34,765 bases of DNA, from positions 1 to 34,765 of the IMG/VR virus record IMGVR_UViG_3300050343_000050. One strand, written 5' to 3'. A program made the translations under genes and the position numbers. Of the stretch, positions 1 through 34,765 are shown piece by piece. This DNA comes from a virus. Each line of letters begins with the position of its first letter. Position 1 is the first letter of the stretch. The notes under the pieces were generated by a model that searched no databases, was not told the DNA's origin, and worked only from the letters and a program-made list of their open reading frames with translations.

Positions 1-114
1 ACTACACAATTTAAATCTCCGTTCTACGCCATTATCTCCCTTCAGGTGGTATGCTAGTATCAAATGAATATTTGAGTCGCTTAAACGTGCTTAAATTGAG
101 TTTTGAATATCGGT
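1..114. repeat. Left copy of 114-bp terminal direct repeat
   Basis: These 114 bases are identical to 34652-34765. This is either the overlap left by assembling a circular or permuted molecule, or a true direct terminal repeat of the packaged DNA. It contains a perfect hairpin (TCAAAT, loop GAAT, ATTTGA) at 60-75 and two copies of GCTTAAA. No open reading frame of note is present. In the circular molecule it forms the 3' part of the gene-free region that starts at 34260. Confidence 0.95.
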
Positions 115-171
115 TTAATTTATTAGAGTACACCCCCATACAATACCAAGTAATTAAAAAAATAATCGCAT

Positions 172-205
172 AAAAAAAACCTATTACAAAATTAATTATA
201 ATAGG
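172..205 (-). terminator. Rho-independent terminator of the left operon
   Basis: On the minus strand CCTATTA and TAATAGG (199-205 and 180-186) form a 7-bp stem around a 12-nt loop, followed at once by eight T (172-179). It lies 24 bp after the last leftward gene (229-429), so it ends the transcript that starts near 1714. Bases 115-171 hold no gene. Confidence 0.8.
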
Positions 206-228
206 CTTAATTAATAGTATTAATAAAG

Positions 229-429
229 TTATTTGATACCAGTATAAAGATATTTTCTTGCTTGCTTTATAGTATCAAAATATTCAACCTCGTATAGTGA
301 TGCTACTTTATACACACTATGAATATAAGTAAGCGTTTTATTGTTTCTTGTTTGTGCATATCCGCAATGAAGCGCATAAGTTGTTAATTCATCTTTATGT
401 TTGTTACTTGTATATAGTTTGTTTTTCAT
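229..429 (-). CDS. Small hypothetical protein, left operon
   Basis: A 66-aa basic protein of unknown function and the last gene of the left operon. It has no membrane segment or cysteine motif; the C-terminal half (YEVEYFDTIKQARKYL) looks helical and aromatic-rich. It starts 3 bp after the stop of the upstream gene (433-636), as expected for translational coupling. Its place in a short operon with a host-type promoter suggests an early accessory protein, perhaps acting on the host, but that is inference. Confidence 0.6.
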   Translation of the reverse strand: MKNKLYTSNKHKDELTTYALHCGYAQTRNNKTLTYIHSVYKVASLYEVEYFDTIKQARKYLYTGIK

Positions 430-432
430 ATC

Positions 433-636
433 TTAAAAGGTTATACTATTAAATTGTTTTTTAATACAGCTAAGCGCTTTGAAATTAGTGTACTTATTTC
501 TATGCCTGTACAAATCGTTGGTTAAAATATAGCTTTCAATAGTAGTCTTATCTTTGTTTAATGAATAGCATATAAAGTCTTTATTTGTACTTACTAATTT
601 GAGTCTTAATTTAAAGTTTATTTTTAGTTTGAACAT
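433..636 (-). CDS. Small basic hypothetical protein, left operon
   Basis: A 67-aa protein rich in lysine and aromatic residues (MFKLKINFKLRLKLVS at the N terminus), not recognised. Its C terminus (FKALSCIKKQFNSITF) resembles that of the next gene (DTIKQARKYLYTGIK) in being a short basic helix, so the two may be distant paralogues, though I cannot align them firmly. It lies 11 bp after the gene at 648-1196. Confidence 0.55.
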   Translation of the reverse strand: MFKLKINFKLRLKLVSTNKDFICYSLNKDKTTIESYILTNDLYRHRNKYTNFKALSCIKKQFNSITF

Positions 637-647
637 TGTTATTATTT

Positions 648-1196
648 TTAAATATTATTGTATATAATTTCGTGAATATCTGCAGTAGTAAATTCTATCA
701 CCTCATCTCTATATTCTGATAATGTAAACCACTGGAATAAATATTCCAAAAATATACTACTTTCTTTTTTTACCTCGTTTATTCCCTCGTAAAATGAAGC
801 GAAGCCGTCTCTACTTTTGCTCGACTCGTTTACGTAATTAATAAAGCTATTATTATTTTCAAATTTATTTAATAATGTTAAGTAAATTTCAGGGCTTACA
901 ATAGCTTTAATTTTGTCAGTACTAAAATTGTAATACTTAGGGCTATAAAGACCGTCAAAAGTTATATAATTATTGTCAGTGAATAAATCGAATTCATCGT
1001 TAAACAATTCTAAAATACAGTCAAAAATATGTTTTGACAATTCTAAACGTAAATTAGTATAGTTTATATTTTCGGTTTCTTTTTCTGTTAAGTAACCCTC
1101 TGAAATTTCGCTTTCTAAAATACCATCTATAATTGAATCATAAATTGAGCAATAGAAACCCTCAAAAGGAATATAAAATTTTATTTCTTTATTCAT
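648..1196 (-). CDS. Hypothetical acidic protein, left operon
   Basis: A 182-aa acidic protein, the largest of the left operon, with no recognised domain. It is rich in Glu, Asp and aromatic residues, with helical stretches near residues 20-65 (YDSIIDGILESEISEGYLTE) and 130-180. The start overlaps the end of the upstream gene by 8 bp, supporting co-translation. No signal peptide or membrane segment is seen. Confidence 0.7.
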   Translation of the reverse strand: MNKEIKFYIPFEGFYCSIYDSIIDGILESEISEGYLTEKETENINYTNLRLELSKHIFDCILELFNDEFDLFTDNNYITFDGLYSPKYYNFSTDKIKAIVSPEIYLTLLNKFENNNSFINYVNESSKSRDGFASFYEGINEVKKESSIFLEYLFQWFTLSEYRDEVIEFTTADIHEIIYNNI

Positions 1197-1488
1197 TATC
1201 GTTATTTTTTAAATTATTAATTTTTATAAATTCATCACCCCAATTATCTATGTTGACAATATATTTATCTTTATGCGAAGCCCTGCAAACTATATTTGCC
1301 CCGTTAAATTTTAAAATATTTATTGCCTGCTGTAACATATTTCCAGTTTTATAGCAATAGCTAAAAATCTTCCTTTCTTTTTTATCAACATAATTGTCAG
1401 TTATTTTAATACGTGCGCCTCTGTAATTTGTTGGGCTTAAAAAAGTTACTTCAATAGCTCTGGTGTTTTTTATTTTATAGTGTTCCAT
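1189..1488 (-). CDS. Hypothetical protein, left operon
   Basis: A 99-aa protein of unknown function. The sequence looks like a mixed alpha/beta small domain, with beta-like stretches at AIEVTFLSP and GARIKITDNYV followed by a helix (GNMLQQAINILKF). It begins one base after the stop of the 37-aa gene and overlaps the 182-aa gene by 8 bp. The + strand frame over the same region is a shadow. Confidence 0.65.
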   Translation of the reverse strand: MEHYKIKNTRAIEVTFLSPTNYRGARIKITDNYVDKKERKIFSYCYKTGNMLQQAINILKFNGANIVCRASHKDKYIVNIDNWGDEFIKINNLKNNDNE

Positions 1489-1489
1489 A

Positions 1490-1603
1490 TTATTTATTTT
1501 TTTGTTGTTTAATTTCCTTTTTTAACTTGTTAACTAAGTGCAACAGGTATAAATTGTCTGTTGCGGTTGCAAGGTCTTTAATTTGTTTTATTGTTTGTTT
1601 CAT
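1490..1603 (-). CDS. 37-aa small basic peptide
   Basis: The frame reads MKQTIKQIKDLATATDNLYL and continues to 37 aa, with a predicted amphipathic helix. It starts 3 bp after the stop of the 23-aa frame upstream and stops one base before the ATG of the 99-aa gene. Both small frames begin with MKQ, which suggests either a duplicated leader-like peptide or chance. The tight packing supports translation; the function is unknown. Confidence 0.5.
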   Translation of the reverse strand: MKQTIKQIKDLATATDNLYLLHLVNKLKKEIKQQKNK

Positions 1604-1606
1604 AAT

Positions 1607-1678
1607 TTATCGTTTTATAGTGTGAATTGCTATTGCTATTTTTTTAATTTCCTTAATTACTTTTTTAATTTGTTTCAT
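1607..1678 (-). CDS. 23-aa lysine-rich leader-like peptide
   Basis: The frame MKQIKKVIKEIKKIAIAIHT continues to 23 aa and is the first ATG frame after the promoter at 1721-1750 (predicted start near 1714, leader about 36 nt). It is strongly basic and amphipathic. It could be a small DNA- or RNA-binding peptide, a leader peptide, or non-coding. Its spacing to the next frame is only 3 bp. Confidence 0.4.
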   Translation of the reverse strand: MKQIKKVIKEIKKIAIAIHTIKR

Positions 1679-1720
1679 TGTTTTGCGTTTTAAAAATTAG
1701 ATTAGTTTCTAACTATGCAA

Positions 1721-1750
1721 CAAATCTACAAAAATTAATTTAATAAACAA
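1721..1750 (-). promoter_or_regulatory. Bacteroidota-type promoter of the left operon
   Basis: On the minus strand TTG (1750-1748), 19 bases and TAGATTTG (1728-1721) match the flavobacterial consensus TTG-N19-TAnnTTTG. It precedes the first small frame by about 45 bp and lies downstream of the terminator at 2087-2118, so it gives the left operon its own transcript. Confidence 0.75.
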
Positions 1751-1974
1751 CAAAAATAAAAAAAAATGTAACAAAAATAAATTTCAATGCTTTACCAATA
1801 TATTACTATGGTATAAATTTGTAGTATAATTTTAACAATTGAACACGTGCATACGTCTACAAAAAATAAATCATATAAAAAAATAATATCGTTGTTTATA
1901 ATGAATCTAAATAAGCTATTTTTAACGAGTCTAAATAATAATAAGCTATCAAGAATCATTCTAAATAACAAAAC
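1751..1974. other. AT-rich non-coding segment with short direct repeats
   Basis: There is no convincing gene here. TCTAAATAA occurs three times, at 1906, 1930 and 1960, and the first two are each followed by AAGCTAT (1913 and 1943). Together with the iteron array that starts at 1975 this looks like a protein-binding or replication region. Frames on both strands are open only because the DNA is AT-rich and repetitive. Confidence 0.55.
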
Positions 1975-2129
1975 ATACCCCCTCATATTAAACATACCCC
2001 CTCATATTAAACATAGGGTATCATATTAAACACCCCTCCATATTAAACGCACCCAATTATATTAAACACACCCCATTATATTAAACAAAAAAAGGGAGAC
2101 AAAATTAATTATCCCCCTTCATATTAAAT
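1975..2129. repeat. Array of seven 19-bp iteron-like units
   Basis: Unit ATACCCCCTCATATTAAAC occurs twice without change (1975-1993, 1994-2012). Degenerate copies follow at 2013-2031, 2032-2048 (17 bp), 2049-2067 and 2068-2086, and a seventh at 2111-2129 lies after a 24-bp insertion. The TATTAAAC end is the most constant part, and the C-rich half varies. The regular pitch, no spacers and a position beside the terminase gene suggest a replication origin, a packaging site, or an operator array. The last unit also forms one arm of the terminator at 2087-2118. Confidence 0.85.
2087..2118 (-). terminator. Terminator after the terminase gene
   Basis: On the minus strand AGGGGGA (2118-2112) pairs with TCTCCCT (2099-2093) in a 7-bp stem containing one G-T pair. 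The loop is 12 nt and a run of seven T follows (2093-2087). It sits 21 bp after the terminase stop and overlaps the seventh iteron unit, so transcription may affect whatever binds the array. Confidence 0.75.
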
Positions 2130-2138
2130 ATTTTATTT

Positions 2139-3350
2139 TTATCTTATAACATAAACTCCAGAGTTTACTCCTTGTACTAAATACATTAATCCGTATCTAA
2201 TAGCATCTATAAAGTGATTAAACTTATCTATTGGAGCTTCTCCCTTATCTTTCCATACATAATTGTTTAGCTCTCTTATTATGCCGTGAGAACCTCTATC
2301 AACTATTATCTCATAATCCTGCATAAGTGCTATACCTGATAATATACTACCTTTCTTCTTTATTGTAGGCTTTATATTAAGACCCAATGTTTTCATCTCT
2401 GATATTAAACGTGGTTCACTATTATCACAAATAATTAAATCCATACCACACTCTCTTTTATTCATACCTGCTATCTCAGATGTGTTTAGATTAGGTTTTC
2501 CGTAGATTTCCTTAACCCAAACCTTTCTTGCGTTCTTATCTACCGAAATCTTCACAAGTGTCGTTAAATCGGCTGAAAATCCAAAATCCTGCCCATAGCA
2601 AGTAAGTTCTGTAGGGATAAAGTCTCCTACTCTCCATTTTCTTATAATAGTACCTTCTGCTTTCTCAAGCCAACCTCCTAATATTTGGTGTTGATACTTA
2701 TCTGGTCTCTTACGTTTCATTTCATATATCCTACCTAAGAATGATTCAGATAAGTTTGTCTTATTATCTTTGTAAGTTGTATGAACATAAGTAACATCTC
2801 CTTTAACCATATTAGATGCTGCCAATACGTTTTCATTTTGGAAAAACCTCTGATATATCCAATGCTCTTTAGTTGTTGGATTAAGTATAAGAATAACTCT
2901 GTTCTGTTTAGTCTGTGAACGTATAGAGAAATCAATCTTATCAAAAACACTTTCATCTACAAGTTCTTCTGCTTCATCAACTACAAATGTAGTTATACCA
3001 TTTAAGGATTTAAGTGCTGCAGTCTGATTACCTGATGATGTTCTAATACCTTTAAATATAATAGAACTACCTGTCTTGAGGTTCATAATCTCATCTTTAG
3101 TTATCCTAAAGTCATCGTGGACTCCCATTAAGTTAATCTTCTCAATAAATTCAGGAATAATAGATGTATGTGCTGAAATCATCGTATAACGAGAGAACAG
3201 TATCTTATGTCCTGATTCATAAGTTAAGTTAAGTAAGAATACATTTATACCAAATGACTTACCACTACCCCTACCTCCTGTAACAACAAAATACCTACTC
3301 TCATTCTTGAAAATAGGTATATATTTCTCGTGTATATTTATATTATTCAT
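2139..3350 (-). CDS. terL: Terminase large subunit
   Basis: This is the ATP-driven DNA packaging motor with a headful or end-cutting nuclease, acting at the portal. The 403-aa protein has Walker A GGRGSGKS at residues 25-32, a Walker B-like VVDEAEE near residue 120, and a C-terminal RNase H-like nuclease with acidic residues in GQDFGFSADLT, in LIICDNSEPR and in the last region (FNHFIDAIRYGL). The length is normal for the Terminase_3/6 group. It overlaps the putative small subunit gene by 8 bp and is followed by a strong terminator. It is far from the portal gene (19538-21304), but shares the late promoter motif through the upstream gene. Confidence 0.93.
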   Translation of the reverse strand: MNNINIHEKYIPIFKNESRYFVVTGGRGSGKSFGINVFLLNLTYESGHKILFSRYTMISAHTSIIPEFIEKINLMGVHDDFRITKDEIMNLKTGSSIIFKGIRTSSGNQTAALKSLNGITTFVVDEAEELVDESVFDKIDFSIRSQTKQNRVILILNPTTKEHWIYQRFFQNENVLAASNMVKGDVTYVHTTYKDNKTNLSESFLGRIYEMKRKRPDKYQHQILGGWLEKAEGTIIRKWRVGDFIPTELTCYGQDFGFSADLTTLVKISVDKNARKVWVKEIYGKPNLNTSEIAGMNKRECGMDLIICDNSEPRLISEMKTLGLNIKPTIKKKGSILSGIALMQDYEIIVDRGSHGIIRELNNYVWKDKGEAPIDKFNHFIDAIRYGLMYLVQGVNSGVYVIR

Positions 3351-3729
3351 CTTTTGGTGTTACGTCTATAATCTTATCTTTAATCTTCTTACCTTCAACG
3401 CTATCTCCAAAGAAATTAATAGTAGGTGCTTGAACTTTATTAGAAACCTCTTCTTTATCATCTCCATAAGCAAAATCCATAAGTAATTTCATATGATTAT
3501 AGCTACCTTCCTCTGCTTTCTTAGCTAAACTCTCAAAAGCATTTACTTCGCTCCCAAATACGTTCTTAATAGCCTTTTTAGCATATTGTTTCTTACGATT
3601 CTTCTTAGCAGTATTCATTGCAGGTTTATTAGACCTCTCTTTATCTGGTACAGGTAGCTTGGAAATAGATTTCTTTCTACTATTCCCTTTTCTACCATCT
3701 GTTGGCTTAATCTCTTGTGAATTACTCAT
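3343..3729 (-). CDS. Putative terminase small subunit
   Basis: A 128-aa protein that would bind the packaging start site and hand DNA to the large subunit. The N-terminal half is very basic (SRKKSISKLPVPDKERSN, then KKNRKKQYAKKAIKNVFG) and the middle is helical (SLAKKAEEGSYNHMKLLMDF). I infer the role from its place directly upstream of terL with an 8-bp overlap and from a general likeness to small proteins in that position in other Bacteroidota phages. The start ATG lies at the very end of the late promoter motif, so its mRNA may have almost no leader. Confidence 0.6.
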   Translation of the reverse strand: MSNSQEIKPTDGRKGNSRKKSISKLPVPDKERSNKPAMNTAKKNRKKQYAKKAIKNVFGSEVNAFESLAKKAEEGSYNHMKLLMDFAYGDDKEEVSNKVQAPTINFFGDSVEGKKIKDKIIDVTPKDE

Positions 3730-3759
3730 ATTATGATAACTAAATTATTGTTATTTTGT
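3728..3759 (-). promoter_or_regulatory. Putative late promoter before the terminase genes
   Basis: On the minus strand ACA (3759-3757) is followed by AGTTATCATAATAT (3741-3728). The first A of the second element lies 18 bases after the first A of ACA. The element ends inside the start ATG of the small terminase gene. It is one of seven copies of the same two-part motif in this genome. Confidence 0.65.
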
Positions 3760-3762
3760 TTT

Positions 3763-4080
3763 TTACCTATAATAATAATAATTTCCTTGCTCGTTACGTT
3801 CTGCTTCATAATAGTTCTTAGTAAGTTCTATTTCGTAATGCAGTAGTCCAGATAGGTAGCCACAGATAAAAGTAACATCTGCATTTGACAACTCATAATC
3901 CTCCTCATCTTTCATAACATCTGTATTTAACACATCGTTTATGTCTAAACTTAAATCTATTAAGTAATCATCTTCTTGATAGTATAATAAAATCTCATCA
4001 GGAAGTGGGTGCATAGAATTACTGTTACTTGAGTATTCTGGTCTTATTGATAATATCCTATTCTTTAGTTCTTCTGTCAT
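3763..4080 (-). CDS. Hypothetical acidic protein upstream of the terminase genes
   Basis: A 105-aa acidic protein rich in Glu, Asp and Tyr, ending in a run of tyrosines (NYYYYR). The middle (DYELSNADVTFICGYLSGLLHYEIE) looks helical. No family is recognised. Its C-terminal end overlaps or touches the upstream element of the late promoter at 3728-3759. It belongs to the leftward run of small genes after the methyltransferase. Confidence 0.65.
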   Translation of the reverse strand: MTEELKNRILSIRPEYSSNSNSMHPLPDEILLYYQEDDYLIDLSLDINDVLNTDVMKDEEDYELSNADVTFICGYLSGLLHYEIELTKNYYEAERNEQGNYYYYR

Positions 4081-4085
4081 AACTT

Positions 4086-4217
4086 CTATTTAATAAATTC
4101 TTGGTTTCTTAATACTTCTTCAATAGCATTTATAAGGTCATACTTTTGACCGAATGTAATACCACCATTGTAAAAATCTGTATCAATCTTTTGTAGTGTT
4201 TCTATTATTTCTTTCAT
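4086..4217 (-). CDS. 43-aa hypothetical protein
   Basis: The frame begins MKEIIETLQKIDTDFYNGGI and runs 43 aa to a TAG, filling the gap between the methyltransferase and the 105-aa gene. It is helical with a glycine turn (YNGGITFGQKYDLINAIEEV). It starts 12 bp after the methyltransferase stop and ends 5 bp before the next start. The function is unknown. Confidence 0.6.
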   Translation of the reverse strand: MKEIIETLQKIDTDFYNGGITFGQKYDLINAIEEVLRNQEFIK

Positions 4218-4229
4218 TGTTATAATTAT

Positions 4230-4991
4230 TTAAAACATTGTTAATTGTGATGTAAATGGTTTTATTCTTTTTTCAGCGTAATCACATTGCTCTTTACTTA
4301 TCTCGCTACCCAAATAACTATGACCATCAATTACACAAGCAACAGCAGTAGTTCCAGTTCCCATAAATGGGTCGTAAATTAAACTATTGTCTTTTGCGTA
4401 AGTAGATATTAATTTTCTAACAAACTCAGTACTAAAAGTAGCTTTGTTTAAATCAGTAGAGGCATCATTGTTTTTAGCAGTTATAAAATTAAATACATTT
4501 TCATAAATAGATTGACCTGTTTCCCTTTTACTTAACTCTTTTTTATTACAGTTAAAAGTGTGAAACTCATCTTTCCTACAAAATACATAAACATACTCAA
4601 CTATTCTTGTCATTTTGTTATGAGATACATTGTTAGGTGTAGCGGAGTTTTTCTTCCACACGATAATATCTGCTAAAGTAAAATTACTTCTCCTAATAAT
4701 ATCAGCTACAACTAAACTCATTAAAGTAGTGTTCTCTGTTCCGTAACTCATATTATAAAGAACAATTCCATCTTTTTTTAACACCTTATTAAATCCTTTA
4801 AATATTTGTAAAGTCCAATCAATATACTCTTCATTACTCATACCATCTTTATACAAGTCATAACCTCTATCTGTTGAATTAGGTCTTATTATATTATATG
4901 GTGGAGAGGTAACAACTAAATCAATAGACTTAGACTCCATTCTATCCATAGTATCTATATTCTTTTCGTTGTATATCTTATTCATAAGCAC
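4230..4991 (-). CDS. Type II-like DNA methyltransferase, beta class
   Basis: Transfers methyl groups from S-adenosylmethionine to DNA, either adenine-N6 or cytosine-N4. The 253-aa protein has catalytic motif IV TSPPYN at residues 28-33 ahead of the AdoMet-binding motif DPFMGTGTT near 207-215, the order of the beta class. TSPPY is common in N4-cytosine enzymes but also occurs in N6-adenine ones, so the base is open. No restriction enzyme gene is adjacent, so it is probably an orphan that protects phage DNA or marks it. ATG at 4991 or 4985 could be the start. It overlaps the 91-aa gene by 14 bp. Confidence 0.88.
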   Translation of the reverse strand: MLMNKIYNEKNIDTMDRMESKSIDLVVTSPPYNIIRPNSTDRGYDLYKDGMSNEEYIDWTLQIFKGFNKVLKKDGIVLYNMSYGTENTTLMSLVVADIIRRSNFTLADIIVWKKNSATPNNVSHNKMTRIVEYVYVFCRKDEFHTFNCNKKELSKRETGQSIYENVFNFITAKNNDASTDLNKATFSTEFVRKLISTYAKDNSLIYDPFMGTGTTAVACVIDGHSYLGSEISKEQCDYAEKRIKPFTSQLTMF

Positions 4992-5253
4992 CTGTTATTT
5001 TATTTCTAACTTCATCACTACACTTTACTTCTGTAAATTCTTTTGATTGATTTTCAAAACCTAATCTTGATATAATATTTATATTTACAATCTCAACTGG
5101 CTCTGAAATGTTTAGTTTAGATAACACCTTTTTATTGTAAAACATATTACCATCATTTTTGTAAACCAATTTATTTAGTTCATAGGTTTTGTTTTTGTAA
5201 CTTATTGTTAAATCACAGAACACTATTTCCTTTAAACTTACATCATTATTCAT
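4978..5253 (-). CDS. Hypothetical protein between ParB-like and methyltransferase genes
   Basis: A 91-aa protein without a recognised domain. It has alternating hydrophobic residues (EIVFCDLTISYKNKTYELNKLVY) that suggest beta strands. It starts 3 bp after the ParB-like stop and overlaps the methyltransferase start by 14 bp, so the three genes are probably co-translated and may act together. Confidence 0.65.
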   Translation of the reverse strand: MNNDVSLKEIVFCDLTISYKNKTYELNKLVYKNDGNMFYNKKVLSKLNISEPVEIVNINIISRLGFENQSKEFTEVKCSDEVRNKITGAYE

Positions 5254-5256
5254 ATT

Positions 5257-6009
5257 TTAATTATTTTTTATATTATTGTACATAGTTATCTTGCTTTGTA
5301 TGTGCTTTTTAAATTCAGTTATAGATGTTAGTTTAGGGTGATTAATTGAAGCCATATCGTCATATTCTGATATTATATAATCCATAACATTATAATCTAC
5401 ATCTTCTTTACTGTAAGCAATAGCAATCAACTCTCTAATTGAAAACGCCTGTATCTTAGATTTTGTGTATTTTAGTACTAAATTAGATAATTTTTCAAGT
5501 AAATAGTAAGCTAATTCTTCATTTTTAATATTAGCGTTACCCTTCTTAAATCTTGAAGCACTAAATTGACCAAAAAAACAATTAATAATATTACCTACAG
5601 ATAACATTTTATTATGTCTTAAATAAGCCTCATAAACAATACTGTACTCTTCGTTTTCTTTAGCAAATGCTTTCAAGTAATCAGCATTAGTCCAAGCCTT
5701 ATTTCCATTGTTTAAACTTATAATTGAGTTCAAATGTTTTGATTTATTAGCAGTATCAACCCATTCAATTATATAAGCTGGTATTGTTTTCTGTTTTAAA
5801 AGTTTAGCAGATTCTATTCTGTGATGCCCTTCTATAACATCTCCTTTTGAAGATACAACAATAGGCATCATCCAACCATAATCATTTAATTTTGATTTAA
5901 AGTTTTCTGCGTGTTTAATAACAGTGTCTCTATTTACTGTTGCCATCTTTAATTCACTTATTGGATAATAAGCATTGTAATCTCCTCTTTTAATTTCTTG
6001 ATTAATCAT
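5257..6009 (-). CDS. ParB/Srx-like nuclease-domain protein
   Basis: A 250-aa protein with an N-terminal ParB/Sulfiredoxin-like domain: the conserved core GDVIEGHHRIESAKLL lies near residues 55-71, preceded by a strand PIVVSSK. The C-terminal half is helical. ParB-like domains in phages are often next to DNA methyltransferases and bind or nick DNA; here it is the first gene of that small group. It follows the promoter-like box at 6051. A role in DNA partition is unlikely since no ParA is seen. Confidence 0.8.
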   Translation of the reverse strand: MINQEIKRGDYNAYYPISELKMATVNRDTVIKHAENFKSKLNDYGWMMPIVVSSKGDVIEGHHRIESAKLLKQKTIPAYIIEWVDTANKSKHLNSIISLNNGNKAWTNADYLKAFAKENEEYSIVYEAYLRHNKMLSVGNIINCFFGQFSASRFKKGNANIKNEELAYYLLEKLSNLVLKYTKSKIQAFSIRELIAIAYSKEDVDYNVMDYIISEYDDMASINHPKLTSITEFKKHIQSKITMYNNIKNN

Positions 6010-6050
6010 TTTGTTTTGTTTTTAATTATTAATATTATTTTGTTATGAGA

Positions 6051-6058
6051 CAAATCTA
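6051..6058 (-). promoter_or_regulatory. Probable Bacteroidota-type promoter -7 box
   Basis: The minus strand reads TAGATTTG, a full match to TAnnTTTG, 41 bp upstream of the ParB-like start and 64 bp after the terminator at 6122-6145. There is no clear TTG at the expected -33 distance, so this is weaker than the promoter at 8012. It would drive the ParB-like and methyltransferase genes. Confidence 0.5.
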
Positions 6059-6121
6059 CAATAGTTTTTTGGATTAGAAATACTTTTTAACAAATTTTAA
6101 CATTTCTTTAACACTTAAACT

Positions 6122-6145
6122 AAAAAAGGAAGCTAATTAGCCTCC
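6122..6145 (-). terminator. Terminator overlapping the stop of the DUF3310 gene
   Basis: On the minus strand the stem GGA-GCT pairs with AGC-TCC around loop AATT with one mismatch, followed by six T (6127-6122). The TAG stop of 6133-6336 lies inside the hairpin, so a ribosome finishing that gene would hinder folding and may weaken termination. Confidence 0.6.
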
Positions 6146-6336
6146 CTTAATAATTCTATCTCTCTATTGAGATAATCTTGTGCCTTAATAAGGTCAAGCA
6201 GTTCATCGTTTTTCTTTCCTGCTCTTGCAATATACTTAATTATATTACCTCTACAGAAATTCAAGTCATAATCTCTAATAACATCTATAATGTCATAATC
6301 TTTGCCATTTTCGTAATGTGTTTGTGTACCTCTCAT
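6133..6336 (-). CDS. DUF3310-like protein
   Basis: A 67-aa protein that matches the small phage DUF3310 family by pattern: an N-terminal HY, then YDIIDVIRDYDLNF, GNIIKYIARAGKK, and DLIKAQDYLNREI. The family is common in phage nucleotide-metabolism or replication clusters but its exact role is not settled. Here it lies between the DnaA-like gene and a terminator that overlaps its stop. Confidence 0.8.
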   Translation of the reverse strand: MRGTQTHYENGKDYDIIDVIRDYDLNFCRGNIIKYIARAGKKNDELLDLIKAQDYLNREIELLREAN

Positions 6337-6354
6337 AATTTATTTATTAATAAG

Positions 6355-6894
6355 TTAATGTAATTCTAATATAGACTCCCCTTCTATTATTTGACATTCA
6401 TCTTTACTCTTCCAAGACCAAGATTTAACCCTCATAGTAATAAGTTCACGTATCTCATCTCTTCTATCCTCTGGAATAGTGTCTATAAGCAATTCTAAGC
6501 TATCTTTACCTATTTTTAATGAGTTTATATGTAAATTACGTTTAGATTCCTTTAAAGCTCTCTTTTGAGTCTGTTCTATTGTAAAAAACTCTTCAGCCTT
6601 ATCATTAAAGTAAACATTATAAAAATCTCTGAATGATGGGTATGTTTTATAGTAAATACCTATTTTTTGTAGTGCTTGAAATATAGATGCTCTATTTCTT
6701 TTTACACCTCTTGATTTAAACCATTCTGCAATCATTCTATCATTCATATAATTAACATCTCTTAAAATTTTATAGAATAATGTTCTTGTAATCATTATTT
6801 CAGTCTTTCTTGAGTTAGTATTTAAGTCAATACCTGTTAATACTTCAAAATCTCTTGCTAATTCATCTGCTGTTTCTTTCTTGTAATCTATCAT
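6355..6894 (-). CDS. DnaA domain IV-like DNA-binding protein
   Basis: A 179-aa protein. Residues about 28-85 (from SRKTEIMITRTLFYKILRDV to RNRASIFQALQKIG) follow the pattern of the DnaA C-terminal origin-binding domain: an Arg-rich helix, a leucine-rich helix, then a helix-turn-helix ending in R-N-R-A-S-I-x-x-A-x-x-K-I in place of R-D-H-S/T-T-V-x-x-A-x-x-K-I. There is no AAA+ ATPase part. The rest is helical and unrecognised. I infer an origin-binding or regulatory role, perhaps at the repeat region 1906-2129. The call rests on pattern likeness only. Confidence 0.55.
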   Translation of the reverse strand: MIDYKKETADELARDFEVLTGIDLNTNSRKTEIMITRTLFYKILRDVNYMNDRMIAEWFKSRGVKRNRASIFQALQKIGIYYKTYPSFRDFYNVYFNDKAEEFFTIEQTQKRALKESKRNLHINSLKIGKDSLELLIDTIPEDRRDEIRELITMRVKSWSWKSKDECQIIEGESILELH

Positions 6895-6904
6895 CTTTTT
6901 TGTT

Positions 6905-7147
6905 TTAATTTAATTTATTATTTTCTTTTATTTCTTCTATTTTAAGTAATACTTTAGTAAAACTATTGGTTTGATACCAATCTAAAGCCTTTTTTATACC
7001 AGCACAAGCCAAGTATAACTCTTGTTCTTCGTAATATTCTAAAATGTCTTCTAAAATGTATTTAGGTAACCCTTCTTGAATCTCAAGTATTGCATTTGAG
7101 AAGTACGATTCAACAACATTCTTATCTTCATCGCTTAATGTTCTCAT
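6905..7147 (-). CDS. Hypothetical acidic helical protein
   Basis: An 80-aa acidic, helical protein of unknown function with many Glu, Tyr and Leu residues (ILEDILEYYEEQELYLACAG). It overlaps the 3' end of the exonuclease gene by 20 bp and precedes the DnaA-like gene by 10 bp, which places it in the replication operon. Confidence 0.65.
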   Translation of the reverse strand: MRTLSDEDKNVVESYFSNAILEIQEGLPKYILEDILEYYEEQELYLACAGIKKALDWYQTNSFTKVLLKIEEIKENNKLN

Positions 7148-7865
7148 AACAATCTGTTTTTAGTGTTAGTAATGATTTAGCTTCATTAAACATAGCTTTT
7201 GCATCATCTCCATAAACCTCCTTATAAAGTCTATAGGTTCTATTCATTAATGAATACTTATTATTAGCGTCTTTAAACAACTTTTCAGCATAAACCTTAC
7301 CATAGCCTTTACATACCTTTATATTGTCTGCTGAGTCCCCTACAATCATCTGAGAATAGAAGTTTTTATTAGCTTCTTCCTCTGATATTTTAACCAACTC
7401 TCTTTTCTTATAGTTGTAGTCGTAAAACCAACAAGGGAATTGTTTATAGTCTTTGTCTAAAGACATTATAATAACAGAGTCAATACCATTCTTTTCTACC
7501 TCTTCTGCCCATAATGTAGCTACAACATCATCTGTCTCTACACCATCTCCATAAATAGAATTGTATTCAAGCTTAACCATATCGTGAAGTAGAGGTAATA
7601 TCTCTGGTCTCTTCTGCGTTCTATTTAACTTATAGGTAGCTGATATATCTTTCCTAAAGTTGTTTTTAGAGCCATTACAGAATACCACCTCATTAACATT
7701 CACTTGTTCTTCTAAGAAATCAAGTAACCTTTCAAAGCTAACTTCAAACTTATTGAAAGCAACATTAACATCTGTCTCAAATAAGTCTTCAGGAAACTCT
7801 ATATCATCTTTCTTCTTAAAACAAGAAGCATAGATTAAACTATCTGCATCAAATATTACTTTCAT
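7128..7865 (-). CDS. 5'-3' exonuclease of the FEN/T5 type
   Basis: Degrades or trims 5' ends and flaps of DNA, probably RNA-primer removal and recombination. The 245-aa protein has FDADSL with Asp6 and Asp8, the basic arch segment FRKDISATYKLNRTQKR, the acidic metal site in GVETDDVVATL, SLDKDYKQF, and the DNA-binding helix-hairpin motif IVGDSADNIKVCKGYGKVYA with the conserved GDSADNI. Length and motif order fit the phage T5/T4 RNase H group. It overlaps the 46-aa gene upstream by 17 bp. Confidence 0.9.
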   Translation of the reverse strand: MKVIFDADSLIYASCFKKKDDIEFPEDLFETDVNVAFNKFEVSFERLLDFLEEQVNVNEVVFCNGSKNNFRKDISATYKLNRTQKRPEILPLLHDMVKLEYNSIYGDGVETDDVVATLWAEEVEKNGIDSVIIMSLDKDYKQFPCWFYDYNYKKRELVKISEEEANKNFYSQMIVGDSADNIKVCKGYGKVYAEKLFKDANNKYSLMNRTYRLYKEVYGDDAKAMFNEAKSLLTLKTDCYENIKR

Positions 7866-7989
7866 AAATCAGTAGTTTATTGTTAATTTTTTTCTTATTC
7901 TGCATTCTCTTGTCATCAAACCATCCTGTAATAGGATTGATTCTGTGATTCCAAAACTTGGTTAATTTCTCTTCTTTAGTTCGCTTCAT
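7849..7989 (-). CDS. 46-aa basic small protein
   Basis: The frame begins MKRTKEEKLTKFWNHRINPI and is very basic. It follows the promoter at 8012-8043 directly (predicted start near 8005, short leader) and ends 17 bp inside the exonuclease gene. It may be a small DNA-binding or regulatory protein. The function is unknown; the promoter in front supports its being a real gene. Confidence 0.6.
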   Translation of the reverse strand: MKRTKEEKLTKFWNHRINPITGWFDDKRMQNKKKINNKLLIYESNI

Positions 7990-8011
7990 AATATATGTAT
8001 TTAATTTAAAG

Positions 8012-8043
8012 CAAAACTACAAAACTATTTATATACTTCCAAA
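8012..8043 (-). promoter_or_regulatory. Bacteroidota-type promoter inside the replication operon
   Basis: On the minus strand TTTG (8043-8040), 20 bases and TAGTTTTG (8019-8012) match the host consensus. It overlaps the last codons and stop of the gene at 8025-8519 and lies 23 bp upstream of the 46-aa gene, so it would give the exonuclease group a supply of transcript independent of the sigma factor genes. Confidence 0.7.
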
Positions 8044-8519
8044 TACTTTTTCAATTTATTTACAATTCCTATCATACAGGGTCTACAACTTGTGTTTTTT
8101 TGATTAGTATTAAAAATGTTATTGTGAATAGATATTAGCCTCGCTCTTTGTTGAGATGTGGTTTTACGAGGATTACCTCCTAAGAAATCACTAAGGTAAA
8201 CATAATCTTCTTCTGATATACAATTAACCTTCTTGTAGGTAAATAGCTTATTTAGTTTCTCTTGTCTATCATCACAACCACAATCCTCTCCTGCTATAAA
8301 CTTAACCAGCTTATCTACTCCTGTAGCTTTAGTAATCTTAGCTACTGTATCTCCAATACCTTCAGATTGCTTAGCAACATTATCTTTAAGTGCTTCATAA
8401 TCCTTAGACACCTTAGTCTTATTCCATTCCTTATACTCTCTGTAATCTTTAGACCTCTTGTCTATAGTTTCATAGTACCCTTGCTTTTCTAATTCTAAAT
8501 AATAATTGTCTGGTTTCAT
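8025..8519 (-). CDS. Cys-pair protein partnered with the sigma factor
   Basis: A 164-aa protein: a basic, charged N-terminal helix region (residues 1-50), a segment GIGDTVAKITKATGVDKLVK, then EDCGCDD (Cys80, Cys82), Cys100 and a C-terminal CRPC (Cys145, Cys148). The two cysteine pairs could form one zinc site. Its start overlaps the sigma factor stop by 4 bp (ATGA), so the two are co-translated. I infer a link to the sigma factor, for example as a co-activator, anti-sigma factor or polymerase-binding protein. Nothing in the sequence proves which. A similar protein seems frequent in flavobacterial phages. Confidence 0.65.
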   Translation of the reverse strand: MKPDNYYLELEKQGYYETIDKRSKDYREYKEWNKTKVSKDYEALKDNVAKQSEGIGDTVAKITKATGVDKLVKFIAGEDCGCDDRQEKLNKLFTYKKVNCISEEDYVYLSDFLGGNPRKTTSQQRARLISIHNNIFNTNQKNTSCRPCMIGIVNKLKKYLEVYK

Positions 8520-9046
8520 ATCTTGTCAAAATCTTGGTTAAAATAATCTATTAAATCTTCTGATAAACTTTCTCTTAATATAGCTTTTTGGTTTAGTATA
8601 GAGTTATGTATAGAGGTTAATCCTATCTTAGCTCCTTTAGATATAGCTCGTAAAGATAAGCCTTGTATAAAATACAATTCAAATAACCTCTTATCGTAAA
8701 CAGTCCAATCAGATGTTATATCCTGTACTTGACTCATTATTTTTTCAAAAGCATCATCTTCCTCCACATCATACTGCTTCTCAACAACCTCATCATTCTC
8801 TAATATCTCATAGAAAATACTGTTACGTTTATCTTTTAGATAAGAATAATACAAATTCCTTAATGTAACCCATACAAAGTACCTATTAATATCATCTTTG
8901 TACATAATCCTGCTCTCATCTTTAACAAGTCTATGCATCCTAAGATACATATCCTGAACCAAGTCTTCAGCTACATCTAACTTACATCCTAAATTCACTA
9001 ACATCTTAATCCATAACTCTTGATGAACTGCTAATTTTTCTAACAT
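8516..9046 (-). CDS. Phage RNA polymerase sigma factor (ECF-like)
   Basis: Would direct host RNA polymerase to phage promoters. The 176-aa protein has a sigma region 2 at residues about 5-75, with helices around LDVAEDLVQDMYLRMHRLV and the aromatic patch YFVWVTLRNLYYSYLKDKR. An acidic linker follows (about 80-105), then a region 4 helix-turn-helix at about 118-165 (LFELYFIQGLSLRAISKGAK then IGLTSIHNSI). Length and two-domain layout fit ECF sigma factors. It overlaps its neighbours on both sides (1 bp and 4 bp). The best target candidate is the repeated late motif found at seven sites here. Confidence 0.82.
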   Translation of the reverse strand: MLEKLAVHQELWIKMLVNLGCKLDVAEDLVQDMYLRMHRLVKDESRIMYKDDINRYFVWVTLRNLYYSYLKDKRNSIFYEILENDEVVEKQYDVEEDDAFEKIMSQVQDITSDWTVYDKRLFELYFIQGLSLRAISKGAKIGLTSIHNSILNQKAILRESLSEDLIDYFNQDFDKI

Positions 9047-9441
9047 TAAATCTCTTTTATAATTATTTCTACTCTTGGGTTTTCTATATCTAATTCTGTA
9101 GGTAATATAGTCTCTGTCTTCACATAATCATCATTATCATCTTCCCAACAACCATAATCAGTAATTGAGTCTAATAAAAACTTACTTACTACACTAATCA
9201 CATTCATCTTGTCTAAGCGTCTTTTAGAGGCTTTATAGACTTTATAAGTTACCTCGACAGGTGTTTGTATAGATAAGTTCCTTAACTGCTCTCTAAGAGC
9301 CTCTGAATAGGCTTTCTTAGCATCATTACTTATTCTATGATGTAAGTTCCTATAGGTATTCATATTTAAAGCAATCCTCTTATCTTTAACAGTCTTTCTC
9401 GGTAGTGTTACAAATAGAGGGGATATAATCTTATGAGTCAT
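9046..9441 (-). CDS. RusA-like Holliday junction resolvase
   Basis: Cuts four-way DNA junctions formed by recombination, likely helping to resolve replication products before packaging. The 131-aa protein has the family pattern: the strand VEVTYKVYKASKRR, Arg75-Leu-Asp77-x-x-Asn80, Lys87, Asp91-Ser, and the acidic pair in CWEDDNDDYV (near 100-105). Length is as usual for RusA. It shares one base with both neighbours and sits with other recombination genes. Confidence 0.8.
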   Translation of the reverse strand: MTHKIISPLFVTLPRKTVKDKRIALNMNTYRNLHHRISNDAKKAYSEALREQLRNLSIQTPVEVTYKVYKASKRRLDKMNVISVVSKFLLDSITDYGCWEDDNDDYVKTETILPTELDIENPRVEIIIKEI

Positions 9442-9785
9442 TAAAATAATTCTTTTATTGGTAATAGTATTCCTTTTGATGTATTATTATCTCCTCCAAC
9501 TCTATCTCTACCTGTATTAAGATATTTTCTGCACCTATCTTTTAAATCAGAAGTCTTTATTAAATGTAATGTTTCTCCAAATGCAAAGCAATAGTAATCT
9601 GCTTTAGATTTAGATATACCTGATTGCTTACCTCTACTAAAGTATTCTACATAAACATTACCTGTTTTTAAAGCCTTCAAATCGTACTTAACTTCAATAG
9701 TCGAGGAGTTAAGTATATTACCTAACTCCTCTTCTTTAACTTGACCGACTTTTAAATCGTACTTAAAATCATTATTGTAATTCAT
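9441..9785 (-). CDS. PD-(D/E)XK-like nuclease, probable
   Basis: A 114-aa protein with features of a small restriction-endonuclease-fold enzyme: an acidic residue and lysine in TIEVKYDLKAL, then NVYVEYFSRGKQSG and SKADYYCFAFG with an Asp after a small-residue turn, as in phage endonucleases of this class. No exact family is assigned. It lies between the RusA-like gene and the phosphoesterase gene, with one-base overlaps, so it is probably a DNA-processing enzyme. Confidence 0.5.
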   Translation of the reverse strand: MNYNNDFKYDLKVGQVKEEELGNILNSSTIEVKYDLKALKTGNVYVEYFSRGKQSGISKSKADYYCFAFGETLHLIKTSDLKDRCRKYLNTGRDRVGGDNNTSKGILLPIKELF

Positions 9786-10510
9786 TACAACTCCATCTTT
9801 ACATTAAAAGCAGTATGACCACCTAATACAATACCTAAGCCAATAGCTTCCTTCTTACCTCCTTGCATATATCCCATAGCATAAGACTTACTATCTATAC
9901 CACAACCTACTGCCATACCAAAGATAGCTCTTGTCTTTCCAAACATCCATTCACAATAAAAGTCTGTATGATAATGACCAGATACAGTAGATACCATATC
10001 TCTCTTTGCAGCCATTCTCGCTTTACCACTTTTATCTCCGTGAACATACCTAACACCATCGTAATAAACCTCTGTTACAAAGTTCCAATTAGGAGTCTCT
10101 AATACCTCAGAAAACTCCTTAATCCATTTACTTGGAATATCAGATGATTGTGCTTTACGGATAATAATTCTATCGTGATTACCTAAAGTAACATCTGCAT
10201 TAGGAAATGCTTTATACCATTTAGCTAATTTAGATACTGCTTGTTCTAACTCAAACTTACCACCTAAACCATCTGCTGATGATTCGTGATAGCTTGAATA
10301 ATGATTATCAATAACATCTCCAATAAAAACAACCTTGTTACAGTTGTGTATAGCATACTGTTCTTTACAGAAATCTAAGTAACCATCTAAACAAAATGGT
10401 TCGTGTAAATCGCCTATAACAAGAACTCTGTTCTCTACTTTAGTTAAGTTCTTATAAGCCTTTAATATCTTACCTCTAAGTCGAGGACGAAAATCAATTT
10501 TATTCTTCAT
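9785..10510 (-). CDS. Calcineurin-like metallophosphoesterase
   Basis: A 241-aa phosphoesterase with all main motifs: GDLHEP (Asp34, His36), GDVIDNH, GNHDR, HGD and GHYHT. These residues bind two metal ions. The substrate is open: phage members act as protein or nucleotide phosphatases, and Mre11-type members as nucleases. The location among replication and recombination genes favours a nucleic acid or nucleotide substrate. Confidence 0.85.
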   Translation of the reverse strand: MKNKIDFRPRLRGKILKAYKNLTKVENRVLVIGDLHEPFCLDGYLDFCKEQYAIHNCNKVVFIGDVIDNHYSSYHESSADGLGGKFELEQAVSKLAKWYKAFPNADVTLGNHDRIIIRKAQSSDIPSKWIKEFSEVLETPNWNFVTEVYYDGVRYVHGDKSGKARMAAKRDMVSTVSGHYHTDFYCEWMFGKTRAIFGMAVGCGIDSKSYAMGYMQGGKKEAIGLGIVLGGHTAFNVKMEL

Positions 10511-10575
10511 AATTATATCTTATTTTATAAATATAATGTTTATTGTTTAATATTATTTAAAAAGTTATAAACAGA

Positions 10576-11433
10576 TTAAAAACTAAGTAACTCATCAGGA
10601 GTAATTATCTTAGGTAATCCGTTTTCATTCAATATAAAGTCAAAAGACTCAAATGGTGTATTCCTACTTCTTTTACAAGATACTGTTATACAACCAAACT
10701 TATTCTCATCTCTTTCTAATTGTATCTGAGTCTCTGCTTTCTTCTCTAAGAAACTACCTAAATGTCCTGTTGGCTTATCTGAGCCAAAGTTACTATGGAT
10801 TACAGTTACGATATGGCAATCATAAACAGTAGACCAAGCCATTATTTTTTGTACGATTAGATTAGACTCTTCTAAGTTATTAGCATCGCTTACTAAATCT
10901 GCAATACCATCAATAACTATTAAACCTATTTCCTTATCTTCTTCTCTCATACAATCTAAGTAGTATTGTATAAAATCTATCCTATCCTTATAACCTATCT
11001 TTCTTAAAGCAAATGTATGGTAGAAATCTAAGTTCAATCCTTTATTCATCCACTCTACCCTCTTAAACACTCTTTGTGAATGCCAATCCCCTTGCTCTGT
11101 ATCAAAGTGTATAAAGTGTTTTTTACCTCTAAAAGAACCCATACCTTTAGTAAACTCTCCAGCAGGATTACAAAAGGCTGAACCTAATAAGCTAACAAAG
11201 AATGTCTTCATTGACTTTGGAGGTGCTTGTATAAAACTAAAGTTACCATAAGTTCCAATAGGTATAGGAAACTCTTTGACACTACCATCTTTAGTAACTA
11301 CCTCTTTGTTCTTAAAGCTAATTGCTACAGGTGGATGTTCTATCTTTTTATTTATATCTATAGCACATTCTTCTTCTATAGATTGCATATACATTATGTG
11401 GTCGTTATGTTCTTGTAATTCTTGTTCTGTCAT
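10576..11433 (-). CDS. RecA-like replicative ATPase/helicase-type protein with odd Walker A
   Basis: A 285-aa protein of the RepA/AAA_25 type, probably a helicase or helicase loader for phage replication. Walker A at residues 70-77 reads APPKSMKT: the lysine and threonine are kept, but both usual glycines are replaced. Other motifs are normal: FDTEQ (110-114), Walker B LIVIDG (171-176), and VTVIHSNFGS followed by GHLGSFLEKKAET, which fits the sensor/loop region. No primase or polymerase is seen nearby, so replication must rely on host enzymes. Confidence 0.78.
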   Translation of the reverse strand: MTEQELQEHNDHIMYMQSIEEECAIDINKKIEHPPVAISFKNKEVVTKDGSVKEFPIPIGTYGNFSFIQAPPKSMKTFFVSLLGSAFCNPAGEFTKGMGSFRGKKHFIHFDTEQGDWHSQRVFKRVEWMNKGLNLDFYHTFALRKIGYKDRIDFIQYYLDCMREEDKEIGLIVIDGIADLVSDANNLEESNLIVQKIMAWSTVYDCHIVTVIHSNFGSDKPTGHLGSFLEKKAETQIQLERDENKFGCITVSCKRSRNTPFESFDFILNENGLPKIITPDELLSF

Positions 11434-11462
11434 ATTTTTTGTTTATGTGTTGATAATTATAT

Positions 11463-11858
11463 TTAATAAAAGGTAAAAGACGTTTTAAAAGAAACCTTCC
11501 CACATTCTACCCATTGCTTAATGTGAGAAGCTGTAAACCTACCTTCTTCCATCAATAGTAGAATAAGCATATGTTTGTCCTCGTTTCTATTATATAAATC
11601 CATCATTTTATCTTGAACTAATGTTTGATTCTTATATAGCCATTCGCTATCAATTTTATTTTTATTTCGATTCTTACCTATAGCTTCCTTTATTAACCCA
11701 CCCCTATTATTAGAAAAGGAGACATCGTGAGCAAGACCGTGACATTCTGAACATAATCTTATCAAGTTACTAACATCATCGCTACCACCTCTTGATTTAG
11801 GTATTATATGATGAAACTCTAAGTGTTCTGTCTTTTTGCTACATATTGCACATTTCAT
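11463..11858 (-). CDS. HNH endonuclease
   Basis: A 131-aa protein with an N-terminal HNH domain: Cys3 and Cys6, His16-His17 in EFHHIIPKSRGG, Asn31, then CSECH (Cys36, Cys39, His40) and His44. The C-terminal part (about 90-131) resembles a small helix-turn-helix (EGRFTASHIKQWVECGKVSF). It could be a free-standing homing nuclease or a phage DNA-processing enzyme. It follows the terminator at 11878-11904 and has no promoter of its own that I can see, so it may rely on read-through. Confidence 0.8.
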   Translation of the reverse strand: MKCAICSKKTEHLEFHHIIPKSRGGSDDVSNLIRLCSECHGLAHDVSFSNNRGGLIKEAIGKNRNKNKIDSEWLYKNQTLVQDKMMDLYNRNEDKHMLILLLMEEGRFTASHIKQWVECGKVSFKTSFTFY

Positions 11859-11877
11859 TTTGTTTTATTTTATTAAT

Positions 11878-11904
11878 AAAAAAAGGGAGGCTTTTAAACC
11901 TCCC
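11878..11904 (-). terminator. Terminator after the SSB-like gene
   Basis: On the minus strand a GGGAGG/CCTCCC stem with an 8-nt loop is followed by seven T (11884-11878). It lies 11 bp after the stop of the 112-aa SSB-like gene. It probably attenuates rather than stops transcription, since genes of the same group follow. Confidence 0.75.
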
Positions 11905-11914
11905 CTTATCTAAT

Positions 11915-12253
11915 TTAGAAAGGCAAATCGTTAGTTGCTAACTCCTCTGTTGGCACACCAATATCTGTTGCTGGTGCATTAGCTCCTGCTTTAAATACTT
12001 TCCAAGCTATAAGAGTATTATAGTATTTACCATTGTACTCATTACCTCTAATGTTGAAACTAACATCTACAGATGCTCCTACTTTGTTGTACTTGATAAA
12101 GTCATCTACCTTATCTTGTAATATTTCAAACGAAATATCTTGAGGATACTTCTCATCATTTGTTGTAATAACAAATTGTACTTTCTGAAATCCAGAGTCA
12201 AATACTTGTTTTTCTCCGATTAATTTAATTGTTCCTGTTAATTGATTACTCAT
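11915..12253 (-). CDS. SSB-like protein (DUF3127 type)
   Basis: A 112-aa protein likely to bind single-stranded DNA. It has an OB-fold-like set of strands (LTGTIKLIGEKQVFDSGFQK, QDISFEILQDKVDD, GASVDVSFNIRG) and a C-terminal acidic-hydrophobic tail NDLPF that resembles the DDIPF tail by which SSB recruits partners. It fits the DUF3127 family seen in Bacteroidota phages. It is next to the ERF annealing protein, its expected partner. Confidence 0.75.
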   Translation of the reverse strand: MSNQLTGTIKLIGEKQVFDSGFQKVQFVITTNDEKYPQDISFEILQDKVDDFIKYNKVGASVDVSFNIRGNEYNGKYYNTLIAWKVFKAGANAPATDIGVPTEELATNDLPF

Positions 12254-12282
12254 AATTCTAATTTTAATTTAATTGTTAATAT

Positions 12283-12429
12283 TTATATTCCTACTCCTAT
12301 TCCGTTATCTATAGTTTCTACAATGTGCCTAAACACACTTCTCTCTTGTTCTCCACTTACATCTACTCCATTAAATAGTAATCTGTAATGGTCTTCTCTA
12401 CCTGTTGGTTTTAACTCTATATTATTCAT
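12283..12429 (-). CDS. 48-aa hypothetical protein
   Basis: The frame begins MNNIELKPTGREDHYRLLFN and ends NGIGVGI. It lies directly after the ERF stop (start 2 bp downstream) and 29 bp before the SSB-like start. The amino-acid make-up is balanced and unlike random AT-rich translation. It may be an accessory of the annealing system; nothing more can be said. Confidence 0.6.
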   Translation of the reverse strand: MNNIELKPTGREDHYRLLFNGVDVSGEQERSVFRHIVETIDNGIGVGI

Positions 12430-12430
12430 A

Positions 12431-12976
12431 TTACTTAATTAATGCTTGTTTAGTTTCTTTTGATATAATGTATCTTGCTTCTACTGCTTCCATAGAACCT
12501 CCATCCTTTATGTACTTCTTTACTTTATCAAAGTCAGGACTCTTTTGGCTTAATGCACTCTTAGTATTCTTAGAATGATTATTAGTAGCATCACTATCTT
12601 TAGTATCGTCTAATAACAATAAGTTACCTAAAGCATACTTCTTAGCATAAGATGAGGCAGCTCCTGTTCTCTGTGGCATCTGCATACCTTTAGCTTGGAA
12701 ATCTATAATAGCTTGTGCAGTAGATGATACTGAACTTTCTCTGTCTATAGACTCAATGTCAATAATCTTAGCTTCTGAATCTACGCAAACGTGGTCTCCT
12801 AACTGAACTAACTTATCGTTAATCTTAAATACTACTTTGTACTTCTCCTCGTATGGTTTAATCGCTTCTAAGATGTCCTCTGCTGAACGATAGTTGTACT
12901 TACCAAAATTGTTTCTTTGGTTCTTTGGAGCTTTAAGCTCTAATTGAATCTTCTGTAATTTCTCTAAAATTGTCAT
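12431..12976 (-). CDS. erf: ERF-family single-strand annealing protein
   Basis: Anneals complementary single strands in phage recombination. The 181-aa protein has the ERF hallmarks: RNNFGKYNYRSAEDILEAIKP at residues 21-41 and GAASSYAKKYALGNLLLLDD followed by TKDSDA near 104-129. The C-terminal part (from about 130) is a linker and a small helical region. It lies beside the SSB-like gene, as in many phages. It gives the phage a recombination module with the exonuclease and RusA-like enzyme. Confidence 0.88.
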   Translation of the reverse strand: MTILEKLQKIQLELKAPKNQRNNFGKYNYRSAEDILEAIKPYEEKYKVVFKINDKLVQLGDHVCVDSEAKIIDIESIDRESSVSSTAQAIIDFQAKGMQMPQRTGAASSYAKKYALGNLLLLDDTKDSDATNNHSKNTKSALSQKSPDFDKVKKYIKDGGSMEAVEARYIISKETKQALIK

Positions 12977-12979
12977 AAT

Positions 12980-13153
12980 TTAATCTGTTTTTAATAATTC
13001 ATTCTTAACTATATCCTTGTACTGTGTTGGGCAGTCTTTATCTGTTAGTTCAAAGATGTACGTTTCATACGTAGACACCTTAGTCTCTAATTCAAATACT
13101 TTCTTTTGTAATGCCGTAATCTGAGCATTTTTAAAATCTAATAAATCTTTCAT
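12980..13153 (-). CDS. 57-aa coiled-coil-like small protein
   Basis: The frame begins MKDLLDFKNAQITALQKKVF and has heptad-like leucines up to about residue 35, then a short tail with one cysteine. It is the first gene after the promoter at 13182-13213 and ends just before the ERF start. It could be a small regulatory or adaptor protein. Function unknown. Confidence 0.6.
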   Translation of the reverse strand: MKDLLDFKNAQITALQKKVFELETKVSTYETYIFELTDKDCPTQYKDIVKNELLKTD

Positions 13154-13181
13154 TTTGTTTTGGTTTTAATTATTACTGATG

Positions 13182-13213
13182 CAAATCTAATACTAATTTA
13201 TTTAATACACAAA
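13182..13213 (-). promoter_or_regulatory. Bacteroidota-type promoter before the recombination genes
   Basis: On the minus strand TTTG (13213-13210), 20 bases and TAGATTTG (13189-13182) match the host consensus. It lies in the gap between the 52-aa membrane protein and the 57-aa gene and would drive ERF, SSB-like and downstream replication genes. Confidence 0.75.
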
Positions 13214-13215
13214 TT

Positions 13216-13374
13216 TTATTTGTTAATTACATCGTGAAACTTTTCATAATCATATCCTTCATCTCTAAATGATTCTCTGATATGTCTTACCATTACTTCG
13301 CTACCTTTTGCAAATCCTAATGCAAAACCTAACACTCCTAATCCTATTGATACTATAAATATTTCTAAGTTCAT
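13216..13374 (-). CDS. 52-aa single-span membrane protein
   Basis: The frame begins MNLEIFIVSIGLGVLGFALG, a glycine-rich transmembrane helix (residues about 4-22), followed by a charged cytoplasmic or periplasmic tail (KGSEVMVRHIRESFRDEG). It is one of two small membrane proteins in this early group. An early membrane protein could alter the host envelope or exclude other phages, but this is speculation. Confidence 0.6.
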   Translation of the reverse strand: MNLEIFIVSIGLGVLGFALGFAKGSEVMVRHIRESFRDEGYDYEKFHDVINK

Positions 13375-13376
13375 AA

Positions 13377-13535
13377 TTAATTATCTATTGTTACACTTAA
13401 TCCTAAATAGTTTCTTGTTCCTCTTTCTGGTATCTTTACTTGATAATTTATTGTTATATCAGTCAAGTTATTATCTTGCTTTAAATGATACTCTATTTGC
13501 TTTTTTAACTTATCCCAAGCTTCTGTACTTATCAT
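13377..13535 (-). CDS. 52-aa hypothetical protein
   Basis: The frame begins MISTEAWDKLKKQIEYHLKQ and ends with a strand-like part (RNYLGLSVTIDN). It overlaps the upstream 46-aa gene by 4 bp (ATGA) and ends 2 bp before the next start. A soluble small protein of unknown function in the early group. Confidence 0.6.
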   Translation of the reverse strand: MISTEAWDKLKKQIEYHLKQDNNLTDITINYQVKIPERGTRNYLGLSVTIDN

Positions 13536-13672
13536 AATTTATTACTTTTTGAATTGTTGTTTTCATCTTCTTTGTATCCATATAATTCACTAAATTCCTT
13601 TGCATTATATATTTCTAATATAATAAAAATCCAAAGTACTATAAGTATAAATGCTATTATTATTGTTCCCAT
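13532..13672 (-). CDS. 46-aa single-span membrane protein
   Basis: The frame begins MGTIIIAFILIVLWIFIILE, one strong transmembrane helix (residues 3-19), then an acidic tail (YGYKEDENNN). It overlaps the next gene by 4 bp. With the 52-aa protein at 13216 it makes two tiny membrane proteins in the first early operon. Confidence 0.6.
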   Translation of the reverse strand: MGTIIIAFILIVLWIFIILEIYNAKEFSELYGYKEDENNNSKSNKL

Positions 13673-13717
13673 TGTGTTTGTTTTTACTATCGTTATCTAT
13701 TGTTTTTACATTTAATA

Positions 13718-13891
13718 TTAGCTTAACTCATCATAAAAATCATATATCGTACTTTCTGCAAATCCCATACCTCTAACAATCTCAAGCCATAATTCGTGAA
13801 GTTCATCAATTCCTAAATCTGAATGGTCTACTTGTGTAGATATTTCTTTGTTGTAAAATTTTAATGTAATCTTTAATGGTTCGTTGTGCAT
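13718..13891 (-). CDS. 57-aa acidic hypothetical protein, first early gene
   Basis: I place the start at the ATG at 13891 (MHNEPLKITLKFYNKEISTQ). The longer frame to 13918 would begin with a TTG that is part of the -7 box of the promoter and so cannot be in the mRNA. The protein is acidic with a helix at DELHELWLEIVRGMGFAEST. It is the first gene after the promoter at 13915 and may be expressed at once after infection. Function unknown. Confidence 0.6.
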   Translation of the reverse strand: MHNEPLKITLKFYNKEISTQVDHSDLGIDELHELWLEIVRGMGFAESTIYDFYDELS

Positions 13892-13914
13892 ATCTAATTG
13901 TTTTAATGTTCTAT

Positions 13915-13923
13915 GCAAATATA
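13915..13923 (-). promoter_or_regulatory. Probable early promoter at the head of the replication region
   Basis: The minus strand reads TATATTTGC, a full -7 box (TAnnTTTG) and the same nine bases as in the rightward promoter at 32114. The -33 region has no clear TTG. It is 24 bp upstream of the ATG at 13891 and 38 bp after the terminator at 13961-13991, a clean boundary between late and early transcription units. Confidence 0.65.
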
Positions 13924-13960
13924 GAAATAATTATTTAAAGTAAATGTTAAAGAAATGTTA

Positions 13961-13991
13961 AAATAAAAAAGAGAGGCTTTTACACCTCTCT
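13961..13991 (-). terminator. Terminator at the end of the late/lysis region
   Basis: On the minus strand AGAGAGG and CCTCTCT form a 7-bp stem with an 8-nt loop (13970-13991), followed by a T-rich tract TTTTTTATTT (13970-13961). It ends transcripts coming from the lysis and virion genes before the early promoter at 13915. Confidence 0.85.
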
Positions 13992-14032
13992 AATCTAAAA
14001 ACAAAAAAAACATAAAACAAAAAAAAACAAAA

Positions 14033-14488
14033 TCAAACGCAAATAAATTCAGGGTCTTTCAAGTAGTTATCTGTATCAAAGTATATCCACTCATTAGTAA
14101 CTTGGATTCTTTCTATACCATACTGTATTAAACCTCTTATAAACTTTAATCTCTTAATCTTATTAATACACTTAAACTTTATAGACTTGCCAACTCTATG
14201 ACCACTATTATGTGGTATTGCAATCCTATCTCCATAATTCTTACTTACATATCCCTGTAATATAAAACCAGATAATCTTTCTTTTCTAAATATCTCATCT
14301 AATATAAATACAGGTTCACTCTCCATAAAATACTTACCACTACCTAACTTGTCAGGACTATCAAACATACTCCATTTAAGCACTGCTAAACCTTCCTCAT
14401 CCATCTCCTTTGTATAAGTATCTGTATATTCTACTTTATGCAAAGAAAAACTCTCCTTCTTACGATTATGTATCTTCCTCAAAGGCAT
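14033..14488 (-). CDS. M15-peptidase-like protein with lost zinc ligands
   Basis: A 151-aa protein whose second half aligns by eye with the M15 peptidase at 15551-15874. ILDEIFRKERLSGFILQGY matches the FLAKLDEAREYANIPFIINSAY part, SGHRVGKSIKF matches SSHIKGLAVDI, and GIERIQVTNEWIYFDTD matches GFSRIGIADTFIHVDLD. The zinc ligands of the active enzyme are His53, Asp60 and His92; here His97 is kept but the Asp is Lys104 and the last His is Tyr136. It is therefore probably not a peptidase. It may bind cell wall, regulate lysis, or have a structural role. The N-terminal 55 residues are extra. Confidence 0.65.
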   Translation of the reverse strand: MPLRKIHNRKKESFSLHKVEYTDTYTKEMDEEGLAVLKWSMFDSPDKLGSGKYFMESEPVFILDEIFRKERLSGFILQGYVSKNYGDRIAIPHNSGHRVGKSIKFKCINKIKRLKFIRGLIQYGIERIQVTNEWIYFDTDNYLKDPEFICV

Positions 14489-14745
14489 ACGTAAAGATAA
14501 TTAAAATATCTATTATAAAAGACTTTTTGTTAATAAGTATGTGTTTTTTTTATTGAATAGGGGTCAGATATCTTATATTTATTTTTAATAGTATTTTACT
14601 ATTATTTTTTAATATAATATAATATTAATTATTATTTTTTTATAACTATTTTTATAATAGTGAAGTATTAATAAATTGCGAAGTTATATATTTATTTTTA
14701 AATAAAAAAACTATTTGTAAATTATTTTATACACTTATTTACAAT
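14489..14745. other. Very AT-rich non-coding block
   Basis: There is no gene in these 257 bases. From about 14575 to 14745 almost every base is A or T, with runs such as AATATAATATAATATTAATT, and G or C is rare. It may be a DNA-unwinding element, a spacer, or a remnant. I see no clear promoter or strong hairpin in it. Confidence 0.6.
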
Positions 14746-15189
14746 CTATTTAATGTATTTCTCAATTAGCTTTCTTGCAAAGCTTCTAAATCCAAGTACA
14801 TCAATGATTATAGCACCTAAAACATATTTATACCAATTAGGTAAACAATCTAAGTTCTCATAAGAAACTCTTATGTCTTGTGATAAGTTAGTAAAGTTAG
14901 ATTCTTTGTAAGCTATTATAAAAGGAGATACTGTAGCTATAACAACAGGAATAAGAAACAAGTAAGTAACAATCTCATCTTTTAAAGTGTATCGTTTATC
15001 TTGTGCAGTAATTAAATCAATCTGATTATCTGAATCAGTATTAGATAGTATTCTGTCTACTTGAGCCTTTGTTTGAGCCTCTAATATAGAATGTTCTTGT
15101 TGTGCTTTTAAACGCTTTAATTCAGCTCTATTCTTTAAAGCATCTTTACCTATACCTAAAAGGTCTCCTATTATCTTAAATATATTCAT
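14746..15189 (-). CDS. Membrane protein, possible 3TM-type holin or lysis protein
   Basis: A 147-aa protein: an N-terminal amphipathic part (MNIFKIIGDLLGIGKDALKN), a coiled-coil-like charged region (about 20-70), a strong transmembrane helix (IVTYLFLIPVVIATVSPFII, near 73-92) and a second hydrophobic segment near 120-135 (WYKYVLGAIIIDVLGF). The layout fits the GTA/3TM holin group seen in gene-transfer agents and phages, and its location beside the M15 lysin supports a lysis role. It could also be a spanin-like protein. Confidence 0.6.
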   Translation of the reverse strand: MNIFKIIGDLLGIGKDALKNRAELKRLKAQQEHSILEAQTKAQVDRILSNTDSDNQIDLITAQDKRYTLKDEIVTYLFLIPVVIATVSPFIIAYKESNFTNLSQDIRVSYENLDCLPNWYKYVLGAIIIDVLGFRSFARKLIEKYIK

Positions 15190-15190
15190 A

Positions 15191-15328
15191 TTATTCCCAT
15201 CTTATTTGTAATTGTCCAAAGAACAAAAATATATTAACTTCTGAGTATTGGAACTGTTCATCAGGTTTGTGATATTGCCATCCAATAATCATTGCATCTG
15301 GCACTAATAAAATTAAGTTTATTTCCAT
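15191..15328 (-). CDS. 45-aa small protein of the lysis region
   Basis: The frame begins MEINLILLVPDAMIIGWQYH and ends FFGQLQIRWE. It ends 1 bp before the start of the 147-aa membrane protein. It is hydrophobic and aromatic but shows no clear membrane helix. The tight link to the holin candidate suggests an accessory in lysis or in the virion. Function unknown. Confidence 0.55.
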   Translation of the reverse strand: MEINLILLVPDAMIIGWQYHKPDEQFQYSEVNIFLFFGQLQIRWE

Positions 15329-15352
15329 AATTTACTCTCGTTTAAAATACGT

Positions 15353-15443
15353 GGGTAATTACTACCCTTGTTATAAAATTAAATTATACCCGATATGATA
15401 TAATATTACCCAATTACCTAAAAATTATACCCGATATGATATA
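15353..15443. repeat. 22-bp direct repeat with an adjoining inverted repeat
   Basis: An identical 22-bp sequence ending in CCCGATATGATATA occurs at 15381-15402 and 15422-15443, 41 bp apart. Next to it GGGTA-ATTAC-TACCC (15353-15367) is a perfect 5-bp inverted repeat. The second copy lies inside the 3' end of the small membrane gene at 15414-15563. It may be a local duplication or a protein-binding site. Confidence 0.8.
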
Positions 15444-15563
15444 AACTAAATGAACAAACCAAGTACATAATATTAATACTCTTGGATATTTTACACAGTC
15501 TGTTCTTATGATTGCTCCCATAATAAACATAACTGAATGAAATAATCCTTTTAATATGTCCAA
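15414..15563 (-). CDS. Small membrane protein next to the M15 lysin
   Basis: The frame from a TTG at 15563 gives 49 aa (MDILKGLFHSVMFIMGAIIR at the start); from the ATG at 15530 it gives 38 aa. Two hydrophobic segments are present, GLFHSVMFIMGAII and RVLILCTWFVHLVYIISGII, with a short charged loop, as in a two-span small holin. The TTG start overlaps the M15 stop by 13 bp, so coupling is likely. Which start is used is uncertain. Confidence 0.45.
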   Translation of the reverse strand: MDILKGLFHSVMFIMGAIIRTDCVKYPRVLILCTWFVHLVYIISGIIFR

Positions 15564-15874
15564 ATTACATTTTGTGATTTATCTAAATCTAAATCTACGT
15601 GAATAAAAGTATCAGCTATTCCTATACGGCTAAATCCAACTGCAAATAAAGCATCTAATATTAAAAAACGTGTTCTGCTATCTTTTGCACTTATATCTAC
15701 TGCTAAACCTTTAATATGACTTGATGAAGGGTTTTTAATTGATAACGGATGTTCTGGACCTCTGTAAGCAGAATTAATAATAAAAGGTATATTAGCGTAT
15801 TCTCTTGCCTCATCTAATTTAGCAAGAAAATCTACATTCATATTCTCCTCTATATTCTTAAAGTATTTACTCAT
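15551..15874 (-). CDS. M15 family peptidase, probable endolysin
   Basis: A zinc peptidase that would cut peptide bridges of the host cell wall at lysis. The 107-aa protein has INSAYRGPEHP (with Arg38), the zinc ligands His53 and Asp60 in SSHIKGLAVDIS, and His92 in FIHVDLD. It is a single-domain M15_3-type enzyme with no wall-binding domain. It overlaps the small holin-like gene by 8 bp, a normal lysis cassette. Confidence 0.88.
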   Translation of the reverse strand: MSKYFKNIEENMNVDFLAKLDEAREYANIPFIINSAYRGPEHPLSIKNPSSSHIKGLAVDISAKDSRTRFLILDALFAVGFSRIGIADTFIHVDLDLDKSQNVIWTY

Positions 15875-16022
15875 TCTTTTTTGATAGTTTAAAAATCTTT
15901 AAAACAGTATAAACAATAGTAACTGTTAGTAAAGTTAATTTTAACCACATCTCAACATCTGTAAAACTTACTGAAAACGCAGCAAAGTTTATAAATCCCA
16001 TTTTCAAATCATTCATATCCAT
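15867..16022 (-). CDS. 51-aa putative holin
   Basis: The frame begins MDMNDLKMGFINFAAFSVSF and has a clear transmembrane helix near residues 26-43 (MWLKLTLLTVTIVYTVLKIF), then a basic tail (KLSKKNE). The stop overlaps the M15 start by 8 bp. Size, membrane helix, charged C terminus and direct coupling to an endolysin support a holin, though single-span. The start could also be the second Met (codon 3). Confidence 0.65.
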   Translation of the reverse strand: MDMNDLKMGFINFAAFSVSFTDVEMWLKLTLLTVTIVYTVLKIFKLSKKNE

Positions 16023-16034
16023 AGCAGTAGATTA

Positions 16035-16388
16035 TTAGAATTTCAAGTCTTGATATTTAAGACCTAAAAATCCGTGTATTCCTTCATTGTTAATATCAAC
16101 TTCGTAAGATTTCCAACCATAAGGATGGTCTATTTCTTCATCTTCATCAGCTTCTAAATCTCTCCAAAGAACATCTACTAAATAACCTTCTCCGAATACT
16201 GTTTCAGATATTACTTCTTCTTCATCATATACTGCTTCTTCTAAAACCTCATAACCAAGTTTTGTAACAGTATGTTTATGTGTTGGATAGTTGTTACCAT
16301 TTTCATCTTGTGCTATTCCTAAACCTTCTATTTTAGATTCAGCTTGTTCTTTTGAATTGAATCTATATTTACCTATATTTAATCCCAT
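16035..16388 (-). CDS. Hypothetical acidic protein downstream of the fibre genes
   Basis: A 117-aa very acidic protein (for example VLEEAVYDEEEVISETVFGE and RDLEADEDEEIDHPYG). It has no recognised domain. It lies 3 bp after the second LamG-like fibre gene and may be a virion or fibre-assembly protein. The regular alternation of hydrophobic and acidic residues suggests beta strands. Confidence 0.65.
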   Translation of the reverse strand: MGLNIGKYRFNSKEQAESKIEGLGIAQDENGNNYPTHKHTVTKLGYEVLEEAVYDEEEVISETVFGEGYLVDVLWRDLEADEDEEIDHPYGWKSYEVDINNEGIHGFLGLKYQDLKF

Positions 16389-16391
16389 AAT

Positions 16392-17525
16392 TTATATTGT
16401 TGTTAATGTTATTAGTTCAGCATCAGTCAATGCAGTATTATAAACTCTTAAATCTTTTATGTATTTACTTGAATCTCCAGAACTATGATATATATATTGA
16501 AAATCAGTACTTGAAATTGTACTTGTAGTTTCTTCAACACCATTTACATAAATAGAAAGGTTTAAGCTATCCCATTTAACTGCTACTTTATAATTTACTC
16601 CACTTGGTAAACTTACTAATTCAGTAAATGAACTATCTCTTTTACCTATCCTAAAAGCACCAGTTTCGCTCATTGATATTTCAATAGATTGTGGACTTGG
16701 AAAACTATTATCACTACCTAAAACTAAACCACCAGTAGATGTTACTCTTTCGGTAGAATAATCAAATTTAATTTCTGTATAATAAACTCCTTGTGTTGAA
16801 TTTATGTAATTTGATAAATCTCCAGAATCTAACTCTAAATCTGCACCTCTTGATGCTGTTCCACTTGTTGTTGGAATATATGAAGTTGCATATGGTTTTT
16901 CTTCAACTTGTCCAAAAGCAACATCTACTTCATCTCCTTCATTATTTAATACAATCCCTAATCTAACTGCCGTAAAAGTAGCAGCTAAAGTATATTGTGC
17001 TTCAAATCTTTGCCATTCATTTGTGATTGTGATTGCATTGTTACTTGTTGCAGAACCAACTCTTAAAAAACAACTTGTTACACTTGAACTCTTGATATAT
17101 ATAGAACCAGTAAAAACTCTATCATTTGATGGGTCTGCTGATACTGTTACTAATTGTTGAAACGCTTTATTAGTTCCATCTAATGCTGTTAATCTTGCAC
17201 CATTTAAAGTACCATCTGGAGAAAGAACAGAATTAGCTGATTTACTTACATCAAATACACTCCAATCAGATTGACTAAAATCTTGACTATAAAGTGCTAA
17301 ATTAACACTTGCAGGTTCTAATAATAGACTTGGACAACTCCCATCAGAATAATCCAATCTGGGTACATCTGTTGCTACTTGTTCTATTAAACCATCTTTA
17401 TTTACCCTTGTACCTGCATTATTTCTATCAAAGGTAAAATCTCCATCTCCATTTGTAGGAAGTACAGAATAAACCTTTTGAGCCTTATAACCACTTGGTA
17501 TCATTGTTAAAGTTGGTATTGCCAT
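16392..17525 (-). CDS. LamG-like fibre/receptor-binding protein, paralogue 2
   Basis: A 377-aa protein built from a N-terminal segment with FDRNNAGTRVNKDGLIEQVA, a carbohydrate-binding-like beta domain (about 75-220, ALYSQDFSQSDWSVF then SGSIYIKSSSV-like strands) and a concanavalin/LamG-like domain at the C terminus. It ends LTDAELITLTTI, like its neighbour. It is the 3' member of a tandem pair with 17533-18738. Such proteins form tail fibres or head decorations that bind host surface sugars. Confidence 0.75.
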   Translation of the reverse strand: MAIPTLTMIPSGYKAQKVYSVLPTNGDGDFTFDRNNAGTRVNKDGLIEQVATDVPRLDYSDGSCPSLLLEPASVNLALYSQDFSQSDWSVFDVSKSANSVLSPDGTLNGARLTALDGTNKAFQQLVTVSADPSNDRVFTGSIYIKSSSVTSCFLRVGSATSNNAITITNEWQRFEAQYTLAATFTAVRLGIVLNNEGDEVDVAFGQVEEKPYATSYIPTTSGTASRGADLELDSGDLSNYINSTQGVYYTEIKFDYSTERVTSTGGLVLGSDNSFPSPQSIEISMSETGAFRIGKRDSSFTELVSLPSGVNYKVAVKWDSLNLSIYVNGVEETTSTISSTDFQYIYHSSGDSSKYIKDLRVYNTALTDAELITLTTI

Positions 17526-17532
17526 ATTTTAT

Positions 17533-18738
17533 TTATATTGTTGTTAAACAAGTTAGTTCTGCATCTGTTAATGCTTCTTCGAATACTGATACGCATTTGA
17601 CGTTTCCGATAAATTTATTACCAACATCACCACCCGATGTAAAATTAAGTTCGTTTAAAGTTGGAACCGCTCCAGTTATATTAGAATGTTCTTCAACACC
17701 GTTAATCCAAATAGCGTAATCATCTTGCTTGTATTTTATAGCTACTTTATTAAAAGCAGTAATATCGCTTAATGTAGAATTTCTAAAAAGAACAGTACTA
17801 CCCCCTGATGTTACTTGAACTGAAATAGTATTTTCAACACTGTTTAACGTAAACCTAATTCTTTCATCAACCCCTCCATTAGATAAGCTAATAGATTCAA
17901 AATTATTTATTGAAGTTAAAGCTGCAACTTCTAAATATAAAACTCCTTCTGTTGAACTTATTAAATCACTACTTCCTGCATTTGTTGCTGAATCTGCACT
18001 TCGTGTTACTGCACTTCCAGTTGTTGGAATATATGAAGTTGCGTAGCTTCCGACTTCTATTTGCGCTCCCCAAATATGAACGCTTTTATCAATAGCATTA
18101 TTTAAGAAAAATCCGTAATTAACATTTCCAGTAGCAGTAGCAGTAAATTTAACACTACATCTATACCAACCGTTTCCGTAATTTTCTATTTTTGGTTCAG
18201 TAAAAGTTCCAAAGTTACTTATAACAGTTCCGTTTTCTATATTAAAGTAAGCGTTACCACTTTGTGTAAAATTTACTATTACAAATTCATTAATGTCTAT
18301 AAATTTAGTAAAAACTGATATTGTATAAACATCTCCAGATGTTACTGAAATACCATCAAATATATAACTTGATGAACCGCTTACTCCTACAAGTTTATCA
18401 GCATCTAATAAACCACTTGGAGAAATTGCATCATTTGGTGTTATTGATGCCCTTGTTTTATTCCAAATACCATTGTCAAATTCCTCACTATAAATTTGTA
18501 GATTACTCCTACTCGGTTCTAATAACCAACTGCCACAACCACCTTCATAATTTATTCTTGGTAAATCAACTCCTACGCTTTCAATATTACCACTTGCATT
18601 TACTCTTGTACCTGGATTGTTTCTTGTAAATGTAAAATCAGCATAAGGACTTTCACTTGGCTTAACACTATGTAAAACTCCATCACTATATGCAGTTGGT
18701 GTCGTTATTATACTCGCTTTTTCTAATAAATTACTCAT
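17533..18738 (-). CDS. LamG-like fibre/receptor-binding protein, paralogue 1
   Basis: A 401-aa protein with the same plan as 16392-17525: FTFTRNNPGTRVNASGNIES, WLLEPSRSNLQIYSEEFDNG, a beta-rich middle, the shared PYATSYIPTTG-type loop near 230, and a LamG-like C terminus ending LTDAELTCLTTI. The two share motifs along their whole length but are diverged, so the duplication is old. It shares one base with the 63-aa gene upstream and is followed 7 bp later by its paralogue. Confidence 0.75.
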   Translation of the reverse strand: MSNLLEKASIITTPTAYSDGVLHSVKPSESPYADFTFTRNNPGTRVNASGNIESVGVDLPRINYEGGCGSWLLEPSRSNLQIYSEEFDNGIWNKTRASITPNDAISPSGLLDADKLVGVSGSSSYIFDGISVTSGDVYTISVFTKFIDINEFVIVNFTQSGNAYFNIENGTVISNFGTFTEPKIENYGNGWYRCSVKFTATATGNVNYGFFLNNAIDKSVHIWGAQIEVGSYATSYIPTTGSAVTRSADSATNAGSSDLISSTEGVLYLEVAALTSINNFESISLSNGGVDERIRFTLNSVENTISVQVTSGGSTVLFRNSTLSDITAFNKVAIKYKQDDYAIWINGVEEHSNITGAVPTLNELNFTSGGDVGNKFIGNVKCVSVFEEALTDAELTCLTTI

Positions 18739-18929
18739 TATTCACAGTTTTCTAAATCAGTTAATATTGCAAGTGAAGAAGTTGCATTCTCATAATACGT
18801 TGCTCTTGCCTCTAATAAACCTAAAAGTCTTGACCCTTCACTCGGAAAAGCATATTCATAATAAATATTTCCCCAACCAGTTGCAGTTGGATTTCCCCAC
18901 CAAGAACTGTTATATATTTCGTTTGCCAT
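18738..18929 (-). CDS. 63-aa small virion-type protein
   Basis: The frame begins MANEIYNSSWWGNPTATGWG and ends LTDLENCE. It is rich in Trp, Tyr and Gly, as are small structural phage proteins, and its end overlaps the first fibre gene by one base. The start of the late unit with a promoter-like motif (18981-19011) lies 51 bp upstream. It could be a fibre chaperone or minor virion protein. Confidence 0.6.
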   Translation of the reverse strand: MANEIYNSSWWGNPTATGWGNIYYEYAFPSEGSRLLGLLEARATYYENATSSLAILTDLENCE

Positions 18930-18980
18930 TTTTCTCTTTTTTAATCTCTTTACTAAAACTATTATAAAAAGTATTTAGCT

Positions 18981-19011
18981 TTATTATGTTAACTGTTTTT
19001 GTCTTATATGT
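18981..19011 (-). promoter_or_regulatory. Putative late promoter before the fibre genes (weaker match)
   Basis: On the minus strand ACA (19011-19009) is followed after 17 bases by AGTTAACATAATAA (18994-18981), 11 of 14 matches to the consensus. It lies in the 99-bp gap between the connector stop and the 63-aa gene start, 51 bp from that start. The gap holds no gene. Confidence 0.45.
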
Positions 19012-19028
19012 CTTTTTTTTTCTATCCA

Positions 19029-19541
19029 TTATAAAACAAAACTTGAAAAATCATTAGCATCTTTATCAGGGTACATATCTCCATTACTATTGTTATTGTA
19101 CTCAGGATATTTATTACTATTAAAACAGATATAATCTAAAAACCTCTTAGTATAAAATTCTGCTCTATCATTTATCTTACTCATCATTCTATCTACATCA
19201 CTATAATTAACAGAGTCAGAGTCTTCCCCTCTATGCTTCGATATACCTCCATTATCGATTTTAAACATAGAGAAAGGAAAGTACTCTGCTTGAGTAAACC
19301 ATATTAACATTGGCTTAATATAAACGTCTCTAAGGCTCTTGTAATCACTATTAGCAGGTAAGTCTATATCTCCCGATATTATCAAAGCCTGTAACTTGTC
19401 GTATAGGTTTCCACCTAAATAATTTTGGATATGTATATCCTGTGCTACCTCAATAAAGTGAATTAGCTTGTCAGCATCAGTACTACCACTAATTATTGAC
19501 TTAGCCTTTAAATCTTGTATTGTTATGAATAATGCTTTCAT
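19029..19541 (-). CDS. Head-tail connector-like protein (DUF6712 type)
   Basis: A 170-aa protein probably sitting between portal and tail. The pattern of an N-terminal helical part (ADKLIHFIEVAQDIHIQNYL), GGNLYDKLQALIIS and a middle helix pair (YIKPMLIWFTQAEYFPFSMF) fits the DUF6712 proteins found next to portals in Bacteroidota phages. It overlaps the portal stop by 4 bp. The C-terminal tail is polar and Asn-rich. Confidence 0.65.
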   Translation of the reverse strand: MKALFITIQDLKAKSIISGSTDADKLIHFIEVAQDIHIQNYLGGNLYDKLQALIISGDIDLPANSDYKSLRDVYIKPMLIWFTQAEYFPFSMFKIDNGGISKHRGEDSDSVNYSDVDRMMSKINDRAEFYTKRFLDYICFNSNKYPEYNNNSNGDMYPDKDANDFSSFVL

Positions 19542-21304
19542 ATACCTAAAGTCTTTTTTATTTTATTTAAAGTACTTCGATAAGCACCTTTATCTGCTCT
19601 ATCTATCATTCTTTCTCCCATCTCACTTGGATTGTTAGGTTCTTTTAAACCATCTCCATAAGCGTTAGCTGAATCAACTTGCTTACCATCTTTCTTCTTG
19701 TAAACTCTTAACTCCCAATAGTGATGGCAGTTCTTTCCTCCCTTATATTTTAGCAAACTATAGTTTCTGCCTTTATGGCCTAACTCCTTGTTTACACCTC
19801 TAAAAGACATCATATTAATATCTTCCTTTCTAAATACTACTTTTCTACCTGTTAGTAACTCCATTCTCTTACAGAAATCTCTACTGTTCGGAGACTTTCT
19901 TTCTGGCATATAAGCATATCTTATTTTATACACACCATCATCTTCTGATGATGCTTTATCAGAATACTTGATTTCAGCCATTTTAACGGACTCATTTTCG
20001 TCTTGGTATATCTCACTATGGATTACCTCCCAATCATCGCTTAAAACCTCTCCTAAGGCCTCTAATTGATTAATCATATCATCTCCTTCGTCTTCAGAAA
20101 AGTCTTTATTGTCTTCAGCAGATAATTTTTCTCCTGTTTCCTCTTCTTTTCTAATCTTAGTAGATACGTTATCTAACTCTGTAAATTCGATTGGTTGTAA
20201 TGTTACGAAGTATAAATCTTGATATACTTTGTTAAATTCAAGTATCTCTGTTAATCCGTATATGATACCATCTTGAAATGGTCTGATAATAACGTTATCC
20301 ATTAATACAGATGCAGTTCTTAACTCTTCTGCATTGTTACCGAATCCTGTATTGTCTTTAATACCTAAAAGTATTGGAGATACAATTCCGTGTCCTAACA
20401 TTATCTTCTCTCTTGCCTCATCAGATAAGAATTGGTATTGAGCGTGAGCATCTGGTAAATGTATAGCCTCTATATCAGCTTTAGTTTCTGCTGATTCGTT
20501 AAAAGCAATAATAGCTTTACCACTATTAGAACTACCACTAAACTTCTGATTAATTTTACTCTCTATTGCTTGTTGAGTCTCAGAATTTGGTATTCCATTA
20601 TTAAAGTTTACAAATAAACTCGGTTGTAAGCCATTTTCTATATTCGATAAATGATAGTTCGATACCTCTGCTTCTAACTCGCTATATTGTAAAGATGCTT
20701 GATAATCTACTGTAGAGTAGTAATAGAAACCACTTCTATAAGGTTTAAATACATAAAGCTCGTTTACTTGAGATTTACTACCATTACCAAATGTAGGTAT
20801 TCTTTTAGGATTATCTGAGTTCTTACAGTCTTTCCAAGAAGGATGATAGTAATAAGCCTTTATAACACCCTTAGTAGCTTTCTCTGCTCTAAGAGTCTCC
20901 ATAGGAAAGTGAGATACTTTTAGTATTTTTGTTTTAGCTTTATTGTATGTTAGTTGCATAACACCTTGTCCTAACAATTTATAGTCATTAACAAGTCTTT
21001 TAACCTCTCTTGGTCTAAGCAACTTTTTCATTCTAACATAATCTTCAGGAAATAAGTCTGAATTAGTAGACTCTAAACCTCTACCATAAATCATATCAAC
21101 AATACCATTAATACATCTACCATTGGTAGGACTATCAAGATACCTATCTATAAGATTATCAAAATAATCATTATCATCCCCAAATGCAACCCACTCTTTA
21201 TTGTGAACCTCTTTGATTGTAGGAACTTGGTAAGAAGACATATTGACAACTCTAATGCTATCTTTATATTCTTTACTAACTGTATTTTTCTTATTTGAAC
21301 TCAT
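19538..21304 (-). CDS. Portal protein with extra C-terminal domain
   Basis: Forms the ring in the capsid vertex through which DNA passes. The 588-aa protein has the portal-like core (YDRYLDSPTNGR-like helix at about 50-65, LLGQGVMQLTYN, PFMETL-like strand) followed by the long helical crown with acidic residues (about 400-440). A C-terminal domain from about 470 has RDFCKRMELLTGRKVVFRKE, then YKGGKNCHHYWELRVYKK. This segment is seen in other Bacteroidota phage structural proteins but its role is unclear. It shares one base with the 120-aa gene upstream. Confidence 0.8.
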   Translation of the reverse strand: MSSNKKNTVSKEYKDSIRVVNMSSYQVPTIKEVHNKEWVAFGDDNDYFDNLIDRYLDSPTNGRCINGIVDMIYGRGLESTNSDLFPEDYVRMKKLLRPREVKRLVNDYKLLGQGVMQLTYNKAKTKILKVSHFPMETLRAEKATKGVIKAYYYHPSWKDCKNSDNPKRIPTFGNGSKSQVNELYVFKPYRSGFYYYSTVDYQASLQYSELEAEVSNYHLSNIENGLQPSLFVNFNNGIPNSETQQAIESKINQKFSGSSNSGKAIIAFNESAETKADIEAIHLPDAHAQYQFLSDEAREKIMLGHGIVSPILLGIKDNTGFGNNAEELRTASVLMDNVIIRPFQDGIIYGLTEILEFNKVYQDLYFVTLQPIEFTELDNVSTKIRKEEETGEKLSAEDNKDFSEDEGDDMINQLEALGEVLSDDWEVIHSEIYQDENESVKMAEIKYSDKASSEDDGVYKIRYAYMPERKSPNSRDFCKRMELLTGRKVVFRKEDINMMSFRGVNKELGHKGRNYSLLKYKGGKNCHHYWELRVYKKKDGKQVDSANAYGDGLKEPNNPSEMGERMIDRADKGAYRSTLNKIKKTLGI

Positions 21305-21666
21305 TATATTATGTATGTGTTATCATCTACTATACTATAAGGCTTGTATATTGTGCCATTACCTATCTCGTGTTTCTCAGTTACTCTTTCTGAAGCAGTC
21401 TGAGATGTTACATATATCTTATCTCTATACCAAAGCTCACTATCTTTAGTTATCTCTAAATAATAAGTAGAGTCCTCTTCAAGTATTGTTGATTGAAAAG
21501 TAACTTCAGTAAAGTTTACTATATTGCTTAAAGTAGCATTTGTTATAGATTCTTCTTTACCATCTCCATCTCTTCTTATATTTAAAACGAATACTCCTGA
21601 CAAGTTTGAACTTCTCGGTGCAATCGTAATTGTTTTATCTCCTGATGTCGGTTGTAATATTAACAT
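21304..21666 (-). CDS. Putative minor virion protein
   Basis: A 120-aa beta-rich protein with no recognised family (GVFVLNIRRDGDGKEES, TFQSTILEEDSTYYLEIT, WYRDKIYVTSQTA). It lies between the tail tube gene and the portal gene and shares one base with the portal. Position suggests a head or tail structural role. Its start ATG is the end of the late motif at 21665-21678, so the mRNA may lack a leader. Confidence 0.6.
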   Translation of the reverse strand: MLILQPTSGDKTITIAPRSSNLSGVFVLNIRRDGDGKEESITNATLSNIVNFTEVTFQSTILEEDSTYYLEITKDSELWYRDKIYVTSQTASERVTEKHEIGNGTIYKPYSIVDDNTYII

Positions 21667-21695
21667 ACTATGATAACTAAATAATTTATTTTTGT
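21665..21695 (-). promoter_or_regulatory. Putative late promoter before the portal group
   Basis: On the minus strand ACA (21695-21693) is followed 17 bases later by AGTTATCATAGTAT (21678-21665), which ends in the start ATG of the 120-aa gene. It follows the terminator at 21706-21733 directly, so it starts a new transcription unit after the tail tube gene. Confidence 0.7.
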
Positions 21696-21705
21696 TTTAT
21701 TTAAT

Positions 21706-21733
21706 AAAAAAACCCCACCAAATGGTAGGGTTT
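21706..21733 (-). terminator. Terminator after the tail tube gene
   Basis: On the minus strand AAACCC and GGGTTT form the outer stem and ACC/GGT the inner, with one mismatch and an AAAT/ATTT loop (21710-21733). A run of seven T follows (21712-21706). It sits 23 bp after the tail tube stop and just before the late promoter at 21665-21695. Confidence 0.85.
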
Positions 21734-21755
21734 AGTTTAATTGATAAAAATACTA

Positions 21756-22295
21756 TTATACAATAGTAAATCCTGCATCTTCAATATTTGAAACTGCATT
21801 ATCTCCAGTTTTGTATATGAAATTTGCAGGTGCTTTTTCCATACCTGTAAAAGTCAAAGTATATCCACTCATATCAGCCATAGCACCACCTGTTACTACA
21901 GTTCCTCCTGTTACATCCATTCCATACTCAGCTCCAGCTAAAAATACATTTCCGTTATTGTCTTCGATAAGAATATTTGGTCTTCCGAAAGATAATAATT
22001 TAATAGTATTGTGGTCTTCTTTAGTTAATTTTTTAAGTGTCAATTCTAACACTTGCTCGAAAGCAGTAGTTCCATTCTCTCTACTTGATTGAATGTTTTC
22101 TGTATAGGTAGAGTTTCCTCTAACCTCGTATTTGTAAGCATTCGGAGTACCAACAACACCATCAATTACATCTGTATCTGTAGCATCGTAGGTTATACTG
22201 GTTATGTCTCCAAAATTTACAAAATAAACAGCATTGATTCCTCCAACACTATCTTTACAAGGTTCTGTTCTACCTAAAGTAATATCACAAGCCAT
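21756..22295 (-). CDS. Putative major tail (tube) protein
   Basis: A 179-aa protein of beta strands, with the typical acidic N terminus (MACDITLGRTEPCKDSVGG), a long VYFVNFGDITSITYDATDTD strand region and a C-terminal GYTLTFTGMEKAPANFIYKT strand. Length and order fit phage tail tube proteins, and it sits between the major capsid gene and the portal group. It has its own terminator downstream and a terminator upstream (22325-22355), suggesting separate dosage. Confidence 0.7.
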   Translation of the reverse strand: MACDITLGRTEPCKDSVGGINAVYFVNFGDITSITYDATDTDVIDGVVGTPNAYKYEVRGNSTYTENIQSSRENGTTAFEQVLELTLKKLTKEDHNTIKLLSFGRPNILIEDNNGNVFLAGAEYGMDVTGGTVVTGGAMADMSGYTLTFTGMEKAPANFIYKTGDNAVSNIEDAGFTIV

Positions 22296-22324
22296 AATAT
22301 TTATTTTTTTTAATTATTAGTTAT

Positions 22325-22355
22325 AAAAAAAGGGTAGGTAGTAATTACCCACCCT
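22325..22355 (-). terminator. Terminator after the major capsid gene
   Basis: On the minus strand AGGGT-(A)-GGTA pairs with TACC-(C)-ACCCT around loop ATTAC, followed by seven T (22331-22325). It lies 24 bp after the capsid stop. It may reduce but not stop transcription into the tail tube gene, since no promoter motif is seen in the rest of the gap. Confidence 0.8.
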
Positions 22356-22378
22356 CTTTCTGTTTATTTATTTGAATC

Positions 22379-23311
22379 TTAGATTCCGTAAGTTACGATG
22401 TCTTCAACAACTCCGTATTGTACACCTGCCGTAAATCTCATTATGATTCTTACGTTTTGAGAACCATCTAAGTCAGCCATATCTAATACTTTTACTTCTT
22501 GGTGGTCTGATAATAAACCTGTTCCAAATTGTAAGTTATCTTTAGTAGTTGCTACTGCAGTGTTTGCTGCTAATCCGTTAGCCATAAAGATTTTTACACC
22601 ATCAAAGTATAAGATGTTAATGTCTTGGTTGTTTCCTTGAGAACCTACACCAGCAGCACCTTGTCCGTTAGCTTGGAATCCTCCTAAAGCTCTCTTGTAA
22701 GCTCTAAAGATGTTTTGAGAAACATAGATGAATAAATCATCTCTACCATATAAAGCAGAAGGAATTGCATCTACTACTTTTCCTAATTCATCAACTACGT
22801 TAGCAGCAGTTACAGTAGTTCCTGTAATAGCTTGTGCAGCAGGTAAATCAGAATCAGCAGCTAATAAAGTAGAGAATCCGTCAAATGAACCTTCTCCATC
22901 TGCTCCTGCCCATATGTTCTGCTCATTCTTTTGTGCTACTTTAGCAGCAACATAAGAGATTAAGTAGTCTTGGAAAGAAGATGGTAAGTTGTCAAATGCA
23001 GAATATCCCATTGAGATTGCATCCCAATCAGAACGGAAATCTTTCTTACATAATTCTAAATTAACTTGTAATTCCTTTGGTTCAAGGATTCTTTCAGTTA
23101 AAGTCAAAGTTGAAGTGTCATTGAAGTCGCAAGTACCATTCTTAGTGATACCATCTAATTCCAATCTTTTAACAACCTCTTTGAACTTTACGTTTGGTCG
23201 GATAGTTAATCCACCATTTGCAATAGTGTTACCTGATAATAAAGCAGCAGAAATATATTTTCCTGCAGATTCCCCAGCGTAAGTTGTAGTAATACTTGTA
23301 GTAGTAGCCAT
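22379..23311 (-). CDS. Major capsid protein, HK97-like
   Basis: Forms the icosahedral shell. The 310-aa protein has the HK97-fold pattern: an N-terminal arm, a long spine helix part (ILEPKELQVNLELCKKDFRS), PSSFQDYLISYVAAKVAQKN, ADGEGSFDGFSTLLAADSDL, a strand DLFIYVSQNIFRAYKRALGG, and LYFDGVKIFMANGL near the A domain. The C terminus reads RFTAGVQYGVVEDIVTYGI. It lies after scaffold and protease genes, the usual order. There is no delta domain cleaved at the N terminus; the scaffold is a separate gene. Confidence 0.9.
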   Translation of the reverse strand: MATTTSITTTYAGESAGKYISAALLSGNTIANGGLTIRPNVKFKEVVKRLELDGITKNGTCDFNDTSTLTLTERILEPKELQVNLELCKKDFRSDWDAISMGYSAFDNLPSSFQDYLISYVAAKVAQKNEQNIWAGADGEGSFDGFSTLLAADSDLPAAQAITGTTVTAANVVDELGKVVDAIPSALYGRDDLFIYVSQNIFRAYKRALGGFQANGQGAAGVGSQGNNQDINILYFDGVKIFMANGLAANTAVATTKDNLQFGTGLLSDHQEVKVLDMADLDGSQNVRIIMRFTAGVQYGVVEDIVTYGI

Positions 23312-23323
23312 TTTGTCTAATTT

Positions 23324-23800
23324 TTAATTAAATAACATTCTATTAACTCTCTCTTCGATAGTCATAGATTTGTTTGGGTTTGATAATAAATTCTTTTTCT
23401 TTTCGATTTGAGCCTCTGGAGAATGTACAACTTCTTCTACATTTTCAGATAATTCAACTTCTTCTTGTTTAGATAACTCTTGAGGAACTTCTTTAGCTTC
23501 TCCCATTGGTTTATCTTCGATTAATGCTTTAATCATCGCAAGTAGTTCTGATTTTACTGCTGCTAACTCATCAGAAGTAGCGTAACTCATAGCAGGAGCT
23601 TCAACTTCCTCCTCGATTACAACCTCTTCATTAGGTTCTTCAGCAAGTACAACCTCTTCTACTTCCTCTTTTACTTCTTCAGTTACTTCCTCTGTAGATA
23701 ACTCTACTGACTCTTCAACTGCAATGTCTTCAACTTTTATCTCTTCTTTAGAAAGATTTAAAAGCTCTTTGACATTATTAAGGATTTCTGTCGCTTTCAT
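23324..23800 (-). CDS. Putative capsid scaffold protein
   Basis: A 158-aa extremely acidic protein with Glu/Val repeats at about 20-70 and a coiled-coil-like helix near 72-95 (SDELAAVKSELLAMIKALIE). The C terminus (MTIEERVNRMLFN) is the kind that binds capsid shells. It lies between the protease and the capsid gene. The acidic, coiled, cleavable nature fits a scaffold removed by the protease. It starts 12 bp after a variant late motif. Confidence 0.7.
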   Translation of the reverse strand: MKATEILNNVKELLNLSKEEIKVEDIAVEESVELSTEEVTEEVKEEVEEVVLAEEPNEEVVIEEEVEAPAMSYATSDELAAVKSELLAMIKALIEDKPMGEAKEVPQELSKQEEVELSENVEEVVHSPEAQIEKKKNLLSNPNKSMTIEERVNRMLFN

Positions 23801-23812
23801 ACTTATTGGTTT

Positions 23813-23843
23813 ATATTAATATAACTATTTAAAAATTTACTGT
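23813..23843 (-). promoter_or_regulatory. Putative late promoter before scaffold and capsid genes
   Basis: On the minus strand ACA (23843-23841) is followed 17 bases later by AGTTATATTAATAT (23826-23813), 11 of 14 matches to the consensus. The scaffold ATG is 12 bases downstream. The upstream ACA element lies just beyond the stop of the 44-aa gene at 23851. Confidence 0.5.
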
Positions 23844-23850
23844 CGTATTT

Positions 23851-23985
23851 TTACTCTTCTTCTTGCTTGTGAATTGAGCCTATGCCTTGCTTCCAGTACT
23901 CGTCTGCGTTGCATTTTCTTTTCTTTGAGTACTTATCACAATCAATAGAATAAGTATTCTTACATTTGCAATATTTAGCTCTCAT
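23851..23985 (-). CDS. 44-aa Cys-rich small protein
   Basis: The frame begins MRAKYCKCKNTYSIDCDKYS and continues with KKRKC, so Cys6, Cys8, Cys16 and Cys25 could bind one zinc ion. Its start overlaps the protease stop (TAATG). It is too short for a known enzyme. It is placed within the head assembly genes and may be a small assembly factor or a regulator of packaging; nothing is certain. Confidence 0.65.
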   Translation of the reverse strand: MRAKYCKCKNTYSIDCDKYSKKRKCNADEYWKQGIGSIHKQEEE

Positions 23986-24659
23986 TATCTATCTTTTTTA
24001 GTTTGCTTATTGCCCAATGCTCTCTTAGCATTGTTAGTTGCACCTTGTGGATAATCACTATAAGATTTTAATTCTACATCTTCAGTTAATAGTTTCTTTA
24101 TCTCTTCTAAAACACTACTCGCTTCAACCTCTTCAATATCTTCTACATTGTCGCTAAACATACCTTCGATACTTAATCCTAAGTATTTACCTTGTTTAAC
24201 ATCTTCCCATACCTCATCATTATCTATCTTCATAGTAACTGCCCAAGCACCTTCTACTGCATTTAATCCGTATAAAGCAGTCTTATCCTTTTCAGGGTCT
24301 TCTACTATCCAAGATTCTATAACAGATACACCTCCTGTAAATTCAGCGTGTTCTAATGTTGTATTATTGTTTTTAAGGCGTTTTAAGTATAGCTCAGACG
24401 CTTTTCTTACTGTTTCGGTAGAGAAGGTTATATTGTACTCGTAATCGCCTCTACGTCTGTATATGAGCTTATTTGGCACTAATGCTAAACCAACTATTAT
24501 TCTTTTTTCTGAATCAACAGTTTTAAACTCTACTTTATGCTTACTTAAAGCTACAAAGTTCTCTTCAATAGCAGGAAATTCTACTAATGATATTGCATCA
24601 ATTCCATCTTCTTCTCTTGATTCGTCTATAAATAATTCTATTATATCTAATTCTTCCAT
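23985..24659 (-). CDS. Prohead protease, XkdF-like
   Basis: A serine protease that matures the capsid and removes scaffold. The 224-aa protein has the catalytic region LEHAEF (His104) and YLGLSIEG (Ser163), with the conserved strand ESWIVEDPEKDKTALYGLNA and GAWAVTMKI between them, as in the XkdF/S78-like family. The N-terminal part (1-45) starts with acidic residues, likely a removed segment. It overlaps the 44-aa gene by 3 bases. Confidence 0.85.
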   Translation of the reverse strand: MEELDIIELFIDESREEDGIDAISLVEFPAIEENFVALSKHKVEFKTVDSEKRIIVGLALVPNKLIYRRRGDYEYNITFSTETVRKASELYLKRLKNNNTTLEHAEFTGGVSVIESWIVEDPEKDKTALYGLNAVEGAWAVTMKIDNDEVWEDVKQGKYLGLSIEGMFSDNVEDIEEVEASSVLEEIKKLLTEDVELKSYSDYPQGATNNAKRALGNKQTKKDR

Positions 24660-24672
24660 ATTTAACTTATTT

Positions 24673-24704
24673 ATACTATGATAACTTGTTTTATTTTATT
24701 CTGT
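24673..24704 (-). promoter_or_regulatory. Putative late promoter before the protease gene
   Basis: On the minus strand ACA (24704-24702) is followed 18 bases later by AGTTATCATAGTAT (24686-24673), identical over 14 bases to the copy at 21665-21678. The protease ATG is 13 bases further. The motif occupies most of the gap between tape measure stop and protease start. Confidence 0.7.
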
Positions 24705-24710
24705 TTTATT

Positions 24711-26573
24711 TTAAGTACCTGCTTGACTTACAATCATACCATCTAACTGTTGTTGATTAGTAACATCTCTCGATACTACATAAGCTTTTAATGGCTTATC
24801 AAACTGTGCTTGTATTGCGTTTATAAGTAGGTTATCGCCAGACCTTCCTACTATATTAAACGAAGGGTCTGTTCGTTGAGATGCTCCACTACCACCTGTA
24901 CTTGTTCTTATAGGAGTGTTAGCTGATGTTGATTGGTATTTCTGTCTTGATATTGCTGCCACTTGAGCTAAACCTGAACCTATAACTGCTATCATTCCTG
25001 CAATTCTTGCAAAAGAACCACCTTTAGTGTCATCTAAAACCTTTGCAGCAGCAGAATATGTACTTATTATTGCCATAGATATATTAAATGCTTTCTGTTG
25101 TTTAAACTGCTTTTTCTTTATAGCTTCTTGTTTAACTCTTAATCTCTCATCATTTTGAGCTATTTCATTTTGAATACTTTTTCTTTGGTCAGCAGATAGT
25201 TTTTCATTTAATAATCTATTATTTAATTCCTCGTTAAGAGCATTTGTTTTATTTTGTTCTATGGTTAATTGCCTTTCAAACTCTCCACTAATTAATTCAT
25301 TAATACCTGACATTAAAACTTTATAGTTTTCTGCGAATATAGCAAGTTTATCTTCAGAAGGCATTGCTAAGCTTAATTCTGCAGGTATTATAATCTCTCC
25401 TGTTATGTTGGCAGTATCACTTATATCATCAAAATTCTCATCTTTAATAATATCTCCAAGACCTGCCATCTCATTGTAAAACCATTCTACGAGAGGTCTG
25501 TCTTTACCTGTTGGTTTTTTACCATTTTTTTCAGGGTCTAAAATTAACGCATCACTAATATTATTTATTTGTTCTAATATAGGGTCAGATTCTTTCTTTA
25601 TACCTTTAGCTAAAATATTGAAATCTTGTATCAATTCATCATTTGTCTTTTTTCTTAAAGTTAAATTAGCTTGACCCATCTGATAAGATTGATTAACAGC
25701 TTTCTCTAACTCAATACCTTCTTCTTTTAGTAAACCTTTTATTATCTTAACTTTCTCTTCTTGGTCTTCTGTAGAATTAACTAAATCTACCCTCATTTGC
25801 TTAGATAATAAGGCAGAGTTTTCTTGAACTAACTTATCCATCTCTACCCTACCAGCTTGAGCAAGAGTATATTGTTTTATTTTTAATCTAATATCATCTA
25901 AACTATTTCCGTATTTTAAATCTTCCTCACTTAAAGTAGGTATTAATTTTATTAACTCTTGAGTAACTACCTTTCTTCTTTCTTCAGTTAAATTAACATC
26001 TTCAAGTTCTTTTGCATATTGATTAGCAACTAAACCACTTGAATAAACTTCTTTTGTTAAATCACTTACGGATTTCTGAGCTTTTTCATTAGCTCCAAAG
26101 AAAAAGTCTAATGCAGATATAGCTGCTGTAATAGCGAAAACTATACCAAGAGGGCCCATAAGTTGTTTACCCATAAGTTTCAAAGCACTACTAAGACCAC
26201 CTGCTTTAGTAGATGCAGTACCTAATTGAGAAACTAACTGAGTGATGTTATTCGCCATACCACGAATACCATAAGGTGCATCAGATATAACTCTACTAAG
26301 TTCCATTGTTGCTGAAGTAGCACTACCTGTAGCATCTTTAATTTGGTGTTGAGTTTTAACTAATTTACCATATTCTTTTTGAGTTAGCTTTAATGACTTA
26401 AGCGTACCTCCAGAACCTGTTTTTGCTATAGTTTGATTTAATTTTTTAGCAGAGTTTTCAGCATTTTTAACTGTAAGGTCAATATCTCTAAACCCTTTTT
26501 CTGTAGATTGAAGTTTAACAATATTACCTTCATCATCAACAACTACTTTAAATACAATTTTTTCGTCAGCCAT
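24711..26573 (-). CDS. Tail tape measure protein
   Basis: Sets tail length and helps DNA entry. The 620-aa protein is largely helical with long coiled parts (about 170-350 and 420-500). Two hydrophobic segments lie near 135-160 (GPLGIVFAITAAISALDFFF) and 530-555 (IAGMIAVIGSGLAQVAAIS). It is short for a tape measure, so the tail should be fairly short (roughly 90 nm at the usual 1.5 angstrom per residue). It overlaps the 48-aa gene by one base. Confidence 0.85.
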   Translation of the reverse strand: MADEKIVFKVVVDDEGNIVKLQSTEKGFRDIDLTVKNAENSAKKLNQTIAKTGSGGTLKSLKLTQKEYGKLVKTQHQIKDATGSATSATMELSRVISDAPYGIRGMANNITQLVSQLGTASTKAGGLSSALKLMGKQLMGPLGIVFAITAAISALDFFFGANEKAQKSVSDLTKEVYSSGLVANQYAKELEDVNLTEERRKVVTQELIKLIPTLSEEDLKYGNSLDDIRLKIKQYTLAQAGRVEMDKLVQENSALLSKQMRVDLVNSTEDQEEKVKIIKGLLKEEGIELEKAVNQSYQMGQANLTLRKKTNDELIQDFNILAKGIKKESDPILEQINNISDALILDPEKNGKKPTGKDRPLVEWFYNEMAGLGDIIKDENFDDISDTANITGEIIIPAELSLAMPSEDKLAIFAENYKVLMSGINELISGEFERQLTIEQNKTNALNEELNNRLLNEKLSADQRKSIQNEIAQNDERLRVKQEAIKKKQFKQQKAFNISMAIISTYSAAAKVLDDTKGGSFARIAGMIAVIGSGLAQVAAISRQKYQSTSANTPIRTSTGGSGASQRTDPSFNIVGRSGDNLLINAIQAQFDKPLKAYVVSRDVTNQQQLDGMIVSQAGT

Positions 26574-26719
26574 TATCTTATTAGTTTTTTTCTTTTTATA
26601 CTTGTTTTTAACTCTCTAAAACTTGAAGGTAATTCATATAGTCCTTTAGCTATATTAATATCCTTGTCTTCTATTAACCACTCGTTATTCCTTAGTAATT
26701 CTAATGTTTCTCTTATCAT
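26573..26719 (-). CDS. 48-aa small protein between tail tip and tape measure genes
   Basis: The frame begins MIRETLELLRNNEWLIEDKD and ends with a basic tail KTSIKRKKLIR. It overlaps both neighbours through shared TAATG start-stop signals, so it is translated with them. A small tail assembly protein is likely; no family is recognised. Confidence 0.65.
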   Translation of the reverse strand: MIRETLELLRNNEWLIEDKDINIAKGLYELPSSFRELKTSIKRKKLIR

Positions 26720-29118
26720 TATTGGTATGTTTGTACGTCTATCACATTTGAAATCCCTGATTCATTTCCTGATGTATCAAATGCTGATACTGCTATTCTG
26801 TAAAATGTAAATGCGTTTAAACCTGTTATTTGGTATGTATTTACATTTCCTATTGTTATTATTTGCTGACCTTGATTTAATTCTATATTATAACCTGCTA
26901 TACCAACATTATCTGTAGAAGCAGTCCATTGTATAGTTATTGTTGATGATGTTATATTTATATCAGTCAAGTTAGTAGGTGCAGTTGGAGACTCGTAATC
27001 AATAGGTATATTAACATAATCATTAATTAATTCTATATCAGATTTACCTGTATAAAAATCTGTTTCTATTGAATTTATCTTATAGCTTCTACCTGAGTAA
27101 ATAAACCTATCTGCTAATGTGTATTTATTTAATATACTTAAAGGTAAATAAGCAGTTATTTTTTTCAACCGATTAGATTCATCAAATACACTTGAAATGT
27201 AATTTTTATGATAACTATTAAATAAAGTTTCTATTTTAGTAACTAAATCCCATTCATCTTTCTCAGGAGTAAAATTTATAGATTGTCTATCCTCTGGTAA
27301 AGTAGCTTGTAAATCTGAATTTGCAGGTGCATAATAAGATGATATTGGTTCGTGGTCTATGGCTTCATTATCTCCATTTACTTCGTTTACAAACGATATT
27401 CTTTCATCTGTAGTAAGTGTTTTTAAATCTATATAAAATATTAAAGGTTTACCAATATAACTCTGTTGATTATCATCTACACAGAAACCCCATTGTATAT
27501 CTGTAGGTGGATTAGGGTCATCTATATCTAATAATCTCTCAAACTTCATATGTTCAAAAGGTATTTCGTTTTTAAATATACCCTCAGATAAAATAACTCC
27601 ATCAGAACCCTTATACTCTTCTGTACCCCATTCTTCGTTAAACAACTGCTCGTGTTGCTTCGCTAAAAAAGTACCTAAACCCTTGTAAGAATAAACTACT
27701 TCTCTAAAAGGTAATGCAGAATTAACTTGTGATGAATTTACATCTACATACCTTGTAATATCATAAGGAGAACCTGCAGATGGGTTATCATAATAGTCAT
27801 CTAAAGTTTTTACAACCATCTCACTGCCTTCAACATAAGCAACAAGATTAAACATCTTAAACAATGATGTTAAGAAATCTAATACCTTCATTTTAGGTAT
27901 CTGCTGAGTAATATTAAAATCAATATCCACAGTAATATTAAAATTTGAACTCGTATATGTCTCCCATATAAAATCTTCTTCGCTATCATAATAAGTATAA
28001 CTCCAATCAGCTCTATCAAATGTAATAGTTTGAGCAGAACTTATCTGAATAGTGTATGATGAATTATTAGATACAGATATACTTGCGTTAGTGAGGTTAC
28101 CAGTTAATCCTGAAGCAGAATACACAGAAACACCATCTCTAAATACAGTAACAGAATAATCTACATTTGTAGTTGTAGTGATAAGACTTAATTTTAGTAC
28201 TTGATTTTTAAAGTAATATCCATCATATAAAGTAAGTACACTATCCTCCATAAAACTACCGTTATAAAGACTGTAATCAGTAAAATCATTAACAGTATAA
28301 ATAGATGTTTTTAATTGTTCTCCACTTGTAACCTCACCTTTAGCTCTATGTAACCACATATACAAGTTGTCAAAAGAAGAATCCCCTCCTTTAAAGAAAT
28401 CATTACTAAAATTTAATCCGTATTTCTCTTCTATAGCTTTTATTATAACACTTAATTTTATAGCGTATTTAAGCTCATTGTATTTAACTCCTTTTACGTG
28501 CTGACCAATTCCTGAATGATAGTGTAAATTACCAGTATCTTTTTCATCTTCAGATGTGTCTCCATTGAAAAAAAGCCTTTGAGTATGAGTTATTAAAGGG
28601 ACTTGTATTGGAGCTACATAATCAACGCTATCAACAGATTTAGTTATAGATGTTGTTAAATATTCCTTTATATCTCCTTCGGTTGTTTTTAAATTATCAC
28701 CATTTGGTTTTTTACTAAATTTATCTAACCAAGATAAAGATGCTAATAAATCATCTCCTAATAGGTTTTTTAATGATATAGTATTGCCAAAGAAAGTTAT
28801 TCTATATGTATTAGCAATATTACTCTTTAAATCAACACCTTCAAGTTTAATGTAACCACTTCTAAAAGGAATAGAGTTTAATTCTATATTTGCAGGAACT
28901 CGTATTCTCGCATCAAAACCATCTTCAATATCGTTATTATAATAGTGTTTAAATATTTTATTATTGGTTTTACTCGCAGGTAAAGCAAATGTTTGAGAAT
29001 ACTCTGTAAACACCTTACTAATATCTCTAACGTCTTTTATAGTATCAGTAATACTAATACTAACATCTTCAAACATATCAACTCTCTGACCTTCTATGTA
29101 TAATTGAGCTATCTGCAT
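26719..29118 (-). CDS. Large tail tip/baseplate protein with C-terminal fibronectin III domain
   Basis: A 799-aa protein. The N-terminal part (MQIAQLYIEGQRVDMFEDVS, then ITDTIKDVRDISKVFTEYSQ) is typical of the large tail-tip proteins of Bacteroidota siphophages. The middle is beta-rich. Residues about 711-799 form a fibronectin type III domain (PTAPTNLTDINITSSTITIQ, then YRIAVSAFDTSGNES). Fn3 domains in tail tips often bind host sugars or proteins. It is preceded by the 383-aa gene with no gap. Confidence 0.75.
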   Translation of the reverse strand: MQIAQLYIEGQRVDMFEDVSISITDTIKDVRDISKVFTEYSQTFALPASKTNNKIFKHYYNNDIEDGFDARIRVPANIELNSIPFRSGYIKLEGVDLKSNIANTYRITFFGNTISLKNLLGDDLLASLSWLDKFSKKPNGDNLKTTEGDIKEYLTTSITKSVDSVDYVAPIQVPLITHTQRLFFNGDTSEDEKDTGNLHYHSGIGQHVKGVKYNELKYAIKLSVIIKAIEEKYGLNFSNDFFKGGDSSFDNLYMWLHRAKGEVTSGEQLKTSIYTVNDFTDYSLYNGSFMEDSVLTLYDGYYFKNQVLKLSLITTTTNVDYSVTVFRDGVSVYSASGLTGNLTNASISVSNNSSYTIQISSAQTITFDRADWSYTYYDSEEDFIWETYTSSNFNITVDIDFNITQQIPKMKVLDFLTSLFKMFNLVAYVEGSEMVVKTLDDYYDNPSAGSPYDITRYVDVNSSQVNSALPFREVVYSYKGLGTFLAKQHEQLFNEEWGTEEYKGSDGVILSEGIFKNEIPFEHMKFERLLDIDDPNPPTDIQWGFCVDDNQQSYIGKPLIFYIDLKTLTTDERISFVNEVNGDNEAIDHEPISSYYAPANSDLQATLPEDRQSINFTPEKDEWDLVTKIETLFNSYHKNYISSVFDESNRLKKITAYLPLSILNKYTLADRFIYSGRSYKINSIETDFYTGKSDIELINDYVNIPIDYESPTAPTNLTDINITSSTITIQWTASTDNVGIAGYNIELNQGQQIITIGNVNTYQITGLNAFTFYRIAVSAFDTSGNESGISNVIDVQTYQ

Positions 29119-30270
29119 CTATCTAATATTGTTTACAGTATCAAATGATTTATCAAATTGTATTGTGTATTGTACTAACTTATCGTTTAAAGAAGTCTTG
29201 TAAGTAATCTCTCCTGTTTTAACATTGATTGGTAACACTTGTTCTCCATCTTCTGTTATGTTAGTAACCCATACTTTTTCAGACAACATCATTTCCTTAA
29301 AAACCTTGTTATACTCTTCATCTAAGAAACCACTACTTAATGTAATTGATTCTTTTGCTACTACATTAAAATCTCTGTATACGTGATTACTTGAACTATA
29401 TGTGCCATCATAATTTAATATATTTGACTTATAAGATTCTTTCTCAACATTCATACTCTCAACTGACTTTTTAAAGAAGTACATATCTTGTAAAGCACCA
29501 AACTTATTTATAAACGTTACCTTTTTAGGTTCGTATTTGCATTCTTGTAATGTTTCTACATTTATAATTTTAACACCACTACTGTCTGAAACAATTATTT
29601 TATCTACTGCACCTATTGAAAATTCATTAAAAAATGATTGCAAACATTTACTTGATTCAAAAACTGGATTACCAGTATCTTCTAAAACCCTTTCTTTAAA
29701 AGAATCCCAATTAGTATCATCTCCATAAATAGAAACGTACTTTATTTGTTCTGAACTTTCATCGCTTTGTGTAAATGATGTCGTTCCTACAACTTCATTA
29801 TCTTTTAAAAATGTAACCGTTGGACTTGATGAGGTGTTAATAGGTATTCTAAAAGTATTATCTTCTAAAACAAATAACTTTCTGTTAGTAATCATTATAT
29901 TTGAAGATGTTGGCAATGTCTCTTCAAAATAGTAATAACCATCAAAAGCTATTGTGGTGTATTCCGTACCCCCAGCCTGTCCATCAGAAGAGTTTTTACC
30001 ATCTAAATCTACTTTAACCCATACACCTTGTCCACTATAATTACCATCAAATTCAACATCTAAATAATCTCTTATTAGTTCTGACATTTCAAAAGTTACT
30101 ATTGGATTGCCAGATGTAGGTGTTATTGCTGACTTTCTTATAGTGTATATGGGATTTGTCGGTACATCAGTATTTTTATCTCCAGTCCAAATATATAGTT
30201 TTAATATTCCATAAGATAAGCTTGAGTTACTTACGCTTTCAAAATGTGGACTTCTTACTTGTATTGCCAT
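29119..30270 (-). CDS. Putative distal tail or tail tip protein
   Basis: A 383-aa beta-rich protein (MAIQVRSPHFESVSNSSLSY, GQGVWVKVDLDGKNSSDG, EVVGTTSFTQSDESSEQIKY). Position between the tail completion genes and the 799-aa tip protein suggests a distal tail or hub role. Family not recognised with certainty. It touches both neighbours with no gap, as in a tail operon. Confidence 0.6.
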   Translation of the reverse strand: MAIQVRSPHFESVSNSSLSYGILKLYIWTGDKNTDVPTNPIYTIRKSAITPTSGNPIVTFEMSELIRDYLDVEFDGNYSGQGVWVKVDLDGKNSSDGQAGGTEYTTIAFDGYYYFEETLPTSSNIMITNRKLFVLEDNTFRIPINTSSSPTVTFLKDNEVVGTTSFTQSDESSEQIKYVSIYGDDTNWDSFKERVLEDTGNPVFESSKCLQSFFNEFSIGAVDKIIVSDSSGVKIINVETLQECKYEPKKVTFINKFGALQDMYFFKKSVESMNVEKESYKSNILNYDGTYSSSNHVYRDFNVVAKESITLSSGFLDEEYNKVFKEMMLSEKVWVTNITEDGEQVLPINVKTGEITYKTSLNDKLVQYTIQFDKSFDTVNNIR

Positions 30271-30806
30271 TACTTAATTGCTTTTAATGTTTTTAATTGA
30301 GCAGCTATATCCTTTCTATAACCTTCCTTTAATATTTTCTTTATCTCTTCTTTAGTTTCTTTCTTAACGGCTTCTATAAAACCACTACCCTTATACCTAA
30401 ACCTTTTAGATATTCCTTTTTCTGCAATACTTCTTGCTAAAACAAAACCTAAAGACTTCCAACTACTTTCGTAAACTTTTCTAAACTTACCTGTAGGTTT
30501 GTAACTTCCATCAACATCTTTCTCATATAACCTAAACATAGGTCTCATACCTTTAATCTTCGCCCACTTAGCTAATTTCTTAGCCATATCGTAATCGTAC
30601 TTTCCCTTGTTCTTTATACCTCCAGATAGAGCATTTGCATATTGTTCTCCAAAGATGTATAGCTCATTGTCTTGAACTCTATACCTAAAAGACCTATCTA
30701 AGTTACCTGAAGCAGAAAACTCATCGTCCTTAGCACCTTGCTTTAATCTACTTCTTATAAGCTTACCTACTTCTCTTAAAGCTAATTTTAAGTTCTCTCC
30801 CTCCAT
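30270..30806 (-). CDS. Putative tail completion protein, HK97 gp10-like
   Basis: A 178-aa basic protein (many Lys and Arg), with an N-terminal helix (LKLALREVGKLIRSRLKQG), a strand-rich middle (DRSFRYRVQDNELYIFGEQY) and a C-terminal helix pair. The plan fits HK97 gp10-type proteins, which cap or join the tail. It shares one base with each neighbour. Exact role uncertain. Confidence 0.6.
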   Translation of the reverse strand: MEGENLKLALREVGKLIRSRLKQGAKDDEFSASGNLDRSFRYRVQDNELYIFGEQYANALSGGIKNKGKYDYDMAKKLAKWAKIKGMRPMFRLYEKDVDGSYKPTGKFRKVYESSWKSLGFVLARSIAEKGISKRFRYKGSGFIEAVKKETKEEIKKILKEGYRKDIAAQLKTLKAIK

Positions 30807-31264
30807 TAACAGATACTTATGCCGTTAGGAACTTCTATTGATATATTTACTCCCCAACCTGCTAATTCGTTACCAAAACGCTCTTTAAATGGCTCAGCAG
30901 TTGGTTGTGTAGTTACTTGATAATTCATCTCAAATAAATCACCTCTCATCAACTTCATTATTAAAGAGTTTATAACTTGGAATTGAGTATTCATAACGTC
31001 TTGTAAGTTGTCGTTACCATAAAACAATTCGTGGTTAGCCTTTTTAGTGTTGTAATCAACTATATCTGCACAAAGTAGATTAATGTTAAAAACAACTGTT
31101 CTCTCTTTGTAATTAGCACTATCTATCAACATATGTGATAATGGAAATATAGTAGTCTTATCTAAATCAACCTCACTTAAATCCCCATAAGTAACAGTAT
31201 TTACTGATGGACTTGCCAATAACTCGTCCTTTATGATTTCTAATATGTCGTAAACGTGTGTCAT
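30806..31264 (-). CDS. Putative tail terminator/completion protein
   Basis: A 152-aa protein with an N-terminal helix (YDILEIIKDELLASPSVNTV), then strands (ERTVVFNINLLCADIVDYN) and a C-terminal part (GWGVNISIEVPNGI). Size, helix-strand plan and location upstream of the gp10-like gene fit tail terminator proteins. It overlaps the frameshifted chaperone frame by 4 bases (ATGA), an additional sign that the -1 frame is translated. Confidence 0.6.
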   Translation of the reverse strand: MTHVYDILEIIKDELLASPSVNTVTYGDLSEVDLDKTTIFPLSHMLIDSANYKERTVVFNINLLCADIVDYNTKKANHELFYGNDNLQDVMNTQFQVINSLIMKLMRGDLFEMNYQVTTQPTAEPFKERFGNELAGWGVNISIEVPNGISIC

Positions 31265-31521
31265 CTCATTTTTTGTTTTAACATTCTACTTTCTAATTCT
31301 GATTTATCTTTTACAAATTCCAAATACATTAAGCATTGGTGTAAAGGGAGTCTTGTAACCTCTCCGATTCTTCTAACATCTTCTCCAGCGAGAGTAAATA
31401 TTGCTTGATAGTCTCCCCATTTTCTACCGAAAGCTTGTCCTGCCGACCCTCCTGTTTCTTCTGCAACTCTTTGAGTGTATAAGCCATCGTATAATTCCCT
31501 AATTTTGTCGCTAAACGATAA
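31261..31521 (-). CDS. -1 frame extension of the tail assembly chaperone
   Basis: The 86 codons read from the slip site in the -1 frame give LSFSDKIRELYDGLYTQRVA, then GGSAGQAFGRKWGDYQAIFT, then LPLHQCLMYLEFVKDKSELE. This is a coherent, Trp- and Gly-containing sequence that resembles the C-terminal part of tail chaperones of other Bacteroidota phages (a K-W-G-x-Y motif, then a D-K-x-E-L-E helix). The full fusion would be 258 aa. The frame stops in an ATGA overlap with the next gene. The alternative is a miscounted T run (ten T would join the frames). Confidence 0.7.
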   Translation of the reverse strand, partial: LSFSDKIRELYDGLYTQRVAEETGGSAGQAFGRKWGDYQAIFTLAGEDVRRIGEVTRLPLHQCLMYLEFVKDKSELESRMLKQKMR

Positions 31522-32036
31522 AAAAAAACCCTTGCACTAAGTGCAGCGTCTAATGGAGCATCTCTCATTACATCAGCCATATACTCTGTACCCTTGTAAT
31601 CGTGTATAAGATACTTGTCTTTACTCCTGAACTTAATTGGCCTGTAAAGAACTGCCATAGCCTTATGATAATTCTTATTATCAAACATATACTTCTCTAA
31701 GTCTATAAACTCTCCATAACTCATCTTATCAAAGTTAGGTATCAATCCAAACTCTACAACAACGTCATCTGTACCTTTTAAGCTAAACCTTTGAACTAAA
31801 TCTATCTTTTGATTAAGTAAGTTAGAAATGTGTTGTATGGTGCTATAAAACACCTCTAAGCCTAACTTGTCTATATCCTTAAAGTCAATATTACAAAAGA
31901 TGCTTAAAAGCTTCTTGTCTAAAAACTCAGTATCTTCTGCGTCTTTATTCTTCTCGTAAATATCAATATACCTTTGCCATTGGTTTAATTTTATACCTCT
32001 TAATGTTGCAGGTACTTCAAAACTAAAATCACTCAT
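31329..32036 (-). CDS. Tail assembly chaperone, frame-0 product
   Basis: The 235-aa frame-0 protein shares residues 1-172 with the fusion (MSDFSFEVPATLRGIKLNQW, then helical parts and MAVLYRPIKFRSKDKYLIHD). After the T run it continues for 63 aa (YRLATKLGNYTMAYTLKELQ and onward) to a TAA. This late part is charged and less conserved-looking than the -1 frame. In tail phages a short and a frameshifted long chaperone (G and GT type) coat the tape measure during assembly. It starts 14 bp after a late promoter motif. Confidence 0.7.
   Translation of the reverse strand: MSDFSFEVPATLRGIKLNQWQRYIDIYEKNKDAEDTEFLDKKLLSIFCNIDFKDIDKLGLEVFYSTIQHISNLLNQKIDLVQRFSLKGTDDVVVEFGLIPNFDKMSYGEFIDLEKYMFDNKNYHKAMAVLYRPIKFRSKDKYLIHDYKGTEYMADVMRDAPLDAALSARVFFYRLATKLGNYTMAYTLKELQKKQEGRQDKLSVENGETIKQYLLSLEKMLEESERLQDSLYTNA
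31520..31531 (-). promoter_or_regulatory. Slippery site for -1 ribosomal frameshifting
   Basis: On the minus strand GGG is followed by nine T (31528-31520). In frame 0 the codons are GTT TTT TTT TAT, giving the heptamer T-TTT-TTT, a classic -1 slip site. A 5-bp hairpin TGCAC-TTA-GTGCA lies just upstream, and ATCGT...ACGAT (5 bp, 24-nt loop) could form just downstream as a stimulator. Confidence 0.7.
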
Positions 32037-32050
32037 AAATAAACATTGTT

Positions 32051-32081
32051 ATACTAAGATAACTTAATTTATTTTTTTTGT
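32051..32081 (-). promoter_or_regulatory. Putative late promoter before the tail operon
   Basis: On the minus strand ACA (32081-32079) is followed 17 bases later by AGTTATCTTAGTAT (32064-32051). The chaperone ATG (32036) is 14 bases further. It lies back to back with the rightward host-type promoter at 32091-32122, so this gap is the main divergent control region. Confidence 0.7.
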
Positions 32082-32090
32082 GTTAATTTT

Positions 32091-32122
32091 TTTGTCAGAT
32101 TAAATAATTTAACTATATTTGC
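32091..32122 (+). promoter_or_regulatory. Bacteroidota-type promoter of the rightward operon
   Basis: TTTG (32091-32094), 19 bases and TATATTTGC (32114-32122) match the flavobacterial consensus exactly. The first ATG is at 32139, about 17 bases after the -7 box, so the leader is only about ten bases. This is the strongest host-type promoter in the window. Confidence 0.85.
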
Positions 32123-32138
32123 ATCAGATATATTGAAT

Positions 32139-32381
32139 ATGAATATTTTAGACGAGAAGTTAAGTATTAGGTTTGTTAAGTTTAAATGTTTAGATACAAA
32201 TAGAATCTATAGAGTAGTAGAAACTATCTCTACATTTGATTTAAAGCAACCTCATTACTTCGATAAAGTTACCGAATGTAAAGATACAGTAAAGAGAGAT
32301 GATGGCGTTAGAAGGTCGTTTATGAGGGAACAGTTAGGTTACAGATTTAAGAATATAGAAGGAATAATAGATAAATACTAA
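32139..32381 (+). CDS. 80-aa hypothetical protein, first rightward gene
   Basis: I take the ATG at 32139 (MNILDEKLSIRFVKFKCLDT) in place of the TTG at 32133, since the TTG would lie very close to the transcription start. The protein is basic and charged, with no known domain (KDTVKRDDGVRRSFMREQLG). As the first gene under the strong early promoter it may be an early regulator or host-takeover protein. Function unknown. Confidence 0.65.
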   Translation: MNILDEKLSIRFVKFKCLDTNRIYRVVETISTFDLKQPHYFDKVTECKDTVKRDDGVRRSFMREQLGYRFKNIEGIIDKY

Positions 32382-32391
32382 AACAATAATT

Positions 32392-32757
32392 ATGAGTAAA
32401 CAACAAACAACCAAAGAACAGATTGCATACCTAAAGTCAGTATTGCTATCTCAATTACTATTAGAGTCTAATGAAGAGCTTGTAGCTACCAATAGATACA
32501 AACAAAGCCTAAAGCAACAGATAAATAGAACTAATACTATATTAGAACCTATCGTAAGAGAAGAGTTTGATAGCGTCTATAAAACAGACCCTGAGATGAC
32601 AACTAATATCTTAAATAAGATAGAATCACTTGTAGATAAAATATCATCATACCAAATAGAAGAATTAGTAATGCTCGAAGCAGTAGTAGATAAATATGAA
32701 AACAATAAAGATTGGTTCTTAAAGTATGCTGAATCTGATTTTTTAAGACTTGATTAA
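32392..32757 (+). CDS. Hypothetical helical protein, rightward operon
   Basis: A 121-aa mostly helical protein (EQIAYLKSVLLSQLLLESNE, KIESLVDKISSYQIEELVML), with coiled-coil-like heptads. It starts 10 bp after the first gene. No family is recognised. It could be an oligomeric adaptor. Confidence 0.65.
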   Translation: MSKQQTTKEQIAYLKSVLLSQLLLESNEELVATNRYKQSLKQQINRTNTILEPIVREEFDSVYKTDPEMTTNILNKIESLVDKISSYQIEELVMLEAVVDKYENNKDWFLKYAESDFLRLD

Positions 32758-32758
32758 G

Positions 32759-33043
32759 ATGATTAATAAAATAATAAATAACATAAAGAATATTCCACTA
32801 ACTAAATTAGTTAGAAAGAAGAAACTAACACCTATAGAAAGACTATCAAGTAGATTAGGATATATGGGAACTTCATTTATGATGATGTCTCCACACCTAC
32901 TACCAGATAAAATAGGTATGGTTACATACATAATAGCAGGTATAGTATCAATACCACAAGTATTCGTAGCTAAACAATGGAACTTAGTTGCAGTAAACTT
33001 AAATGTAGCAATAGCTTACATAATATTATATTTAACAAACTAA
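32759..33043 (+). CDS. Small two-span membrane protein, rightward operon
   Basis: A 94-aa protein. I place the start at ATG 32759, one base after the stop of the previous gene (a TTG at 32750 is possible). The N terminus is basic (KNIPLTKLVRKKKLTPIERL), followed by two hydrophobic segments: IGMVTYIIAGIVSIPQVFVA and LVAVNLNVAIAYIILYL. Small phage proteins with this plan are of unknown function; a holin-like or envelope role is possible. Confidence 0.65.
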   Translation: MINKIINNIKNIPLTKLVRKKKLTPIERLSSRLGYMGTSFMMMSPHLLPDKIGMVTYIIAGIVSIPQVFVAKQWNLVAVNLNVAIAYIILYLTN

Positions 33044-33053
33044 AACAATCATT

Positions 33054-33215
33054 ATGAACAGAAGAAAACTAATACAGAAACTACAACAACTTATAGATAG
33101 ATTACCTATAAGCAACAAAAGAAAAGAAGCTAAACAAGACCTACTAAATCTTAAAATAAACAAAAGCCAATACCACGATATAATGATATTTGATAAGTAT
33201 AAGAAAAATCTATAG
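33054..33215 (+). CDS. 53-aa basic small protein, rightward operon
   Basis: The frame begins MNRRKLIQKLQQLIDRLPIS and ends IFDKYKKNL. It is strongly basic and helical. The minus-strand frame over this region is a shadow. It starts 10 bp after the membrane protein gene and is followed after 3 bp by the GIY-YIG gene. Possibly a nucleic acid-binding protein. Confidence 0.6.
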   Translation: MNRRKLIQKLQQLIDRLPISNKRKEAKQDLLNLKINKSQYHDIMIFDKYKKNL

Positions 33216-33218
33216 AAG

Positions 33219-34259
33219 GTGAGCAAAGAAGTTAAAAACAAAGTTGTTTATTTACATAGAAACAAAATAACTAATGAGGTTTTTTATGTCGGTATGGGTT
33301 CTGATAAAAGACCTTATGACAAGCATAAAAGAAACTTGTTTTGGAATAACTATGTAAATAAGTATGGCTTCTCTGTAGAAATAGTTAAAACTAATTTATC
33401 ATCAAAAGAGGCTTCTAAAGAAGAGATTAGGCTAATATCCTTATTCGGAAGAAGGGATTTAAAAGAAGGTTCTTTAGTTAATCTGTCTAATGGAGGGGAA
33501 GGAGCTATTAATTACAAAAAGCCAACAGATTCAAAACCCTGCATATGTTTAAGTTCTGGTAAAGTATATAATTCAATAAGCGAATATTGTGAAGACAACA
33601 ACTACGCATACACAACTATATTAAATTTTGTTAAACACAATCTAGATAAAGCACCAAATAGTTATAACGTAAGGTTATTAAGAAAAGATAATAGCATTAT
33701 TTGGGAGAAAGAAAAAGATGAAGTTATTGATAACAGTTTTAGTATAGATAATTCTTTTGATAAAGAGTGTTATAATTATTGTTATGACTCGGATAAGGAA
33801 TTTGAAAATAAATTAAATATTATAAAAAATAAAATTAAACATATGGACTTGTCTTTAGTTTTATGCTACTTAAATAACGTAGTGCTAAACAAGTCAATTA
33901 GAGAAATATCTAAAGAGTGTAATGTGAGTAAAAGCTCTATACATACAATAAATAATATTGTAAGAGATTCTCTTAATGGATTAAGAGATTATGGATATAG
34001 AGGTGATGAATTCAACAGAAAATTAATACTTAATAAGTATAACAATTACACCTACTTGATAAATAATATTTTCTTAGATGAAATTGAATTTAGAGAAGAG
34101 CGTTTTTCAAATATTCAAACTAAAGTATGTAGAAAATGTAATGAAGTTAAATCAAGGAAATCATTTAACATTTGTAAAGGTATGAAAGATGGTAGGTCAA
34201 ATATCTGTATGTCTTGTGCAAATAAACATATTAGAGAAAGAAGAAAAAACAAAAATTAA
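33219..34259 (+). CDS. GIY-YIG endonuclease with HTH and zinc-knuckle domains
   Basis: A 346-aa protein, likely a mobile or homing-type nuclease. Residues 9-25 (VVYLHRNKITNEVFYVG) carry the GIY-YIG motif as VYL and FYV, followed by an Arg/Lys-rich helix with Glu at EEIRLISLFGRR and NLSNGGEG. The middle contains a helix-turn-helix (SIREISKECNVSKSSIHTIN), and the C terminus has CRKC (304-307) and CMSC (330-333) that could bind zinc and help bind DNA. Start is GTG at 33219. It does not split another gene here, so it is free-standing. Confidence 0.8.
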   Translation: MSKEVKNKVVYLHRNKITNEVFYVGMGSDKRPYDKHKRNLFWNNYVNKYGFSVEIVKTNLSSKEASKEEIRLISLFGRRDLKEGSLVNLSNGGEGAINYKKPTDSKPCICLSSGKVYNSISEYCEDNNYAYTTILNFVKHNLDKAPNSYNVRLLRKDNSIIWEKEKDEVIDNSFSIDNSFDKECYNYCYDSDKEFENKLNIIKNKIKHMDLSLVLCYLNNVVLNKSIREISKECNVSKSSIHTINNIVRDSLNGLRDYGYRGDEFNRKLILNKYNNYTYLINNIFLDEIEFREERFSNIQTKVCRKCNEVKSRKSFNICKGMKDGRSNICMSCANKHIRERRKNKN

Positions 34260-34279
34260 TTATTTAGTTATCTTAATAT
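34249..34279 (+). promoter_or_regulatory. Putative late promoter on the + strand, facing a gene-free region
   Basis: ACA (34249-34251) is followed 17 bases later by AGTTATCTTAATAT (34266-34279). It is the same two-part motif as at six leftward sites, but on the opposite strand. The ACA lies within the last codons of the GIY-YIG gene. Downstream there is no open reading frame of note for about 0.5 kb. Confidence 0.6.
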
Positions 34280-34502
34280 ACAGAGTTGTAGTTCTCTCTA
34301 ACCTACCAAACTTTAGTCACAATCGTAAGGCTATTGGTTCAGATACATTAAGTCTCCTTAGTAATTGCATCTATAACCTTTATAATCTTCGTAGCACCCA
34401 ATAGATATTCAAACTAACGAGCATAACCAGTTATATCAGTTAGCTAACTACTAACATACATTAAGATTATAGGAGGGTGCATATCTAACCATCAAGCATA
34501 TA

Positions 34503-34640
34503 ATTATATTTTCAAAATTAAATTACCTATTTATAACAAAAAGATATTAGACTATAATCAGTATTGGACTAATTATTATATTTTCAAAATTGATATGTCA
34601 GTTTTAAACGAAAAGATATTTGACTATTCGTTGAATTCAT
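34503..34640. repeat. Two imperfect tandem copies of a 70-bp unit
   Basis: Each copy has ATTATATTTTCAAAATT, then 19 variable bases, then AAAAGATATT(A/T)GACTAT. The first copy starts at 34503 and the second at 34575 or nearby; the spacing within copies is identical. The variable middle of equal length shows that the two blocks are kept at fixed distance. It lies inside the gene-free region and may be two similar RNA domains or two protein-binding sites. Confidence 0.7.
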
Positions 34641-34651
34641 AGAAGTGACAT

Positions 34652-34765
34652 ACTACACAATTTAAATCTCCGTTCTACGCCATTATCTCCCTTCAGGTGG
34701 TATGCTAGTATCAAATGAATATTTGAGTCGCTTAAACGTGCTTAAATTGAGTTTTGAATATCGGT
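34652..34765. repeat. Right copy of 114-bp terminal direct repeat
   Basis: It is identical to 1-114. In the circular molecule the two are one sequence, and the joined region (34260 to 170) is about 0.56 kb without a protein gene. Confidence 0.95.

Follow-up and report, generated by a model that had tools for sequence, protein, structure and literature searches.

The array of short direct repeats beside terL, the gene of the terminase large subunit, in the window (a virus record from IMG/VR, 34,765 bp long, analysed over its whole length and, with its 114-bp terminal repeat, most simply a circular assembly) is real, and comparison of related sequences shows that it is a conserved part of the control region ahead of the early genes in more than 100 uncultivated relatives. 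The array, whose behaviour is not that of a standard replication origin, probably binds a putative regulatory protein; its reading as a multi-site operator within the early-gene control region is tentative, with a chance a little short of even.

Organization of the array

In the window terL is the final gene of a long minus-strand operon, and the array starts 10 nt past its stop codon (terL sense). Six head-to-tail units (1975-2086) are accompanied by a detached unit (2111-2129), with pitches, in window order, of 19, 19, 17, 19 and 19 bp and then 43 bp to the detached unit; these positions bear out the six contiguous units, one detached unit and pitch of 19 bp (17 once) of the first-pass annotation. 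The unit consensus in terL sense is YGTTTAAYATRANGGGG; exact ATATTAAAC occurs eight times on the plus strand of the window, six of them in the array, and the real unit pattern gives five matches against none for a reversed-pattern control. One unit (2013-2031; ATAGGGTATCATATTAAAC), overlooked in the first-pass annotation, keeps the core unchanged while its GC slot is reverse-complemented (CCC for GGG). The units are direct repeats in tandem, of a size within the range of about 17-22 bp usual for iterons; the structure of a CRISPR array is absent, the units being 17-19 bp long and devoid of spacers. The annotation had further supposed that proteins bound to successive units would lie on nearly the same face of the DNA, which does not hold: 19 bp correspond to 1.81 helical turns, i.e. 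a rotation of about 70 degrees per successive site, and the 25 distinct pitches found over the arrays of the relatives (16-58 bp) are without helical phase (R=0.14, p about 0.6), so that helical phasing of the units was rejected.

The terminator stem said to use the last unit does so; indeed, the stem (2120-2091, minus strand) takes in the detached unit, ATTTAATATGAAGGGGG, whose G-run forms its 5' arm (terminator-like sites: two seen, 0.1 expected). In relatives, the detached unit is kept 13 nt past the terL stop codon.

Table 1. Features of the array, of its neighbouring genes and of the control module in the window
Feature	Position	Strand	Evidence or remark
Early operon of small genes, downstream of module	229..1488	-	ORFs
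SigmaABfr-type promoter of early operon, TTG-N19-TAGATTTG	1721..1750	-	consensus from PMC7366714
Divergent -7-like element TAAATTTG, directed at array	1814..1821	+	[TC]AnnTTTG pattern; -33 poor here
Alternating purine-pyrimidine GC box ACACGTGCATACGT, 14 nt	1843..1856		sole such run in window
Three imperfect palindromes TTATTTAGA-N5-TCTAAATAA	1892-1914, 1916-1938, 1946-1968		pattern search
Array unit, G type (GAGGGGGTAT)	1975..1993	-	exact match
Array unit, G type (GAGGGGGTAT)	1994..2012	-	exact match
Array unit, C type (GATACCCTAT), core kept, GC slot inverted	2013..2031	-	sequence
8-bp hairpin of neighbouring G-type and C-type units, core in loop	2015..2036	-	folding
Array unit, G type (GGAGGGGTG), then 17-bp pitch	2030..2048	-	sequence
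Array unit, G type (AATTGGGTGC)	2049..2067	-	sequence
Array unit, G type (AATGGGGTGT)	2068..2086	-	sequence
Intrinsic terminator of terL	2091..2120	-	12-pair stem then T run; fold
Detached unit (T unit)	2111..2129	-	terL sense ATTTAATATGAAGGGGGAT
terL, terminase large subunit (Terminase_3)	2139..3350	-	Pfam PF04466 E=3.8e-33; PHROG terminase

The control module

In terL sense the array is followed by the palindromes, the GC box and the promoter of the early operon, a divergent -7 element being present as well (Table 1). The genes of this operon (229-1488) gave no informative family matches, and its early timing is inferred from gene type and position. The repeats TCTAAATAA, noticed three times in the first-pass annotation, are present at 1906, 1930 and 1960, and are really single arms, the better ones, of three imperfect palindromes; with up to three mismatches the palindrome pattern has four matches in the window, three of them at 1892-1968, against 0.39 expected. 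The early promoter resembles in motif and spacing the sigmaABfr promoters of Bacteroidota, whose consensus is TTG / TAnnTTTG with 18-21 bp spacing (PMC7366714); it differs in that it alone in the window has the array, the palindromes and the purine-pyrimidine box, the remaining window promoters being without an array.

The same order recurs in relatives. Among 85 non-redundant post-array segments, a palindrome follows 68% of the arrays (4.5% in shuffles), a GC box 78% (11% in shuffles) and a TTG-N18..21-TAnnTTTG promoter 65% (5% in shuffles), while an opposite-strand [TC]AnnTTTG stands immediately upstream of 59% of the boxes, compared with 5% in shuffled sequence. The GC box, which is Z-DNA-prone and lies about 20 nt downstream of the divergent -7 element, is conserved in relatives in its type and not in its sequence (ACGTATGCACGTGT, CGCGTGCACGCG, TGTACGCGCGTACAT). 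In some control regions (L014, at about 4655-4735; also L009, L016, L018, L021 and L030) the palindromes are followed by a structured insert beginning with GGGTAGGACGGAGTCTACTCTTTCGAACCTCTCAG, which folds at -22.7 kcal/mol and has no Rfam or tRNA match. A separate long non-coding stretch of the window, between convergent genes (34260-34765 and 1-228), carries two AAAAGATATT-GACTAT repeats and contains the terminal overlap of the record.

Distribution among uncultivated phages

A search with TerL retrieved 80 contigs, and scanning the DNA of 2.9 million IMG/VR contigs for the tandem unit by itself returned 118 and 19 stretches; nearly all loci of the unit-only scans trace to the region downstream of the same terL, in the same orientation. 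At least three units, all co-oriented with terL, are present in 104 of 115 non-redundant terL-downstream regions (IMG/VR), a count drawn from metagenomic fragments that share ancestry and in which redundancy was lowered and is still present. The motif derived from 261 distinct TTTAA-class units is again the consensus given above; its core hardly varies and its spacer is loose, which is the pattern that a recognised site should show. A divergent clade has CTTAAACATAGTAGGGG or a CCCC variant, and the C-type unit is found in 57 of the 104 arrays. The pitches in relatives are overwhelmingly odd (17, 19, 21, 23, 25, 27, 29, 31, 33, 43, 45), a bias which probably reflects shared ancestry. Small open reading frames over the units (MFNM..., MMGYV*) were rejected as an explanation, since they are not kept in the TTAAACATAG clade.

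A search of 84,980 prokaryote genomes for a host or prophage turned up neither an array nor a TerL relative, and a non-exhaustive literature search brought up no described equivalent of the module. The closest cultured TerL found is that of Nonlabens phage P12024L (51%), which has many structural genes as well as the sigma-like and TerL genes in common with the window; its genome differs in being without a comparable tandem array and in having its early-type genes elsewhere. Promoter type and nearest cultured phages point to Bacteroidota as the host phylum.

In many genomes a second array lies 1-2.3 kb further on, and a second module accompanies 17 of the 104 arrays; in genomes of the L007 type each of the two modules stands ahead of its own small-gene operon, and in such two-array genomes palindromes are found only with the second, downstream module. 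The detached and first units of the window array resemble module 1 of L007 and the others module 2, so that the single array of the window may be a fusion of two modules, as via unequal recombination between units. Inserts of 100-900 bp interrupt 36 of the 104 arrays, and several of them contain an open frame, which may run in either direction; arrays would be hot spots for the gain and loss of early-gene cassettes.

Units also occur away from early promoters, as pairs at endolysin/lipoprotein junctions (L098, L099, L122, L126, L158, L168) and at structural-gene terminators (L092, L219, L220). In L217 (G005:9500-10100), L098, L122, L126, L158 and L168 the junction has two units, and a unit provides the lipoprotein start MFNIRG; in L219, L220 (G007), L092 and L123 a unit-like TTTAATATNAAGGGGG stands right before or inside structural-gene terminators, 7-15 nt past the stop codon.

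Function of the array

Replication origin, packaging start and operator had all been put forward for the array; the operator is the best supported, the arrays heading early-promoter modules that can be duplicated one per operon, while the origin is weakened and the packaging start is left with the adjacency to terL. The repeated sites are tied to promoters of early operons, and operator function would be exerted through the putative regulatory protein, phage- or host-derived, which would recognise the core TGTTTAAYAT of each unit regardless of helical face. Placed between the end of the long operon (terL) and the early operon, the bound array would act jointly with the palindromes and the purine-pyrimidine box to set the output of the early and divergent promoters; the first unit also serves as an arm of the terL terminator, and recombination between units would insert, delete or duplicate early-gene cassettes. 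Counted against an operator are the distance of about 225-350 bp between array and early promoter, the inversion of the G/C slot, for which base-specific protein contact does not readily account, and the unit pairs at lipoprotein junctions and structural-gene terminators.

In multi-operator early control regions, such as oR/oL of lambda, several operator copies lie by divergent promoters between transcription units. The present module is alike in these respects; it differs in that up to seven sites share one orientation, the promoter is 225-350 bp away, GC slots are inverted and one unit is made into a terminator. Candidate ligands of universal occurrence are the sigma-like protein (8516-9046), the TerS-like protein (3343-3729) and the products of 8025-8519 and 14033-14488; DnaA-like, ParB-like and methyltransferase proteins were discarded as general ligands, being sporadic among array-bearing genomes. 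The sigma-like protein, found across the array-bearing long contigs and in P12024L, might also serve in late or middle transcription.

An origin in which the repeats are iterons bound by a phage initiator, the palindromes are auxiliary and the A+T-rich stretch unwinds is rather unlikely. Direct repeats combined with palindromes and with an A+T-rich stretch do recall the layout of ori-lambda and of iteron plasmids, and the restriction of palindromes to the downstream module of two-array genomes would fit; the reading is weakened by the lack of helical phasing, by the duplication of the array in many genomes and by the lack of an initiator gene travelling with the arrays. In plasmids, iterons go with a rep gene. 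The iteron origins and control arrays of plasmids are similar in consisting of direct repeats, about 19 bp long and placed head to tail, but their iterons are generally helically phased (PMC5043065), and neither phasing nor rep linkage is found at the array. Ori-lambda, with iterons bound by O, is similar in having 4-6 repeats of like length next to an A+T-rich stretch (PMC7466680); its iterons, however, are inverted repeats within the initiator gene, whereas the repeats of the window are asymmetric, direct and intergenic, lying by terL, with no initiator, a variable pitch and frequent duplication. GC skew in the window just tracks the coding strand and speaks neither for nor against an origin, and no DnaA box (TTATNCACA) is present in 1489-2138, the genome-wide count being that of chance.

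The suggestion that a DnaA-domain-IV-like protein is the ligand stands as far as the fold is concerned. By sequence, the 179-aa protein (6355-6894) matches nothing significantly in Pfam, PHROGs or PDB; its fold is that of DnaA domain IV, without an AAA+ domain (AlphaFold mean pLDDT 79; Foldseek top matches 3pvp, 8btg and 1j1v, probability 1.00, E about 0.1), and the reality of this fold speaks for an origin. Its gene, the only initiator-like one recognised, does not occur in six long contigs that carry arrays (G001, G002, G003, G004, G007 and G008), three of which (G004, G007 and G008) have terminal overlaps like that of the window, as circular assemblies; the protein is therefore not a general ligand, though it may have binding sites elsewhere in this phage.

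Less probable than an origin is an RNA-level element, i.e. a transcribed array forming alternative G-type/C-type hairpins that serve as attenuator, terminator or processing platform. A C-type unit has the G-type slot in reverse complement, each of 69 sampled pairs of adjacent G and C units can form a hairpin that has the core as its loop (-4 to -18 kcal/mol), one pair (L033) has GGGC/GCCC in place of GGGT/ACCC, and true terminators have the same loop and build (L092, L123, L220). This makes an RNA role a rival, not the leading reading, because 47 of the 104 arrays are without a C-type unit and changes in pairing are mostly absorbed by G-U pairs rather than compensated; moreover, the folding of the array is only mildly stable (z -1.9), mainly due to the terminator, and Rfam gave nothing for the region at gathering score, with weak chance matches only. 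A two-layer switch, in which flippable GC slots would form hairpins or cruciforms coupled to the Z-DNA-prone box between divergent promoters, is slightly more doubtful again; if true, DNA or RNA structure or supercoiling, beyond protein occupancy, would set early transcription.

To the same low degree, the array might play no part in regulation and be a recombinational linker or a selfish short repeat, kept for the exchange of early-gene cassettes, as the inserts, the second modules, the mixture of L007-like units in the window and the unit pairs at other gene junctions would suggest; its constant orientation, near-invariant core and fixed palindrome-box-promoter order, kept across TerL divergence to about 64%, speak for a function. 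Least probable is a pac/cos packaging site recognised by the small terminase: the array lies directly after terL, the TerS-like gene is found in all eight of the long terL-bearing array contigs compared, and circular assemblies broken at unrelated places fit headful packaging, but second arrays are found as far as 2.3 kb away from terL, ahead of promoters, and 8025-8519, 12980-13153 and the sigma-like gene are nearly as universal as the TerS-like one.

Implications

The operator reading, in which the array belongs to the control of early genes, carries a caution, namely that phage repeat arrays should not all be called origins. The array, palindromes, GC box and promoter would constitute a cis-regulatory module common to a large group of uncultivated phages, whose hosts would be Bacteroidota; arrays of the consensus unit after terL, followed by palindrome, GC box and promoter, provide a signature by which it can be searched for, and the module would mark sites of early-gene cassette exchange.
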